From contig NZ_CP099997.1 of assembly GCF_024138145.1 (NCBI RefSeq), forward strand, positions 186,001 through 250,000: a DNA stretch of 64,000 nucleotides, in the 5' to 3' direction. Below the pieces are notes generated by a model that saw only the letters and a program-made list of their open reading frames with translations, made no database searches and was not told the DNA's origin. Positions 1 through 64,000 of this stretch are shown here, one piece after another. Each line of letters begins with the position of its first letter. Position 1 is the stretch's first letter. A program made the position numbers and the translations under genes. The DNA comes from Natronosalvus halobius (GTDB lineage Archaea > Halobacteriota > Halobacteria > Halobacteriales > Natrialbaceae).

Positions 1-239
1 AACCGGTGGGGGAACGTGTAGGTGAGCGAGACGGCATAGTCGCCTGCTGTCGCCTGACCGTACGTGGCCATCTCTTCCTCGGCGGGGGGCACGTAGACGG
101 CGTCGGGACGATCCTCGAGCAGCGGCGGGGTGTTCCAGGCCGACTGCTCCTCGAAGCCGAGGCGCTCGAGGCAGCCGGCGAGTCCGAGGGAACCGACGAT
201 GGCGGCGCAACGGAGCGCGTCTCGTCGAGAGGCGGTCAT
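1..239 (-). CDS. Exported lipoprotein, DUF7350-like (partial, C-terminus off the left edge)
   Basis: About 79 N-terminal residues are visible; the gene runs off the left edge. It begins MTASRRDALRCAAIVG, giving a twin-arginine signal followed by a lipobox (LAGC, Cys near residue 23), so the protein should be exported and lipid-anchored. After a short acidic linker it has a DAVYVPPAEEEMATYG segment and then YAVSLTYTFPHR, which I recognise from haloarchaeal DUF7350 proteins that often sit beside copper/iron and cytochrome-assembly genes. It is divergent from the SCO1/thioredoxin/CcdA operon, sharing a roughly 90 bp intergenic region. Family assignment is from memory of the motif; the function is unknown and a metal-related periplasmic role is inference. 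Confidence 0.75.
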   Translation of the reverse strand, partial: MTASRRDALRCAAIVGSLGLAGCLERLGFEEQSAWNTPPLLEDRPDAVYVPPAEEEMATYGQATAGDYAVSLTYTFPHR

Positions 240-331
240 ACTCGAATCGAGGGCCGAGGTGCCAAAACCGCTGTCGGTTTTCAGACCGCCGAACCAACGA
301 GCCTTTGATCAGCCGGTCCCAGGATTCGAGT

Positions 332-1138
332 ATGGACAGACGGACGTATCTCGGCGGTCTCTCGACGGCCGGTCTCGCCGGGGTTGCGGGGTGTCTCGGC
401 TCGGTCGAGAGCGTGCTCGGCGAGGACGAGCCCGAACCCGGCCGCGGAAACTGGGGCGACGGCCAGACCGCTCTCGAGACGCCGACCGAGGACAGGGGCG
501 ATCCAGTCCACCCGATCTACGGGCAGGAGATGCCGTCGTTTTCCTTCCCGGACCCCCTAACTGGAGAAACCGTCTCCTCGAGTGACCTCGAGGGCGAAAA
601 ATCCTATCTACTGACGTTCTTCTTCACGTCCTGTCCCGATGGGGTCTGCCCGGCCCTGCTACTGCGGCTGCGGCGCGCACAGGCTGACGCGGTCGAGAAC
701 GGCTACGTCGACGATCTGGACCTGCTGGCGCTCACGTTCGATCCCGAGCGTGACACGCCGGAGGTACTCGAGGAGTACGCGGGTCAGCAGGGCGTCGACC
801 TCGAGGTCGGCAACTGGCACTTTCTTCGCCCCGAAGACAACGAGACGGCACAGGCGACGATCGACGAGAAGTTCGGAATGAAGATCGAGCGAACCGACGA
901 CGGGACGGAGGGAGACGGAACCGACGGCAACGACGGTGGAGATCACGAAAACGACAGCGACGACCAGAGCGGGGGGAACGGCCACGACGATCACGACCAC
1001 GGCGCGTACACGTTCACCCATATCGCCCTGATCTTCCTCGTCAACGAACACGGCGTCGTCGAACGCTCGTATCCGCGCGGGACCACGGTCGACACCTCGA
1101 AGGTCCTCCAGGACGTACGCACGGTCGTTGGACAGTAA
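332..1138 (+). CDS. SCO1/SenC family lipoprotein with CX4C motif and His-rich loop
   Basis: This 268-residue protein is a SCO-type thioredoxin-fold factor, a family that delivers copper to cytochrome oxidase or handles its thiols. Start 332 (MDRRTYLGG) is chosen over an upstream TTG at 305 because it puts a signal with lipobox (AGC, Cys21) at the N-terminus. The metal site reads CPDGVC (Cys101, Cys106), one residue longer than the CX3C usual in SCO1. The distal conserved His is probably His230 in FTHIALIF. Just before it, residues 188-225 form an Asp/Gly/His-rich insertion (HDDHDHG). It is followed 1 nt later by a thioredoxin-like gene and then ccdA, one operon. Membrane-anchored on the outer face. 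Assignment is confident; metal specificity is not known. Confidence 0.9.
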   Translation: MDRRTYLGGLSTAGLAGVAGCLGSVESVLGEDEPEPGRGNWGDGQTALETPTEDRGDPVHPIYGQEMPSFSFPDPLTGETVSSSDLEGEKSYLLTFFFTSCPDGVCPALLLRLRRAQADAVENGYVDDLDLLALTFDPERDTPEVLEEYAGQQGVDLEVGNWHFLRPEDNETAQATIDEKFGMKIERTDDGTEGDGTDGNDGGDHENDSDDQSGGNGHDDHDHGAYTFTHIALIFLVNEHGVVERSYPRGTTVDTSKVLQDVRTVVGQ

Positions 1139-1139
1139 C

Positions 1140-1697
1140 ATGCGCAGGCGCGACCTCCTCGCAGGACTCGGCAGTCTCGGCGTCCTCGCCACCGGCGGCG
1201 TCGTCGCCTCGAGCGACGTCTCGAGTCTGCAGTCTCGCATCCGCCGTCGCTTCGGCGACGAGGCCGAACAACTCGAGGTCGAGACGGTCGACGCTCAGGG
1301 GAGCGAGGCCGGGACAATCGTCCTCCCGTCGCTCGAACAGCCGACGTTCATCGACTTCTTCGGGACGTGGTGTGGCCCGTGCATCAAGCAGATGCCCGCA
1401 CTCGTCGAGGCCCACGAGCGTCTGGGCGAGGAGGTGCTGTTCGTCTCGGTGACCAACGAGAACGTCGGGTCGTCGACCGGGGCCTCGATCACCGAGGCCG
1501 AACTCGCCGACTGGTGGGCCGAACACGACGGCAACTGGACGGTCGGCGTCGACCGCACGGTCGAACTCGCCGAGCGCTACGGGCTCCAGGGCTATCCGTA
1601 CGCGGTCGCCGTCGACGAGTACGGCTTCGTCCAGTGGTCCGAGGGCGGCATCAAATCGGCCGACGAACTGGTCGCTGGCATCGAGCACGCGATCTGA
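1140..1697 (+). CDS. TlpA/ResA-like thioredoxin, exported
   Basis: A 185-residue thioredoxin-fold protein with the redox motif WCGPC (Cys78, Cys81) followed by IKQMPALVEAHERL, and the family's cis-Pro region at GLQGYPYAVAVD. The N-terminus MRRRDLLAGLG with a hydrophobic stretch is a Tat-type signal or anchor, so it works outside the membrane. I start it at the ATG at 1140, one base after the SCO1 stop; an in-frame TTG at 1128 would overlap that gene. It lies between the SCO1 gene and ccdA, which suggests that CcdA passes electrons to it so that it can reduce apocytochrome or SCO-type thiols. No lipobox Cys is visible. Confidence 0.92.
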   Translation: MRRRDLLAGLGSLGVLATGGVVASSDVSSLQSRIRRRFGDEAEQLEVETVDAQGSEAGTIVLPSLEQPTFIDFFGTWCGPCIKQMPALVEAHERLGEEVLFVSVTNENVGSSTGASITEAELADWWAEHDGNWTVGVDRTVELAERYGLQGYPYAVAVDEYGFVQWSEGGIKSADELVAGIEHAI

Positions 1698-1700
1698 CCG

Positions 1701-2375
1701 ATGATCGATCTCGCCTTCGTGTCGACGCTGGCGTTCGCAGTTGGGGCGGGGATCGCGACGTTCTTCTCCCCGTGTGCGTACCCGTTGCTTCCCGGCTACG
1801 TCGGCTACTACGCGAGCCGAACCGAGGACGCAGAGCCAACGCTCGGCGGCTCGCTCGCTCGCGGGCTCGTCGCCGGCGCCGGCGTCATCGCCACGTTTCT
1901 CGTCCTGCTCGGGGCGACGTTCGTCGTCGGCCACGAGACACTCTCGAACGTTACGCTCTTCGAACCGATCGTCGGCGCGTTGCTGATCGTGTTCGGGCTC
2001 CTGGTCGTCGTCGGACGGGCCCCCTCGCTATCATTCGCGCTCCCGAAACGGCGCTCGAGCGTCGCCGGATTTGGCGTCTTCGGCGCCGGCTACGCCCTCG
2101 CAGCCGCTGGCTGCGTCGCGCCGCTGTTCATCGGCGTCCTTACCAGCGCGCTCTCGCTGCCGGCAGGCGCCGGCGCGCTGGTCCTCCTGGCGTACGTGGG
2201 GAGCATCACCGGGCTGATGATCTCGCTAACCGTCGCGACCGGGATGGGTCTCGTCGCCGGGGCTGGCTGGATCGCTGCTCACACGGGGACTATCGAACGC
2301 CTCGCCGGCGCAATTATGATCGTCGCCGGACTCGGGCAGCTCTACCTCGCGATCGTGATTCTCGAGGTGCTGTGA
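1701..2375 (+). CDS. ccdA: Cytochrome c biogenesis transmembrane protein CcdA
   Basis: A 224-residue, six-helix membrane protein of the CcdA/DsbD family, which carries electrons from cytoplasmic thioredoxin across the membrane. The two redox cysteines that define the family are visible: FFSPCAYPLLPGYVGYY in helix 1 and AAAGCVAPLFIGV in helix 4. The length is that of stand-alone CcdA, not DsbD. It follows the TlpA-like gene by 3 bases and closes the SCO1-thioredoxin-CcdA operon, so its partner is very probably the upstream thioredoxin. Confidence 0.93.
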   Translation: MIDLAFVSTLAFAVGAGIATFFSPCAYPLLPGYVGYYASRTEDAEPTLGGSLARGLVAGAGVIATFLVLLGATFVVGHETLSNVTLFEPIVGALLIVFGLLVVVGRAPSLSFALPKRRSSVAGFGVFGAGYALAAAGCVAPLFIGVLTSALSLPAGAGALVLLAYVGSITGLMISLTVATGMGLVAGAGWIAAHTGTIERLAGAIMIVAGLGQLYLAIVILEVL

Positions 2376-2516
2376 GCGGTTTCAGGATCGACACCGCGAG
2401 CACAATCGCTCGCTACCGATCGATACGGTGGGGCTACTTAATCGTCTCAGGCCGGTCGTGTCCGACAGTGACTGACGAGACCGGACGGCCAGACGACTCG
2501 CAGACGCCATCGCGTC

Positions 2517-2524
2517 GGAGGTGA
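2517..2524 (+). promoter_or_regulatory. Strong ribosome binding site deciding a GTG start
   Basis: GGAGGTGA lies 5 nt before the GTG at 2530. It overlaps a second possible GTG start at 2521, so 2530 is preferred for the large regulator. Many genes in this window look leaderless, so a near-perfect Shine-Dalgarno is notable. Confidence 0.7.
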
Positions 2525-2529
2525 CTCCA

Positions 2530-5500
2530 GTGAGCGAGCGCAGCGGCCTGGAGTCTCGCGGTACGCCGCCAGTCCTCGTGATCGACCCGACCGATAGCCT
2601 CGGCGGGACGGCGAGAACGCTCCAGGACGCCCTCGGCACGGGGGCCGTCCGTCGGGTGACCGACCTCCAGACGGCACTCGAGTTCCTCGAGGTCGCGCAG
2701 GCGGGCTGTCTGGTGTATCCGTTCGACTTCCCGCCAGCCGATCTGGAACGCGTTCGCGAGCGCGCCGACTGTCCGCTCCTGGCGGTCGCGGGCGGTGCCA
2801 ACGCCGAGGCGGCGCTCGAGGCCGGGGCGACGGACGTGCTCGATCCGGACGCCCCGCGAGCGGAGGCTCGCGCACGCGTGGAAACAATCTTAAAGGCGTC
2901 ATCGTCGTCGGCCGCCGGCCGGACCTGGACGGCGCTCGAGCGGGCCGTTCTCGAGAACGGACCTGCGACGGCTCTGGCGGTCGACTCGACGGGCACCGTG
3001 GAGTCCGCCCTGCCCTCCGTCGAAGCTGTGCTGGGCTACACGCCGAGCGAACTCGTCGGCCGACCCGTCGAGGACGTCGTTCAGGACGACGACCGACGGT
3101 CGATCCGGCGCGCGCTCGAGGCGGCACGAAACTCGTGGGCAGACGAGGGGAGAGGCGAGACGGGGGACGAGGGAAGAGGCGAGACGGGGGACGCCCTGGA
3201 TGGACCGCGAACCGTCCAGCTTCGCCATGCCGACGGCACGCGGCGAACGCACGTCGTGACGGTGAGAGGCGGCGACCCGGCACCCGACGACGGCCTCGTT
3301 CTGACCGTCGGTCCCGCGCCGGAGCCCGACTGGACCGACGTCGAAGCCTGGGTCGGTGCACTCGAGCGCCCGGCGTTCGCCGTCGACGAGGCGTGGCGAA
3401 TCGTCGCAACGTCCGACGAAGCCAGCGTCCTCTTCGGTGACGATCCCACAGCCCGGACCTCGATCCAGGAGGCACTGCCGGCGGACCGTCGCGAGGTAAT
3501 TCTCGGGCACCTCCGGGAGGCTCGCGAAAGCGGGTCAGCGGTTCGGTTTCGGACGCCGCTCTCTCCCGACGGGGAGGGGGCACCGGAGGAGGAGGGATCG
3601 ACGCTCGAGTGGGTCGGCGCACCTACGGAATCGGGCGTGCTGGCCATCGCCGTGGGTGCGTCGACCGATCGCGACGAGGCGTCACCGGACGACGAGGCAG
3701 GCCCGGCCGTCGAGACGACTCGAGCACTCGAGGCAGTGACGGCGGCGCTCCGAATCGGCGTCGTCGTCTTCGACCGGGAAACGGAGCGAACGCTCGAGGC
3801 AAATTCGGTCGCGCGAGAACTGCTGGGCGATGACGTGCCGCTCGCCGGAACGCTCGACTCGCTGGTCGACCAGCGAACGCGCGACAGAATTCGACGTCGA
3901 GCGAGCGACTCGACGGTACGGCGCGCGGACACCTTCGAAGCGACGGTCCGAACGGAAGACGGCGACCGAACCGTCTCGGCGACCGTCGTGTCGCTGTCTC
4001 GAGACCGGGCGGCGCTCTGCGTGCTCGGCGACCGGCCGCCGTCGGCGGACGACACCATCGTTTCCACCCTCTCCTGGACGAGTCGCGCGCTTCGGTCGGC
4101 GAGTTCGCCGTCGGTGGTGAGCCAGCACCTCGCCGACGGCATCCTCGGACTCACCCCGTCATCGGCCGCCTGCTGTTACCTGCTCGACGGTGAGCGACTC
4201 TATCCGGCGGCCGTCGCGCCGACCGACGCGGATCCAACGGTACACTTTCCGACCCTCGACTGTGCGGACGTCCCGGCGCTCGACCCGCGGCGGCTGTCGG
4301 GACCGTCGCTCGGCTATCTCGAGTCGAGAGCGTTCGACCCGCTGCTCGCAACGGGGGCGGTGGCGACCGATCAGGTGTTCGTCGCCCCGGTCGGTGACCA
4401 CGGGGTCGTCGTCGCCACGGGACTCGGCCTGCGGACGCTCGATTCGACGGACGTCGAGGCGACCGATTGGATGACGGCATTGGCCGCAACGGAACTCGAG
4501 ACGATGGACCGCCGGCGCGCGCTCGAGGCGCTGGAGGAGACGGTCGATCGCCTCGAAGCGGATCGCGACCGACTGGGTGAGCTCGAGACGGTCGTCCAGG
4601 GACTCGAGTCCACGCTGGCCGACGCCTCGGATCGTCGGGCCACCGAGTCGGTACTCTGCACCGACCTGGCGGGGCTCGAGTGGATCGACGGCGCCTGGTT
4701 CGGTGACGTCGATCCAGCGGCCGAAACTGTCACCGAGCGCGCGAGCGCCGGATCGGCAGTCTCGACTCCGCCGGTCGCGGGATCCGATGGCTTCGCGGAA
4801 GACGGCGACTCGCTCTCGGCAGCGATCGAGTCTGATTCGGTGAGCCACGTCCCCGCTGCCGATCGGAAAACGCCGGGGACGGTGGGACGAACCGACCGTC
4901 GCGGTCGGTTCGACGGCCCCGAGGACGGGGCGATCGACGTCGTCTCTCTCCCGCTGTCGTTCGACGACCGGCGATACGGCGTGCTGACACTCTCCGTCTC
5001 GGCAGCCACCGTGACGTCCAACCTGCTCGAGCGACTCGAGACCCTTCGAACGCACCTCTCACTCGCCTTCGCTGTCGGCGAGTACCGACGGTTCCTGACC
5101 GCCGAGGACCGACTCGAACTCACGTTCACGCTTCCATCGGCCGACGACGGGACAGACCAATCTCTATCTGCGTCTGAGGATCGGCCGGAACGGCTCTCCC
5201 CGGGTGATCCCCTCGTCGCCCTCGCCACACGCTGTCGATGCCGGGTCGACCTTCTGGCACTCTCGGAGGGGCCGAGCGGGACATCCGTCGTGTGCTCGAT
5301 TTCTGACGACGACCTCGAAGCGTCGACCGTTCGCTCGATTGCCGACGGGATCGAAGGGCTCGAGGCGCTCGACGTATCGAGCGAGCGAGACGCTCGTCTC
5401 CACGTCGAGGTTCGACTCGCCGGCGAGACGCTCGCCGGACTGGTTGGTGCGCACGGTGGAACCCTCCGAACGATAGACGGACGCGAGCGGCGACCGACGT

Positions 5501-5850
5501 TCGTCGTTGATCTCGCACCCGGAACCAGCGTCCGCTCGTTCGTCGACCGACTCGAACGCTGGGAGCCGGACGTCGAGCTTCGTTCGAAACGGGTCGTCTC
5601 GTCCGGAGACCGTCCGTCGGGCTCGTTCGAGGATCGCGTCAGAGATCAGCTGACCGAACGCCAACTCGAGACGCTCAGGTTCGCCTACTACTCGGGCTAC
5701 TTCGAGTCCCCGCGTGAGCACACCGGCGGCGAGGTTGCCGACCTACTCGACGTGTCCCAGCCGACGTTCACGCGACACTTGCGCATAGCCGAACGAAAGG
5801 TGTACGAACTCCTGTTCGAAGCGGGCGAGTTCGAACAGTCGCCGGACTGA
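2530..5850 (+). CDS. Large Bat-type sensor-regulator: pseudo-receiver, PAS, GAF, HTH_10
   Basis: A 1106-residue soluble regulator. Residues about 10-125 resemble a response-regulator receiver, but the segment where the phospho-acceptor Asp should lie reads GCLVYPFDF, so it is probably unphosphorylated. PAS-like segments follow (ESALPSVEAVLGYTPSEL near residue 160; further ones near 275 and 395), then a GAF-like module (about 510-665), a coiled-coil-like stretch (LEALEETVDRLEADRDRL), a second GAF-like module to about 850, and a bacterio-opsin-activator (Bat) domain. The C-terminus (LTERQLETLRFAYYSGYFES...) is an HTH_10 DNA-binding domain. A 24 bp in-frame duplication encodes DEGRGETG twice near residue 210. 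The signal sensed is unknown. It probably regulates transcription of other loci, since its neighbours give no clear target. Confidence 0.85.
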   Translation: MSERSGLESRGTPPVLVIDPTDSLGGTARTLQDALGTGAVRRVTDLQTALEFLEVAQAGCLVYPFDFPPADLERVRERADCPLLAVAGGANAEAALEAGATDVLDPDAPRAEARARVETILKASSSSAAGRTWTALERAVLENGPATALAVDSTGTVESALPSVEAVLGYTPSELVGRPVEDVVQDDDRRSIRRALEAARNSWADEGRGETGDEGRGETGDALDGPRTVQLRHADGTRRTHVVTVRGGDPAPDDGLVLTVGPAPEPDWTDVEAWVGALERPAFAVDEAWRIVATSDEASVLFGDDPTARTSIQEALPADRREVILGHLREARESGSAVRFRTPLSPDGEGAPEEEGSTLEWVGAPTESGVLAIAVGASTDRDEASPDDEAGPAVETTRALEAVTAALRIGVVVFDRETERTLEANSVARELLGDDVPLAGTLDSLVDQRTRDRIRRRASDSTVRRADTFEATVRTEDGDRTVSATVVSLSRDRAALCVLGDRPPSADDTIVSTLSWTSRALRSASSPSVVSQHLADGILGLTPSSAACCYLLDGERLYPAAVAPTDADPTVHFPTLDCADVPALDPRRLSGPSLGYLESRAFDPLLATGAVATDQVFVAPVGDHGVVVATGLGLRTLDSTDVEATDWMTALAATELETMDRRRALEALEETVDRLEADRDRLGELETVVQGLESTLADASDRRATESVLCTDLAGLEWIDGAWFGDVDPAAETVTERASAGSAVSTPPVAGSDGFAEDGDSLSAAIESDSVSHVPAADRKTPGTVGRTDRRGRFDGPEDGAIDVVSLPLSFDDRRYGVLTLSVSAATVTSNLLERLETLRTHLSLAFAVGEYRRFLTAEDRLELTFTLPSADDGTDQSLSASEDRPERLSPGDPLVALATRCRCRVDLLALSEGPSGTSVVCSISDDDLEASTVRSIADGIEGLEALDVSSERDARLHVEVRLAGETLAGLVGAHGGTLRTIDGRERRPTFVVDLAPGTSVRSFVDRLERWEPDVELRSKRVVSSGDRPSGSFEDRVRDQLTERQLETLRFAYYSGYFESPREHTGGEVADLLDVSQPTFTRHLRIAERKVYELLFEAGEFEQSPD
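3142..3189 (+). repeat. 24 bp in-frame tandem duplication inside the Bat-type regulator
   Basis: Two adjacent 24 bp units (3142-3165 and 3166-3189) differ at one base and encode DEGRGETG twice in the linker of the first PAS region. The near identity suggests a recent duplication. Confidence 0.85.
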
Positions 5851-6093
5851 CCCGACATTTTGGGCCGTCGTCTCGTCGCTGGACCGCACGTCGCGGCCGG
5901 AAATTCCTGATTACTCATCAAGCCGTGATTGTCACTTGAGTCGATGGATGAATCAGTTTAGCGCTTCGTTAATCGCCCGTTTCACGGTTTAGCGTCTACC
6001 ACCAAGTGACTCGGGGCGAAATGCACGTTTGATGTACCTGTTTGCGATAAGCGGCGATTACCCGACTCTCGCTCCGTGCGGGGTGGTCCGTCG

Positions 6094-6783
6094 ATGAGCA
6101 CCAACCCACTCGACGCCGATTCGGTTCCGCTTCGGTCTCAGGCCGACGGCGGCATCGTCGCCGAACTCGAACTCGACCACGACGAGCTGATTCTCCGACC
6201 GACGCTTCGACGGCTCTCCAGCGGCCGCGTCGACCTCGAGTACTCGAGCGAGCTCGAGGACGGCACCACGGTGATCTTCTTCGTCGCCGAGGCCGCTCCC
6301 TTCGACGAACTCGAAACCGCCCTCGCGCGCGATACCACGGTCTCGAATCCGACGCTGGTCGAACGGTACCCACGAAAACGGGTGTATCGGGCCACAGTTA
6401 CCGATCGAGCCGTTCGATTCACGAGCCAGGTCGTCGAAGCCGGCGGCCGCGTTCTGGAGCTCTCGAGCGGACAGACCGGCTGGGTGCTTCGAACGCGCTT
6501 TCCCGACCGCGATAGCTTACTAGCGTTCAACCAGTCCTGTCGGCGGCGAGAAATCTCGTTTCACGTAAACCACTTGCGCCTGGCGAAAGCGAACGAGACG
6601 ACTGCAATCGGGCTGACCGAAAAGCAGGAAGAACTCCTGAGCGTCGCCTACGAAGAGGGCTACTTCGACGTTCCGCGCGGCATCTCACAGGACGAACTCG
6701 CCGAGACGCTGGGTATCTCGAAGTCCGCCGTCTCCCAGCGGCTCCGGCGGGCGGTGACCGAACTGTGTGAGACGTCGCTCTAG
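6094..6783 (+). CDS. HTH_10 (bacterio-opsin activator-like) transcription regulator
   Basis: A 229-residue regulator with an N-terminal Bat-type sensory fold (about residues 1-160) and a C-terminal HTH_10 domain (GLTEKQEELLSVAYEEGYFD, then the helix-turn-helix DELAETLGISKSAVSQRLRRA). The start is the ATG at 6094 (MSTNPLDAD) rather than an in-frame GTG at 6076. It sits between the giant Bat-type regulator and glmS, on the same strand, with a 240 bp upstream gap that could hold its promoter. Target genes are not evident. Confidence 0.88.
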   Translation: MSTNPLDADSVPLRSQADGGIVAELELDHDELILRPTLRRLSSGRVDLEYSSELEDGTTVIFFVAEAAPFDELETALARDTTVSNPTLVERYPRKRVYRATVTDRAVRFTSQVVEAGGRVLELSSGQTGWVLRTRFPDRDSLLAFNQSCRRREISFHVNHLRLAKANETTAIGLTEKQEELLSVAYEEGYFDVPRGISQDELAETLGISKSAVSQRLRRAVTELCETSL

Positions 6784-7197
6784 GGCTCGGGTCCGAGTCG
6801 ATCGAGTCCGATTATAGACTGGGTTATTGACTGTGTTATAGACCGTGTAGTCAGCCCAAAACCGTTGCCGCAGACACGATGGGTGAACATACCGATGGAA
6901 AGGACCGTCTGCGCCGGCAGAATTCTCTCCCATCTCGTGAAATAATTCCATCTACGTCGAAAGACGGCACTTTCGCCGGTTGGACGCCGGTTCACGACGT
7001 ATCAGTCGGTGGAGAGAGTACGTGGTGACTATCGACCGCGTTAGTGGATCTATAGTAATGGGTCGAGCGCCGCTTTGTAGCGCTATGACAGTGCATCGTT
7101 TGACGGTCCGAGCGACCCGTGGCGGCTCCCCCCGAAACCGCTCCGCGTATCTCTCTCGAACCCGGCAGACTCCCGCGGCCAACGAGGTGAGCCACTG
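6784..7197. other. Non-coding leader of glmS
   Basis: No gene is supported in these 414 bp. They hold a 12 bp by 3 tandem repeat (6811-6846), a TATA-like CTATAGTAAT near 7050, an imperfect AGCGC/AGCGCT inverted pair near 7066-7084, and a Shine-Dalgarno (GAGGTGAG, about 7186) just before the glmS ATG. If the 7050 box is used, glmS has a leader of over 100 nt, long for a haloarchaeon. Confidence 0.5.
6811..6846. repeat. Three 12 bp direct repeats upstream of glmS
   Basis: Units ATTATAGACTGG, GTTATTGACTGT and GTTATAGACCGT follow each other without gaps. They lie just after the stop of the HTH_10 gene and about 350 bp before glmS, and could be operators or slippage products. Confidence 0.7.
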
Positions 7198-9012
7198 ATG
7201 TGTGGCATCATCGGACGCGTGGGAACCGACCAGGCGATCGATACCCTGCTGACCGGCCTCGAGAACCTCGAGTATCGCGGCTACGACTCGGCCGGAGTCG
7301 CGGTCCAGAACGGCTCCGGAATCAAGGTCCAGAAGCGCTCCGGGAAGGTCGACGAACTGAAACGGACGATCGACAGCGACGATCTCCACGGCGAGGTCGG
7401 CATCGGCCACACCCGCTGGTCCACCCACGGGCCGCCGACCGACGAGAACGCCCATCCCCACACCGATTCGACCCAGGACGTCGCCGTCGTTCACAACGGC
7501 ATCATCGAGAACTACGCCGAACTGAAAGCCGACCTCGAAGCCAATGGCCACGAGTTCACGAGCGACACCGACACCGAGGTCATCCCGCACCTCATCCAGT
7601 CGTACTTCGACGAGGGCGCCGACGCCGAGGCGGCGTTCCGGCAGGCCATCGAGGACCTCGATGGAAGCTACGCGGTGGCCGCGATGGTCGCCAACGATCA
7701 CGTCATCTACGCCGCCCGGCAGGGCTCGCCGCTGGTCGTCGGCCTCGACGAGGAGGGCTACTTCCTCGCCAGCGACGTCCCCGCGTTCCTCGAGTACACC
7801 GATAGCGTCGTCTACCTCGAAGACGGCGACGTGGTCGTCGTCCGCCCCGACGGCATCGAGTTCACGGACCTCGAGGGCAACGACATCGAACGCGAGGCCG
7901 AGACGGTGAACTGGGACCCCGAGCAGGCCGGCAAGGGCGAGTACGACCACTTCATGCTCAAGGAGATTTACGAGCAGGGCACCTCGCTCAGCCAGGCCAT
8001 CGAGGGCCGGATCGACCACGAGGCCGGCGACGTCGCCCTCGAGTCGTTCCCACCGGGGACGTTCGAGGGAATCGAACGCGTCCAGTTCGTCGCCTGCGGG
8101 ACGTCCTATCACGCCGCCCTCTATGGATCGATCGCGATGAACTGTGCCGGCGTCCAGACGAGCGCCCACCTCGCCAACGAGTACGGTGTAAGTGCTCCTC
8201 CCGTAGACGAGGACACGCTCGTGATCGCCGTCACCCAGAGTGGCGAGACCGCGGACACCCTCTCGGCGATGCGCCAGGCGGCGGCCGACGGCGCCCGACT
8301 GCTGACCGTGACGAACGTGGTCGGCTCGACGGCCGCGCGACTGGCCGACGACACGCTTCTCATCCGCGCCGGCCCCGAAATCGGCGTCGCCGCGACGAAG
8401 ACGTTCTCCTCCCAAGCCGTCATGCTCCTGTTGCTCGCCCAGCGGGTGACCGGCGACGTCGTCGGCGAACAGCGAGCGAACCTGGAGGCGCTGCTCGAGG
8501 ACGTCTCGGCGCTCCCGGAGACGATCGAATCGGTCCTCCAGGACGACGACTCGAGGGACCTCGCCGAGCGGTACCTCGACAGCCAGTCGTTCTTCTTCAT
8601 CGGTCGCGGTCTTGGGTTCCCGGTCGCGCTCGAGGGTGCGCTGAAGTTCAAGGAGATCACCTACGAGCACGCCGAGGGATTCGCCTCGGGCGAACTCAAA
8701 CACGGGCCGCTGGCGCTCGTCACCTCAGAGACGCCGGTGTTCGCGATCTTCACCGGTGAGGAGGACGAGAAAGTACTGAACAACGCCGAGGAAGCCCAGA
8801 CGCGGGGCGCGCCGGTGATTGCGGTGTGTCCCGAGGGCCACCGTGCGCTGAACATCGCGGACGCCCACCTCGAGATTCCGGACGTCGATCCGGACCTGGC
8901 GGGCCTGCTCGCGAACGTCCAGCTCCAGCTGGTGTCCTACCACGCGGCGAATGCGTTGGGGCGACCGATCGACAAGCCTCGGAATCTGGCGAAGAGCGTC
9001 ACGGTCGAATAG
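7198..9012 (+). CDS. glmS: Glutamine-fructose-6-phosphate aminotransferase (isomerizing)
   Basis: A 604-residue cytoplasmic enzyme making glucosamine-6-phosphate from fructose-6-phosphate and glutamine, the first step to UDP-GlcNAc. It opens with MCGIIGRVG, whose Cys2 is the amidotransferase nucleophile, followed by the GYDSAGVAV and TRWSTHG motifs of the class II glutaminase domain (residues 1-220). Two SIS sugar-isomerase domains follow (VACGTSYHAALYG; FFIGRGLGFPVALEGALKFKEI), and the end KPRNLAKSVTVE is the family's C-terminal signature. Full length. Its partner in the pathway, a GlmU-like gene, lies 2 kb downstream on the other strand. Confidence 0.98.
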   Translation: MCGIIGRVGTDQAIDTLLTGLENLEYRGYDSAGVAVQNGSGIKVQKRSGKVDELKRTIDSDDLHGEVGIGHTRWSTHGPPTDENAHPHTDSTQDVAVVHNGIIENYAELKADLEANGHEFTSDTDTEVIPHLIQSYFDEGADAEAAFRQAIEDLDGSYAVAAMVANDHVIYAARQGSPLVVGLDEEGYFLASDVPAFLEYTDSVVYLEDGDVVVVRPDGIEFTDLEGNDIEREAETVNWDPEQAGKGEYDHFMLKEIYEQGTSLSQAIEGRIDHEAGDVALESFPPGTFEGIERVQFVACGTSYHAALYGSIAMNCAGVQTSAHLANEYGVSAPPVDEDTLVIAVTQSGETADTLSAMRQAAADGARLLTVTNVVGSTAARLADDTLLIRAGPEIGVAATKTFSSQAVMLLLLAQRVTGDVVGEQRANLEALLEDVSALPETIESVLQDDDSRDLAERYLDSQSFFFIGRGLGFPVALEGALKFKEITYEHAEGFASGELKHGPLALVTSETPVFAIFTGEEDEKVLNNAEEAQTRGAPVIAVCPEGHRALNIADAHLEIPDVDPDLAGLLANVQLQLVSYHAANALGRPIDKPRNLAKSVTVE

Positions 9013-9055
9013 TCGGTTCGTTCCTCGCGTCCTCGCGTTTGCTATTACGCCACGA

Positions 9056-10345
9056 TTACTCGAGACTCCGCTCGAGTCCGTAGGTCTTCTCTCGCGCGCC
9101 GACGATCACGAGGTCGTCGACGACCAGGCTCCTGACGTCGGGAATCGACGCAGTAGCCTCAATTTCGCCCGCTCGAGTCAGTCGAACGAGTCCGGTTTCG
9201 GTCACGACGTACAGCGCATCCTGGGCAGGGTACAGCCGCTCGATCTCGTTCTCGATCGGCGTCGTCCATCGCTCGCTCCCGTCGAGGCTTCGGAGACTAA
9301 CCTCGTTTTCGTCCGTGGCGAGGAGTATGCCGTCTGCGGTCAGGGCGAGGGAACCCTTCTCTTCTCGTTCGATCGACCACCGGAGGTTTCCATCCGCGGG
9401 GTCGAGTACGCCTATCGCGTAGCCGAACGTCACGACCAGGGAATCGTCCTCGAGCGCGTGGACTGCGACAGCACTCTCGAGTGTCGTCGTCCAGTCGGAT
9501 TCGCCGTTTGTGAGTCGTCCCACGGCGTCGTAGGTGCTGTAGTAGATCGCTTCCGGATCGGTGGTTCCGTCGCCGTCATCAGCGAGGTGAAACGTCCGCA
9601 CTCGGTCATCACCGAGGTCGTGGTGCCACTGTTCGTCGCCAGTGTCGGCCTCGAAGGCCAGGAACTCGCCGTACTTCGTGACGTAGACGACACCGTCCGC
9701 GACGGCCTCGACGCGAGGATCGACCGGGTGATCGTCCTCCCCATCGACGGATTTCGACCAGACAGTGTCTCCGCTCTCGGCGTCGACGGCCCACACGTTC
9801 CCGTCGTCGCTCCCGACGTAGATTGTCCCGTTCCACAGGCGGGGCTGGTGATAGACGCTTCCGGTATCGAGCGTCCAGCGTTCAGTGCCGTCGAGATCGA
9901 GCGCGTGGAGTCGGCCACTACCACTTCCTATCGCGTCGTCACCGTAGCCAGCGTAGAGACCGTCGTCGACGAGCGGACGAGTGAACGAAGAGTACCCGTT
10001 CGCCTCACCATAGGCCCATAGACGGTCTCCAGTTTCGGCCTCGAGGGCGACGAAGCCACCGCTTCCGTGCATAAAGTCTTCCCGCCCGTAAACGACGCCG
10101 TCGACCGCAGTGTCGAGCCACGTGCCTACCTCGTACGTCCAAACCGGAGCCAGGTCCTCGAGAGAGTCGGTATTTTCGCCGCCGGATTCACTGCCGTTCT
10201 GGCCATCCGTCGTCTCGTTCCCACCGGTTCCTGGATCGTATACGCCGGTTCCGTCCCCGGGTTTTTCGTCGCTATCGCTCAGACAGCCGGCCAGTGAAAT
10301 CGTCCCCAGCCCGAGTAAAACCGCTCGGCGCGTCGATCGTGTCAT
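9056..10345 (-). CDS. PQQ-repeat beta-propeller lipoprotein
   Basis: A roughly 429-residue exported lipoprotein. The N-terminus MTRSTRRAVLLGLG ends in a lipobox (SLAGC). An ATG four codons upstream (10357) is possible; 10345 is preferred because a TATA-like CACTTATCC about 25 nt upstream would make it leaderless. After a Gly/Asn/Glu linker come at least six blade-like repeats of the form ...A.D.ETGD.LW (for example YVGSDDGNVWAVDAESGDTV), typical of PQQ-enzyme repeats and of BamB-like propellers. No dehydrogenase active-site residues are evident, so it is more likely a scaffold or binding protein than a quinoprotein enzyme. Specific role unknown. Confidence 0.88.
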   Translation of the reverse strand: MTRSTRRAVLLGLGTISLAGCLSDSDEKPGDGTGVYDPGTGGNETTDGQNGSESGGENTDSLEDLAPVWTYEVGTWLDTAVDGVVYGREDFMHGSGGFVALEAETGDRLWAYGEANGYSSFTRPLVDDGLYAGYGDDAIGSGSGRLHALDLDGTERWTLDTGSVYHQPRLWNGTIYVGSDDGNVWAVDAESGDTVWSKSVDGEDDHPVDPRVEAVADGVVYVTKYGEFLAFEADTGDEQWHHDLGDDRVRTFHLADDGDGTTDPEAIYYSTYDAVGRLTNGESDWTTTLESAVAVHALEDDSLVVTFGYAIGVLDPADGNLRWSIEREEKGSLALTADGILLATDENEVSLRSLDGSERWTTPIENEIERLYPAQDALYVVTETGLVRLTRAGEIEATASIPDVRSLVVDDLVIVGAREKTYGLERSLE

Positions 10346-10581
10346 ACTGGAATCCATTCGGCGTCGGGATAAGTGCCTTCGTCTAGCTCAAAGAGCGCTT
10401 TCAGGTTCGTCGATCGCCGAGGTGGTCTCGTCGAATCTCTGGGATACTATAAAAACGATAGCAATCGCTTCTGTCCGTTATGGACGGCCGGTTTCGACGT
10501 TTTTCATCGAGCGACGTGCGGCTACCGACAGGGGACGCACCGCTCTCGAGGTGAGCCAGCGAGTACCGTCAGCGAAAACAC

Positions 10582-10866
10582 TCAGTCGATGTGCCCTTCG
10601 CGGCGCAGCTGGTCGGCGTCCTGGCCGGTGTAGCGCCACTCGATCGTCGCCTTCTCGTCCTGCCAGTCCCAGGGTTCGGCGACGACGATGTCGTCCTCGT
10701 TGATCCAGGTCCGGTACTTCATACGGCCGGGAATACGGCCGAGACGGGTCTTGCCGTCCTCACACTGGAGTCGGACGTGGTTGCCGCCGAGGTGTTCGGT
10801 GACCACGGCGAACACTTCGTCATCGTTGGGCATCCGCAAATTGCGTCGTTGGTGTTCTTCGCTCAC
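10582..10866 (-). CDS. eif1A: Translation initiation factor aIF1A
   Basis: A 94-residue protein with the S1-like OB fold of eIF1A/IF1, which binds the A site of the small ribosomal subunit during initiation. The conserved segments [34 protein letters not shown] and [20 protein letters not shown] are unmistakable. The start is a GTG at 10866; no in-frame ATG lies nearby upstream. Single gene, with a promoter probably in the AT-richer stretch about 10895-10920. Confidence 0.97.
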
Positions 10867-11093
10867 ACCATCACTACGAACTCCAGCGGTATAACGTATC
10901 GGTGGCTCGTGGTATCATATAACGAGACACTCGAGAGAGAAACACAGAGACGCGCCCGCCGGTTCGCGTCGGACTCGAGGGGCGTCGACACGCGGTGCGT
11001 CGGACTCGACCGCCACGACGGGGTACTGGACCTGTACACCTCGGTAGCCTATGACTCGATATACGTCGAGAGCTATCCGTGGGTATCGGTCCT

Positions 11094-11162
11094 GGTCGAC
11101 TGCCGCCTGCTGGTTATCGATTCCGGTCGACTGCCGCCTGCTGGTTATCGATCCCGGTCGAC
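11094..11162. repeat. 31 bp tandem repeat (2.2 copies) across the glmU stop codon
   Basis: Units at 11094-11124 and 11125-11155 differ at one or two bases and are followed by a third partial GGTCGAC. Each unit carries GGTTATCGAT, so the glmU stop codon (TAA, rc of 11145-11147) and its last codons are duplicated just beyond the gene end. Confidence 0.85.
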
Positions 11163-12326
11163 GGTCTCTCCAGGATAGCTCGTGGCACCAGCGGAGAGCT
11201 TCAACCCCGGTGTCAGGCTGGTGTTGATACCCGTTTTGACCTCGTCACCCGCGACGACGCCGAACTTTCGGCGACCGGTTGAGACGCGCTCTCCTTTTAC
11301 GGTGAACCGGACATCCTCGCCGTCGTGGCGCAGGTTCGCGACGTTCGTCCCGGCACCGAAGTTCACGTTCTCCCCGAGGACGCTGTCGCCCACGTACGAG
11401 AGGTGACCCACGGTCGCTCCCGCCGAGAGGACGCTGTTTTTCACCTCGACTGCGTGGCCGACTTTCGCGCCCTCGCCGACGAGCGTCGAGCCGCGAATGT
11501 AGGCGTTCGGACCCACGGTTGCCCCCTCGCGGATCAGTGCCGGCCCCTCGATCACGACGCCGGCGCGGATCTTCGCGCCCTCCTCGACCACGACCGGCCC
11601 CTCGAGCACGGCGTCCTCACTCACGTCGCCGTCGATCCGGGGATCGAGTTCGCCGAGTTTCCACTCGTTGGCCTCGAGCAACTCCCACGGGCGGCCGACG
11701 TCGAGCCAGCGGTCGACGACCACGGGCGTGACGTCGAACTCGTCGATTACGGTCGCAAGCACGTCCGTGATCTCGTACTCGCCGCGCTCGCTCTCGGGGA
11801 CCTCGAGCCACGCTTTCGCCTCGGCGGGGAAGGCGTAAGCCCCGGCGTTGGCGAGGTTGGTGGGCGGGTTCTCCGGCTTTTCGACGATGTCCGTGACGCT
11901 CTCGTCGTCGGTGCTGAGCACGCCGTAGTGCTGGGGTTCCTCGACTTCGATCGCACAGACGGCAGGACAGCGAGTGAATAATTCGTCGATGGCCGCCTGA
12001 TCGTAGAGGTTGTCCCCGTTGAGGACGGCGAAGGGACCCTCGAGGTGATCGCGCGCCGCGTTGACAGCGTGGGCAGTTCCCTCCTGGGACTCCTGGACGG
12101 CGTAGCGAATCGGCGTCGAACGGTACTCCGTGCCGAAATGCGAGCGGACCGCATCGGCCTCGTACCCGATTACCAGAACGATTTCGTCGGCTCCGGCGTC
12201 GATGGCGGTATCGACGGTGTGGCCGAGTAGCGGGCGATCGGCAACCGGGAGCATCGGTTTCGGCAACTCGCCCGAGAGCGGACGAATCCGGGTCCCCTCT
12301 CCAGCAGCGAGAATCACGGCTTTCAT
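11145..12326 (-). CDS. glmU: GlmU-like sugar-1-phosphate nucleotidyltransferase / acetyltransferase
   Basis: A 393-residue bifunctional protein. The N-terminal half is a nucleotidyltransferase (LAAGEGTRIRPLSGELPKPM at residue 6; the AVLNGDNLYD catalytic Asp near 100). The C-terminal half, from about residue 235, is a left-handed beta-helix acyltransferase with hexapeptide repeats (GAKIRAGVVIEGPALIREGA, GATVGHLSYVGDSVLGENVN). This is the archaeal glucosamine-1-phosphate acetyltransferase / UDP-GlcNAc pyrophosphorylase arrangement, fitting with glmS close by. Its C-terminal YPGETVDRDR runs into a 31 bp tandem repeat. Exact sugar (GlcN-1-P versus glucose-1-P) cannot be proved from sequence alone. 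Confidence 0.9.
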   Translation of the reverse strand: MKAVILAAGEGTRIRPLSGELPKPMLPVADRPLLGHTVDTAIDAGADEIVLVIGYEADAVRSHFGTEYRSTPIRYAVQESQEGTAHAVNAARDHLEGPFAVLNGDNLYDQAAIDELFTRCPAVCAIEVEEPQHYGVLSTDDESVTDIVEKPENPPTNLANAGAYAFPAEAKAWLEVPESERGEYEITDVLATVIDEFDVTPVVVDRWLDVGRPWELLEANEWKLGELDPRIDGDVSEDAVLEGPVVVEEGAKIRAGVVIEGPALIREGATVGPNAYIRGSTLVGEGAKVGHAVEVKNSVLSAGATVGHLSYVGDSVLGENVNFGAGTNVANLRHDGEDVRFTVKGERVSTGRRKFGVVAGDEVKTGINTSLTPGLKLSAGATSYPGETVDRDR

Positions 12327-12333
12327 CAGTACC

Positions 12334-12372
12334 TACGGGTTATACGAATTCACGGATAACTATACGGGTTAT
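12334..12372. promoter_or_regulatory. Direct repeat in the glmU promoter region
   Basis: TACGGGTTAT occurs at about 12334-12343 and again at about 12363-12372, 29 bp apart, immediately upstream of the glmU ATG on the minus strand. It could be a paired operator or simply part of the TATA region; the evidence is the repeat alone. Confidence 0.4.
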
Positions 12373-12529
12373 GGGATGAGAAGGTGCAAAACCTCGCCGT
12401 TCACGGTGGGGATACGCGCCGTCACTGGATGACACTACCCACCGATGACTGCACGGCTGGATATTCCACGTACCAGCCCAAACATTCACAATAAAAGGCA
12501 CCATAACTGGTTATGGAGACGTTTCACGA

Positions 12530-13845
12530 ATGTACGTCCACCGCACATATCGGGCGAAAATCCGCAACCACTCACCAGTGGAGCGGATGCTCGACCTGCA
12601 CGCATGGAGTGCATCGAAACCGTGGAACGTTGCGAACCATCACTCCCGGCAAGTGTGGGAGGAAACTGGCGAGATTCCCGACGATTCGGACTTGAAGCGC
12701 GAGTTGAAAGGTCACACCAAATACAAGGGACTGCACAGCCAGTCCAGTCAGCGCGTTCTGGAGGAACTCGCTGAAGCCTTCAACTCGTGGTATGGCAAAC
12801 GCAAGAACGACTCTCGTGCGAATCCGCCCGGCTACCGCAAGAAAAACTACTACGACGACAACGACAACCGCGTCCACGAAGAACACCCGCGTTCCACCGT
12901 GACGTGGAAGCAGAAAGGCATCCGTCACGACTCGAAACACAATCGCGTCCGCCTCTCGAAGGGCGCGAACCACAAAACCACCCGCGAGACTGGGACTACA
13001 TCCTCGTCGAGTACGAGACTCGTCCCGAGGTCACGGTTGAAAACCTGCAACAAGTCAGGGCCGTCTACAGCAAGTCGAAACAGCGGTGGGAACTCCACCT
13101 TGTCTGCAAACACGAAGTGGAGACACCCGACGCACCCGGCACCGAGACGGCGGGCATCGACCTCGGCATCTGCAACTTCGCCGCCGTCGCATACAGCACC
13201 GAGGAATCCGACCTCTATCCCGGCAACCGCTTGAAGCAAGACGGGTACTACTTCCCGAAAGAAATCGCCAAGTGCGACGACTCGGGCGGTAAAGAAGCTA
13301 CTCGTCTGCACGCGAAGTGGTCGGAGCGCCGCACCCACTTCTTCCACAGTCTCGCCAAACACATCGTCGAACGGTGTATTGAGAGAGGAGTGGGGCGCAT
13401 CAACATCGGTAAACTCAACGGTATTCGAGAGGACGAGAACGGTGAGTCGAAAAGCTGGGGTCGGCACGGCAACCTTGACTTGCACGGGTGGGCGTTCGAC
13501 CGCTTCACGAAGATACTCACTTACAAAGCGAAAGTCGAGGGCATCGAGGTCGTAGAAGTATCCGAACGCGACACGAGCAAGACGTGTTGCGTATGCGGCA
13601 GGAAAGTCGATAGTCAGCGCGTTGAACGCGGCCTGTACGTGTGCGACGAACACGATGATGCGTTCAACGCCGACGTGAATGGGGCGGAGAATATCCGTCT
13701 CGACATTAATCAAAGTAACTCCGAGTCTTCGGCCAGTTTGGACGAGGATAGGAGTACCGGCTGGTTGGCACAGCCCGGAGTCTACCTTCACGACTTGACA
13801 CGCGGATTCTTACCGCGTGACCAAGTGGTAGACTGCAAACCATAA
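12530..13845 (+). pseudogene. tnpB: IS1341-type transposase TnpB, frameshifted
   Basis: Two overlapping frames together give a full-length TnpB of about 438 residues. The first (from MYVHRTYRAKIRNHSPVE at 12530) runs to about RLSKGANHK; the second picks up at PRDWDYILVEYETRPEVTVE. The switch is near 12965-12985 and fits loss of one base. The RuvC-like nuclease begins at GIDLGICNFAAVAY and ends at NADVNGAENI; the zinc knuckle has CCVC but its second pair reads CDEH, where CXXC is usual. The C-terminus GWLAQPGVYLHD is typical of haloarchaeal IS1341 proteins. A programmed frameshift is possible, but a mutation is simpler. Confidence 0.85.
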
Positions 13846-13889
13846 TATCCCAACGCTCGGGAATCCTCGCCCTTCAGGGCGGGGAGGAT
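13800..13889 (+). ncRNA. Possible TnpB guide RNA (omega/re RNA) region
   Basis: In IS200/605 elements the guide RNA overlaps the 3' end of tnpB and the right-end hairpin, with the guide lying just outside the element. The hairpin at 13863-13889 is visible; transcription and the RNA's 5' boundary are inferred. With a broken TnpB the RNA may be non-functional. Confidence 0.3.
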
Positions 13890-14315
13890 GTCAAACGATC
13901 ACCCGATGGGAACGTGACCGACTCTCGAGGACGTCGTTCAGCGAAGGAGGTGCGAGGACGTTCCGTCGAGCGCTTCGGTCCGGCGTCGAGATCGAACCAC
14001 CGCCCGAGCGAGCACGATTGGGTGAACGGTTCGCATCCGTTTTCCCGAGTGTTGCAACTGGCCGCATCGGGTTCCTTCGCGTCCGTTCGCCCCGAAAACG
14101 GCGGACACCACTCGATCGACTGGTGGCTGTCTATCCCGCGACTAATTTCGTATTACGTGTGAATAACGATCCATTACACGTCCATCGTCGGTTGATTGTC
14201 CGGATTTCGGGACACTGTCCTATTCGAGACTTGCACGGCGTTTTGAAACCCTTGCAGCCGATTTCATTCGTTAGGCGACCTATAGTAAATACCCTAACGT
14301 CGAAAGAGGCTGTTG
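13890..14315. other. Gene-free region downstream of the IS element
   Basis: No coding sequence is supported here. The last part is the AT-rich promoter of the next gene: TATAGTAAAT at about 14281-14290 lies 26-35 nt before the ATG at 14316, as expected for a leaderless transcript. Confidence 0.5.
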
Positions 14316-14525
14316 ATGTCGACTGAACCAACGCAGTGGACCCCGATGGCGTCTCGAGAGGCGGCGACCACGACTACACCCGAGTGCCTGAACTGTGGCA
14401 ACCGGGTGACCCGGCAGTTCGCCCGCGTGTTCGGCGACAACCGAGACGACGTCCACGCGTGCCCGGACTGTTCGACCTACCGCGAGATGAAGACGGCCGA
14501 TTTCATCCCCGAAGATCGGCGCTGA
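14316..14525 (+). CDS. Small zinc-ribbon protein, DUF7563-like
   Basis: A 69-residue protein with two Cys pairs (ECLNCG and HACPDC) around RVTRQFARVFGDNRDDV, the recognisable core of haloarchaeal DUF7563 zinc-finger proteins. Start is the ATG at 14316 (a TTG one codon earlier is less likely). A TATA-like box lies 26-35 nt upstream, so it is probably leaderless. Function unknown; such very small zinc proteins are abundant in haloarchaea. No operon partner. Confidence 0.88.
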   Translation: MSTEPTQWTPMASREAATTTTPECLNCGNRVTRQFARVFGDNRDDVHACPDCSTYREMKTADFIPEDRR

Positions 14526-14638
14526 CCGCCCGTCGTGGTTCGTAAACCCCTACCTGACCACTCGGCCCCCACGCTCCACGGCTTGACCACCAAAATTGCC
14601 TCGTCCGGGAATTGCCTGTCACTCGAGACCGAGGCGAT

Positions 14639-15736
14639 TTATTCGACGCGATCGCGCGCCGCCGCCACGACCAGCGGCAGCGTAATGGTCGCGTCAGCGT
14701 ACACCGACACATTTTGAGCCTCTGGCTCGAGTTTCCCCCACGACCTGGCTTCGTCGAGGGTCGCCCCGGAGAGTCCGCCGGTCTGGGGCGGGTCCATCGT
14801 CAGTTGAACGGCGTAGTCGTAGGCTCGCGGGGTGACCAGCATCGTCTGGAGGGTGAAGTTCTTCGGCACCCCGCCACCGACGACGAACGCGCCGGCCTCG
14901 TCCGCCTCGAACGCGAGGTCCGTCAGGCCGGTCATGTCCCCCAGCGCGTCGAGTGAGAAGGCAGTCGTCTGGGAGTACATCCAGGCCTGGAGTCCCAGCA
15001 CCGAATCCTGGACCGCGGGACAGTAGATCGGTACGTCGTTCTCGTAGGCCGCCGCCGCGAGACCGGGATCCTCCTCGACGCCGTCTCGCTCGTTCACGTC
15101 CGCGTTCGCCCGACCGAGTTCGCGGGTCAGCCGTTCGATCGAGACCGACCCTTCGTCTTCGCACTCGGACTCGAGAACGGGAAAGACCTCTTCGCGGAGG
15201 TGGCTCTCGAACTCCGCGAAGTGTTCCTGGGGGAGGTAGACGTTGTAGATTCGGTCGACACCCTCCTCCCGAAGGCTTTCGTCGTGTTCGCGTTCGGTCT
15301 TGCCCTCCGTGTGGACGGCACCGTGATGGTGTTTGCCGCCGATGGCCTCGATCGAATCGTGGGTGAGGTTTGCCCCGGTCGTCACCAGGGCGTCGACGTA
15401 CCCGTCGCGAACGAGGTCAGAGACGATTTTGCGCATCCCTGTCGGAACCATCGCGCCCGCGAGGCCGAAGAAGACGGTGACGTCGTCGTCGAACATGGCG
15501 CTCGTGACGTCGATTGCCTCGTGGAGGTTCGCCGCACCGACGCCCGCGCGCCCGTACTGGCTCGCGAGGTCGTCGACGGACATCCCGGAACGGACTTCGG
15601 CGTGGCCGACGGGGTCGTGGGCGAATGTCTCTCGTTCGGGTTCGTGGTAGTCGGCCTCGTGTTCCGCGTCACGACCGTCGTGATCGTGACCATGGTCGTG
15701 ACCGTGATCGTGGTCGGGGGCCTCGTCGCCAGTCAT
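14639..15736 (-). CDS. dys: Deoxyhypusine synthase with His-rich N-terminus
   Basis: A 365-residue enzyme that transfers the aminobutyl group of spermidine (or agmatine in some archaea) to a lysine of translation factor aIF5A. Conserved elements include FFGLAGAMVPTGMRKIVSDL, TTGANLTHDSIEA, CPAVQDSVLG and GGGVPKNF, whose Lys carries the covalent intermediate. Start is the ATG at 15736 (MTGDEAPDH); an upstream in-frame codon at 15805 lies before family homology. Residues 8-35 form an unusual DHDHGHDHGHDHD stretch ahead of the core, possibly metal-chelating. Monocistronic. Confidence 0.95.
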   Translation of the reverse strand: MTGDEAPDHDHGHDHGHDHDGRDAEHEADYHEPERETFAHDPVGHAEVRSGMSVDDLASQYGRAGVGAANLHEAIDVTSAMFDDDVTVFFGLAGAMVPTGMRKIVSDLVRDGYVDALVTTGANLTHDSIEAIGGKHHHGAVHTEGKTEREHDESLREEGVDRIYNVYLPQEHFAEFESHLREEVFPVLESECEDEGSVSIERLTRELGRANADVNERDGVEEDPGLAAAAYENDVPIYCPAVQDSVLGLQAWMYSQTTAFSLDALGDMTGLTDLAFEADEAGAFVVGGGVPKNFTLQTMLVTPRAYDYAVQLTMDPPQTGGLSGATLDEARSWGKLEPEAQNVSVYADATITLPLVVAAARDRVE

Positions 15737-15954
15737 ACTCGAGCCTGGGGGAGCCAGTCGTTTCAACGCCGCGATTTCCCGCACGACAGTTGCGTCGAAT
15801 CTCACCCGCGTTCTCGACGGTTCTGGTCGTCGGTCTCGAGCGGTTCAGTCTGAACTGGGAGCCGCACGGCTCGCGGTTCGCGCCTCGCAGCTCGCACGTC
15901 GAGTCTGCGTCAAAAAATTAACGAAGCGTGGGAACCGTCGGCGTTCGCGTCAGG

Positions 15955-17634
15955 TCAGTCGTCGTACTCCTCACACAGCGTGTCGGTATCGGCGTCGGCC
16001 TCGTCGATCTTCTTGTTGTTGAAGTAGAGGTTGACCATCGCCTTCCCCTTCTTGTCGAGGTCGACCCAGAAGTAGTGGGTCTCGCCGACGTCGAGTTTGA
16101 TCGTGTCGGCTTCCTTGGTGTAGGCGCTCTTCCAGGTTACCCGGACCTTGTAGTCGTAGCAGTTGTGGATAGCGAACCTGGCCTTCCCTGGCTTCTTGCC
16201 CTTTCCGGGCCGATAGCAGAGCCCGTCGAGGTCGATGGCCTCTTTGGGGTTTTCGGGGCCACAGACCTTCTCAGCGACCACGTCGGTGTCGAGTTCCTCG
16301 CCGAGGTACGAGAGGGTCACGTCGTCGTCATCGTCGTCGATGTCGACCCAGAAATCCAACGAGTCCATCGCGGGGACGTAACCGGAGCCGTCGTACCCGC
16401 AGTCGTCATCGTCATCGTCGTCGACCGACCAGGACACGGGCACCGTCTGCTGGTTGTAGTTGAACACGCGGAAGCGTGCACGGCCGTTCTCGTGGCAGAC
16501 CGCCCGAAACCGGATCTTGTGCGGGTTCGGCGTGCAAAGTTCGTCGGTGTTGGCATCGGCCTCGTCGACCTGCTCGTCGTCGTAGAGCAGTTTGACGTGG
16601 GCTTTTCCCTTCTTGTCGAGGTCGGCCCAGAAGCACCGCTTGCCGCGTGCAGGGATCGTCAGGAGGCCCGACTGGTGCATGTAGGTGCTGCGCCAGACGA
16701 CCTCGACGTCCTCGTAGAACTCGTTGTGGACGCAGAACTTCGCCATTCCGGGGAAGTGGTCGCCCTTCTTCTTTTTCTTCCCTTTCGAGCCGTCATCGAC
16801 GTCGCCGATCGTGAACGCGCTCACCGACGACTCCTCGTCGTTCAGCGTGAACCGCGCGGTGTAGACGCCCGCTTCGGCCGGGTTCTTGACGTCGTCGAGG
16901 CAGACCCGAATTTCGTCGCCCTCCTCGAGGTCGTAGCTGCCGCCGAAGGTGAGCGTGAGCGTCTGGCCGTCGTCGTCATCGTCGACCTCGTCCAGGTCGT
17001 CGGTCACGTCGTCACCATTGAGCTCGACCGACACGTCCTCGTCGCCAACGTTCGATATGTCGACGCCGCTTCCACAGAAGTCGGCCTCGATCTCGTTCAG
17101 CGAGTTCCCGTCGGCGTCGTCCCCGACCGTGAGCGTGAAGCAGTACGTCGCGTCGTCGCAGGTGCCGTCGGGGTCGACCGAGACGTCGTTCTCGCCGTTG
17201 TAGACACGCTCGTCGATGTAACACGCGGGCTCGAGGTCGATCGCTTCCTTCGGATCTTCGGGCGCGCACACCTTCTGGTCGTTAGCGTGTTTGACGTCGA
17301 TCTGCTCGCCGTCGTAGAAGAGCCTGACTGTCGCGTCGCCGTGGTCGGCGTCGACCCAGAAGTACGCCGAGTCCTTGCCGGACACTTTGAGCGAGCCGGA
17401 CTGGTCGGTTCCGTAGACGTCCCAGGTGACTTTCACCGTCTTCTTGTTGTGGTTGTCGACGCGGAACTTCGATCGGTCTTCCTCGTAGCAACTGGCCACG
17501 AGCCTGATGTTGTCGGCCATCCCTTCGCCCGCGCTCACGGTTCCGGTGGCGAAGCCGGTGCCACCGAGGAGCGCGCCGGAGGCGGCGATTCGTTTGAGGC
17601 TGTCCCGTCTCGTGATGGATCGTTCGTCTGTCAT
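15955..17634 (-). CDS. Secreted acidic protein with four repeats of an FW(V/A)D domain
   Basis: A 559-residue Tat substrate (ITRRDSLKRIAASGALLGG, cleavage likely near VSA-GE). The mature part contains four copies of a domain of about 70 residues (56-123, 297-368, 385-458, 483-554). Each starts with a F.V.N strand, then V.VTW, an aromatic FW[VA]D[AIL]D motif, a strand ending in [VA]..LYY-type residues, and a terminal Cys. Copies 1 and 3 share the linker ENPKEAIDL/EDPKEAIDL and a following C-Y. Between copies 1 and 2 is a different beta domain (about 160-278) with a poly-Asp loop. I do not recognise the repeat; a calcium- or ligand-binding cell-surface beta-sandwich is a guess. No membrane anchor or PGF-type sorting signal is seen. 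Confidence 0.85.
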   Translation of the reverse strand: MTDERSITRRDSLKRIAASGALLGGTGFATGTVSAGEGMADNIRLVASCYEEDRSKFRVDNHNKKTVKVTWDVYGTDQSGSLKVSGKDSAYFWVDADHGDATVRLFYDGEQIDVKHANDQKVCAPEDPKEAIDLEPACYIDERVYNGENDVSVDPDGTCDDATYCFTLTVGDDADGNSLNEIEADFCGSGVDISNVGDEDVSVELNGDDVTDDLDEVDDDDDGQTLTLTFGGSYDLEEGDEIRVCLDDVKNPAEAGVYTARFTLNDEESSVSAFTIGDVDDGSKGKKKKKGDHFPGMAKFCVHNEFYEDVEVVWRSTYMHQSGLLTIPARGKRCFWADLDKKGKAHVKLLYDDEQVDEADANTDELCTPNPHKIRFRAVCHENGRARFRVFNYNQQTVPVSWSVDDDDDDDCGYDGSGYVPAMDSLDFWVDIDDDDDDVTLSYLGEELDTDVVAEKVCGPENPKEAIDLDGLCYRPGKGKKPGKARFAIHNCYDYKVRVTWKSAYTKEADTIKLDVGETHYFWVDLDKKGKAMVNLYFNNKKIDEADADTDTLCEEYDD

Positions 17635-18091
17635 CGTAGTCTCCCGGGGGATCGCCCCCAGAGTGAGTACACCTCCACGAGATTGACAGTTTGTAATCGA
17701 TGAACTACCGATTTTCACGAGGTTCATTCGGAGCGAACCGTCTCGCACGCGAGATTGCCACCCTCGCTGACCGAACGGAGATGTGAGAACCGCTCGAGTA
17801 ACAGGTCCCAAACCGAACTCCATCACCGATCAGCCGAGTGACAGGCCCCGTATCCGGTCAGCCAACTCCTCGCCTCGCTTCCCGGGTAGCGACCCCCTTC
17901 ACCGGAGACTGGTCGCCGTTCGAAGGAGTAGGAGGGAATTAACGGGCCCGAGAACCTGTCGTGTGGGGCCGTCGCCCCCTCGAGTCGATGTCGAGTGCCG
18001 GAACAGCGACGGCAGAAACGAACCGAAATTCGATGCAATGGTTGGCGAGCTAATTGGTCGTCGCGGGCGCGCTCGTCGCTGCCTCACCTGC
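17635..18091. other. Gene-free intergenic region
   Basis: About 460 bp between two minus-strand genes. I see no gene, repeat or convincing stem-loop. It should hold the promoter of the secreted repeat protein near 17650-17720. Confidence 0.45.
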
Positions 18092-18859
18092 TCACAGCCC
18101 AGTCGGCGCCTCCAGGAAGGTCGTCTCGAGGCCCCACTCCTCGACCAGTTCCTGCAACGACCGGACGCCGAACGTCTCGGTGGCGTAGTGTCCAGCCAGG
18201 ACGACGTGTACTCCCGCTTCCTTCGCCTCGTGGTAGACCTGCTGTTTCCCTTCGCCGGTGACGAGTGCGTCGGCGCCGGCATCGACAGCCTCCTCGAGCC
18301 AGTCGACGCCGGATCCGGTGACGATGGCGACGTTCTCGATTTCGTCGGGACCAAATTCGAGAAGTTGTACCGGCTGTCCGCCGGTCTCGAGGGCCGACTC
18401 GAGCGTCCCTCGGAGCTCCTCTGGCGCGTACGACTCGGCCGCGCGCCCTCGCTGGCCGATGTACTCCGGCCCGTATGCGCCGAACGGTCGGCACTCCTCG
18501 AGGTCGAGCACGTCGGCCACGCCGGCGGCGTTCCCCAGTTCCTGGTGGCCGTCCAGGGGGAGGTGGGAGACGTAGAGCGCCAGATCGTGCTCGATCAGGG
18601 ACTCGAGGCGGTCGTAGGTCCGTCCGGTGACGCGCTCGAACCCGCCCCAGGAGAGACCGTGGTGAGTGACGAGTACGTCCGCGCCCGCGTCTGCGGCAGC
18701 GTCGATCGTCTCTCGAGCGGCGTCGACGGCGAAGGCGACGCGCTCGACCGTCTGTTCCTCGGGGCCGACCTGGAGGCCGTTTGCGCTGGCGTCCAGGTCG
18801 GCGAAGTCCGCGGTTCTGAGTTCCGCGTCGAAGCGGTCGACGAGCGTGGTGAGGTCCAT
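18092..18859 (-). CDS. Nif3-like dinuclear metal centre protein
   Basis: A 255-residue member of the NIF3/YbgI family, toroidal hexamers with two metal ions per subunit. The metal-binding signatures are visible: VLVTHHGLSWGG (His pair near residue 65) and VLAGHYATETFGVRSL near the C-terminus, with GEGKQQVYHEA upstream of it. The start at 18859 (MDLTTLVDRFDAEL) matches the family N-terminus. The biochemical role of archaeal members is unsettled (GTP cyclohydrolase-like in older annotation). Confidence 0.93.
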   Translation of the reverse strand: MDLTTLVDRFDAELRTADFADLDASANGLQVGPEEQTVERVAFAVDAARETIDAAADAGADVLVTHHGLSWGGFERVTGRTYDRLESLIEHDLALYVSHLPLDGHQELGNAAGVADVLDLEECRPFGAYGPEYIGQRGRAAESYAPEELRGTLESALETGGQPVQLLEFGPDEIENVAIVTGSGVDWLEEAVDAGADALVTGEGKQQVYHEAKEAGVHVVLAGHYATETFGVRSLQELVEEWGLETTFLEAPTGL

Positions 18860-18977
18860 GCTCGCAGGTTCGTCGGGAGGGGTGTTGAGTCGGACGGTTC
18901 GGACTCGACGTCGATCAATGCTCGTCGCCAATCGACGCTCGACGCATCTTCAGATAGCAGCAGAAACGGGACGATAC

Positions 18978-19238
18978 TCAGAGGAACAACACGAACGTTG
19001 CGACGAGTATCGCGAGAACTAGTATCCCAACACCGATCCGCAGCGGCGTGAGAACGCCGTCTCCGTTCGCAGGTTGAACCGTCGTCTCACGAAACTCCGG
19101 TCCGAGGGTACGAACCTGGTCCAGGTTCGGGCAGTTGTGGTTCTCGGGAAGACGGTGTTCGCTACAGTAGTATTCGCCACAGTAGGTGCAATCGTTCGGA
19201 AGATTCAGCGGTTCGTGGCACACGTGGCAACGAGTCAT
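18978..19238 (-). CDS. AN1-type zinc finger protein with C-terminal membrane helix
   Basis: An 86-residue protein. Residues 1-38 form an AN1 zinc finger (CHVC, CTYCGEYYCSEH and H/C ligands in ENHNC). Residues about 64-86 are a single hydrophobic helix (LRIGVGILVLAILVATFVLFL), so the finger should be tethered to the membrane with the tail in the bilayer. Haloarchaea carry many AN1 proteins; the partner is unknown. It follows about 100 bp after the pyrF promoter-distal end, on the same strand, and precedes the Nif3 gene. Confidence 0.88.
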   Translation of the reverse strand: MTRCHVCHEPLNLPNDCTYCGEYYCSEHRLPENHNCPNLDQVRTLGPEFRETTVQPANGDGVLTPLRIGVGILVLAILVATFVLFL

Positions 19239-19335
19239 TTGTACTAGCGGTATCTCTCGATGTGAACGTGATAACGTTTCCCACGTTCGAGTTGTTAAAG
19301 GGGGAGTTCTACGTGCCCATCGCCGTGGCGCGAGC

Positions 19336-20133
19336 CTACCGGTACTGATTCAACCGCGTTTTCAGTCGCTTGGCCGCCTGACCCGCGACGTTAGCGAACC
19401 CCTCGCCAGCGTCCTCCCCCGCGAAGATGATCCCGCGCGAGGAGTTCACGAGGCCGACCCCGTTCGCCAGGCCGAACTCGACGGCTGCCTCGGTGTCCCC
19501 GCCCTGGGCGCCGACCCCGGGCACCAGGAACGGCAGGTCGGGCACCTGCTCGCGCAGGTCTTCGAGTTCCTCGGGCTTCGTCGCACCCACGACGAGTCCC
19601 ACGTTGTCGTTCTCGTTCCAGAGGTCCGCGAGGGCCGCAACGCGTTCGTACAGCGGTTCACCCGTCTCGAGTTCGAGGTCCTGGAGGTCGGCCCCGCCGG
19701 GGTTCGATGTGCGACAGAGGACGAAGACGCCGGCCTCCTCGTTCGCCAGGAACGGTTGGAGGGAGTCCCGGCCCATGTAGGGGTTGACGGTGATGGCGTC
19801 TACCTTCTCCAATAGCTGGGCGTACTGCCTGGTCGTGTTCCCGATGTCCGCGCGCTTGGCGTCGAGCAGGATGGGAACACCCTTCCCGTGGGCGTAGGCG
19901 ATGGTCTCCTCGAGGGCTCGCCAACCGTCGGGGTCCTCGTAGAACGCGGCGTTGGGTTTGAACACGGCCGCGTGTTCGTGCGTGGCGTCGATGATCCGGC
20001 GGTTGAACGCCCACCGCGGGAGGTCGTGCTCTTGCAGGTGATCGGGAATGCGTCTGGGGTCCGGGTCGAGGCCGACGCTCACGACGCTGTCGGCCGTCAC
20101 GATGCGGTCGTGCAACCGATCGAAGAAGTTCAT
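19336..20133 (-). CDS. pyrF: Orotidine 5'-phosphate decarboxylase
   Basis: A 265-residue TIM-barrel enzyme catalysing the last step of de novo UMP synthesis. The catalytic motif DAKRADIGNT (Lys/Asp network) lies near residue 91, with VNPYMGRDSL and the phosphate-binding end GLVNSSRGIIFA. It is the longer OMPDC type found in haloarchaea and mycobacteria (about 270 residues), not the 210-residue type. Monocistronic; the nearest upstream gene is over 700 bp away. Confidence 0.97.
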   Translation of the reverse strand: MNFFDRLHDRIVTADSVVSVGLDPDPRRIPDHLQEHDLPRWAFNRRIIDATHEHAAVFKPNAAFYEDPDGWRALEETIAYAHGKGVPILLDAKRADIGNTTRQYAQLLEKVDAITVNPYMGRDSLQPFLANEEAGVFVLCRTSNPGGADLQDLELETGEPLYERVAALADLWNENDNVGLVVGATKPEELEDLREQVPDLPFLVPGVGAQGGDTEAAVEFGLANGVGLVNSSRGIIFAGEDAGEGFANVAGQAAKRLKTRLNQYR

Positions 20134-20875
20134 GGCCTCGTGTGCTCGAGGCAGTGACGAAAACGTTGCTATTGTGGATGCCCGGACGGAGTGGTGGCCA
20201 CTGGTTCGAACGATCGGTCAGGATGGAACGGTATTGACACCTGATACGGTTGCTTCACTCCCTGTCGTTCGTGAAGGCCCAACTTTCGTGATGACGAGAG
20301 GCGCTCCGCGCCTTTCGGGTCACGTTGTGCCTCGAGGAAGGGAATCGGCGCCTGTCTCCAGTTGCATAGATTTTCCACTATGATTATCAGCTCACTATTC
20401 CCGAGCGTGCCAAAAATGAACGCTCGAGGCGGTGGTCGCCGCGGGCAAGACGTTGCCGCGGACAGCGGACAGGACGTCGCCGCAAACAGCCGTCACCGCG
20501 TACGTAACGCATGCCGCTCTCGAGTCGCTACTGCCTCGTCGTGAATCGTACGACGATGATCCGTCCAGGACACGTACTTCGCGACCGGCGTCGTCCCGAC
20601 AGGGACGGTCGGTCGGCGCTGTGCATTCGGGTGCTCCATAGCACAGATATCTATGTCACATGTGAACATAAGGCAGTCGTCGGCTGCTCGCCGACAGAAT
20701 CGCTCGCTGGCACGAACGAGAACCCGTTCGCGGATCGGCTCTCTTCGATTCCCCTCGTTTCGGCGCTCGTCAGTCCTTGCGCTCGAGAGCGACCGCCTCG
20801 AGCCGGTTTTATCGACCAGATTCCTCCACCGAACGCTCGCCAACGCCACGGAACCGGTGGCGGTGAGCGAGCCGT
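20134..20875. other. 742 bp gene-free region
   Basis: All reading frames here look like GC-rich shadow frames (Arg/Ser-rich, no family). The region contains a roughly 24 bp imperfect tandem duplication (20446-20493), adjacent palindromes AGATATCT and TCACATGTGA near 20645-20665, and otherwise nothing I can interpret. It may be the remains of a lost gene. Confidence 0.5.
20446..20493. repeat. Imperfect 24 bp tandem repeat
   Basis: Two adjacent 24 bp units starting CAAGACGTTGCCGC and CAGGACGTCGCCGC, about 75 percent identical, in a gene-free region. Confidence 0.55.
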
Positions 20876-21295
20876 CTACCGCTCGAGCACTTCCACCAGG
20901 TTCTCCTCCGGATCGCGCAGAAAGAGAATCGATGTGCCGCTCTCGGTGGTCCGGGGCTCGCTCAGCGTCTCGACCTCGGCGGGCAGGGATGCGAAGAACG
21001 CCTCGATGTCGGGCACCGAGAAGCCGACGTGGGTCGCCCCCGGATGATTCAGTTCCGGGGTTTTTCGAGCGGTTCCGGTCGGTGCGTACTCGACGAGTTC
21101 GATGCGGACGTCTCCGGCCTCCAGGTGGGCGAACGTGCCTGCAGCGTCGGGGACGTCGACGGCGTCGGCGAACGCTTCTCCCGAAACGGAGAAGCGATCG
21201 AGCACGTCGAATTCGAGAATGTCGCGGTAGAAGGGGAGAACTGACTCGATGTCAGAAACGGTAATCCCAACGTGATGTGCGCGTGGCGTCGTCAT
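20876..21295 (-). CDS. VOC superfamily (glyoxalase/dioxygenase-like) protein
   Basis: A 139-residue vicinal-oxygen-chelate protein: HHVGITVSDIESVLPFYRDIL at the start and GATHVGFSVPDIEAFFASL in the second half are the two beta-alpha-beta-beta-beta modules. Likely metal ligands are His9, Glu (RIELVEY), His in GATHVGF and Glu in the last strand (EENLVEVLE). Start 21295 (MTTPRAHHVG) is chosen over a longer in-frame start at 21331. Substrate cannot be told; members include lactoylglutathione lyases and ring-cleaving dioxygenases. Confidence 0.9.
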   Translation of the reverse strand: MTTPRAHHVGITVSDIESVLPFYRDILEFDVLDRFSVSGEAFADAVDVPDAAGTFAHLEAGDVRIELVEYAPTGTARKTPELNHPGATHVGFSVPDIEAFFASLPAEVETLSEPRTTESGTSILFLRDPEENLVEVLER

Positions 21296-21382
21296 CGCCT
21301 CGACCTCGTAGGGGCGACGAAAAAAGCGCATCGACCGCCTCGCGGGGTACGACGTCGGAAAGCGCGTCGACTCCCTCGCGAG

Positions 21383-22918
21383 TTACGACCGCCAGTACGC
21401 CGCCGTCAGCAACACCAGCACGGGGAAGATCTCGAGACGGCCGATCCACATGTAGAGGATCATCAGAAGCCGCGAGGTGACCGGGAACTCGCCGTAGCCG
21501 CCCATCGGACCGATGATGCCGAACCCGGGCCCGATGTTACCCAGGGTGGCGATCGAGGCCGTGACCAGTTCGATCGTCTCGAGGTCGAGGCCGACACGAG
21601 CGGCGTCGGCGGCCAGCAAGAGAATCCCCAGGAAGAACAGGCAAAAGTATAGCAGCGTGAACGCGTAGATGCCCCGGATTGCCTCCTCGTCGAGGGACTT
21701 GCCGTTCATGCGGACCGGGCGAACGGCTTCGGGGTGGACGGTCGTGAACAGTTCCCGCCGCAGGGATTTGAGGATGACGAGCCACCGGAGTACTTTGATT
21801 CCGCCGCCGGTCGACCCGGTGCTCCCCCCGATGAACATCGCAAAGAGCAACACGCCCTTCGCGGTACCGCCCCACTGATCGAAGTCCATGTTCGCAAAGC
21901 CAGTCGAGTTGGTAAGCGAGGCGATCTGGAAGACGGCGTAGCGCGCCGAGCGTTCGAAGTGGCCGCCGATCTGACCCGTCTGGGAGGTCTGTAAGGAGGC
22001 GTCGAAGAAGAGGACGACCGTGACGACGACCGAGAGCGTGGAGACGGCGCCGAGGTAGAGCCGGAACTCGTTGTCCCGAAACAGGGCTCGCGTGTCCCCC
22101 GAGACGAGGTGCCACCAGAGGACGAAGTTGACCCCGGCGATAAACATGAACGGCACGATGAGCCACTGGACGGCCGGCGAGAACGCCTCGATACTCCTGG
22201 CTTCGGGAGAGAACCCGCCGGTGGGGAGCGTCGAGAGGCCGTGAGCGATCGAGTTGTACAGGTCCATCTCCGGGGCGAATCCGGCGAGGTGGAGGCCGTA
22301 CAACAGCGCCATCAGGAGAAGGGTGAAGCCGATGTACGCGAACCAGAGCACCCGCGCCGTCTCCGCGATGTGCGGCGTCAGCTTCGACACGCCGGGCCCC
22401 GGACTCTCGGCTTCCATCAACTGGGCGCCACCGACGGCCATCTGCGAGAGAATCGCCACGGCGAGGACGATGATCCCCATTCCGCCGACCCACTGCGTGA
22501 GCTGTCGCCACAGCAACATCGCCCTCGAGTGCGTGTCGAAGGAGATGTCGCCCATTACCGTCGCGCCGGTCGTCGTGAAGCCACTCATGCTCTCGAAGAG
22601 GGCGTTCGTCGGGTGAGCGACCGTTCCGTTCCCGGCCAGGAGGTAGGGAAGTGCACCGAAGATTGCGGCGAAGAGCCACGTCAGCGCGACGACCATGAAC
22701 GCCTCTCGGGCACCGGGGTCCGGATTCTGGTCGAGTTGTCGGAGTACGAGCCCGAACCCAACGGTGACGCTCATCGAGACGACGAAGACCCAGAGATCCT
22801 CGCCGCCGTATGCGAGCGCCGTCACGATCGGCAGGACGAAAGCGAGCGAGAGAAACGCGAGGATCGTCCCGACGAGGCTCAGCCCGGCCCGCCAGTCGAC
22901 GCGGAGGTGGGCGTTCAT
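21383..22918 (-). CDS. trkH: TrkH family potassium transporter subunit
   Basis: A 511-residue membrane subunit of the Trk K+ uptake system. The four pore-loop signatures can be read in order: SGFTTTGATV, LPTGGFSPEA, TNSTGFANMD and GNIGPGFGII; the Gly of each forms the selectivity filter. Its ATG overlaps the stop of trkA by one base (TGATG on the minus strand), so the two are translationally coupled and form the TrkA/TrkH complex. Haloarchaea need large K+ pools for osmotic balance. Confidence 0.97.
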   Translation of the reverse strand: MNAHLRVDWRAGLSLVGTILAFLSLAFVLPIVTALAYGGEDLWVFVVSMSVTVGFGLVLRQLDQNPDPGAREAFMVVALTWLFAAIFGALPYLLAGNGTVAHPTNALFESMSGFTTTGATVMGDISFDTHSRAMLLWRQLTQWVGGMGIIVLAVAILSQMAVGGAQLMEAESPGPGVSKLTPHIAETARVLWFAYIGFTLLLMALLYGLHLAGFAPEMDLYNSIAHGLSTLPTGGFSPEARSIEAFSPAVQWLIVPFMFIAGVNFVLWWHLVSGDTRALFRDNEFRLYLGAVSTLSVVVTVVLFFDASLQTSQTGQIGGHFERSARYAVFQIASLTNSTGFANMDFDQWGGTAKGVLLFAMFIGGSTGSTGGGIKVLRWLVILKSLRRELFTTVHPEAVRPVRMNGKSLDEEAIRGIYAFTLLYFCLFFLGILLLAADAARVGLDLETIELVTASIATLGNIGPGFGIIGPMGGYGEFPVTSRLLMILYMWIGRLEIFPVLVLLTAAYWRS

Positions 22919-24252
22919 CAGATCGCCTCGAGCACCTGATCAAGAACCGTCGCATCGACGAACAGCACGATGTGATCGCCGGGTCTGAGCGTCGTGTCCC
23001 CACGGGGGGTCACGAGATTGCCACCGCGGGAGATGGCGCCGATGACGACGCCCTCGGGGAGGTCGGCGACCGACTCCATGATCGTTCGGTCGGACAGGGC
23101 ACTGTCGGCGCCGACCTCGATTTCGATGACCTCGGCGCGGTCGTGCTCGAGCATAGCCACCTTCTCTGCGCGGTTCGATCGCGTGAAGCGGACGATCTCC
23201 TCGGCGGTCTCCTCGCGGGGGTTGATCGCCACGTCGACGCCCACGGTCTCGAACAGTTCGGCGTACTCGAGGTTCTCGATGACGGCGACGGTGCGGTCGA
23301 CGCCCAGCCGTCGAGCGAGCAGGGAGACGAGCAGGTTGCGCTCGTCGCTTCCGAGGGTGGAGATGACAATGTCGGCCTCGTCGACGTGCTCGCGCTCCAG
23401 GAACTCGGTGTCGGTGGCGTCGCTCTGCATGACGAGCGTGTTCGGCAGGGCTTCGGCGACTTTCCGAGCGCGGTCGGGATCTTGCTCGATGAGGCGAGGT
23501 TCGTAGCCGTGTTCTTCGAACTCGCGGGCGGCCTGGTAGCCGATCTCGCTGGCGCCGACGATGACGACTTCTTCGTGTTCGGTTTGCGGGAGACAGACGA
23601 GGTCGTCGGCGAAGGTCGAGACGGAGTCGGGGCTACCGATGACGACGACCCGGTCGTTCGGTTCGATCACCGTCTCCCCACGAGCGACGATCATGTCCCC
23701 GTTCCTGAAGATTCCCGCGAACGTCAACGAGTCGTACCGGTCGGCGTCCTGGATGCTCTGGTTTGCGATTGGGCTCTCGGGACTGATTTCGAACTCGGCC
23801 ATCCGCACGAGGCCGCCGGCGAACATGTCGACGTCCTGGGCGCCGGGGAGGCCGGAGATCCGGAAGATCGCCTGGGCCGTGAGCAGGTCGGTACAGACCA
23901 TGAAGTCGACGCCGAAGGCGCCCTCCGACCCTTCCCACGTCTCGAGCAACGTCCGTCGTCGCACGCGGGCGATGGTGAACGCGTCGGTCAGCGTCTTGGC
24001 CGCGCCGCAGATGACGAGGTTCACCTCGTCGTCGTCCGTACAGGCGATGACGAGGCCGGCCTCCTCTACGTTCGCCTCGTGAAGCGTCGTGATCTCGGTT
24101 CCGTCGCCCTCGATGGCGAGTACGTCGAGCGAATAGGTGAGTTCCTCGACGATGTCCGGGTCCTGGTCGACGACGACCACGTCATGGGTCTCCTCGAGGT
24201 TCGTGGCGATCGCCCGGCCGACCTCGCCGGCACCGACGACGACTACGTGCAC
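22918..24252 (-). CDS. trkA: TrkA: regulatory subunit of the Trk potassium uptake system
   Basis: A 444-residue cytosolic protein with two RCK_N/RCK_C pairs. Rossmann nucleotide motifs are VVGAGEVGRAIA (near residue 5) and VIVGASEIGYQAA (near 230); RCK_C (TrkA-C) halves follow each. It gates TrkH in response to NAD(H)/ATP. The start is the GTG at 24252, directly before the Rossmann strand; an in-frame ATG 34 codons upstream would add a tail with no homology. First gene of the trkA-trkH operon. Confidence 0.95.
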   Translation of the reverse strand: MHVVVVGAGEVGRAIATNLEETHDVVVVDQDPDIVEELTYSLDVLAIEGDGTEITTLHEANVEEAGLVIACTDDDEVNLVICGAAKTLTDAFTIARVRRRTLLETWEGSEGAFGVDFMVCTDLLTAQAIFRISGLPGAQDVDMFAGGLVRMAEFEISPESPIANQSIQDADRYDSLTFAGIFRNGDMIVARGETVIEPNDRVVVIGSPDSVSTFADDLVCLPQTEHEEVVIVGASEIGYQAAREFEEHGYEPRLIEQDPDRARKVAEALPNTLVMQSDATDTEFLEREHVDEADIVISTLGSDERNLLVSLLARRLGVDRTVAVIENLEYAELFETVGVDVAINPREETAEEIVRFTRSNRAEKVAMLEHDRAEVIEIEVGADSALSDRTIMESVADLPEGVVIGAISRGGNLVTPRGDTTLRPGDHIVLFVDATVLDQVLEAI

Positions 24253-24570
24253 GACAACCCCCGTGGAAGCGGTTGCATTGACGTGGTGTTTTGCTGGTAC
24301 CGAAATAGACGTTACGACGTAGCGCGACGAGCTGACTGACTGGTTAGTATGCACGAACCTCCGATCGGAACGTCCCTGACGCCGAGAGAGCGAAGCCCTG
24401 ATATCACCCGTGTGAATACGTGGTGGTAGCAGACGTTTTCTCCAACCAATGTTCGTACTCGCTCACTCATCTGCCGGCGGCATCGACGGACGAACGCCCC
24501 GAGACCACGACGAAACGCCGCGCTCGAGACGCACTCTCGCCCGCGACGAGGTCCCTCGAGGTGACCCGAC
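24253..24570. other. Divergent intergenic region between trkA and an APC-UspA gene
   Basis: This 318 bp stretch must hold both promoters. A Shine-Dalgarno (GAGGTGA, about 24558-24564) lies 6 nt before the GTG start of the permease gene and supports that start. No gene seen. Confidence 0.55.
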
Positions 24571-26922
24571 GTGAGTGGCGACGAGGAACTCGCGAAGGAC
24601 CTCGGGCCTCTCGCGGCACTGACGATCGGCATCGGGACGATGATCGGGGCGGGCATTTTCGTCCTGCCGGGAACCGCCGTCTTTCGGGCGGGACCCTTCG
24701 CCGCAGCAACCTTCGTCCTCGGCGGGGTGATCGCCCTGTTTACGGCACTCTCTGCTTCGGAACTGGGGACAGCGATGCCGAAATCCGGTGGGGCGTACTT
24801 CTACGTCAACCGCGCACTCGGGCCGCTGTTCGGCTCAATTACCGGATGGGCCAACTGGATCGGCCTCGCGTTCGCCTCCGCCTTCTACATGTACGGCCTC
24901 GGCGAGTACGTCAACGACCTGATCGGCCTCGGCGCTCTCGCGCTCGGGCCAGTGACGCTCGGCCCTGCCCAGCTAATCGGACTCGTCGGCGCCCTCCTCT
25001 TCATCGGCATCAACTACATCGGGGCGAAGGAGACCGGGGCGCTTCAAATCGTCATTGTGCTCTTGCTCGTGGCGATTCTGGCACTCTTCTCGGTCGTCGG
25101 TCTGCTCAATGCCGACCTGGACTCGCTCGCCGGATCCGCACAGCCGGGTATGGCCGGTGAGATCCTTCCCGTCACCGGCATCATCTTCGTCTCCTACCTC
25201 GGATTCGTCCAGATCACCTCCGTCGCCGAGGAGATCAAGGACCCTGGTCGTAACCTGCCGCGCGCCGTGATCGGCTCGGTCGTCATCGTCACGACCATCT
25301 ACGCGTTCTTCCTCGTAGTCTTGCTCGCAGCCGTCCCGAACGAACTCGTCGCCCAGAACAACACGGCCGTCGTCGACGCTGCTCGCCTCCTCTTCGGCCA
25401 GTACAACCTCCTCGGGTACAGTCTCGCCGCCTTCGGTGCTGGCCTCCTGCTCTTTGGCGGCCTGCTCGCGACGGCTTCCTCGGCAAACGCCTCGATCCTG
25501 TCGTCTTCGCGGATCAACTTCGCGATGGGTCGAGAAAAGATCGTCACGCCGAAACTCAACGAAATCCACCCTCGGTTCGGAACGCCGTACAAGTCCATCG
25601 CCGTCACGGGCGGGCTGATCGTCGTCTTCCTGATCGTGGGCGACCTCGAGTTGCTCTCGACGGCTGGATCGGTCCTGCACCTGATCGTCTACGGGCTGTT
25701 GAACATCGCGTTAATCGTTATGCGCGAGGCCGAACCCGAGGGCTACGACCCGGACTTCGAGGTGCCGCTGTATCCCATCGTCCCGATCATCGGCACGATC
25801 TCCTCGTTCGCGCTCATCGTCTACATCGAACCGTCCGTCGTCTACCTCTCGCTAGGGCTGGTCATCTTCGCAGCCCTGTGGTACCTGCTCTACGCTCGAC
25901 GGCACGTCGAAGCGGCTGGCGTCCTGGACGCGTGGGTGCTCGACCGCTCGGAACGGCTTCCCGACGTCGCCGTCTCCGCCGCGACCAGCGTCGCACCCGA
26001 GCAGAGCGACTACCGCGTCATGGTCCCGTTGGCCAATCCCGAACACGAGAAGGACCTGATCTCACTCGGATCGGCCATCGCCAACCAGCACGACGGTACC
26101 GTCGTCGCCGTCAACATCGTCGACGTCCCGAGACAGACCGCTCTCGAGGCCGCGCGCGAACAGAAAGCACACGAGACCGCCCACCAGTTGCTCGAGCAGG
26201 CCCAGGCCAACGCCCAGACCTACGGTGCCGATATCGAGACGCACATCGTCCTCTCGCACGACCCGTTCGAGGAAATCTTCGGGGCGGCGAATCGCTACGG
26301 CGCCGACGTGACGGTGATGGGGTGGGGTCCCGAATCCCACGGTGCCCCGGGCCGGGCCGAAACGACCATCGACGAACTCGCCCACTCGCTGCCGTGTGAC
26401 TTCCTCGTCTTCCGCGACCGCGGCTTCGACCCCTCGCGAGTCCTGCTCCCGACGGCTGGCGGTCCCGACTCCGACCTCGCTGCGGCGGTCGCGACGACTC
26501 TCCAGTCGCAGTACGACGCCGACGTGACGCTCCTGCACGTGACCGACCACGGCGAGCGCGAGCACGGCGAAGCGTTCCTCGCGTCCTGGGCGGCCGACCA
26601 CGACCTCGAGGACGCGAGACTTCTCGTCGAGACAGGCGACGTTCAGTCGCGGATCGCGGAGGCGGCCGAGGACGCGACCTTGCTCCTGATCGGAGCCACC
26701 GAAAAGGGCGTCCTCTCGCGACTCGTTCGCGGGTCGCTCGTGCTCGACGTCCTGGACGAGGTCGGCTGCTCCGTGCTGCTCGCAGAGAAACGCCATACGC
26801 GAAGCCTTCGCGATCGGCTCTTCGGCAGCGGGAGCCGCGACATCGAGGAGGACGGCACGGGCGTCGAACCCGAACCGACGACGCCCAACGTCGACGAGAG
26901 CAATACCGAAACCACCACCTAG
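24571..26922 (+). CDS. APC-family amino acid permease fused to two UspA domains
   Basis: A 783-residue protein. Residues 1-440 are a 12-helix APC transporter beginning with [18 protein letters not shown] (the unwound helix-1 substrate site) and containing [23 protein letters not shown]. Two cytoplasmic universal-stress-protein domains follow: about 480-620 ([20 protein letters not shown]) and about 625-755 ([20 protein letters not shown], ending [17 protein letters not shown]). UspA domains usually bind ATP, so transport may be tuned by energy state or stress. A close paralog starts 0.6 kb downstream after a free UspA gene. The GTG start is supported by a good ribosome site. Substrate unknown. 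Confidence 0.92.
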
Positions 26923-27103
26923 TGAGCGGCGGCGAACGGGCCTATTGCTGATTCGACAACCTCTCGCCTCGTGGCTCGTGATTCGAAAATACAAGCGTGG
27001 GTTTTATCATGTATCGATAAACACTGTCGGATATGATACCATCGGATAGTTGCTGTACTCCTCTCGAGAAGAACGCTCTCGAATCGATGGCAGGTGGGTT
27101 TGG

Positions 27104-27535
27104 ATGAGCGACGAGCCGTTTCGGCGCGTTTTGGTGCCAATTGCGAACGAAGAGGACGCCCGCGTAACGGGCAAGGCCGTCGCCGATCGGTTCGACGACG
27201 CCATCTTGATCCCAATCTACGTCGTCGAAAAAGCTGGCGGTGCTCCCGACGCCGCAGGCGTCGAACAGCGAGAGGAGTTCGCCGAAACCCTCTTCAAGAT
27301 TTTCGAGGCGGTCATCGACGGCCCCACCCTCACCGTCGAACCCACCGTCGGATACGGGACTGACGTCGCAGCGACGATTATCGAGGTCGCCGACGACGAA
27401 CGCGTCGACACGATCGTTTTCGTCCCGCGCAGCGAGAGTCGGTGGCGTCAGCTACTAACAGGGGACGTCGCGCGAAAATTGATCAATCGAACCGATCGAC
27501 CGGTCCTGATCTTGCCAGGTGATCCAGATGAGTGA
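27104..27535 (+). CDS. Universal stress protein (UspA)
   Basis: A 143-residue single UspA domain (FRRVLVPIANEEDARVTGKA ... DTIVFVPRSESRWRQLLTGDVARKLINRTDRPVLIL). The usual ATP-binding G-X2-G-X9-G(S/T) loop is degenerate here, so ATP may not bind. Start 27104 (MSDEPFRR) is taken from family alignment. Its last 8 bases overlap the next gene, a permease-UspA fusion, showing one transcription unit and suggesting that it assembles with the UspA domains of that permease. Confidence 0.93.
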   Translation: MSDEPFRRVLVPIANEEDARVTGKAVADRFDDAILIPIYVVEKAGGAPDAAGVEQREEFAETLFKIFEAVIDGPTLTVEPTVGYGTDVAATIIEVADDERVDTIVFVPRSESRWRQLLTGDVARKLINRTDRPVLILPGDPDE

Positions 27536-29840
27536 CGAGGAACTCGCCAAGGACCTTGGCCTGATTCCCGCGATGACCATCGGCATCGGGACGATGATAG
27601 GGGCAGGCATCTTCGTCCTCCCCGGTGAGGCCGCCCAGGGAACTGGCCCGATCGTCGTGATCTCGTTCCTCGTCGGTGGGCTCATCGCCATGGTCAATGC
27701 CCTGTCGGTCTCCGAACTCGGAACGGCGATGCCGAAAGCCGGTGGTGCCTACTACTACGTCAACCGTGCGCTCGGTCCCCTGTTCGGCTCGATATCTGGA
27801 CTGGGCGACTGGCTCGGCCTCGCCTTCGCTTCGGCCTTCTACACCATCGGATTCGGCCGTTACCTGGGCGAACTCGTCGAGTTACCCTCGATCCTGTTTC
27901 TCAGTAACGTCCAGGTCGGGGCGATCGTCGCCGGCGCGGTCTTCGTCGGTGTCAACTACATCGGCGCGAAGGAAACCGGCGGCATCCAGACGATCATCGT
28001 CACTATCTTGCTCGCGATTCTGGGCGTTTTCGCAATCGCGGGCTGGTTCGCCTTCGACTGGGCGACGGTGTCGGGAAGCGGCGGCTACACACCGTTCGGA
28101 ACCGCTGAACTCCTGCCGGCGACCGGTCTCGTCTTCGTCTCCTTCCTGGGTTACGCCAAGATCGCCACCGTCGGCGAGGAGATGAAGAACCCGGGACGGA
28201 ATCTTCCCATCGCCATCGTCGGTAGCGTCGCCATCGTCACGGTACTGTACGGCATCCTGGTAACGATCATGCTCGGCGTCGTTCCGTGGCCGGACCTCGA
28301 CCTCGAAGCACCGGTAGCCCAGGCGACCGAAGTGGCGTTCCCCGGAAACTACGCGGGTGCGGCCGCGGTGATCATGGCCCTCGGTGCGCTGCTGGCGACG
28401 GCCTCCTCGGCAAATGCCTCGATCCTGGCGTCGGCCCGGATCAACTTCGCGATGGGCCGGGACAAGATCGTCAACGACTGGCTCAACGAAATCCATCCGC
28501 GATTCGCGACACCCTACCGATCAATTATCGTTACCGGCGGGCTGATCCTCGTCTTCGTCATCTTCATGGGCGGTGACGTCAAGGTGCTCGCGGAAGCGGC
28601 GAGCGTCCTCCACCTGATCGTCTACGCCCTGATGAACGCCGCGCTAATCGTCTTCCGCGAAACTGAGCATCCCGACTACGATCCTGACTTCACGGTTCCG
28701 CTGTATCCAATCGTGCCGATTCTCGGGTTCGTCCTGTCGCTGGGACTCATCTACTTCATGGACACCACCTCCCAGATCCTGGCGGTGGTGTTCATCGTCG
28801 GGGCTGTCCTCTGGTACGTTCTCTACGCACGCTACCGCACGCCGATCCAGGGCGTCCTCGGCGAGTACGTTCGCGACCGGCCCGAGGAAATGCCCGACAT
28901 CGCGGTTTCGGCTGCCGAAGCCGCCTCGCCCGACGCGACCGCTCCCTACAACGTGATGGTCCCCGTCTCGAACCCCCGGACCGAAGACGAACTGGTCGCC
29001 CTCGGCTGTACGATGGCCAACCAGAAGGGTGGCGTCGTTCACGCCGTCCACGTCGTGCAGGTTCCCGATCAGACCTCTCTCGACTATGTCGCCGATCAGA
29101 TCGATCAAATCGACGGCGAATCGGATCAGCTCTTCGAGAACGCCCGTGCGGTCGCCGCCGAGTACGATGTCGACATCGAAACGCACACCGTCGTCTCCCA
29201 CCGGTCGCTCGAGGAGGTCGTCGACTCCGCCGAACGACTGAACGCCGACACCGTCGTGATGGGATGGAGCCCGAGCAGGCCCTGGACCAGCGGGCGAACG
29301 GGCGGCGCGCTCGATGAACTCACGACGAACCTCCCCTGTGACTTCCTGGTGTTCAAAGACCGCGGATTCGACCCCTCGCGCGTGCTCGTGCCGACGGCTG
29401 GCGGTCCCGACTCGGACCTCAGCGCCGAGGCAGCCAAGGCCCTTCGGGACGTCCACGGCGCTGACGTATCGATTTTGCACGTCGTCGACGAGGACACCGA
29501 CCGTGCGAAGGGAACGGCGTTCCTCGGCACCTGGGCCGACGAGCACGGGCTCGGCAACGCGACTCTCCTCGTGGAAACGGAGGGCGACGTCGAAGGGGCC
29601 ATCGAGCGCGCCGCAAACGATCACACGATGGTCGTCCTCGGCGCGACCAGGAAGGGGCTACTCTCTCGACTCGTCGGTGGCTCGCTCGTCTTCGACGTCG
29701 TCGACGAAGTCGACTGTTCGGTCCTGCTCGCCGAGCGTCCGGCCAAACGGTCGCTCCGTGAACGGCTCTTCGGCCGTCCAGGAGTCGAAGCGTCCACGGA
29801 AACGAAAGAAGGCGAGCCGAGAACGGATTCCGGTTCCTGA
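27528..29840 (+). CDS. APC-family permease with two UspA domains (paralog)
   Basis: A 770-residue paralog of the permease at 24.6 kb: the same opening ([21 protein letters not shown]), the same 12-helix APC core to about residue 440, and two UspA domains ([40 protein letters not shown] ending GATRKGLLSRLVGGSLV). Start is the ATG at 27528, inside the 3' end of the upstream uspA. The pair clearly arose by tandem duplication; divergence is mostly in the extracellular loops and the first UspA domain, suggesting different substrates or sensors. Confidence 0.93.
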   Translation: MSDEELAKDLGLIPAMTIGIGTMIGAGIFVLPGEAAQGTGPIVVISFLVGGLIAMVNALSVSELGTAMPKAGGAYYYVNRALGPLFGSISGLGDWLGLAFASAFYTIGFGRYLGELVELPSILFLSNVQVGAIVAGAVFVGVNYIGAKETGGIQTIIVTILLAILGVFAIAGWFAFDWATVSGSGGYTPFGTAELLPATGLVFVSFLGYAKIATVGEEMKNPGRNLPIAIVGSVAIVTVLYGILVTIMLGVVPWPDLDLEAPVAQATEVAFPGNYAGAAAVIMALGALLATASSANASILASARINFAMGRDKIVNDWLNEIHPRFATPYRSIIVTGGLILVFVIFMGGDVKVLAEAASVLHLIVYALMNAALIVFRETEHPDYDPDFTVPLYPIVPILGFVLSLGLIYFMDTTSQILAVVFIVGAVLWYVLYARYRTPIQGVLGEYVRDRPEEMPDIAVSAAEAASPDATAPYNVMVPVSNPRTEDELVALGCTMANQKGGVVHAVHVVQVPDQTSLDYVADQIDQIDGESDQLFENARAVAAEYDVDIETHTVVSHRSLEEVVDSAERLNADTVVMGWSPSRPWTSGRTGGALDELTTNLPCDFLVFKDRGFDPSRVLVPTAGGPDSDLSAEAAKALRDVHGADVSILHVVDEDTDRAKGTAFLGTWADEHGLGNATLLVETEGDVEGAIERAANDHTMVVLGATRKGLLSRLVGGSLVFDVVDEVDCSVLLAERPAKRSLRERLFGRPGVEASTETKEGEPRTDSGS

Positions 29841-30164
29841 TCGATTGTCGCAGGTCCGCTCGAGATTCGTTCGCCAATCCGCTCGAGGTCCGCTCGGCGA
29901 CGCGCTCGAGTATCGCGCGCTGAACGGGTCAGTCCACGGTTTGGCAGCCACGGACACGGAACGACGCCTACGGGGCTGCGTTTGGCTGGCCAGGTGAACA
30001 GGTGTCCAGTCTGGCTCGCCTGACCCTATCGACGCCTCCTCTCGGCCCTGCGGAACGGCCGCTTCCCTCGGCGGCACGGCGCCATCGGAAGCTCTCGGTC
30101 CGGTGATCGGAAACCTTCGACCGCAAGCAGTCAGGAAAAAGCCCTCGAACGGAGAACGACGCGT
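29841..30164. other. Gene-free intergenic region
   Basis: About 320 bp after the second permease. No gene, promoter for a neighbour only; CTCGAG-rich repeats of the kind CGCTCGAGNNNCGCTCG occur at 29858-29925. Confidence 0.4.
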
Positions 30165-30413
30165 ATGAGAAACGGAACGGATACCTCCCACTCCTCCGCC
30201 GATAGCGGCCTCGAGTGCGGCCGGACGTACACGCACGCACGGCACGGGCGCGTCGAGGTTACAGGCCTCTGGCAGGGAACCCGGTGGGTCGACGCGGTGG
30301 ACGAACCGAACGAGGGCGAGACGGTCGTCGTCCGCTACTTACCTCCCGACGGGGAGTCCTGGTGGGACGAACGCTCCGCGCTCCTGGACGATTTTCTCGT
30401 GGCTATCGAGTGA
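30165..30413 (+). CDS. Small conserved-looking hypothetical protein
   Basis: An 82-residue acidic protein: LECGRTYTHARHGRVEVTGLW near the start, VVVRYLPPDGESWWDER in the middle and LLDDFLVAIE at the end. Codon use and acidity match neighbouring real genes. I recognise the general pattern from haloarchaeal hypothetical proteins but cannot name a family. It is soluble, probably a small SH3-like beta fold by the pattern of V/W strands (inference). Stands between the permease and a second trkH on the same strand. Confidence 0.7.
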   Translation: MRNGTDTSHSSADSGLECGRTYTHARHGRVEVTGLWQGTRWVDAVDEPNEGETVVVRYLPPDGESWWDERSALLDDFLVAIE

Positions 30414-30454
30414 ACCCGTTGCCTCGACGTCCTGCCCTCGAGGTCATACTCCCT

Positions 30455-30538
30455 ACACTTTGCCCTCAACGCCGTCCTCTCGACGCTTTGCTCTCGACGC
30501 CGTCCTCTCGACACATTGCCCTCGTCGCGGTGTTCTCG
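30455..30538. repeat. Three 28 bp tandem repeats before trkH2
   Basis: Three adjacent 28 bp units (30455, 30483, 30511), each ending in a C/T-rich ...TTCTCG or ...CCTCTCG, lie in the 231 bp between the small hypothetical gene and the second trkH. Copies 1 and 2 are the most alike; a partial unit precedes them. Confidence 0.75.
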
Positions 30539-30644
30539 ACGCCGCCTCTCGATGCCATGGTCGAGTCCCGCTGATATTCACTCCGAACCGGACGACGAAA
30601 CCCAGTATCGTTATCACCATCGCTGACACAGGTCGAGTCGTTCG

Positions 30645-32171
30645 ATGAGGATCCGAGTCGACTGGCGCTCGAGTTGCAGCGTGACGGGGACCGTTCTCTT
30701 CTGGCTCGCTGTCCCACTAGCCGCGCCGCTCGCGCTCGCGGCCCTCGACGGCGACGAGACGATTCCGTTCGTCGTCGCCATCGCTTTCACCGTCGCCATC
30801 GGCACGCTGCTGGAGCGCCTGACCGACGACCGCGACCTCGGTCAACGCGAGGCGTTCCTGATGGTCGCGCTGACGTGGTTCGGGGTCGCGCTGATCGGCG
30901 CGATTCCGTTCTTCCTGCTAGGCCTGGGTGCCGACCCTGCCTCCGCCTTTTCGGGCCGACTCGAGGGGCCGGTCAACGCGATGTTCGAGGGCATGAGCGG
31001 CCTGACCACGACGGGCGCGACGGTGATGAGCGGCTGGGACTTCGACAACTTGCCGCGGTCGATCTTGCTCTGGCGGCAGATCCTCCAGTGGCTTGGCGGC
31101 CTGGGCATCCTGATCGTCGCCATCGGCCTGCTCTCGAACCTGATGGTCGGGGGTGCTCAGCTGATGGAGACCGAGACCCAGACCCAGACGGTCACGAAGT
31201 TGACCCCCGAGATCGAGAGCACGGCACGGCTCATCTGGGGACTCTACGTCGGGCTGACGGTGGCGGCGGCGACGATCTTCTACACGTTTCACCTCCTCGG
31301 GCTGGCTCCGAAAATGGATCTCTTCAACGCGATCTCGCACGCCCTGACGAGCGTCTCGACGGCCGGCTTCTCGCCCGAGCCGGATAGCATCGGGGCGTTC
31401 ACGCCGATCGTCCAGTGGACGATGATCCCGATCATGATCGTCGGCGCGACGAACTTCGTGTTGCTCTACGCGGTCGCCCGCGGGTCGTATGAACGGCCAC
31501 TCGAATCCGAGGAGTTTCGCTTTTACATCGGCGTCATCGCCGTCTTCGGGGCGATCGTCTCGGTACTCGTCGGCCTCGCCGGGGACACCGTGGGCCTCGA
31601 GCCGACGCTCAGACACGGCCTGTTCAACGTCGTCTCGATGGTGACGACGACGGGGTACGCGTCGACGAACTTCGACCTCTGGAACCCTGGCGCGAAGCAC
31701 ATCCTCTTTCTGGGGATGTTCGTCGGCGGCATGGCCGGCAGTACGACCTGTTCGATCAAGTCCCTGCGATGGCTCGTGATCCTGAAGGGATTGGCTCGTA
31801 ACCTCTTTCTCTCCGTCCACCCGCGAGCGGTCAGGCCCGTCCGGCTCGGCGATACCGTCGTCGACGAGGACACGATCAACGACATCTTCGCCTACGTGAT
31901 GCTCGCGATCATCATCTTCTTCCTGTTGACCATCTTCATCGTCGTCGACGCGGCGCGCGGGGAGGTCAGCGTCTCCGAGTTCGAGGCCCTCGGCGCGGCC
32001 GCCTCGATCTTCCTCAACATCGGCCCCGCGTTCGGCCTGGCTGGCCCGTTCGACAACTACGCCGGCTTTCCGCTGCTCACGCGCTTCGTCATGATTTTCA
32101 TGATGTGGATCGGTCGCATCGAGATTATCCCCGTGCTCGTCCTATTGCTCCCGGCCTACTGGCGCTCGTAG
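30645..32171 (+). CDS. trkH: Second TrkH family potassium transporter subunit
   Basis: A 508-residue TrkH with pore loops [30 protein letters not shown] and [10 protein letters not shown], and a C-terminus ([22 protein letters not shown]) matching the first TrkH (..IGRLEIFPVLVLLTAAYWRS). Unlike the first copy it has no adjacent trkA, so it must share the 24 kb TrkA or use another RCK protein. Third pore loop TTTGYAS versus NSTGFAN suggests different ion handling. Monocistronic or followed by mgsA 55 bp later. Confidence 0.96.
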
Positions 32172-32226
32172 GCCGTCAGGAACCGAGCGGCCGAGGTATC
32201 TTGCCCCTCCAGGACGAATCGGTCAC

Positions 32227-32601
32227 ATGGTTCGACTCGCACTCATCGCTCACGACGAGAAGAAAGACGACCTCATCGCGTTCGTCCGCGAGTACGAGGA
32301 CGTCCTCGCCGACTACGACCTCATCGCAACGGGCACGACTGGCAAACGCCTCCTCCAGGCAACCGACCTCGAGATCGAACGGAAGGAATCGGGACCCCTT
32401 GGCGGGGACCTGATGATCGGCAGTGAGGTCGCCCAGGATCGTCTCGACGGGATCGTCTTCCTGCGCGATCCGCTCACGGCCCAGCCACACGAGCCAGACA
32501 TCTCGGCACTCTTGCGGATCTGTGACGTCCGCGATACCGCCCTGGCGACGAATCTCGCGAGCGCGCGATACCTGCTCGAGGGTATCGACGACGTGTCGTA
32601 A
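32227..32601 (+). CDS. mgsA: Methylglyoxal synthase
   Basis: A 124-residue enzyme converting dihydroxyacetone phosphate to methylglyoxal and phosphate. Conserved motifs: [11 protein letters not shown] (phosphate binding), [15 protein letters not shown] with the catalytic Asp, and [24 protein letters not shown]. Slightly shorter than bacterial MgsA (about 150) but complete. It lies 55 bp after trkH2 on the same strand; in bacteria methylglyoxal and K+ efflux are physiologically linked, so the association is suggestive. An 18 bp copy of its 3' end follows the stop codon. Confidence 0.95.
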
Positions 32602-32626
32602 TCGAGTGATCGACGACGTATCATAA
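32584..32626. repeat. Duplicated 3' end of mgsA (25 bp period)
   Basis: ATCGACGACGTGTCGTAA (32584-32601, including the stop) is followed after 7 bp by ATCGACGACGTATCATAA (32609-32626). Sixteen of 18 positions agree and the stop codon is duplicated. Confidence 0.85.
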
Positions 32627-33085
32627 GATCTATGACTAATACGACATCTCCTCGATAAACGTATATGTTATCCCGACCACATTGACACGATACCTTTCTG
32701 ACCTCCGAATTCACTATATAGCCGTTTTAGGGCTAATTGAGGTCGAACCCGAGTGTCAGTGATCATGTCCACCGTCCGTGCGGGACTTCCGGCATCGAAG
32801 ACTGTTCGTGGTGTTTTTCAGGAGTACGCGCCGTCAAAGTCGATTTATCTCGGAAAGCGCCACTGACGTCGATTTTGTCCTCTATAGGGAAGTACCAAAT
32901 AGTAGTTAATTATGTAGTTCAGGTATATGCCCAATCTGCAACGAACGCGCCGTATTACGTTAGTAACTGACACACTATTACATAGCTATGCTCGTAATCT
33001 ATACCAATTCATCACGCTCTTAGCGCGAACGTCCGGTCGGTCAGATGCGAACTGCTGGACGGGTGGTCGGCTCTCGAGAACGGAC
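32602..33085. other. AT-richer gene-free region
   Basis: About 480 bp, noticeably richer in A+T than its surroundings (for example around 32630-32720 and 32890-33000). No open frame has haloarchaeal character. It sits between convergent genes, so it needs no promoter; it may be a relic of inserted DNA. Confidence 0.45.
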
Positions 33086-33562
33086 TCACTCGAGAGGTGT
33101 TCCGTCGACGAACAATCGACAGCCTGCGTCTCGTTCACCGGCGTACCCCTCGTAGTACTCCATCAACTGAAAGAGGACGCCCGTGGGATTCGCCGGAGAG
33201 ACGAACGCCTCGCCCCACGTCTCGAACTCGTTGTGATCGATGACCGACACCGCCGCCGCCTCGAGTGCTTCGATCGCGGCCTCGAGGTCGGCCACCTCGA
33301 GGGTGACGTGGTGGAGGCCGGGGCCGTTCGCCTCCAGGTAGTCGGTCAGAAAGGAGTCCGACCCCGGTTGCGGAGCGATGAGTTCGAGCCGAGAGGCGCC
33401 ACCGAGTACGTAGGTCGCCCAGGTGAACGAGCCGTACTTGCTCGGCTCCTCGTGGATTTTCTCACAGCCCAGCGCAAACAGGAGTGGTTCGGCGTCGGTG
33501 ATCGATTCGACGGCGATTCCGGTGTGATCGACGCGCATCGGCGGCAGGTCGTCCCCGTCCAT
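33086..33562 (-). CDS. VOC protein, methylmalonyl-CoA epimerase-like
   Basis: A 158-residue vicinal-oxygen-chelate protein: RVDHTGIAVESITDAEPLLFALGC and LHHVTLEVADLEAAIEALEA are the two half-domains, and RLELIAPQ supplies a metal-ligand Glu, all as in methylmalonyl-CoA epimerase. Start taken at 33562 (MDGDDLPPMRVDH); 33538 is equally possible. A true epimerase would usually have VFL-type ends with Glu near HPK or similar, and here the end is FQLMEYYEG, so the substrate is uncertain. It lies 235 bp from the divergent aldehyde dehydrogenase. Confidence 0.82.
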   Translation of the reverse strand: MDGDDLPPMRVDHTGIAVESITDAEPLLFALGCEKIHEEPSKYGSFTWATYVLGGASRLELIAPQPGSDSFLTDYLEANGPGLHHVTLEVADLEAAIEALEAAAVSVIDHNEFETWGEAFVSPANPTGVLFQLMEYYEGYAGERDAGCRLFVDGTPLE

Positions 33563-33797
33563 ACGTCGCAACGTCTCCCGAGGACGATAATCGTTTGGGA
33601 CGACACTGCCGACGCGCTCCCTACGGCGTCGAGTCCGGATTCCCAGCCGGGCCACCGTCTTCCGGGCGGGACTCACACTCGAGTCGTCTTCGCCGCGCTG
33701 GAAGCCGTGCAACGCAACTGAGACCCCCATCCGAGCACGCCCTGAGGCGTGCCGTTATACCAATCTATAACACGGCGCAGTCCGTCGGTTTTGGTGC

Positions 33798-35243
33798 ATG
33801 AGCTACACGGGTCCAATGGACCTCTACATCGACGGTGAATGGGCCGACGGCGAAGGCGGCGACCGGATCGAGACGGTCGACCCCGCGAACGAGACGACCT
33901 ACGCGACAGTCGCGGCGGCGAGTGAATCAGACGTGGACGCCGCCGTGTCGGCGGCCGACGCCGCGCTCGAACGCGGCAGCGAGTGGGCTTCGCTCGACCC
34001 CGCCGAACGGGCGGCATACTTGCAGGCGTTTGCGGACCAGCTCGAAGACTGGAAGGACGAAATCGCTCTCGTGGAATCTCACGACAACGGCAAGACGCAG
34101 TTCGAGGCGACCCTCGAGGTTGGGATGGTCATCGACACGTTCCGGTACTACGCCGGCTGGGCGGACAAGCTCGCGGGCGACCAGATTCCCGTCCCCGGTG
34201 ACCGCCTCGATTACACCATCCGCGAACCCGTCGGCGTGACGGGCCACATCGTCCCGTGGAACTATCCGTTCCAGTTGGCGGGGCGCAGCCTCGCCCCGGC
34301 ACTTGCGTGTGGAAACACCGCCGTGGTCAAGCCCTCGAGCCAGACGCCCCTCTCCGCGCTGTACTACGCGAAGGCAGCCGAGGAAGTGGGGCTTCCCGAT
34401 GGCGTGCTCAACGTCGTCCCCGGCCGCGGAAGCGTCGCCGGAGCAGCGCTGGCCGAACACGAGGGCGTCGACCACGTGGCCTTCACTGGCAGCACGGAAA
34501 TCGGCAAGCGCGTGATGGGCCAGGCCGCCGACAGCGTCACCGGCGTCACCCTCGAACTCGGCGGAAAGGGCCCCAATATCATCTTCCCCGACGCGGACCT
34601 CGAGGCCGCATCGAAGGGCGTCCACTACGGCATCTTCATGAACGCTGGGCAGATGTGCTGGGCGGGATCCCGACTGGTCGTCCACGAGGACATTCACGAC
34701 GAGGTCGTCGACAACGTCGTCGCCGGCGCCGAGAACACGCCGCTCGGGAACGGCATCGACGACGACGCGCGGATGGGCCCGCTCGTCAGCGAGAGTCACC
34801 GGGACGAGGTCGCCGACTACGTCGAAACCGGCCTCGAGGAGGGCGCGACCGTCGCGACCGGCGGCGAGGTTCCTGACCGGGAGGGCTACTTCCTCGAGCC
34901 GACCGTGTTGACTGACGTGACCAACGACATGACCGTTGCCCGCGAGGAGATCTTCGGACCGGTGCTCTCGGTCATCGAGGTTGAGAGCGAGGAGGAGGCG
35001 CTCGAGGTCGCCAACGACTCGCCCTACGGCCTGCTCGCCGGCGTCTGGACGAACGACCTCTCGCGGGCCCACCGCTTCGCCCGCGACCTCGAGTACGGGA
35101 TGGTGAGCGTCAACGAGTATCCAGTTACCTTCCCGCAGACGCCGTTCGGCGGTGTCAAGGAGAGCGGCGAGGGCCGCGAGCAGGGCGCCGAAGCTATCGG
35201 CGAGTACACACAGGCAAAGAACGTGAACATCAACTTCGAGTAG
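33798..35243 (+). CDS. NAD(P)-dependent aldehyde dehydrogenase
   Basis: A 481-residue ALDH-superfamily enzyme. The cofactor site GSTEIGKRV, the general base Glu in TLELGGKGPN and the nucleophile Cys in NAGQMCWAGSR are all present, as is the C-terminal FGGVKESGEGREQG. By sequence style it resembles betaine- or succinate-semialdehyde enzymes. Its place beside the phenylacetate genes, and the absence of a PaaZ fusion, make it a candidate for oxidising the ring-opened CoA semialdehyde, the job of the PaaZ dehydrogenase domain; that is inference from context. Convergent with paaK. Confidence 0.95.
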   Translation: MSYTGPMDLYIDGEWADGEGGDRIETVDPANETTYATVAAASESDVDAAVSAADAALERGSEWASLDPAERAAYLQAFADQLEDWKDEIALVESHDNGKTQFEATLEVGMVIDTFRYYAGWADKLAGDQIPVPGDRLDYTIREPVGVTGHIVPWNYPFQLAGRSLAPALACGNTAVVKPSSQTPLSALYYAKAAEEVGLPDGVLNVVPGRGSVAGAALAEHEGVDHVAFTGSTEIGKRVMGQAADSVTGVTLELGGKGPNIIFPDADLEAASKGVHYGIFMNAGQMCWAGSRLVVHEDIHDEVVDNVVAGAENTPLGNGIDDDARMGPLVSESHRDEVADYVETGLEEGATVATGGEVPDREGYFLEPTVLTDVTNDMTVAREEIFGPVLSVIEVESEEEALEVANDSPYGLLAGVWTNDLSRAHRFARDLEYGMVSVNEYPVTFPQTPFGGVKESGEGREQGAEAIGEYTQAKNVNINFE

Positions 35244-35347
35244 GTAGCTGACCTCGCACCCCCGACGGCTGCCGACTCGATGGCGGTCTCCGACTTCGTA
35301 TGGGTCGCCAGCTCTCGCAGTCGCCGAGGCGGCGGCCAACACGACGG

Positions 35348-36631
35348 TCAGCGGTGGTCGTACACCCGCTTGACCTTCCCGACCTCGGTCCGCTCGATCG
35401 AGCCGTACTCGACGAGGGCGAGCGTGTCGGGCGTCAACGAGAGCGTGCTCGAGATCGCCTCGAGCAACCGTTCTCGGAGCGCTTCTTCGTCCCCGTCGAA
35501 CCCACGCTCGAGTTCCACCGTCACCTCGAGCCGGTCGAGCGCATCCTCGCGAGAGAGGTCGATCCGGTACTGGGGGGCGACGGCATCGAACTCCAGGATC
35601 ACGGCTTCGAGCTGGCTGGGATAGAGGTTGACGCCGCGGACGATCAGCAGGTCGTCGGCGCGGCCGGTGACGCCGTCCATCCGAATCGTGGTTCGGCCAC
35701 ACTCACAGGGCGCTTCGATCAGGGTGGTCATGTCGCCGGTCCGGTATCGAAGCACGGGCAGGGCCTCCTTCGTGAGCGAGGTGAGCACGAGTTCGCCCTC
35801 CTCGCCAGGCGGCAGGGGTTCGCCGGAGTCGGGGTCGACCACCTCGGGGTAGAAGTGGTCGGTCTGGATGTGCAGGCCGTCCTGGACGTGTGCGCACTCG
35901 ACGGCCACGCCGGGGCCAATCAGTTCCGAGAGGCCGTAGTTCTCGATGCCGGTCACGCCGAGACGCTCCTCGATGGCCTCCCGCATTGGCTCGGTACAGG
36001 GTTCAGCGCCGTAGAGGACGGCAGACAGCGGGAGTTCTCGGGGGTCGATCCCCATCTCCCTGGCCCGTTCGGCGAAGTACAGCGCGTAGGAGGGCGTACA
36101 GCAGAGCGCGTCGCTCTCGAGGTCTGCGGCGAGTTCAACCTGGCGCTGGGTGTTACCGCTGCTCGTCGGAATCACCGTCGCTCCGAGCGACTCCGCCCCG
36201 GCGTGGAAGCCGAGGCCGCCGGTGAAGAGTCCGTAGCCGTAGGCGTTCTGGACCGTATCGCCCGCGTCGAGGCCGGCGGCCCGCATGGCTCGCTCCATCA
36301 CCTCGTTCCAGATTTCGAGGTCGCCCGCGGTGTAGGCGACGATCTTCGGCTTTCCGGTGGTTCCCGAGGAGGCGTGGATGCGGACGATGTCCTCGTTGTC
36401 GACGGCGAACAGGCCGTCGGGGTAGGTGTCCCGAAAGTCGGCTTTCGTCGTAAAGGGGAGTTTGGTGACGTCCTGGAGCGTCTCGATGTCGTCGGCCGTG
36501 ACGCCCGCCGCTGTGAGTCGCTTCTCGTAAAATGGGACGTTCTCTCGAGCACGTTCGACGGTCTCACGGAGCCGCTTCGTCTGCAGATTCCGGCGTTCCT
36601 CGCGCGGGATTCGTTCGTCGGCTGTTGACAT
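35348..36631 (-). CDS. paaK: Phenylacetate-CoA ligase (copy 1)
   Basis: A 427-residue adenylate-forming ligase that activates phenylacetate to phenylacetyl-CoA with ATP. The P-loop ASSGTTGKPKIVAYT, GLFTGGLGFHAGAE, YGLSELIGPGV (motif with catalytic acid) and the C-terminal hinge and Lys (EVGKVKRVYDHR) are clear. It lies 152 bp after the paaABCD and zinc-ribbon genes on the same strand and may be their distal operon member. A second, closely similar copy lies at 41.2-42.5 kb. Confidence 0.96.
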   Translation of the reverse strand: MSTADERIPREERRNLQTKRLRETVERARENVPFYEKRLTAAGVTADDIETLQDVTKLPFTTKADFRDTYPDGLFAVDNEDIVRIHASSGTTGKPKIVAYTAGDLEIWNEVMERAMRAAGLDAGDTVQNAYGYGLFTGGLGFHAGAESLGATVIPTSSGNTQRQVELAADLESDALCCTPSYALYFAERAREMGIDPRELPLSAVLYGAEPCTEPMREAIEERLGVTGIENYGLSELIGPGVAVECAHVQDGLHIQTDHFYPEVVDPDSGEPLPPGEEGELVLTSLTKEALPVLRYRTGDMTTLIEAPCECGRTTIRMDGVTGRADDLLIVRGVNLYPSQLEAVILEFDAVAPQYRIDLSREDALDRLEVTVELERGFDGDEEALRERLLEAISSTLSLTPDTLALVEYGSIERTEVGKVKRVYDHR

Positions 36632-36783
36632 ACTGTCTCGAGGGGACGAAGGGGATGCCTATAGTTCTTGGCGCCCGCAGGTCGCCGCTCGTGGGTGGTT
36701 CGTGCGTCAGTTGACGCTGTGACTTTCTCGTGACCTGCTACTCGGCTACTCGAGTCCTCGTCGCTCACCCGAATCCACGTCTC

Positions 36784-36951
36784 CTACTCGAACTTCTCGA
36801 ACGGCTGCTGGCACTCGTTGCAGTAGTGCATCGAGCGACACAGCGACGGCCCCTTCGGATGCTCGCGAACGGTGTTCGTCGACTCGCAGTACGGACACTC
36901 CGCTCCCGACGCCTCGCCGCTCGTCATCACGGATGGATCGGTCTCGCGCAT
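36784..36951 (-). CDS. 55-residue zinc ribbon: detached C-terminal domain of PaaD
   Basis: This very short gene (MRETDPSVMTSGEASGAE..., 55 residues) has a zinc ribbon CPYC...CNEC with intervening NTVREHPKGPSLCRSMHYC and ends QQPFEKFE. That is the C-terminal domain of bacterial PaaD/PaaJ (typically CPRCGS..TELIS.FGST.CK..YRC..C..PFDYFK). The ATG lies one base after the stop of the MIP18-only paaD, so the usual single polypeptide is split here. It probably still acts with PaaD in maturation of the PaaA diiron site. Missed by length-filtered gene finding. Confidence 0.88.
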   Translation of the reverse strand: MRETDPSVMTSGEASGAECPYCESTNTVREHPKGPSLCRSMHYCNECQQPFEKFE

Positions 36952-36952
36952 A

Positions 36953-37489
36953 TTAGACACTCAACCCGAACTCCCGCAGGTCGGATCGACCCTGTTCGGT
37001 CACCATCTCGATGGTCCAGCCGGGACTCCAGACGAGGCGGAGGTCGACCGATTCGACGCCGTCGACGTCCGCGACGGTCTCTCGAATCTCGTCCTGGAGC
37101 ATGTCCCGCGCGGGACAGCCCGAGTACGTCAGCGTCATGTCGACGGTGGCGTGGCCGTCCTCGAGCGCGAGCCCGTAGATCAGGCCGAGGTCGACGATGC
37201 TGACTGGCATCTCGGGATCCTCGACCCCGTAGAGGGCGTCCCAGACGGCGGCTTCGACGCCCGTCGCGTCCTCGCCGGTGGCTGGGAGGTCCTCGACGGC
37301 CTCGCCGGATCGGTAGTCGGTGTACGAACACGGGGTCGCCTCGCTCTCGCTCTCGGCGTCCGGGTCCGGGTCGAACTGCGCTCCCGGCTCGAGGTCGTCG
37401 TTCGTTTCGTCGACACTCTCGGTCGGTGGGTTGGCCTCGAGCGCGGCATCGGTGTCGGCGTCGACGTCAGATGGTGTATTACGGTTCAT
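36953..37489 (-). CDS. paaD: PaaD, MIP18 (DUF59) domain only
   Basis: A 178-residue protein with an acidic low-complexity N-terminus (residues 1-75) and a MIP18/DUF59 domain (VWDALYGVEDPEMPVSIVDLG; MTLTYSGCPARDMLQDEIR with the reactive Cys; VDLRLVWSPGWTIEMV). PaaD is needed for activity of the phenylacetyl-CoA epoxidase, probably through Fe-S or diiron assembly. Bacterial PaaD carries a C-terminal zinc ribbon; here that ribbon is the next gene, one base away. It follows paaC by 44 bp. Confidence 0.93.
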   Translation of the reverse strand: MNRNTPSDVDADTDAALEANPPTESVDETNDDLEPGAQFDPDPDAESESEATPCSYTDYRSGEAVEDLPATGEDATGVEAAVWDALYGVEDPEMPVSIVDLGLIYGLALEDGHATVDMTLTYSGCPARDMLQDEIRETVADVDGVESVDLRLVWSPGWTIEMVTEQGRSDLREFGLSV

Positions 37490-37533
37490 TGTGATTGGTA
37501 GCAGCGGGTACGGGGTACGAGTGCCCGGAGGCG

Positions 37534-38388
37534 TTACTCCGGTTTCTCCATGATCCTTGTCGCCCCCGAGCGACCCAGTTCGCGGTAGGTGCTGGTGAAC
37601 TCCTCGCGGAGGTCCGCCCAGGTGTCGGTGTGGTCGCCGTCACGCCCGCGCGGGACGTCCGGATCGAGGTCCAGGACGTCGTCCTCACCGATCGGCACAT
37701 CGAGTCCCAGTCCCTCGAGGAACGGCACGACCTCGTTCGCCCAGTCGGTGGCCAACTCCTCGAGCGTGGCGTCCCGGAAGCCGGCTTCCTCGATCGCCGT
37801 CTCGGTCTCGTCGTCGACGGGGGCGAACAGGGTCAGCGCGTACGGGAACAGCCGGTCGACGGCCTGTTGGAGGCGTTCTCGGCCGCCGTCGTCTTCCTCG
37901 TCGTCAGCCAGCCGCTCCATCCAGTTCTGGGCGTGCTCCAGGTGGTAACGTTCCTCGGCCTGGATCTTGCCGACGCGGTCGGCGAGCTTCGAGTACGCCG
38001 AGTCCTCGAGCGCTTCGAGGCGACGCTTCTCGGCCACGTCGTAGAGGTAGTGGCGGACGATGGCGTTTGCCCAGTCGCCCTCGGGGAACGGCCGTTCGAC
38101 GAGGGTACTGTGGCGCCAGGCGTCGGCCTCGCGCTCGTAGATGAGTTCGTGTTCCTCGTAGCCCAGGTCCTCGAGTACGTCGTACCAGAGGCGGGCGTGA
38201 CCGAGTTCGTCCTGGGCGTTGTTCGACAGTGCGAGGTCGGACTCGAGGGTCGGCGAGCGGACCTGCCACTCGGTGTAGCGCTCGGCGAGGACGAATTCGT
38301 CGTCCGCCAGCCGGAGCAACAGCGCCTCGAGCGCGTCTCGTTCGTCAGTCGAGAGGTCGTCGGCCGTGACGGATTCGGCACTCGCCAT
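37534..38388 (-). CDS. paaC: Phenylacetyl-CoA epoxidase subunit PaaC
   Basis: A 284-residue ferritin-like subunit of the multicomponent ring 1,2-epoxidase. The pair of metal-type motifs ELGHARLWYDV and ERYHLEHA (E..H in each) is present; in bacteria PaaC is the structural partner of catalytic PaaA. Its ATG overlaps the paaB stop (TGATG). The C-terminus DTWADLREEFTSTYRELG resembles the bacterial proteins. Confidence 0.96.
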   Translation of the reverse strand: MASAESVTADDLSTDERDALEALLLRLADDEFVLAERYTEWQVRSPTLESDLALSNNAQDELGHARLWYDVLEDLGYEEHELIYEREADAWRHSTLVERPFPEGDWANAIVRHYLYDVAEKRRLEALEDSAYSKLADRVGKIQAEERYHLEHAQNWMERLADDEEDDGGRERLQQAVDRLFPYALTLFAPVDDETETAIEEAGFRDATLEELATDWANEVVPFLEGLGLDVPIGEDDVLDLDPDVPRGRDGDHTDTWADLREEFTSTYRELGRSGATRIMEKPE

Positions 38389-38717
38389 CAGTCGTCACCC
38401 TGCGCTTTCGAGCGCTGTCGTTCGGCCGCTTCCTGTTCCTTGTCCGATTCGATGACCTCGGCGGCGTGGTCGACGTCGGACTTGTAGGTCGGTCCCCAGC
38501 GGTAGCTCTTGTCGGTCGTGCCGCCGAAGGAGGTCTCGTCAGCGTCGATCTCCGCGACCTCTTCCTTCGGGACGACCCAGAGGCTGTTGGTCGCCTTGCG
38601 CCGGCCGTGCTGGATGGCCGCGAACTGCCTGGCCATCTCGCGGTCGGGCGCGTGGACGTTGCCGCAGTGGGTGTGGTATCCACCTTGCTCTTCCTGTCGG
38701 AATACTTCCCAGATCAT
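38388..38717 (-). CDS. paaB: Phenylacetyl-CoA epoxidase subunit PaaB
   Basis: A 109-residue subunit: MIWEVFRQEEQGGYHTHCGNVHAPDREMARQFA is the diagnostic start, with WVVPKEEVAEID and SYRWGPTYKSD following. PaaB bridges PaaAC heterodimers in bacterial complexes. It starts 2 bases after the paaA stop and overlaps paaC by one base. Confidence 0.96.
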   Translation of the reverse strand: MIWEVFRQEEQGGYHTHCGNVHAPDREMARQFAAIQHGRRKATNSLWVVPKEEVAEIDADETSFGGTTDKSYRWGPTYKSDVDHAAEVIESDKEQEAAERQRSKAQGDD

Positions 38718-38719
38718 GG

Positions 38720-39658
38720 TCAGTCAGCCGCCTGTGGTTTCGGGCTGCCGGCCGGTCGGTTCTCCCACTCGAGACTGTCGCGGACCCACTGGACGGCGTC
38801 CTGGGCCTGCTTGCGGCCGTCGATCTGGCCGAGACCGGGCTCGAAGTCGTTCTTCGCGATCTGGAAGAACTCGTCCCAGTCTAAGTCGTCCTCGACGACC
38901 TCGTAGCCGTTGTCGGTCTCGCGGATGCGTGGCTCGTCGGGAATCTCGAGGCCGTAGCGCTCGGCCTTCGGGATGTACTCCCGGAGGAACATCGAGCGCA
39001 GGTCGTCGTTGGACTGCGCTTTGAGTCCCACTGCGGCGGAGAAGTCGTGGTGGGTGCTCTTGTCGTTGGTCGGTCCGAAGAACTGGATGATCCGGGGCCA
39101 CCAGGTCTCGAAGGCCTCCTGGGTCATCTCCTGTTCTTTCTTCGAGCCGGTCATCAGCTCCGCGAGGATGCTCTCGCCGTGTTTGACGTGGAACCCCTCC
39201 TCGAAGCACACCTTGTCCATGGCGTGGGCGTAGGGCTCCCAGCTAGTGCGTCGCAGCGTCGCCTGGCGGCGCATCGCGGCGCCGTCGACGAAGAAGGCGA
39301 TCATCGGCGTCTCGACCCAGCTGTCCATCGGGTAGTGGAAGCAGTTGAGGAATTTCCCCTTCCCGTTAGCGAGGTCGTCGAGCATCTCCTCGCGCGTCTT
39401 CACGCCCAGCGATTCCGCCGCGCGGTAGAGCAACTGCCCGTGGCCAATTTCGTCCTGCACCTTCGCCGAGAAGGCCAGTTTGCGGTCGATGCTCGGTGCC
39501 TGTCGAATGAACGGCCGCTCGAGGTACGCCCCCATGATCTCGCTGTTGGCGTGGAACTCGATCATCCGGGTGGCGGCCTCCCGGTACTCGAGGGGCATGT
39601 CGTCCGCGGGGCTGAACTCCCGCGGCCCGGCCCGTTCTTTGACGGTGTCGATGTCCAT
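38720..39658 (-). CDS. paaA: Phenylacetyl-CoA epoxidase catalytic subunit PaaA
   Basis: A 312-residue diiron monooxygenase subunit that inserts oxygen into the ring of phenylacetyl-CoA. Both iron-ligand motifs are visible: KVQDEIGHGQLLYRAAE and CFEEGFHVKHGESI. The rest (QAPSIDRKLAFSAKVQ; WWPRIIQFFGPTNDKS) matches PaaA throughout. First gene of the paaABCD operon, with its promoter in the 87 bp shared with the divergent HTH_10 gene. The PaaE reductase that would supply electrons is not in the window. Confidence 0.97.
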   Translation of the reverse strand: MDIDTVKERAGPREFSPADDMPLEYREAATRMIEFHANSEIMGAYLERPFIRQAPSIDRKLAFSAKVQDEIGHGQLLYRAAESLGVKTREEMLDDLANGKGKFLNCFHYPMDSWVETPMIAFFVDGAAMRRQATLRRTSWEPYAHAMDKVCFEEGFHVKHGESILAELMTGSKKEQEMTQEAFETWWPRIIQFFGPTNDKSTHHDFSAAVGLKAQSNDDLRSMFLREYIPKAERYGLEIPDEPRIRETDNGYEVVEDDLDWDEFFQIAKNDFEPGLGQIDGRKQAQDAVQWVRDSLEWENRPAGSPKPQAAD

Positions 39659-39714
39659 CGTTCACTATACTACACGTCGTTTCGACCCTTAGCAGTTGAC
39701 CGCCACATGACGGG

Positions 39715-39724
39715 GTTTTAAATA
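39715..39724. promoter_or_regulatory. TATA-like box in the divergent paaA / regulator promoter
   Basis: TTTTAAATAC lies about 25 nt before the regulator ATG at 39746, ideal for a leaderless transcript. Because TTTAAA is palindromic the same box could serve paaA on the other strand, giving a leader of about 30 nt. That would place both genes under one control point. Confidence 0.55.
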
Positions 39725-39745
39725 CTATCGCGCGTACTTTTCCCC

Positions 39746-40384
39746 ATGATCGAGGAGTGTCTCGCCGTCGAATTCCGGGTCCAGGACGACGATTGTCCGC
39801 TCGCCGAGGCGACCAGTGCCGTCGACCTCGAGGTCCACGCTCAGGCGCCACAACTTCGGGCCGACGGCTACGACCTGCTGCAGTTTAGCTCGCCGCGAAA
39901 CGACCACTTCGTCGAGACGCTCGACGCGGACGACCGTATCCGCTACCTCCACGTCACCGAGGTCGACGGGCGGTACCGATTCCGGTGTCTCTCGAAGCAC
40001 CCCTGCGTGGTCCACGACCTGATCAACGGCGGCCTGATCGTCGAGACGCTCCGGTACCGAAACGGCGCCGCTACGGTCTTCGGGGCCGTCGTCGGTCGGG
40101 ACGTGCTCAAGAACGTGATGGAGACGGCGGGCGATACGGTGGGTGTGCGCCTCGAGCGCGTCTACCCCATGGAGTCGGAAGCCCAGGAGGCCCCGAGCCA
40201 GCAGTGGGATCTGACGCCCGCCCAGGAGGAGTGTCTCCGGGTTGCCGTGGAACTGGGGTACTTCGAGATCCCGCGGGCGACGAGTTCGGAGGCGGTGGCG
40301 GCGGAACTGGGCATCAGCAAGTCGGCGTTCCTGGAGCGGCGGCGACGGGCGGAAGAGGCGCTGTTTCGACAGATTTTCGCGTGA
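39746..40384 (+). CDS. HTH_10 (Bat-like) regulator, probable control of paa genes
   Basis: A 212-residue regulator with an N-terminal Bat sensory fold and a C-terminal HTH_10 (WDLTPAQEECLRVAVELGYFEIPRATSSEAVAAELGISKSAFLERRRRAEEAL; recognition helix near residue 190). It is divergent from paaABCD with only 87 bp between. Haloarchaea lack PaaX/PaaR-type bacterial regulators in this cluster, so this protein is the natural candidate for phenylacetate-responsive control (inference from position). Confidence 0.9.
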   Translation: MIEECLAVEFRVQDDDCPLAEATSAVDLEVHAQAPQLRADGYDLLQFSSPRNDHFVETLDADDRIRYLHVTEVDGRYRFRCLSKHPCVVHDLINGGLIVETLRYRNGAATVFGAVVGRDVLKNVMETAGDTVGVRLERVYPMESEAQEAPSQQWDLTPAQEECLRVAVELGYFEIPRATSSEAVAAELGISKSAFLERRRRAEEALFRQIFA

Positions 40385-40611
40385 GCCGTCACTGATTGGC
40401 CCTCGTGTGACGTTTCGGCGCGGGACTCGAGACACTCGAGGACTTTCGGCGTGGTCGTCGGTCATTTCGCGGTGAGCCGCTGCGGCCGCCGTGGGCTCGA
40501 GCAGTGATTTCGTCAGCGGGCCGATCCCTCGACCAGGGCCCCCATCCTTCGCTCAGCGAATCGTTGCCCCCACCAGTAGTTTCTTGCCACCCGGCCACCC
40601 TGGCTGTGTGT

Positions 40612-41007
40612 ATGGCAGACATCGACGCCCTGCGCGAGCACATCGAGAACGATCCCTACTGTGCGACCCTCGGCATCGACCTCGTCGACTTCGAACCCGG
40701 CCTCGCCCGGACCGAACTCGAGGTCACCGAGGACCTGACGAACTTCCACGGAACGCCCCACGGCGGGGCGGTCTACTCGCTGGCCGATGCGGCGTTCGCC
40801 GCGGCGTCGAATTCCCACGGCGAGACGGCTGTGGCCCTCGAGACGAACATCTCCTACCTCGAGGCGGTGGACGTGGGCGATGTCCTGACTGCGACTGCGG
40901 AGGAGAGTCACGTCGCCGGCAGTACCGCGGAGTACGAGGTCGTGGTCACCGACGAGGACGACGACCGGATCGCCACCTTCCGCGGTCGTGTGTACATTCT
41001 CGGTTGA
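40612..41007 (+). CDS. paaI: Hotdog-fold thioesterase, PaaI-like
   Basis: A 131-residue hotdog thioesterase. The segment NFHGTPHGGAVYSLADAAFAAASNS carries the catalytic Asp of the PaaI group, and SYLEAVDVGDVLTATAE follows as usual. PaaI hydrolyses dead-end ring-epoxide or ring-hydroxylated CoA esters and so protects the CoA pool when the epoxidase stalls. Start at 40612 (MADIDALREH); a longer in-frame start at 40504 lacks homology. Confidence 0.93.
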   Translation: MADIDALREHIENDPYCATLGIDLVDFEPGLARTELEVTEDLTNFHGTPHGGAVYSLADAAFAAASNSHGETAVALETNISYLEAVDVGDVLTATAEESHVAGSTAEYEVVVTDEDDDRIATFRGRVYILG

Positions 41008-41124
41008 TCATACGAACACAGTTCTGACTCAGAACAGCGTTTCCAGTTCGTCGCGACTCCCTCTCGACTAGCTCCACGGGCCGTGGCTGGTCGCTCGACC
41101 CCTCGGTCACTTCCTGATCAAGAC

Positions 41125-41158
41125 TATAGATTCTATACCGATTACTATAGAATCTATA
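41125..41158. terminator. AT-rich 13 bp inverted repeat between convergent genes
   Basis: TATAGATTCTATA (41125-41137) and its exact complement TATAGAATCTATA (41146-41158) flank 8 bp. It lies between the 3' ends of paaI and the second paaK. A shared transcription end or protein-binding site are both possible; it is strikingly A+T rich for this genome. Confidence 0.5.
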
Positions 41159-41237
41159 TCACATCGTACGAATCGACGCTCTAGAACGCCTCGAGAGCCG
41201 AATTGCAAAACCGCGCTTCGTTCACCGAGAACTGGCC

Positions 41238-42524
41238 TTAGCGGTGGTCGTAAACCCGCTTGACCTTCCCAACTTCCGTCCGCTCGATCCCGCCCGGTTC
41301 CTCGATCGTGAGTGTATCGGGGGTGAACGAGAGCACGTTCTGAAGGCGGGTGAGCACCCGATCGCGGAGTTCCTCGCGGTCGCCCTCGAAGTCGTGCTCG
41401 CACTCGATGGTGATCTCGAGGGTGTCCAGGTTGTTCTCTCTGTCCAGGTCGATCCGATAGTGGGGCGCCACCTCGTCGAACTCGAGGACGACGTCCTCGA
41501 CCTCACTCGGGTAGAAGTTGACCCCACGAACGATCACGAGGTCGTCGGAGCGACCGGTGACGTTGTCCATGCGGATCGTGGTACGTCCGCACTCACACTC
41601 CCCGCTGGAGAGCGTCGTGAGGTCGCCAGTTCGGTACCGGAGCACCGGCAGGGCCTCCTTCGAGAGCGTCGTGAGCACGAGTTCGCCCTCCTCACCCTCT
41701 GGCAGAGGCTCGCCGGTGTCCGGATCGACGATTTCGGGGTAGAACCGGTCCTCGTGGATGTGCAGCCCCTCCTGGGCCTCCACGCACTCGATGGAGACGC
41801 CGGGGCCGACGATCTCGGAGAGGCCGTAGATGTCGATTCCCTTGACGCCGAGGCGCTCCTCGATGGCCTCGCGCATCGGGTCCGTGCAGGGTTCGGCACC
41901 GAAGATAACCACCCGCAACGGGAGGTCCTCGATGTCGACGCCCATGTCCGCTGCGGTCTCGGCGAGGTACAGCGCGTAGGAGGGCGTGCAGGCGATGGCG
42001 TCGCTCCCGAGATCCTCGAGCATCTCGACCTGGCGCTGGGTGTTGCCGCCGCCGATCGGGATCACGGTCGCGCCCAGTTCCTCGACGCCGTAGTGGAGTC
42101 CGAGGCCGCCGGTGAAGAGCCCGTAGCCGTAGGCGTTCTGGACCGTATCGCCCGCGTCGAGGCCAGCGGCATCGAGGCATCGGGCGACGGCGTCGCCCCA
42201 GACGTCCACGTCGTTCTGCGTGTAGGAGACGATCTTCGGCTTCCCCGTCGTTCCCGAGGAGGCGTGGATCCGGACGATGTCCTCGTTGTCGACGGCGAAC
42301 AGGCCGTCGGGGTACTCGTCGCGGAAGTCCTCTTTCGTCGTGAAGGGGAGCTTCGTGATGTCGTCAACCGTCTCGATGTCGTCGGGGGTGAGCCCGGCGT
42401 CCTCGAGTGCGTTTCGATAGTGGTCGACGTTTTCGTAGGCGTTTCGCACCGTTTCCTGTAAGCGTTCGTTCTGGCACTCCCGGAGTTCACTCCGTGGAGC
42501 GGCCTCTATTGCCTGGTAGGCCAT
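41238..42524 (-). CDS. paaK: Phenylacetate-CoA ligase (copy 2)
   Basis: A 428-residue paralog of the ligase at 35.3 kb with identical signature segments (ASSGTTGKPKIVSYT, YGLFTGGLGLHYGVEE, YGLSEIVGPGVSIE, and the same EVGKVKRVYDHR end). Start 42524 (MAYQAIEAAPRS). It is divergent from the thiolase/DUF35 gene pair. Bacteria with two PaaK often use them for phenylacetate and a substituted arylacetate or at different expression stages; which applies here is unknown. Confidence 0.95.
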   Translation of the reverse strand: MAYQAIEAAPRSELRECQNERLQETVRNAYENVDHYRNALEDAGLTPDDIETVDDITKLPFTTKEDFRDEYPDGLFAVDNEDIVRIHASSGTTGKPKIVSYTQNDVDVWGDAVARCLDAAGLDAGDTVQNAYGYGLFTGGLGLHYGVEELGATVIPIGGGNTQRQVEMLEDLGSDAIACTPSYALYLAETAADMGVDIEDLPLRVVIFGAEPCTDPMREAIEERLGVKGIDIYGLSEIVGPGVSIECVEAQEGLHIHEDRFYPEIVDPDTGEPLPEGEEGELVLTTLSKEALPVLRYRTGDLTTLSSGECECGRTTIRMDNVTGRSDDLVIVRGVNFYPSEVEDVVLEFDEVAPHYRIDLDRENNLDTLEITIECEHDFEGDREELRDRVLTRLQNVLSFTPDTLTIEEPGGIERTEVGKVKRVYDHR

Positions 42525-42692
42525 CTCATCTCCCTCTCTGGAGTGGGGCACCAAAAATTATGTGGTAGGCACAAACCACCCACAGCGCCGGAGAATGCAA
42601 CCCTCGCCGATGATACACAGCAGGGCGACTCGCCTCGGGCGACGACTGCCCGGGTCCGAAGCTATAAATCCGCCACCTGACAATGACCGGGT

Positions 42693-43865
42693 ATGCGGGA
42701 CGTCTACGTCATCGGCGCTGGACAGACCGCCTTCGGTTCGTTCCCGGAGCGAGGCTACCGGGAACTGTTCGCGGAGGCGTACGCGGCCGCGAGAGACCGG
42801 GTCGACCACGACCTGGACACAGACGACATCGACGAGGCGGTCGTCGCCACTCTCGGCGTCGGCGGCCGCCAGATCGGCCTCTCTGGGCCGGCCGTCACGG
42901 AACACGTCGGATTGCACAACGTGCCCTGCTCGCGGATCGAGAACGCCTGCGGCGCCGGCGGCTTCGCCGTCCGCCAGGGCGTCCAGGCGATCAAGAGCGG
43001 CATGGCCGACGTCGTCCTCGCGGGCGGTTTCGAGGTCATGACCGACATGTCCGGCGACACCACGAAGTACTGGCTCGGCGTCTCCGGTGAAACCGAGTGG
43101 GAACGCCTCACCGGGACCACCTTCTCTGGCGTGTACGCCCAGATGGCCAGCGCCTACCTGGACGCCCACGACGCGACCCCCGAGGACCTCTCGCGAGTTG
43201 CCGTCAAGAACCACGCCAACGGGGCCAAGAACCCGAAGGCTCACCTCGGCTTCGAGTGCTCGCTCGAGGACGCCGTCGCGGCGCCAACGGTCGCCGACCC
43301 CCTCAACCTCTACCACTGCTGTCCGACCTCCGACGGGGCTGCCGCCGTGCTCCTCGCCAGTGAGGACGTCGTGGCCGAGTACACCGACGAGCGCGTTCGC
43401 GTCGCGGGCGTCGGCGCGGCCAGCGAGCGGGTCGGCCTCGCCGAACGCGACAACTACACGAGTATCTCGGCCTCCCAGGAAGCCGGCAGACGGGCCTACG
43501 AGCGCGCGGAAATCGGTCCCGAGGACCTCGACTTCGCGGAGGTCCACGATTGCTTCGCCATCGCGGAACTCATCGCTTACGAGGACCTGGGGTTCTGTGA
43601 ACCCGGCGAGGCTCCACAACTGCTCCGCGAGGGCGTCACCGACCCGGACGGCGACCTCCCGGTCAACACCTCCGGTGGCCTCAAGTCGAAAGGCCACCCC
43701 ATCGGCGCGACCGGCACCGGACAGGTCGTCGAGGTCTTCGATCAACTGACCGGGAACGCGGGCGACCGCCAGCTCGAGGACCCGCGCTACGGCCTCACGC
43801 ACAACGTGGGTGGGAGCGGCGGCGCGACGGCGGTCCATATCTTCGAGCAGGAGGTGGCGCGATGA
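42693..43865 (+). CDS. SCP-x-type thiolase, partner of the DUF35 fusion
   Basis: A 390-residue thiolase of the lipid-transfer (SCP-x) branch. The nucleophile is in IENACGAGGFAV (Cys near residue 86), then VHDCFAIAELIAYE, NTSGGLKSKGHPIGATGTG and THNVGGSGG. Such thiolases lack the second Cys-containing loop of PaaJ-type enzymes and in archaea associate with HMGCS and DUF35 proteins. Here the next gene (4 bp overlap) encodes both in one chain, so the two proteins very likely form a complex. Reaction unproven: thiolysis or Claisen condensation. Confidence 0.93.
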   Translation: MRDVYVIGAGQTAFGSFPERGYRELFAEAYAAARDRVDHDLDTDDIDEAVVATLGVGGRQIGLSGPAVTEHVGLHNVPCSRIENACGAGGFAVRQGVQAIKSGMADVVLAGGFEVMTDMSGDTTKYWLGVSGETEWERLTGTTFSGVYAQMASAYLDAHDATPEDLSRVAVKNHANGAKNPKAHLGFECSLEDAVAAPTVADPLNLYHCCPTSDGAAAVLLASEDVVAEYTDERVRVAGVGAASERVGLAERDNYTSISASQEAGRRAYERAEIGPEDLDFAEVHDCFAIAELIAYEDLGFCEPGEAPQLLREGVTDPDGDLPVNTSGGLKSKGHPIGATGTGQVVEVFDQLTGNAGDRQLEDPRYGLTHNVGGSGGATAVHIFEQEVAR

Positions 43866-45370
43866 CGGCGCCTCGAGCGAGCGACGAGGCGCCCGGCCCG
43901 AACGAGGCGACCAAGCTTGGCATCGCGGGCGTCGGCGCCTACGCCCCCGACTACCGACTCACCGCGGAGGCCGTCACGGAGGCCTGGGGGCAGTTCCAGG
44001 GCGCCGGAATCTCCGAGACGGCCGTCCCCGCTGGCGACGAAGATACGCTGACGATGGCCTACGAGGCCGCCCAACGGGCGCTTGAGGCCGCAGACGTCGA
44101 GCCCGGAACCATCACCCACCTCCTGCTCGGCACGACGACGCCACCCTACGAAGAGGAGGCACTGGGGCCGCGACTGGCCAGCTTCCTCGGACTCGCCTCG
44201 TCGCTCGAGACGCGCCAGTTCACCGGAAGCACCCGCGTCGGCGCCGACGCGCTCCGGACTGGCCTCGAGACACCGACCGACGGCGCCGTCCTGATCGTCG
44301 CCAGCGACGCCCCTCGCGGCGCCCCCTCGGACGAACACGAGCACGCGGGTGGGGCGGGCGCCGTGGCGCTCGTATTGACGCCCGACGGCTCCGGGAGAGT
44401 CACGGACGCCGGAGAGTACGTCGACGCCGTCCCCGGAATCAGGTATCGAGAGGCGGGGTCGACGGAAACGACCGGCCTCGACATCACGCAGTACGACCGG
44501 GACGCCTACACCGACGCCGTCGCGTCGGCCGTCGAGGGGTTCGAGCCCTCGCTCGAGGACGTCGACGCCGTCTGCCTCCAGTCGCCGAACGGCAAACTGC
44601 CCTACCGGGCCGCGGGAGCACTGGGCGTCGACGGCGAACGGATCCAGGCGGGGACGACCGTCCACGACCTCGGGGACACGGGCGCCGCGAGCACCCTCCT
44701 CGGGCTCGCGAAGGCGCTCGAAGCTGGCCACCGCTCGCTCGGCCTGGTCGCGTACGGGTCGGGCGGCGGGGCGATTGCGATGCGCATCGAGGCGGGCGGG
44801 AGCGACGCGGACGGGGGCGACGAGAGCGACAGCGTCCCCGTCGAAACCGCGCTCGAGGGCGACCAAACGCTCTCCTACGGCGAGTACCTCCGCATCCGCG
44901 GCGACGTGACGCCCGGCGAACCCGACGGCGGCGGTGCCTACGTCAGCGTCCCCAGCTGGAAGCGGACGATGGCCCAGCGCCACCGCCTCGTCGCGGGCCG
45001 GTGCCGGGAGTGCGGTCGGCTCGCGTTTCCGCCTTCGGGCGCCTGTAGGGGATGCGGAACGCTCGACGAGTACGACGACGTCGAACTGCCAGGAACTGGT
45101 ACTGTCGAAGCCGCGACCGTGATCGGTCAGGGCGGCGCCCCACCGGAGTTCGTCGAACAGCAGGCTCGCGAGGGCGCCTTCGTCAGCGCCGTCGTGGCCC
45201 TCGATGGACCCGAACCCGACGACGACCCCGTCTCGACCCCCACGCAGGTGCTGACACCCGACCCGGAGGCCGTGTCGGTCGGCGACCGCGTCGACGCGAC
45301 GATCCGGAGAATCTACGTCCAGGAGGGCGTGACCCGGTACGGGTTCAAGATGCAGATGCTCGAGTCCTGA
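43862..45370 (+). CDS. HMG-CoA-synthase-like protein fused to DUF35, catalytic residues lost
   Basis: A 502-residue fusion. Residues about 18-325 follow archaeal HMG-CoA synthase (LGIAGVGAYAPDYRLTAEAV; PAGDEDTLTMAYEAAQRAL; LQSPNGKLPYRAAGALGV). The nucleophile segment, FACKAGTAG in functional archaeal enzymes, reads FTGSTRVGA, so the Cys is gone, and the HQPNGK His is replaced (QSPNGK). Residues about 375-500 are DUF35: a zinc ribbon (CRECGRLAFPPSGACRGCG) and an OB fold. In methanogens, separate HMGCS, DUF35 and thiolase form a channelling complex; here the synthase part appears to be only a scaffold. It overlaps the thiolase gene by 4 bp (ATGA). Confidence 0.88.
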   Translation: MTAPRASDEAPGPNEATKLGIAGVGAYAPDYRLTAEAVTEAWGQFQGAGISETAVPAGDEDTLTMAYEAAQRALEAADVEPGTITHLLLGTTTPPYEEEALGPRLASFLGLASSLETRQFTGSTRVGADALRTGLETPTDGAVLIVASDAPRGAPSDEHEHAGGAGAVALVLTPDGSGRVTDAGEYVDAVPGIRYREAGSTETTGLDITQYDRDAYTDAVASAVEGFEPSLEDVDAVCLQSPNGKLPYRAAGALGVDGERIQAGTTVHDLGDTGAASTLLGLAKALEAGHRSLGLVAYGSGGGAIAMRIEAGGSDADGGDESDSVPVETALEGDQTLSYGEYLRIRGDVTPGEPDGGGAYVSVPSWKRTMAQRHRLVAGRCRECGRLAFPPSGACRGCGTLDEYDDVELPGTGTVEAATVIGQGGAPPEFVEQQAREGAFVSAVVALDGPEPDDDPVSTPTQVLTPDPEAVSVGDRVDATIRRIYVQEGVTRYGFKMQMLES

Positions 45371-45429
45371 GCGCCCAGGTTCTGGATACTCGAGTCCTGA
45401 GTCCTCGAACCTTGATCCTCGAATCTTGA
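45359..45429. repeat. Duplicated 3' end of the DUF35 fusion plus 14 bp tandem repeat
   Basis: CTCGAGTCCTGAG at 45359-45371 includes the stop codon and recurs at 45389-45401, a 30 bp period. Directly after it TCCTCGAACCTTGA and TCCTCGAATCTTGA (45402-45429) form a 14 bp tandem pair. Confidence 0.8.
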
Positions 45430-45469
45430 TCCTCGATTTTCGTTTCGACACCAAAGCGCTCGAGCCGGC

Positions 45470-46612
45470 TCACTCCCGATCGAAGACGACGGCGACCCCC
45501 TGTCCAAACCCGACGCACATCGTCGCGAGGCCGTAGCGGCCGTCGCGGCGAGCGAGTTCGTGAAGCAGGGTCGTCGTAATTCGCGCGCCGGAACAGCCCA
45601 GCGGGTGGCCGAGCGCGATGGCACCGCCGTTGACGTTCAGTTTGTCCTCATCGAACCCGAGTTCGTCGGCGCAGTAGAGACTCTGGGAGGCAAAGGCCTC
45701 GTTGAGTTCCACGAGGTCCAGATCAGAAACCGAGAGGTCGGCGGCCTCGAGCGCCTGGGTAGTCGCGGGAACCGGTCCAGTCCCCATCACGGTCGGATCG
45801 ACGCCGGCGACGCCGCGGGCTCCGACGCTTGCCAGGATCTCGAGCCCTCGCTCCTCGGCGTACTGGCGACTCGTGACGAGCAGTCCCGCGGCGCCGTCGG
45901 TCAGCGGCGAGGCGTTGCCGGGCGTCACGGTGGCCGCGTCGTCGTCCGCGAAGACCGTGGGGAGGCCGGCGAGGGTCTCGAGGTCGGTGTCGGGGCGGGG
46001 GCCCTCGTCTGTCTCCACTATTCCCTCGGACGTATCGACTGGGACGACCTCGTCGTCGAACCGCCCTTCGTCCCACGCCTCGAGGGCACGTTCGTGTGAC
46101 CGAAGCGCGAACGCGTCCTGGACATCCCGCGAAATGTCGTACCGTCTGGCGACTCGTTCGGCGGTTGCGCCCATCGGCAGGTCGTCGGCATCGTAGCGCT
46201 CCTCGATGCCGGGGTGGAGCCAGCTCGAGAACGGGACCCGACTCATGTGCTCGACGCCAGCGACGGGGTAGACGTCACCGTCGCCCGTTTCGACGGCTCG
46301 CACGGCGTCGACGAGCGTCGTCAGCGAGGAGCCACAGAGTCGGGTCGTCGTCGCTCCCGGCACGGTTTCCGGAAAGCCGCCGGCGAGCAGCGACTGGCGG
46401 GCCAGGTTCCGCCCCTGTTCGTTCTCCTGGTTGGCACAGCCGAGTCGGAAGTCGTCCCACTCCTCGGCGGGGACCCCCGTGCGTTCGACCAGCGCCTCCA
46501 GGACGGTTACGACGAGGTCCTCGGGGTAGGTCTCGGCGAGTCCACCGTCCTTGCGTCCCTGTGGCGTCCGTACGGCGTCGACGATAACGGCCTCGGCGTC
46601 GGCGTCTGTCAT
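45470..46612 (-). CDS. paaJ: Thiolase, PaaJ/acetyl-CoA acetyltransferase type
   Basis: A 380-residue thiolase of the classical type. The acyl-accepting Cys is in [15 protein letters not shown], followed by [25 protein letters not shown] with the catalytic His, and [12 protein letters not shown] with the second Cys. In the phenylacetate pathway PaaJ cleaves 3-oxo-5,6-dehydrosuberyl-CoA and 3-oxoadipyl-CoA. Assignment to PaaJ is from context beside paaH; plain acetoacetyl-CoA thiolase cannot be excluded. Start is the ATG at 46612, preceded by an in-frame GTG. Divergent from paaH. Confidence 0.92.
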
Positions 46613-46797
46613 CACGAAGGTGGTCGGACGGTCGGGGGTTAAGCGTTTGGCTCCCTGCAGTGGTCGCCGGTCCTGGCGGACTGGGCGGCGGCCAACGATC
46701 CGGGGCGGTGAACGACTCGGTGTGCCGGATCGTTCGCCACGCCGAACGTATCGCCCGAACGGAAACGGCTTTCACACAGCCCCGAAAACCCCGAGGT

Positions 46798-47736
46798 ATG
46801 CGAGTCGCAGTACTCGGCGCCGGAACCATGGGCCACGGCATCGCCCAGGTGACGGCCATGGCGGGCCACGACGTGACCGTGCGAGACATCGAAACCGAAT
46901 ACGTCGAGAACGGCCTCGAGTCTATCGAGGCCAACCTCGAGGGCGGCATCGAACGCGACAAGGTCACCCGCGAGGAGGCCGACGCCGCGCTCGAGCGCCT
47001 CTCGGGAACGACGGACCTCGCGGAAGCCGTCGAGGGCACGGACCTCGTGATCGAGGCCGTTCCGGAGGACATCGACCTCAAGACGGGGACGCTCGAGGAC
47101 GTGGAGGCGCTCGTCGGCGACGATACCGTCGTCGCGACGAACACCTCGTCGCTGTCGATCACGAAAATCGCGAGCGCGGCCGAGCGCGACGGACGGGTGA
47201 TCGGCCTGCACTTCTTCAATCCGGTCCACATCATGGGGCTGGTCGAGATCGTCGTGGCCGAACAGACCGACGACGACACCGTCGAATTCGCCCACGAGTT
47301 CGTCGAGGACATCGGCAAGACGCCGGTCGAAGTGACCGACTCGCCCGGGTTCGCCTCCTCGAGACTCGGCGTCGCCCTCGGCGTCGAGGCGATCCGGATG
47401 GTCCAGGAAGGGGTCGCCGACCCGCGGGACGTCGACGCCGCGATGGAACTCGGCTACAACCACCCGATGGGCCCGATCGAACTCGGCGACGTGGTCGGCC
47501 TCGACGTTCGCCTGGACATCCTCGAGTACCTGCGCGAGGAACTCGGCGAGCGGTTCAGGCCGCCGCAGGCGCTCAAGCGGAAGGTGCGCGCCGGCAAGTT
47601 GGGCAAGAAGACCGGCGAGGGGTTCTACGTCTGGGAGGACGGTGAGGTCGTGGGGGTCAGCGGCGAGTACGAGGGTGACGACGGTGAAGATGGGGACGAC
47701 GGTGAAGACGATGACGACCGCGGAGGCTCGAACTGA
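46798..47736 (+). CDS. paaH: 3-hydroxyacyl-CoA dehydrogenase, PaaH-like
   Basis: A 312-residue NAD-dependent enzyme: Rossmann motif AVLGAGTMGHGIAQV at residue 4, NTSSLSITKIA, catalytic HFFNPVHIM and VTDSPGFASSRLG. The C-terminal helical domain is complete to KTGEGFYVWEDGE. In the pathway it oxidises 3-hydroxyadipyl-CoA. The last 20 residues are an acidic tail (GDDGEDGDDGEDDDDRGG) created by an 18 bp tandem duplication. Its stop overlaps the next gene by one base, so both are one unit. Confidence 0.94.
   Translation: MRVAVLGAGTMGHGIAQVTAMAGHDVTVRDIETEYVENGLESIEANLEGGIERDKVTREEADAALERLSGTTDLAEAVEGTDLVIEAVPEDIDLKTGTLEDVEALVGDDTVVATNTSSLSITKIASAAERDGRVIGLHFFNPVHIMGLVEIVVAEQTDDDTVEFAHEFVEDIGKTPVEVTDSPGFASSRLGVALGVEAIRMVQEGVADPRDVDAAMELGYNHPMGPIELGDVVGLDVRLDILEYLREELGERFRPPQALKRKVRAGKLGKKTGEGFYVWEDGEVVGVSGEYEGDDGEDGDDGEDDDDRGGSN
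47674..47709 (+). repeat. 18 bp in-frame tandem duplication at the 3' end of paaH
   Basis: Two 18 bp units (47674-47691, 47692-47709) differ at two bases and encode the GDDGED acidic tail twice. Confidence 0.8.
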
Positions 47737-48578
47737 TGCTCCCCGACGACCCCGTCGACGGCGCCGAGGACATCGACGCCGCAGCCGAGGATTGCGATCT
47801 GGTCCACGCGAGCGTTGGCGACCGCGTGCCCGGCGTCGCGACGGTCACGATCGACCGTCCGGACGCCCGAAACGCGCTTAACGCGCAGGTTCGGCGCGAG
47901 TTGAAGGATATCGCGGCCGCCGTCGCCGAGAGCGACGTCCGCGTCGTCGTGCTCACGGGTGCCGACGAGGCCAAAGCCTTCGTTGCCGGCGCCGACGTCG
48001 GCGAGTTCCGCGACCGGAGCGCCCTCGAGCAGCGAGAGATCTCGAAGCGCCCCCGCGTCTACGAGGTCATCGACGATCTGCCCCAGCCGGTGATCGGACG
48101 GCTCAACGGCCACGCGCTGGGCGGTGGTTGTGAACTCGCGCAGGCCTGTGACGTGCGCATCGCCCACAAGCGGGCGAAGATTGGCCAGCCGGAGATCAAC
48201 CTCGGGATCATGCCCGGCGGCGGCGGCACCCAGCGTCTCCCCCGCCTGGTCGGGGAGGGCCAGGCGATGCGCCTGATCCTCTCGGGGGACCTGATCGACG
48301 CCGCGGAGGCGCGCGAGATTGGTCTCGTCGATATCGTCTGTGGAGACGCCGAGGAACTGGACGAGGAGGTCTACGGGCTCGCCGAATCGATGGCCGAGCA
48401 GAGTCCCGTCGCCCTCGAACTGGCCAAGACCGCCGTCAAGGCAGCCTCGCGGACCGACCTCGAGCAGGGCATCGAGTACGAGGCCGAACTGTTCGCTCAG
48501 TTGTTCGGAACCGCGGACAAGAACGAGGGAATCGACGCGTTCTTCGAGGATCGAGAGCCGGAGTGGACGGGCGAGTGA
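47736..48578 (+). CDS. Enoyl-CoA hydratase/isomerase, PaaF/PaaG-like
   Basis: A 280-residue crotonase-fold enzyme. Oxyanion-hole segments are KAFVAGADVGEF and GHALGGGCELAQACD; the two catalytic Glu positions of true hydratases are filled (GGGCELAQ and GQPEINLGIMPGGGGTQRL), favouring a hydratase (PaaF, 2,3-dehydroadipyl-CoA) over the isomerase PaaG. Residues 1-25 are an acidic extension. It overlaps paaH by one base. Only one crotonase gene is in the window, though the pathway needs both PaaF and PaaG activities. Confidence 0.93.
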   Translation: MLPDDPVDGAEDIDAAAEDCDLVHASVGDRVPGVATVTIDRPDARNALNAQVRRELKDIAAAVAESDVRVVVLTGADEAKAFVAGADVGEFRDRSALEQREISKRPRVYEVIDDLPQPVIGRLNGHALGGGCELAQACDVRIAHKRAKIGQPEINLGIMPGGGGTQRLPRLVGEGQAMRLILSGDLIDAAEAREIGLVDIVCGDAEELDEEVYGLAESMAEQSPVALELAKTAVKAASRTDLEQGIEYEAELFAQLFGTADKNEGIDAFFEDREPEWTGE

Positions 48579-48583
48579 CTACT

Positions 48584-48603
48584 CCCACGACTGAAGTCGT
48601 GGG
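48584..48603. mobile_element. Solitary IS200/605-type end hairpin downstream of the enoyl-CoA hydratase
   Basis: CCCACGACTGAAGTCGTGGG, a perfect 9 bp stem, starts 6 bp after the stop codon and is followed by CTTTCTCCTC. I recognise this hairpin as the end of haloarchaeal IS200/IS605 elements. No transposase lies next to it, so it is a solo remnant or a co-opted terminator. Confidence 0.6.
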
Positions 48604-48688
48604 CTTTCTCCTCGTATCTATGTAACCGATATTTGGCTACATGCCGCCGCAGTTTTCGACGCGTCGCCAACCGACCCTCGAGCGCCGT

Positions 48689-49285
48689 TCAGGCGGGCAT
48701 CTCCCGCTCGGCCGGCGGCAGTCGAACGGCGTCGACGATGGGTTCGTCGAACGAGAGGCGCATGGCCAGGTCGCCGCCGCTCCGACCGGTGATCCGGAAT
48801 CCCAGTTTCCGGTAGACGTGTACGGCTCGCTCGTTGGTCGCGTCTACGTCGAGCGTGAGTGCCTCGTGGCCGTTCTCGGCGGCCGTGGCGATCGTGTGCC
48901 GGCAGAGTTCGCTCCCGACGCCCCCGTCGTGGTAGTCGGGGTCGACGAAGATCACGAACTCCGGTTCCGCGTTCGATGTCGGCGCGTAGGCCGCGTGACC
49001 GACGATGCGCGTCCCGTCTCGAGCGACGAGATTGGTGCCCGTCTCGAACAAGGCGTCGAGCCAGGCGTCGATTCGCTCGAGACGGATCGGCGGCAGTCCC
49101 ATCGACCGATGTGCGTCGGGGTAGTCCGCGTACATGGATCGGAGGCCCTCGCGATGGCGGTCGCTCGCGGGTTCGACGAGCAGTGCCCGCCCGTGCTTGT
49201 CGATGAAGCGCGGGCACCGGGGCGGACAGCCGGCGGTTCCCTCACACGATGACGGGTTCCAGGCGGCGCAGGTATCGATCGACAT
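48689..49285 (-). CDS. GNAT family N-acetyltransferase with Cys-rich leader
   Basis: A 198-residue acetyltransferase. The GNAT core runs from about residue 35 (ALLVEPASDRHREGLRSMYA) to ERAVHVYRKLGFRITG, with the acetyl-CoA site near DPDYHDGGVGSELCRHTI. Before the core, residues 5-30 hold several Cys (SSCEGTAGCPPRCPRFIDKHG), a pattern typical of a haloarchaeal GNAT group and probably a zinc or redox site. Start ATG 49285; a GTG at 49297 is also in frame. Substrate unknown. The hydratase and this gene are convergent. Confidence 0.88.
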   Translation of the reverse strand: MSIDTCAAWNPSSCEGTAGCPPRCPRFIDKHGRALLVEPASDRHREGLRSMYADYPDAHRSMGLPPIRLERIDAWLDALFETGTNLVARDGTRIVGHAAYAPTSNAEPEFVIFVDPDYHDGGVGSELCRHTIATAAENGHEALTLDVDATNERAVHVYRKLGFRITGRSGGDLAMRLSFDEPIVDAVRLPPAEREMPA

Positions 49286-49427
49286 TATCGTTCTCACCAG
49301 TAGCTACGAGTGCTAGTACCATCACGTTCGTCCCGAACATGCGTGGGTGGTTTATATTCTCTCGAGAGGCAAACACCGCCTCGAGTGGATCCCTGGAACG
49401 TACGGCGAGCCCTGGCCCTGCGCTCAC

Positions 49428-49550
49428 TCCGCCGAAAGGGTCGTCATCGGTCGCTTGCTTGTGCGGCTGACGGTGAAACGGTCGTCAGCGATCGTTCTCT
49501 GCTGAGGATGACGGCGAAACGGTCGTCACCGGTCGCTCGCTGCTGAGGAT
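49428..49550. repeat. Three 41 bp tandem repeats over the 3' end of a uspA gene
   Basis: Units near 49428, 49469 and 49510 share a GAAA.GGTCGTCA core and a GCTGAGGAT-like end. The gene's stop lies inside the middle unit, so part of the coding 3' end and its downstream copies are the same sequence; the outer unit is the most diverged. Confidence 0.8.
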
Positions 49551-49898
49551 GACCGCCTGGGTGACACTCCCGAAGAGCACCTTCCCGGTGGGCGTCCGCT
49601 TGCGACCGGAGAGACAGATCATGTCGGCCTCGAGTTCGGCCGCCGCCTCGATGAGTTCGCTCGCCGGTTCCCCGCTCGTCTCGTAGTACTCGTACTCGAC
49701 GTCGTGGTCCTCGAGGACGTCGATGGCCCGTCGGACGGAATCGAGTTGCTGAATCGACGCCCCTTCTGGGTTGTCCTGGAAGACGTGGGTCAAGATTGCG
49801 GTCACGTCCGTACTCGCTGCGGGGAGCGAGGCGATCATTCGGGCCTGTGTCTGTGCTCGTTCGACGTTCGTGTCCAGACCGACCAGTATCCGGTACAT
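49485..49898 (-). CDS. Universal stress protein (UspA)
   Basis: A 137-residue UspA domain starting MYRILVGLDTNVERAQTQAR; the ATP-binding loop is recognisable in LSGRKRTPTGKVLFGSVTQAV. ATG at 49898 is preferred; an ATG two codons upstream is possible. The C-terminal TVSPSSSAENDR is coded by a 41 bp tandem repeat, so the end of the protein has drifted. Divergent from the MaoC gene. Confidence 0.92.
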   Translation of the reverse strand: MYRILVGLDTNVERAQTQARMIASLPAASTDVTAILTHVFQDNPEGASIQQLDSVRRAIDVLEDHDVEYEYYETSGEPASELIEAAAELEADMICLSGRKRTPTGKVLFGSVTQAVILSSERPVTTVSPSSSAENDR

Positions 49899-50010
49899 GC
49901 ACATCGATTGTGGCGGAATCGTCATAATCTCTCGGGTGCGAGGCGCCTCGAGGAGATTTGGTTGCTCTGATCGAGGTGGCGTCGGTCGGGACATATGACG
50001 GGAGGAAAAT

Positions 50011-50019
50011 CTATTTATC
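50011..50019 (+). promoter_or_regulatory. TATA-like box of the MaoC gene
   Basis: CTATTTATC lies about 28 nt before the ATG at 50043, the spacing expected for a leaderless haloarchaeal transcript. Confidence 0.55.
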
Positions 50020-50042
50020 CGCTCTATTTGAACAGACATATC

Positions 50043-50504
50043 ATGGCATACAGCTACGAGCCACACTACTTCGAAGACTTCGAAGAGGGGCAGACCTTCG
50101 AGAGCGTCGGCCGAACCGTGACCGAGTCCGACTTCGTCCTCCACTCGATGTTCACCGGCGACTGGACCGAACTCCACACGAACAAACACTTCGCCGAGGA
50201 GGGTCACTTCGACGGGCGGGTCGCTCACGGTCCGATGACGTTCTCGCTGGCAACCGGGTTCGTCTACCGCTGTGGCATCGTCGAGCGGACGGTCTACGCC
50301 TTCCTCGGGATGAACTACATGAACATCCCCAACCCGGTCTACATGGACGACACCATCGAACTCGACATGGAGGTCACCGAGAAGCGCGAACTCTCGAGCA
50401 AGGACGACGCTGGCCTGGTGACGATCGATACCACCATGACGAACCAGGAAGAGGATGTGGTCTTCGAGGGTGACATGAAGTTCCTCATCAAGCGCCAGGA
50501 GTAA
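50043..50504 (+). CDS. MaoC-type (R)-specific enoyl-CoA hydratase
   Basis: A 153-residue hotdog hydratase. The hydratase-2 motif is present as FTGDWTELHTNKHFA (Asp and His catalytic pair) with RVAHGPMTFSLATGF after it. Start at 50043 is supported by the upstream TATA box. In E. coli the MaoC domain of PaaZ opens the oxepin-CoA ring; a free MaoC protein at the edge of this phenylacetate region is a candidate for that step, with the aldehyde dehydrogenase at 33.8 kb as the other half. Alternatively it serves general acyl-CoA metabolism. Confidence 0.93.
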   Translation: MAYSYEPHYFEDFEEGQTFESVGRTVTESDFVLHSMFTGDWTELHTNKHFAEEGHFDGRVAHGPMTFSLATGFVYRCGIVERTVYAFLGMNYMNIPNPVYMDDTIELDMEVTEKRELSSKDDAGLVTIDTTMTNQEEDVVFEGDMKFLIKRQE

Positions 50505-50584
50505 TATCCTACCTCGTTTTGGGTGAACTGTTCGTCTTCGGTCGATTTTCTGTCAATCGAATAGTTACAGAGTATATATAACCC

Positions 50585-50630
50585 GTCCATCTACGGGTGA
50601 ATATTTATACAGCATCCACGATAGATGGAC
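50585..50630 (+). promoter_or_regulatory. 9 bp inverted repeat flanking the TATA box of the Liv operon
   Basis: GTCCATCTA (50585-50593) and TAGATGGAC (50622-50630) are exact complements on either side of ATATTTATA (about 50601-50609). The arrangement suits an operator through which a dimer could block or assist TBP/TFB. The ATG is at 50648. Confidence 0.5.
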
Positions 50631-50647
50631 TTGTGACTCGAGATACC

Positions 50648-51934
50648 ATGAGACAGGGGAACAGACGGCAATTTCTCAGGGGTGCAGTCGTCGGCGGGGC
50701 GGCCGGACTAACCGGACTCGCCGGGTGTATTCAATCGTCAGGTGACGGCAATGGCGACGGGAACGGCAACGGCAATGGTAACGGCAACGGCGGCGCAAGC
50801 GGAACCGTTCCGCTCGCCGTCCTCGAGCCGTTCACGGGACCGTTTAGCGCGCTGGCCGAAGAACGCCACCGAGGAACCGAACTCGCCATCGAACAGATAA
50901 ACGAGAGCGACGAGTACGAGTTCGAATTCGAGTACGAGGATTACGACACCCAGCTCGATTCCGAGTCCGCTATCCAGGAGGCAAACAACGCCGTCCAATC
51001 GCAGGGCGCGGAGTTCTTCACCGGGTGCATCTCGAGTTCGGTCGCGCTGGCGATAAACGATTTCGCTCAGAACAACGAGGTGCTGTACACGCCGGGAGCT
51101 GCCGACGTCTCGATCACCGGGGAGAACTGCAACGAGTGGGTGTTCCGGTTCGAGACGAGCACTGCCCAGATTGCGGAGGTCATGTCGCGGTGGATGGCCG
51201 AGGAGATGGGTGACCAGTTGTTCTACCATATCGCCGATTACGCCTACGGCGACTCCGTCCACAACGAGATCGGCACGCGGATGGAGAACCTCAGCGATGG
51301 GTACGAGGAAGTCGGCATCACCCGCTCGGACCCCGGGTCGACGGACTTCGCCTCGTTCATCACGCAAATCTCGGACGCCAGCGACGAGGCCGACGCGCTC
51401 GTCGTTGGGATGACCGGCGCGGACCTGGCGACGTTCCTCACACAGGCGAAAGACCGGGGACTGCACGACGAAATACCGATCGTGACGACGACCGGATCGT
51501 TCCGGGCCGTGATGTCAGGTGCGGGCGAGGGTGCGTACGGCATCTATAGCGGAACCCGGTACGTTCCGACGATCGAAACCGGCGACAACCAGACGTTCGT
51601 CAGCGACTACCAGGACGCCTACGACGGCGACCTCCCTGACAACTTCTCGCGAGTCGGCTACGAATCCATCCGGATGGTCGCGAACGGTATTCGAGAAGCC
51701 GACTCGACGGACCCTGCCGACGTCAGGGACACCCTGCCCGGCCTGGAACACGAGACGATTTTCGGCCCCGTCGAGTTCCGGGAGTGCGATCACCAGGCGA
51801 CGAACCCGGTCTGGATGGCCGAGTGCGTCGAACCTGAGGAAGGGGACATCGCGGACGTGAACCTCCTCGAGGGGTGGGAACTCGACGGCGAGGAAGCCGC
51901 CCCCGACTGTGAATCGACGGGTTGTTCACTCTGA
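50648..51934 (+). CDS. Branched-chain-amino-acid-type ABC substrate-binding lipoprotein
   Basis: A 428-residue type I periplasmic-binding protein (LivK/Peripla_BP_6). Signal: NRRQFLRGAVVGGAAG with lipobox LAGC (Cys27), so Tat-exported and lipid-anchored, followed by a Gly/Asn/Asp linker. The fold starts at VPLAVLEPFTGPFSALAEER; VLYTPGAADVSITGENCNEWVFR and YGDSVHNEIGTRM are family-like. First of a four-gene importer operon. Position 0.6 kb from the phenylacetate genes raises the possibility that it binds an aromatic acid rather than an amino acid, as several LivK-type proteins do; ligand unknown. Confidence 0.92.
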   Translation: MRQGNRRQFLRGAVVGGAAGLTGLAGCIQSSGDGNGDGNGNGNGNGNGGASGTVPLAVLEPFTGPFSALAEERHRGTELAIEQINESDEYEFEFEYEDYDTQLDSESAIQEANNAVQSQGAEFFTGCISSSVALAINDFAQNNEVLYTPGAADVSITGENCNEWVFRFETSTAQIAEVMSRWMAEEMGDQLFYHIADYAYGDSVHNEIGTRMENLSDGYEEVGITRSDPGSTDFASFITQISDASDEADALVVGMTGADLATFLTQAKDRGLHDEIPIVTTTGSFRAVMSGAGEGAYGIYSGTRYVPTIETGDNQTFVSDYQDAYDGDLPDNFSRVGYESIRMVANGIREADSTDPADVRDTLPGLEHETIFGPVEFRECDHQATNPVWMAECVEPEEGDIADVNLLEGWELDGEEAAPDCESTGCSL

Positions 51935-51952
51935 TCGGAGAGCACTAGTTGA

Positions 51953-53998
51953 ATGATATCTTTACACGTCCTTCTGGAGGGGGTCACGACCGGAGCCGTT
52001 TCTTTCGTCTCGGTACAGGGACTGCTTGACGGGCTCACGGCCGGCCTCATTTACGTCTTGCTAGCGGCCGGGCTTTCCGTGATCTTCGGGGTCATGCACG
52101 TCATCAACTTCGCCCACGGCGAACTCTTTACGCTCGGCGCGTACTTCGCCCTCGCGTTAATCGCACCCCTCGGTGGCGGTTACGCGTTCTTCGCCGCCCT
52201 ACTGATTGCACCGCTTCTCGTCGGGGTCGTCGGCGTGGCAATCGAGCGATTCACCGTTCGACCGCTGTACGGTCGAAATCCCCTCTATCACATCTTGCTC
52301 ACGTTCGGACTGGTGCTCGTCATCAACGACCTGATCTATCTGGTGTGGGGGACGGGAAACCGCTCGTTCAATCGCCCTGGGATCATCCGTGGTACCTTCG
52401 AACTGTTCGGGTTTAGTTTTAGCTCGTACAACCTGTTCATCATCGTCTTCGGGTCTCTCGTCGCCCTCGCCGTCTGGGCGGCGCTCGAACACACGCGGTA
52501 CGGGCTCATTATTCGCGCCGGGTCACAGGACCGCCAGATGGTCCGGAATCTGGGCATCGATATCGACCGATACTACTCGCTGGTGTTCGGCGCTGGCGCC
52601 GCCCTCGCGGCGATCGCAGGGATCATCGTGGGCGGAACCCAACAGGTGAGCCCCAGCATGGGAATGTCGTTCATCATCCCAGCGTTCGTCATCGTCGTCC
52701 TCGGCGGTCTCGGGAGTTTCAAGGGTGCGGTCGTCGGCGGGCTCCTTGTAGGGGTTCTCCAGGAGACGATTATTCGACCCAACGTCCCCGCGCTCGAGGG
52801 GACCGTGATCTTCCTACTGATGATCGGGATCTTGCTGGTTCGCCCGCAGGGGCTGTTCGGAACCGAAGCTCCGGAGGACGAAAGCGGGACGTTACTGGCC
52901 GGAACCGACGGCAGCTATCTCGACCAGGACACGCGGCTAAAACTCGGGCTCGTTATGGTGGTATTGCTGGTGCTGGTCCCGTTCGGGAGCGGCTGGCTTT
53001 ACTCCGGCTTCGTGGTAACGCTCGTGGTCCGGATGCTCCTCTGGGGACTGTTCGCGCTGTCGCTCGATTTCGTCATGGGGTACACCGGCCTCGTTTCGCT
53101 CGGCCATGTCCTCTTCTGGGGGCTCGGCGCGTACACGGCCGCGATCACGCTGATCAACGTGAGCGAGTCAGCGTTCGTCGCGATCGCGCTGGCTATCGCG
53201 CTCTCTGCGGTGGCCGCGTGGATCGTCGGGTTTCTCTCGATTCGGGTCGCCGGCGTCTACTTCGCGATGATTACGCTCGCGTTCGCGGAATTGTTCTACA
53301 ACGCGATCTATTCGCTGGATACGATTTCGCTCTTCGGTCTCATCGAGGAGCGGCCGTTTACCGGCGGTTCGGACGGGCTCTTTGGCTTCGGCGCGTACTA
53401 CGGTATCGGAGGCATCGGCATCGAACTCAACGAAATCGAGGTCGTCCTCGGTCCGGTCGTCCTCGGTGGTTCAGCCCTGTTCTACTACGTCGTCCTGACC
53501 GCTCTCGTCGCTTCGTTCTTCTTCGCCCGACGAATTCTCAACTCACCGTTCGGCGCGGTCATGAAGGCAATCCGTGAGAACGAACAGCGGGCGACGTTCC
53601 TCGGCTACGACACGACCGTCTACAAGCGCCGCGCGTTCGTCATCAGCGGGGCGGTTGCCGGACTCGCCGGCAGCCTGTCAGCGCTCAACACGGGACTCGT
53701 TACCCCCTCGGCCGCCGAGTGGATCAAATCGGGCGAGGTTATCGTTATGGTCGTCCTCGGGGGCATGGGGACGTTGTATGGGCCAATTCTGGGCTCGTTC
53801 GTCTTTTTCGGCCTGGAGAACGAACTGACCGAGTTCACCGGCTACTGGCGACTGGTACTCGGTGTCATCTTCATTCTGTTCGTCATCTTCCTCCCGCGAG
53901 GGCTGGTCTCGCTTCCAGGACAACTCCGACCGTTCCTCTCGGGTGGACCCGGGTCGAAACCGACCCCAGACGATACGGCACCAGGAGGTGACGACTGA
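51953..53998 (+). CDS. Fused LivH-LivM ABC permease
   Basis: A 681-residue protein that joins the two membrane subunits of a Liv-type importer. Residues about 20-300 are LivH (AGLSVIFGVMHVINFAHGELFTLGAYFAL; AGIIVGGTQQVSPSMG). A polar linker (about 300-325) leads to LivM (DFVMGYTGLVSLGHVLFWGLGAY near 370; AVMKAIRENEQRATFLGYDT near 540, the coupling helix). Usually these are separate genes; fusion fixes the 1:1 stoichiometry. Its stop overlaps livG by one base. Confidence 0.93.
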   Translation: MISLHVLLEGVTTGAVSFVSVQGLLDGLTAGLIYVLLAAGLSVIFGVMHVINFAHGELFTLGAYFALALIAPLGGGYAFFAALLIAPLLVGVVGVAIERFTVRPLYGRNPLYHILLTFGLVLVINDLIYLVWGTGNRSFNRPGIIRGTFELFGFSFSSYNLFIIVFGSLVALAVWAALEHTRYGLIIRAGSQDRQMVRNLGIDIDRYYSLVFGAGAALAAIAGIIVGGTQQVSPSMGMSFIIPAFVIVVLGGLGSFKGAVVGGLLVGVLQETIIRPNVPALEGTVIFLLMIGILLVRPQGLFGTEAPEDESGTLLAGTDGSYLDQDTRLKLGLVMVVLLVLVPFGSGWLYSGFVVTLVVRMLLWGLFALSLDFVMGYTGLVSLGHVLFWGLGAYTAAITLINVSESAFVAIALAIALSAVAAWIVGFLSIRVAGVYFAMITLAFAELFYNAIYSLDTISLFGLIEERPFTGGSDGLFGFGAYYGIGGIGIELNEIEVVLGPVVLGGSALFYYVVLTALVASFFFARRILNSPFGAVMKAIRENEQRATFLGYDTTVYKRRAFVISGAVAGLAGSLSALNTGLVTPSAAEWIKSGEVIVMVVLGGMGTLYGPILGSFVFFGLENELTEFTGYWRLVLGVIFILFVIFLPRGLVSLPGQLRPFLSGGPGSKPTPDDTAPGGDD

Positions 53999-54807
53999 TG
54001 GCGACCGAACCGCTCCCGACCAACGCAGATCCCATCCTCCGCACGGAGGGTCTCGTCAAGCGATTCGGCGAGTTCACGGCAACAGACCACGTCGAGCTCG
54101 AACTCGAGCGCGGCGAGTTCCGGAGCCTGATCGGTCCGAACGGGGCCGGCAAGACGACCCTGTTCAACCTCATCTCCGGGGCGCTCCCGGTCACGGAGGG
54201 GGAAATCTACTTCGCCGGACGCGACGACGAGGAGCCGACTGCCATTACGTCGCTCTCGCCGGCCGAACGCGTTCGCCGCGGCATTGGTCGGTCCTTCCAG
54301 ATATCGAATATATTTGGCGGATTATCTGTTCGAGAAAACGTCAGACTGGCAGTCCAGTCGGTCAACCGAGAGGAAATTGGGCTGCTCGAGTCGCTGTTTA
54401 GACCGACCGACCGCTACGACGGGATCACCGCCGAAACCGAGCGCATCCTGGAGCGAGTCGGCCTCGAGTCGGTCGCGGACGTCACCGCCAACGCGCTGGC
54501 GTACGGCGATCGCCGCCGCCTCGAAATCGGCGTCGTCCTGGCGACCGATCCCGAACTGGTCTTGCTCGACGAACCGACCGCCGGCATGAGCGTCGAGGAG
54601 ACGCGAGAGACGATCGAATTGATCCAGAACGTTCTAGTCGACCAGACATTACTGCTAATCGAACACGACATCGAACTCGTCATGGAACTTTCCGACCGAA
54701 TCAGCGTGTTGAATCGCGGTGAACTCCTCGCGGAGGGAACGCCGGATCAGATCTCCAGCAACCAGGCCGTCCAGGACGCCTACCTCGGAGGGACGCTCGA
54801 TGAGTGA
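53998..54807 (+). CDS. livG: ABC transporter ATP-binding protein LivG
   Basis: A 269-residue ATPase: Walker A GPNGAGKTT (residue about 48), signature-like LAYGDRRRLEIG and Walker B LVLLDEPTAGMSVEE. LivG-type length and the IFGGLSVRENVRLA segment place it in the branched-chain group. It powers import through the fused permease with LivF. Overlaps livHM by 1 bp and livF by 8 bp. Confidence 0.95.
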   Translation: MATEPLPTNADPILRTEGLVKRFGEFTATDHVELELERGEFRSLIGPNGAGKTTLFNLISGALPVTEGEIYFAGRDDEEPTAITSLSPAERVRRGIGRSFQISNIFGGLSVRENVRLAVQSVNREEIGLLESLFRPTDRYDGITAETERILERVGLESVADVTANALAYGDRRRLEIGVVLATDPELVLLDEPTAGMSVEETRETIELIQNVLVDQTLLLIEHDIELVMELSDRISVLNRGELLAEGTPDQISSNQAVQDAYLGGTLDE

Positions 54808-55525
54808 TCGCGTCCCGCTCCTCGAACTCGAGGACGTCGACGCGGGCTACGGCGAAACGCGGGTCCTGCACGACCTGTCGCTCGCGATCGAGGAGGGAGA
54901 AATCGTCTCGCTGATCGGGCGCAACGGGGCCGGCAAGACGACCACCCTTCGGTCGATCATGGGGATCGTTACGCCCACGTCGGGAACGATCGCCTACCGC
55001 GGCGAGGACATCTCGCATCTCGACGCGACCGCGACCGCCAAGCGGGGACTCTCGCTCGTCCCCGAGGAGCGCCAGATATTCCCTGAGTTGACCGTCCGCG
55101 AGAACCTCGAACTGGCTGCCTACGGCGGGGCTGACGACGTCGACTCGCTCTCGGTCGACGAGGCGCTCGAGACGTTCGAGAACCTCGCCGAGCGGGAGGG
55201 GAACGCCGGGTCGTCGCTCTCGGGCGGCGAACAGCAGATGCTCGCCATCGCCCGGGCGCTCGTCGCGGGGGCCGACCTCATCTTGCTCGACGAGCCGACC
55301 GAGGGGCTCGCCCCGTACATCGTCCAGGACGTCATGGACATCATCGAGGACCTCAACGAGCGGGGAATCACGGTCCTTCTGATCGAACAGAACGTCCACG
55401 TCGGCCTTGCCCTTGCGGACCGGAACTACGTCATCAACCAAGGCGAGATCGTCTGGGAGGGAACGTCGGCGGAACTCGAGGCTGACGAGGAGGTACTCGA
55501 TCGGTTCCTCGGCGTCACGGCCTGA
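54800..55525 (+). CDS. livF: ABC transporter ATP-binding protein LivF
   Basis: A 241-residue ATPase: Walker A GRNGAGKTT, signature LSGGEQQMLAIARAL and Walker B LILLDEPTEGLAP, with the LivF-type VPEERQIFPELTVRENLEL. Start ATG 54800 lies inside the livG 3' end. Last gene of the operon. Confidence 0.95.
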   Translation: MSDRVPLLELEDVDAGYGETRVLHDLSLAIEEGEIVSLIGRNGAGKTTTLRSIMGIVTPTSGTIAYRGEDISHLDATATAKRGLSLVPEERQIFPELTVRENLELAAYGGADDVDSLSVDEALETFENLAEREGNAGSSLSGGEQQMLAIARALVAGADLILLDEPTEGLAPYIVQDVMDIIEDLNERGITVLLIEQNVHVGLALADRNYVINQGEIVWEGTSAELEADEEVLDRFLGVTA

Positions 55526-55550
55526 TCGTTTTCTTTTGCGGGTTTTCGCT
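55526..55550 (+). terminator. T-rich terminator after livF
   Basis: The stop codon is followed at once by T tracts (GTTTTCTTTTGCGGGTTTT), the usual archaeal intrinsic termination signal, 35 bp before the convergent antiporter gene ends. Confidence 0.5.
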
Positions 55551-55583
55551 CGAGCCGCCGTTGGCCGATGCGCTTGCTACCGC

Positions 55584-56858
55584 TCACGACGAGTCCGTCA
55601 CCATTCGCATGATGGGGTTCGCCGTGATTCCGTGGAGGACGATCGAGATGAGGACGACGGCCCCAACGAGCGCCCAGAGCAGATCGGCGTCGGAGAAGGC
55701 GGCCTCGTTGAGGCCGTGAGCGAGGTAGTAGAACGAACCGATCCCGCGGATGCCGAAGAACGCGATGGCGCCGCGATCGGCCCACCCCGTACTCGAGCCG
55801 AGGAAGCCGACGAGGCCGGCCAGCGGACGCACGAGGAAGACGATGGCAACGGCAGCGATCACCGCCTCGAGCGTCAGCGGCGCGAGCAGGCCACCGGCGA
55901 TCGCGCCGCCGAAGAAGACCATGATGACTCCCATAGAGACCTGTTCGGCGAGTTCGCTGATTTCGTGGAGCGCGTCGTTGTACTCGTGAGACCGTTCGGA
56001 ACTGCGGATCGTCACCGCGGCGACGAATACCGCGATGAAGCCGTACCCGCCGACGAGTTCGGTGATCCCGTAGATGAGGAGCGTCCCGGCGACGGCCTCG
56101 AGCCCCTGGACGGACCTGGCGATCTGCGTGTTCGGTTCGGTGCCGAAGATGAGCCTGGCGCTGATCCAGCCGAGGATGACGCCGGCGAGAGTCCCGACGA
56201 CGACCCGGTAGCCGACATCGACCAGCAGCCACTCTCCCATCCAGTTACCCGGGGCGATGCCGACGAGGGCCATGGCGACGGCGAGATTGGTGAATGGAAA
56301 GGCGAAGCCGTCGTTGAGTCCGGCCTCGGAGGAAAGCGCGAACCGGACCTCGTCATCGTACTCCCCCTCGCCGATCACGTCCTCTTCGGATCCGTCTCCG
56401 GGGTCCTCAACCTGGACTTCGGAGGCGAGCACGGGATCGGTCGGAGCGATACACGCCCCGAGGAGAATCGCCGTCGGGACGACGAGGCCGACCAGCCACC
56501 AGCCGACCAACGCCGCACCGGCGATCGATAACGGCATTGCGATCAGCAGCAATCGCCAGGTCGACGACCAGGCACGCAGTCCTGGTGCCCGGTCGAGTTT
56601 CAGTCCGACGCCCATCAGCGCGATGATGACCCCGAACTCCGCTAGCCGTTCGACGACGTGGCCCTGCTCGAGCGGATCGGGGGCAGGGAGCCCGAACGGT
56701 AATCCGAACGTGAGAAATCCTAGGACCACGAAGAATATGGGCAGAGAAATCGCTCTGTCGGCGACGTATCGGGGGAGCACGGCGATGCCGAACAGCGTCA
56801 CACCGACGACGACGAAGCCGATGTCGTACAACTCGAGTACCACAGCAGTACTATCCAT
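55584..56858 (-). CDS. CPA1 family Na+(K+)/H+ antiporter
   Basis: A 424-residue, about 12-helix antiporter. LLGACIAPTDPVLASEVQV is the CPA1 unwound-helix motif and SSEAGLNDGFAFPFTNLAV holds the ion-binding Asp of helix 5 (ND motif, Na+/H+ electroneutral type). A cytoplasmic insertion (DPGDGSEEDVIGEGEYDDE) separates them. Start ATG 56858. It lies convergent with livF and divergent from a small lipoprotein gene, near a K+/H+ antiporter, giving a cation/pH gene group. Confidence 0.93.
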   Translation of the reverse strand: MDSTAVVLELYDIGFVVVGVTLFGIAVLPRYVADRAISLPIFFVVLGFLTFGLPFGLPAPDPLEQGHVVERLAEFGVIIALMGVGLKLDRAPGLRAWSSTWRLLLIAMPLSIAGAALVGWWLVGLVVPTAILLGACIAPTDPVLASEVQVEDPGDGSEEDVIGEGEYDDEVRFALSSEAGLNDGFAFPFTNLAVAMALVGIAPGNWMGEWLLVDVGYRVVVGTLAGVILGWISARLIFGTEPNTQIARSVQGLEAVAGTLLIYGITELVGGYGFIAVFVAAVTIRSSERSHEYNDALHEISELAEQVSMGVIMVFFGGAIAGGLLAPLTLEAVIAAVAIVFLVRPLAGLVGFLGSSTGWADRGAIAFFGIRGIGSFYYLAHGLNEAAFSDADLLWALVGAVVLISIVLHGITANPIMRMVTDSS

Positions 56859-56930
56859 CAACGATCAGATAAGACCGAACCCGTCAGTTGCAGGCAGAGG
56901 GTCGTTTGTCGTGGTCGTCGTTCGTTCCCT

Positions 56931-57626
56931 ATGGACCGACGGTTCGGAGGGGCGTCGAGTGTGTCGAAGTCGAGTGAATCGGGGCGAATTGCGTCGGAGT
57001 CGAGTGCGTCGAGGCGGATTGAGTCGAAGTCGAGCGAGTCAGAGTCGAACACGCCGGATCGAATCTCGAGACGCACCGCCCTCGGCATCCTCGCCGTCGG
57101 CGTTTCCGCGTCGCTCGCGGGCTGTACCCAGGACGTAGGCGAGGAACTCCCACCGAATACGTCCTGGCCGATCGCCGAACTCGTTCCCGACCTGCCGATA
57201 ACGAAACGGACGGACGTGTTCGCGGCGGGAATCGAGTCGGTAGACGACGAAATCACCGACGAGGACGCGTTCGCAGAGACGCTCGAGGCCGAAGAGCTCG
57301 AGGTCGAGTCACTCGAGCGCGAGCGGGACGTGCTGACCCTCGAGTACGTCAACCGGGAGCGGTACGAAACGGGAACGATTCACGAACTCGGTCCGATCGC
57401 TGGAGCCTACGCGGCCCTGATCGACGCCGGCTACGACGCCGTCGCCCTCGCGATCACGATTCTCGACGACGCGCCCGAATCATACGGCTCGGCGACGGTC
57501 GAGAGCGCGTGGGCCGAACGCTACGTGACTGGCAACCTGACGGCCGCCGAGTACGGCGAACTGGTGGCCACCACGATCAACTCACGGCGCCACCCGCCGT
57601 TCGTCGGCGTCTCGCCGGAGGAGTAG
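56931..57626 (+). CDS. Small exported lipoprotein with repeat-extended N-terminus
   Basis: A 231-residue protein of unknown function. A twin-arginine/lipobox signal (ISRRTALGILAVGVSASLAGC) lies at about residues 45-65, preceded by a Ser-rich segment made of 10-residue repeats (SKSSESGRIA, SESSASRRIE, SKSSESES). No ATG/GTG/TTG lies closer to the signal, so the long n-region seems real. The mature part is acidic with helices (ELGPIAGAYAALIDAGYDAVALAITIL). I do not recognise the family. Confidence 0.78.
   Translation: MDRRFGGASSVSKSSESGRIASESSASRRIESKSSESESNTPDRISRRTALGILAVGVSASLAGCTQDVGEELPPNTSWPIAELVPDLPITKRTDVFAAGIESVDDEITDEDAFAETLEAEELEVESLERERDVLTLEYVNRERYETGTIHELGPIAGAYAALIDAGYDAVALAITILDDAPESYGSATVESAWAERYVTGNLTAAEYGELVATTINSRRHPPFVGVSPEE
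56964..57047 (+). repeat. 30 bp tandem repeat (2.8 copies) in the lipoprotein N-terminus
   Basis: Units at 56964, 56994 and 57024 encode 10-residue Ser/Glu/Arg repeats before the signal peptide of the small lipoprotein. Confidence 0.75.
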
Positions 57627-57774
57627 CGTGATCGAGTAACCCACGCCGGTCGTCTCGGTAGCCTCGTCCAGTACGACGGTCGAATCGGTGTCCGTAGTCC
57701 GTCCCCAGGCTTCCGTCGCCGCTGGCCTGGCGATTCCCGCCGCGTTTATTACGTTCCCTTCCCGTCTTCAGGGT

Positions 57775-58269
57775 ATGACCATCTACGAGAGCGACCTTCC
57801 CGGCGTCGGCAAGAAGCACGAGGTGGAACTCGAGGGCGGGGAGCGCCTCGTCATCGTCACCCACAACACGGGTAAACGGGAGATCTACCGAAAAGAGAAG
57901 GAGGGGGCCGACAGCGAGAAGGTGTTCGAATTGCCCGACCGGCTCGCCCGCAAGGTAGGAACGATCCTCGAGGGCGCGTACTTCCAGCCGGTACAATCCG
58001 AGCGTGTGGAGACCATGCTCACCGGTGAGACGTTCATCGAGTGGTACAACCTGGACCCGGCCTCGGAACTCGTCGGCCAGACAATCGCCGAGGCACAGAT
58101 TCGCGAGCGAACCGGGGTCTCGATCGTCGCGATCCAGCGAGGCGAGGAGGTTCTCGCTGCCCCCGGCCCGGAGACGACGTTCGCGGCCGACGACACGCTC
58201 GTCGTCGTCGGCGACCGCGACGACTGCCGGGACTTCGAGTCACTGATCGGGGGCGACGGCGGAGGGTGA
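57775..58269 (+). CDS. TrkA-C domain regulatory subunit, KhtT-like
   Basis: A 164-residue cytosolic protein. Residues 1-70 are a KhtT-type N-terminal domain (MTIYESDLPGVGKKHEVEL), and about 85-160 a TrkA-C/RCK_C domain (ELVGQTIAEAQIRERTGVSIVAIQRGEEVL; FAADDTLVVVGDRDD). It precedes a CPA2 antiporter gene by 33 bp; in Bacillus KhtT gates the KhtU K+/H+ antiporter. Start 57775 by homology. Confidence 0.93.
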   Translation: MTIYESDLPGVGKKHEVELEGGERLVIVTHNTGKREIYRKEKEGADSEKVFELPDRLARKVGTILEGAYFQPVQSERVETMLTGETFIEWYNLDPASELVGQTIAEAQIRERTGVSIVAIQRGEEVLAAPGPETTFAADDTLVVVGDRDDCRDFESLIGGDGGG

Positions 58270-58302
58270 TCCCCGTGCAGCCACCACTGGAGGTGTCCGA
58301 GA

Positions 58303-59577
58303 GTGGCAGCTGAAACCCACCTCGTCGACGTCGGTGCGCTTTTCGCCGTCGCCGCCGTCGCCGGCCTGCTCGCCTCGCGCATCGATCAGTCGGTGATCCC
58401 GTTTTACATCGTTGCCGGGATGCTTTCGGGCCCGTACGTACTCGGTAGGGTCGACCTTCCGGCCCACCTGGGGACAGACCTCCTCCCGCACGGAGAGGCG
58501 CTGGCGCTCGACGGCCAGGCCGAATTCATCCACCTGGGTGCCGAACTCGGGATCGTCTTCTTGCTGTTCTTCCTGGGCCTCGAATTCAACCTCGAGCGAC
58601 TGCTGGCGGCCAAACACAGAATCGGGAAAGCCGGGAGCGTGGATCTGGCCATCAACTTCGGTGCCGGACTGCTCCTCGGGTTCGTGCTCTTCGAGTCACT
58701 CCTCGCGGCCCTGCTCGTCGCGGGCATCGTCTACATCTCCTCGAGTGCGATCATCACCAAGTCCCTGATCGACCTCGGCTGGATCGCCAACGACGAGGCG
58801 AACCCGATGCTCGGAACGCTCGTCTACGAGGACCTCTTCATCGCTATCTACCTCGCGGTCGTCTCCGCGCTCGTCCTGGGCGGTGGCGACGTGGAAGAGG
58901 CCATCGGCTCGATCGGGATCGCGCTTGGGTTCATTATCGCGCTCCTGGTGCTCGTCCAGTTCGGCACCGCCTGGTTCCAGCGAAGCCTCGAGACGGACTC
59001 CAACGAGTTCCTCATCCTTCGCACGCTGGGAATCCTCGTCCTGATCGCAGGCGCCGCGCTCGCCCTGGGCGTTAGCGAGGCCGTCGCCGCCTTCTTCGTC
59101 GGAATGGGGTTCTCCGCGACCGACCACGTCCACGATCTCGAACAGTTGCTCGAGCCTGTCCGGGACGTCTTCGCCGCCATCTTCTTCTTCTGGATCGGCC
59201 TCGAGACGAACCCACAGTTGTTCGCCGGTGTCGCCGGGCTAATCGCCGTCGCAGTGATCGTCACGACGCCGACAAAACTGCTGAGCGGCTACCTCGGTGG
59301 TCGGATTTACAACCTCGACGAGCGTCGATCCCTGCGGGTCGGCCTCGGCATGACGACCCGTGGCGAGTTCTCCCTGATCATCGCGAGCATCGCCGTGGCG
59401 GGCGCCGGCGGGGCGCTCACCGAACCCGTCGCTACCCAGATCTACGCGTTCGCCGTCGGCTACGTGCTGGTCATGAGCATCCTCGGGACGACGTTCATGC
59501 AGTACGCCGACCGCATCGAAGCGGTGCTCGTGCCGCGCCTCGAGGCGCGCAGTGGGCCGGTCTCGAGCGGCGACTGA
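58303..59577 (+). CDS. CPA2 family K+/H+ antiporter, KhtU-like
   Basis: A 424-residue, 12-helix antiporter: VIPFYIVAGMLSGPYVLG, FLGLEFNLERL, YISSSAIITKSLIDLG and VYEDLFIAIYLAVVSALV are CPA2/KefB-type segments; MTTRGEFSLIIASIA marks the conserved Arg/Glu helix. The GTG start is supported by GGAGGTG about 7 nt upstream. No RCK domain of its own, so it depends on the upstream TrkA-C protein. It should expel K+ under alkaline or hypo-osmotic stress, opposing the Trk uptake genes. Confidence 0.94.
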   Translation: MAAETHLVDVGALFAVAAVAGLLASRIDQSVIPFYIVAGMLSGPYVLGRVDLPAHLGTDLLPHGEALALDGQAEFIHLGAELGIVFLLFFLGLEFNLERLLAAKHRIGKAGSVDLAINFGAGLLLGFVLFESLLAALLVAGIVYISSSAIITKSLIDLGWIANDEANPMLGTLVYEDLFIAIYLAVVSALVLGGGDVEEAIGSIGIALGFIIALLVLVQFGTAWFQRSLETDSNEFLILRTLGILVLIAGAALALGVSEAVAAFFVGMGFSATDHVHDLEQLLEPVRDVFAAIFFFWIGLETNPQLFAGVAGLIAVAVIVTTPTKLLSGYLGGRIYNLDERRSLRVGLGMTTRGEFSLIIASIAVAGAGGALTEPVATQIYAFAVGYVLVMSILGTTFMQYADRIEAVLVPRLEARSGPVSSGD

Positions 59578-59693
59578 TCGATCGTTTCGGCCGTCGATTT
59601 TTCGTTCGGCGTGAACTCACAGCCGATGCCCACTGCGACCCGTGTCTGGTCACAACAGACAACTTCAAACCCCTCGAGCCCCCTCCATCCCCC

Positions 59694-60347
59694 ATGCTCG
59701 AGGCAGTCGTCTTCGATTTAGATTACACACTGGCGGTCCCCGACCGGGACCGGGAGACGTTGCTCACCGAGGCGACGGCCGCGACCGGTGCACCGCCGCT
59801 CTCGAGGGAGGCGTACCTCGAGGCTCATCGGAACAACCTCACGCGCGAGAGCCGCGAGCCAATCTTCGCGGACCTGCTCGCCGACCACGACACAAGCGCC
59901 GAGCCCGGCGCCGTCGCCACGGCCTACCGGGAGTCCATCGCCGACGCCCTCACGCCGCTGGCGGGCGTCGAGGCCATGCTCGAGGACCTCCGGTCGACCT
60001 ACCGCGTGGGACTCCTGACGAACGGTCCCGTCCGCGCCCAGCGAGACAAACTCGAGACGCTGGACTGGGAGAGCCGGTTCGACGCGGCGCTCGTCACCGG
60101 CGAACTCGAGGCCGGCAAGCCCGACCCGCGGGCGTTCGAGGCGATCCTGGAGGAGCTGTCGGTCGCACCCGACCGAGCCGTCTACGTCGGTGACGAGCGC
60201 GAGGCGGACGTGGAGGGGGCGACTCGAGCGGGAATGCGGGCGATCCAGGTGCTCCGATCGGACACCGAACCCGACTCGCGGGCGGTCGCCCACGTCGACC
60301 AGTCCACCATCGCGAGTGAATTGCCAGCGGTTCTGGCGTCGTTGTAG
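59694..60347 (+). CDS. HAD-superfamily hydrolase
   Basis: A 217-residue haloacid-dehalogenase-like phosphatase. Motif I is VVFDLDYTLAV (nucleophile Asp8 and acid/base Asp10), motif II LLTNGP, motif III Lys in AGKPDPRAFEAIL and motif IV VYVGDEREADVEGA. A helical cap (about 15-80) makes it subfamily IA, the phosphoglycolate-phosphatase group. Substrate unknown. Confidence 0.93.
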   Translation: MLEAVVFDLDYTLAVPDRDRETLLTEATAATGAPPLSREAYLEAHRNNLTRESREPIFADLLADHDTSAEPGAVATAYRESIADALTPLAGVEAMLEDLRSTYRVGLLTNGPVRAQRDKLETLDWESRFDAALVTGELEAGKPDPRAFEAILEELSVAPDRAVYVGDEREADVEGATRAGMRAIQVLRSDTEPDSRAVAHVDQSTIASELPAVLASL

Positions 60348-60804
60348 CCACTCGCATCGGCACGTGATCGCTAGAGTCGCGAGCGATCCTGGCCCGTCAC
60401 CGATACATTGAGACTACCTCCACGGTGATATCGCGCATACCGGTTCTGGGCTACTAACCGCATGCTCACCCCGACATGGAGTAAAGGGTGGACGTAGCAG
60501 CTCTTGATTCCAGAGTAACCGCTAAACTGAAAGCGGAAGGTAGGGGTCTCAGTGAATATGCTCCCTAACGAATAGAGGAATTCACAGAGGTATGAGCGCT
60601 TCTATGATCGTACTGGTCAGACTACCTTGGAGATCATAACCACGACAGCTGTCCGGAAGATGTGTGTAGAAGTGGTCTATGAACGAACCTAGGAAGAAAT
60701 CTTGGAGTGGGCGGTTATCGCTCGAGATGGCTTTTCAGGACAGAGGTAGGCGTGAGCGGGACAAAGAGAGTGACCCAAAAAGAGGAGAAATCACGCTCTC
60801 AAAC

Positions 60805-61366
60805 GTTCATAATCGGTTTCTGTCTTGCGTTTTCCGGGTTATCGGAAATCAGGAAGTGTAACGCTACGAAGAGAGCCCTAAGCCAGTCTCACGAAATCGG
60901 ATTCGCTGGTTTAGAGCCTTCTCTGCAGGATTTCACATACCCACTCGAGTCGAGCGTGTGGTCATCCAGCACACGATTCAAAAGTTCATAATCGGTTTCC
61001 TGCTATCGGTTTTAGGGTGCTAGACAGCACTGGAACCACCGATTGGACTGAGATACTTTCCGAGAAGGCAAACACACTCGAGAGCACGTCTCGAACCGGA
61101 TATGGACTTTTAACGACTCGAGTCCTGCATCTGCTCAGCGAGCGCCGATCACGAAACGGGCCTCGCTCACCCATCAGTCTCGGCAATCACCAGAATATAC
61201 GTGAATGCTCCCTAATCGCCTCGAGAGGCCTCTTACTCGACGATTGGGACACATCTCATGCTCTCGAGGAAGATCCTCATCGTGCAATCCTTCCTAGACT
61301 ATCTTCATAATCGGCCCTCGAAACAGAGACCATACCTACTCTTCCGGACGTAGAACCCGATTATGA
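60805..61366. repeat. Dispersed TTCATAATCGG repeats
   Basis: GTTCATAATCGGTTTC occurs at 60805-60820 and 60984-60999; TTCATAATCGG recurs at about 61304, and its inverted form (CCGATTATGA) at 61357-61366. All lie in the gene-free region. Confidence 0.7.
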
Positions 61367-61559
61367 GGTATCTGATACGCGATTAGTATGTTTTGTTGTA
61401 AACCGAACCAGATGTAGTGCCACATTCGCACTCTCAATTCGCACGACAACCGAAATGTATCGCCATAGATGGGTCTCACGAGGCACAGTTCGCATCGTCT
61501 TTCCGCGACGAGGAACTGGACGCGAATAATCGAAAATAGCCACCTTAATGGTTCCATTC

Positions 61560-61574
61560 GTGCAATTCTTGCAC
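61560..61574 (+). promoter_or_regulatory. Palindrome next to the dehydrogenase start codon
   Basis: GTGCAATTCTTGCAC, a perfect 6-3-6 inverted repeat, ends 1 nt before the ATG at 61576. On a leaderless message it would cover the transcription start, a good place for a repressor such as an Lrp- or TrmB-type protein. Confidence 0.55.
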
Positions 61575-61575
61575 A

Positions 61576-62631
61576 ATGGTACACGGGAAGATGGCCGCGT
61601 TCGGCCACGAACAGGTAACGCACTTCGTCGACGACGAAACCGGCCTCGAGGCGATCGTCGCCATCCACGATACGACGCTCGGCCCCTCCCTCGGGGGCAC
61701 TCGCCTGCTCCCTTACGAGAGCCACGACGCCGCTCTGCGAGACGTCATGCGCCTCTCTCGGGCTATGACCTACAAGGCGGCTGCCGCCGACCTCGATCTG
61801 GGCGGCGGGAAGGCCGTCATCCGCGCCGATCCGACCGAGAAGACCGAGGACCTGATGGCCGCCTACGGGCGAATGATCGACCGACTGGGCGGGTACTACA
61901 TCACCTCCGTCGACGTCAACACCGGCGTCGCGGACATGGACATTATCGCGGGCGAATCCGAGCACGTCGTCGGAACCAGCGCGGGACTCGGAGACCCCTC
62001 GCCGATCACGTCCCGCGGCGTCTTCGAGGGGCTGCGGGCCTGCGTCGAGGCCACCTACGGAACGCCGGACGTGGACGGCCTCTCCGTCGTCGTCCAGGGC
62101 GTCGGAAAAGTCGGTAGCGGTCTCGCCGAACTCCTCGACCAGCACGGTGCCGAGGTCGCGGTGAGCGACATCGACGAGGAGGCGACTGCGGCACTCGCTC
62201 GCGAGTACGGCTTCGAGACCGTCGCCCCTTCGGCCGTCTACGAACAGCCCTGTGACGTCTTCGCTCCCTGTGCGATCGGCGGCGTCGTCAACGACGAGAC
62301 GATTCCCCAATTCGAGTGCGACATCGTCGCCGGAGGGGCGAACAACATCCTGGACGAGCGGGCTCACGCGCAGGCGCTTCACGACCGGGACATTCTCTAC
62401 GCGCCCGATTACGTGCTCAACGCGGGCGGCCTGATTACCGTCGCGGCTGAACACACCGGCGCCACGCGAGAACAGGCGCTCGCCGACGCGGTGGCCATCG
62501 GCGACCGGACCCGCACGCTCATCGAGCGCGCCGACGCCGAGGACGTGACCGTCCTCGAGGCCGCGGATCGGTACGCGCTCGACCGGATCGAGGCAGCAAG
62601 GTCCGAGGCGGTGTCTCCGTCGTCCAGGTAG
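61576..62631 (+). CDS. Leucine/phenylalanine-dehydrogenase-like amino acid dehydrogenase
   Basis: A 351-residue enzyme of the Glu/Leu/Phe/Val dehydrogenase family, in the short leucine-dehydrogenase group. LGGTRLLPYESHDAALRDVMRLSRAMTYKAAAADLDLGGGKAVI contains the substrate and catalytic Lys; VVVQGVGKVGSGLAELL is the NAD-binding motif and GGANNIL the nucleotide loop. It catalyses reversible oxidative deamination, likely of branched-chain or aromatic amino acids. ATG at 61576; a second in-frame ATG lies five codons later. Confidence 0.94.
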   Translation: MVHGKMAAFGHEQVTHFVDDETGLEAIVAIHDTTLGPSLGGTRLLPYESHDAALRDVMRLSRAMTYKAAAADLDLGGGKAVIRADPTEKTEDLMAAYGRMIDRLGGYYITSVDVNTGVADMDIIAGESEHVVGTSAGLGDPSPITSRGVFEGLRACVEATYGTPDVDGLSVVVQGVGKVGSGLAELLDQHGAEVAVSDIDEEATAALAREYGFETVAPSAVYEQPCDVFAPCAIGGVVNDETIPQFECDIVAGGANNILDERAHAQALHDRDILYAPDYVLNAGGLITVAAEHTGATREQALADAVAIGDRTRTLIERADAEDVTVLEAADRYALDRIEAARSEAVSPSSR

Positions 62632-62689
62632 TGCCTGAGCCGGACCGACCTGGCCTCTCTTGGACCGAGTCCCTCCTGCGTCCCGGAGT

Positions 62690-63094
62690 TCACCGGTCAC
62701 CGGTGTCCCGAGCCGCGGCCTGCATGACGGCCACGCCGCGTTTGACCGCCGCGGCGCGCTCGAGAAAGACGAGCGACTTCGCCGGCGTCGTCGCCTTGGG
62801 GCGCGTCCGCAGACCGGCCTCCCCGGCGGCGCCGACGGCCGCTTCTCGTCCCTGGCCGAACTCGATATGGGCGCGATCCGGGTGAACGAAGACGCGAGCG
62901 AGGCGCTCCAGCGTGTCGCCGTCCTCGTCTACGAACGAAATATCGAACGCGCGAGCGCCGCCGACTGTCGGTTCGACGTCGCGATCGGCGTTCGTCACCG
63001 CGAGTGACGCGAGTTCGTCGTCTTCCCTCCCGTCGATTTCGGAGGCGAGCAACTCGGCGATCCGCCGTCCGTCGGTGATCCGATCCTCGACCAT
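62690..63094 (-). CDS. Haloarchaeal hypothetical protein, DUF7993-like
   Basis: A 134-residue protein: MVEDRITDGRRIAELLASEIDG at the start, a beta-rich middle (ISFVDEDGDTLERLARVFVHPDRAHIEFGQG) and a helical end AAAVKRGVAVMQAAARD. I associate the pattern with a haloarchaeal DUF (7993), by memory. No known function; soluble. It follows the DUF2240 gene by 23 bp and is probably co-transcribed. Confidence 0.82.
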   Translation of the reverse strand: MVEDRITDGRRIAELLASEIDGREDDELASLAVTNADRDVEPTVGGARAFDISFVDEDGDTLERLARVFVHPDRAHIEFGQGREAAVGAAGEAGLRTRPKATTPAKSLVFLERAAAVKRGVAVMQAAARDTGDR

Positions 63095-63117
63095 ACGCGC
63101 CGTTGTCCCTGGGTAGG

Positions 63118-63570
63118 CTAACCGTCTTCGATCAACGCCGACCGGGCGGCGGGGGCGAGTTCGTCGACGTCGATCCCCTCACCGCTGGCGTAGACGACCG
63201 CGGCGGCCTCGATCGTGATCGCGTACTCCTGTTGGAGTGAGTTGATCGCCCCAACCGCCTCGTGCTTTTCGACGCCCGACGCCACCAGCGCGTCCAGGAC
63301 GCGCTCGAACGTCGATCGCTCTCTGAGCAGGTCGTCGCCGGGGACGAAGTCGTCGTCGATGGTTACGCTCGAGGGATCGAACGTCGCTACCAGTTCGGGA
63401 CCGTCGCGCTCCAGGACGCCTTCCTGCGTCGCGACGTCGATGAGGCGCTGTGACTGATCGGGTGAGAACCAGTCGCGATCGAGCGACAGCGCGACGACGA
63501 ACTCGTTTTCGCGCAGCCGATTCGTTCCGTGTTGTTTGAAAGGGGCGGCGACCGCGACGCGAAGGCTCAT
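63118..63570 (-). CDS. DUF2240 family protein
   Basis: A 150-residue archaeal protein with MSLRVAVAAPFKQHGTNRLRENEFVVALSLDRDWFSPDQSQRLIDVA typical of DUF2240, a winged-helix-like N-terminal half, and a helical C-terminal half (VLDALVASGVEKHEAVGAINSLQ). Conserved in haloarchaea and methanogens; function unknown, nucleic-acid binding suspected. ATG at 63570. Confidence 0.9.
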   Translation of the reverse strand: MSLRVAVAAPFKQHGTNRLRENEFVVALSLDRDWFSPDQSQRLIDVATQEGVLERDGPELVATFDPSSVTIDDDFVPGDDLLRERSTFERVLDALVASGVEKHEAVGAINSLQQEYAITIEAAAVVYASGEGIDVDELAPAARSALIEDG

Positions 63571-63621
63571 CGAGAACGACTCTCGCGACGGGGTGAATAA
63601 CGTTGGCGGTTCGTCTCACGC

Positions 63622-64000
63622 CTAGTCCGATGCCCGTCCCCCCTGATTCCGATTGGCTCGAGACGGTGGCGGGACCTGTGTCGACGTCACCTCGGGTGGG
63701 TCTGGGAGTACGCAGCGATCGAGTTCGCTGTTGACGTGGGCGTACTCCTCGGGAGCGTTCGCGAGGGGGTGTGCGGGGTTCTGGCTGCTGTCGATTCGGG
63801 CGGCCCGGACCTCGCCGAAGCGGCTGAGTCTGGCGGTGATCCCGCGCCAGTGGTGAGTCGTCGCCGCCGGAACGGTGTACGGACGTGGCGGTTTACGGTC
63901 GGGGTGTCTGGCGGCCAGGATCGCGGCGTTGACGTTGCTCGCGAGTTCGTCGTGATCGACGAGGATGCCGACGCGGGCGTCGACCGGCGCCCTGGCTGCG
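63622..64000 (-). CDS. Unidentified protein, C-terminal part (cut by right edge)
   Basis: The visible 126 residues begin in-frame at the edge and end at TAG (rc of 63622-63624). Codon use and acidity are haloarchaeal: VGILVDHDELASNVNAAILA, then TTHHWRGITARLSRFGEVRAA and NAPEEYAHVNSELDR, ending with a Pro/Ser/Arg-rich tail. The opening VGILVDHDEL hints at a nucleotide or metal-binding strand but I cannot assign a family. The start lies beyond the window. Confidence 0.7.
   Translation of the reverse strand, partial: AARAPVDARVGILVDHDELASNVNAAILAARHPDRKPPRPYTVPAATTHHWRGITARLSRFGEVRAARIDSSQNPAHPLANAPEEYAHVNSELDRCVLPDPPEVTSTQVPPPSRANRNQGGRASD

Follow-up and report, generated by a model that had tools for sequence, protein, structure and literature searches.

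Immunoglobulin (Ig), fibronectin type III (Fn3) and complement MG domains are seven-strand sandwiches of ~85 residues that occur in extracellular tandem arrays, and the classical Ig disulfide pairs strands B and F. Bacterial Ig-like domains are described by the Pfam families Big_4 and Big_2, and haloarchaeal surface glycoproteins can carry an N-terminal domain that is DUF2808-like. The majority of haloarchaeal transcripts are leaderless. In Haloferax, a 5′-UTR stem-loop in the hp transcript governs translation by growth phase (PMC2636863), and Shine-Dalgarno pairing is not used (PMC3986360).

The gene described here lies in a 64,000-nucleotide stretch of Natronosalvus halobius DNA (hereafter, the window), where its open reading frame spans exactly 15955..17634 on the minus strand and encodes a product of 559 residues with four Ig-like units. 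Full-length identity to same-genus orthologues is 62–97%. With moderate confidence, we take the product to be soluble and to act in a structural or adhesive capacity: a tandem array of disulfide-clamped Ig-like modules behind a Tat signal, expressed from a gene that has a promoter element and a leader hairpin to itself.

Repeat units, inserted domain and predicted fold

Residues 1–35 (17530..17634, minus strand) read by eye as a twin-arginine (Tat) signal peptide, SITRRDSLKRIAASGALLGG...VSA, in which SITRRDSLKR (TRRDSLKR) is followed by a hydrophobic stretch and ATGTVSA, with putative cleavage after VSA. The NCBIfam TAT model gave 11.2 bits on the window protein, below its cut-off of 16.7. Homologues carry the same signal type and some relatives have a lipobox-like signal. 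Neither a hydrophobic C-terminal anchor nor a PGF-CTERM was visible by eye in the 559-residue protein. The first-pass annotation had likewise predicted Tat export with no visible anchor. Because none is visible, attachment to the cell surface is an assumption on our part.

The remainder of the protein consists of unit 1 (residues 41–125; 17260..17514), an inserted β domain (residues 137–278; 16801..17226), unit 2 (residues 292–370; 16525..16761), unit 3 (residues 374–461; 16252..16515) and unit 4 (residues 467–555; 15970..16236), all on the minus strand and with approximate boundaries. All six unit pairs align better than any of 1000 shuffles (z 5.6 to 30), and each unit matches the family profile. 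The FW[VA]D motif is found at residues 92, 335, 428 and 522 of units 1–4, respectively, and the terminal cysteine at residues 123, 367, 458 and 554. The fourfold repeat and the motif positions are thus as first described, while the unit length is 79–89 residues rather than the ~70 initially given. The poly-Asp runs that had been assigned to the added β domain are indeed present in it, but they also occur in two loops of unit 3.

Searches of Pfam and NCBIfam with the whole protein returned no family above cut-off, and in a scan of 25 units from many species against the same libraries the best E value was 0.0037, with all matches below the curated cut-off. A PDB sequence search with the whole protein and with the units gave no convincing match. 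Big_4 and Big_2 resemble the units in general architecture, and a few units score weakly against them (best E 0.0086), but the units miss the curated cut-offs; Big_4 on unit 1 reached 14.3 bits versus a cut-off of 22.1. The original view of the domain as unrecognised is therefore borne out, as Pfam, NCBIfam and PDB sequences hold no strong profile match to it.

AlphaFold2, supplied with an alignment of six units, predicted seven strands with high confidence (pLDDT 93.4, pTM 0.83). This β-sandwich of about seven strands falls in the Ig-like class by strand count rather than by strand topology. Foldseek returned many Ig, Fn3 and complement-MG-type matches with TM scores of ~0.5–0.65. As their E values were weak (best 2e-3), we assign the fold no more precisely than to the Ig-like class. 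A viral fold library gave weak matches only (best E 9e-4). The structure prediction of a unit proposed at the outset thus yields a confident predicted sandwich of a familiar kind; of the suggested new module, the sequence family is new and the fold is the common Ig-like one. The unit is a new sequence family within a common fold class. Compared to Ig, Fn3 and MG domains, the units are similar in strand number, length and tandem arrangement, but they lack a sequence-family match above cut-off, have so far been found only in haloarchaea and possess a possible disulfide that runs from the end of strand A to the C-terminus instead of the B–F pair of classical Ig domains.

The inserted β domain has copies in other haloarchaeal proteins. 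A second protein encoded by this genome has one, and a relative's surface glycoprotein bearing the haloarchaeal signal (halo_sig_pep) has a more distant one, with 33% identity, at its N-terminus. The insert is therefore similar to the DUF2808-like surface domain, but here it is inserted in a Tat-type protein rather than an S-layer protein, and it falls short of the DUF2808 cut-off (a weak 19.3 bits on the window protein versus 25.3). A search of the PDB with the insert profile found nothing, and the model from its single sequence was poor (pLDDT 60) and unfit for a fold search.

Conserved positions, cysteines and acidic loops

Conservation was computed from a non-redundant set of 64 units and fragments. 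The Asn of FxVxN is conserved at 89% and the F and V of the FWV strand at 80% each; the other strong positions are hydrophobic core residues, glycines and two cysteines. By contrast, the FWVD Asp is conserved in only 32% of units. These values bear on the proposal, made in the first-pass annotation, that the units are calcium- or polymer-binding modules whose FW(V/A)D motif and poly-Asp runs provide the ligand contacts. Such contacts would fit the acidic loops of the window protein, and fusions of units to ice-binding-like and β-helix regions in relatives suggest extracellular polymer or surface contact. However, the conserved positions look structural, and the acidic loops differ in length and sequence from species to species, with different acidic runs in each. 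Acidic runs are ordinary in halophiles. The conserved acidic ligand residues of a calcium module were not found, and the poor conservation of the FWVD Asp leaves a calcium site unsupported. We therefore regard a ligand-binding module of this type as unlikely; as far as the sequences go, the units may bind a polymer or a surface. Neither an enzymatic role nor one in calcium sensing is likely for the protein.

The cysteines behave differently from the FWVD Asp. Among units in which both positions are readable, the first and last cysteines are both present in 37, each is never found alone (0 and 0) and both are absent in 7 (Fisher p 2.6e-8). Two further cysteines, on strands B and E, likewise show a tendency to co-occur (4/1/3/48 in the same order, p 4.5e-4). 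Because the sequences share kinship, the counts are not independent and both p-values are lower than the number of separate events would justify. That the terminal cysteines are gained and lost together suggests a disulfide clamp within the unit; in most modules, a disulfide from the end of the first strand to the C-terminus probably closes the sandwich. Unit 2 of the window protein lacks the first cysteine and has the second pair (residues 301 and 334). The C–D loop, which carries a poly-Asp run in unit 3, accommodates insertions of 60–70 residues in relatives.

The structural or adhesive reading can be drawn from these features as follows. Four Ig-like β-sandwich modules and one β domain of surface-protein type would be joined in a soluble Tat-signal protein, and the modules would most likely form a rod that serves as a structural or adhesive part outside the cell, in the surface layer, in a matrix or in contact with a polymer. 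The variable acidic loops would face the brine.

Distribution, domain partners and genomic position

The unit profile matches 55 of 125 genomes in the window's family, representing 17 of its 29 genera, and 60 of 392 genomes of the order. In a phylum-wide sample there were matches in 13 of 393 genomes, every one from the same order. The weakest of the profile matches have E values near 1e-5 and many span part of a unit, so they should be viewed with caution. A scan of genome contigs yielded one relative only. A tblastn search of plasmids and phages with unit 1 gave chance-level matches only, and a bacterial look-alike consensus run against plasmids found nothing and revealed no bacterial relative.

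Relatives hold one to four units each, and in some of them the units are joined to an ice-binding-like domain (E 1e-68), a NosD/β-helix-like region or Fn3-like domains. The first of these partners is found in a lipobox-bearing haloarchaeal protein (L055:1-1680), which combines the ice-binding-like domain (Pfam PF11999, E 1e-68) with one unit. The varied partners and unit number are what would be expected of an accessory extracellular module. These fusions also raise the idea that the Ig-like units are only spacers, passive linkers that hold other extracellular domains off the cell. Yet units make up most of the window protein and its nearest relatives, in which we recognised no further functional domain that could be held off in this way, making a pure spacer role improbable. 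Many relatives (L004, L012, L016, L020-L026 and L042) have, ahead of their units, another domain without a name, which reads approximately IRTYNAxxxRIENVxxTVTxxxL...YxFNVYQFYDRPxxxGDKILxVxxxGxxxxNPNxC; it is not present in the window protein.

The gene sits between a deoxyhypusine synthase gene (14639-15730) and a NIF3-family gene (~18092-18865). Among 13 homologous regions, the NIF3 neighbour is found in nine and deoxyhypusine synthase in five of them, and the gene adjoins NIF3 and deoxyhypusine synthase genes in several genera. No ligand, partner gene or operon pointed to a function; these neighbours are housekeeping genes. Elsewhere in the window, two overlapping frames (12530-13234 and 12787-13845) within 12530-13845 on the plus strand resemble, by eye, a single frameshifted TnpB gene of the IS200/IS605 type.

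Across genera, the NIF3 and deoxyhypusine synthase neighbours are 71–86% identical to those of the window, whereas the units of homologues are 24–76% identical to window unit 1, indicating a gene of stable position whose protein diverges rapidly. Combined with the maintained promoter and the tandem copies of the gene in two species, this contrast is also what might be anticipated for a protein secreted as an antagonist or decoy and subject to diversifying selection, such as a halocin-like factor or a virus-receptor decoy. But neither an immunity gene nor a processing site was seen, and surface proteins commonly diverge fast too. We consider an antagonist or decoy distinctly improbable on the sequences at hand.

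The upstream element and leader hairpin

The 5′ region of the gene, which falls outside the coordinates first annotated, contains a nearly invariant 19-base element, GTAGTTCAYYGATTACAAA, located ~55–75 bases 5′ of the start codon. In the window it lies at 17690..17708 on the minus strand (GTAGTTCATCGATTACAAA), the only exact copy in the genome, and it is conserved before homologues. Allowing at most one mismatch, 27 matches were found in the 125 family genomes and all 27 precede homologues, 20 of them confirmed by a profile match on the downstream ORF and seven by coordinates; one of the 27, in genome G082, lies ~2.4 kb from its units. At that locus (G082:C1:159209-162389; L019, L086) the homologue's promoter and Tat signal lie apart from the Ig-like units, as though something had inserted between them. 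The best upstream 19-mer differs by a mean of 2.4 bases between nine regions, versus 7.1 for NIF3 and 7.7 for shuffled sequences; the deoxyhypusine synthase control gave 4.2 bases from fewer regions.

The element is found ~25 bases ahead of a conserved TACTC and, given this spacing, may include a TATA-like box. It is probably a promoter, composed of a TATA-like part and a regulator site. A wider regulon marked by the element was considered and rejected, since the window's genome has a single exact copy and every close copy stands before a member of the family. A variant with two mismatches, GTAGTCGACYGATTACAAA, occurs in seven genomes of one genus (L077-L083, around position 1501), and ~40 bases after it comes a conserved stretch that resembles a tRNA, GGGTCGCTCAGCGG...GAGCACC...TTCAAATCCCACC. 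This stretch received no call from ARAGORN (bacterial code), nor, for three of the seven, from Rfam; it is possibly an intron-bearing tRNA.

Between TACTC and the start codon, a GC-rich hairpin is predicted in the homologous leaders examined. In the window it corresponds to CTCTGGGGGCGATCCCCCGGGAG at 17641..17663 on the minus strand, directly before the start codon, and the pairing often involves CUC and the GGGAG ahead of AUG. In a 16-leader alignment, 93% of pair cells are standard and changes on both sides occur in 10 cells versus 3.5 expected, a value that 0 of 500 shuffles attained, whereas slid controls drop to 19–56% pairing; as this alignment also yielded the structure itself, these figures lean in its favour. 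The leaders thus display the conserved structure with compensatory changes that would be expected of a regulated 5′-UTR stem-loop, and no Rfam family matches the hairpin. The element and hairpin were located together at L004, L012, L016, L020-L026, L042, L043, L052, L065-L076 and L084-L096, as well as at 17641-17708 (minus strand) in the window.

The hairpin resembles that of the Haloferax hp transcript (PMC2636863) in being a short leader structure of a haloarchaeal gene; it differs in that it appears to covary across genera and to be tied to one gene family. A dedicated upstream element and leader hairpin would control expression, and the hairpin may keep translation low until it is opened by a signal. 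Since Haloferax does not use Shine-Dalgarno pairing (PMC3986360), the hairpin may act otherwise than by hiding GGGAG.

A further reading, which is conceivable but which we hold as rather doubtful, is that this fast-diversifying, disulfide-clamped secreted Ig-like protein, with its fixed place and own promoter and hairpin, forms a gene-specific regulatory unit and has a role in recognition. If so, the regulatory unit would answer an extracellular or growth-phase signal, and the protein would recognise kin, a surface or a virus. The archaeal secretome is poorly annotated, and the units bring to it an Ig-like domain family that has no name yet; one profile could name dozens of hypothetical proteins. 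The contrast between a fast-drifting protein sequence and a scarcely changing 5′ region is unusual, and it makes the gene a clear-cut case in which to test whether a promoter and a leader hairpin can be dedicated to the control of a single haloarchaeal gene.
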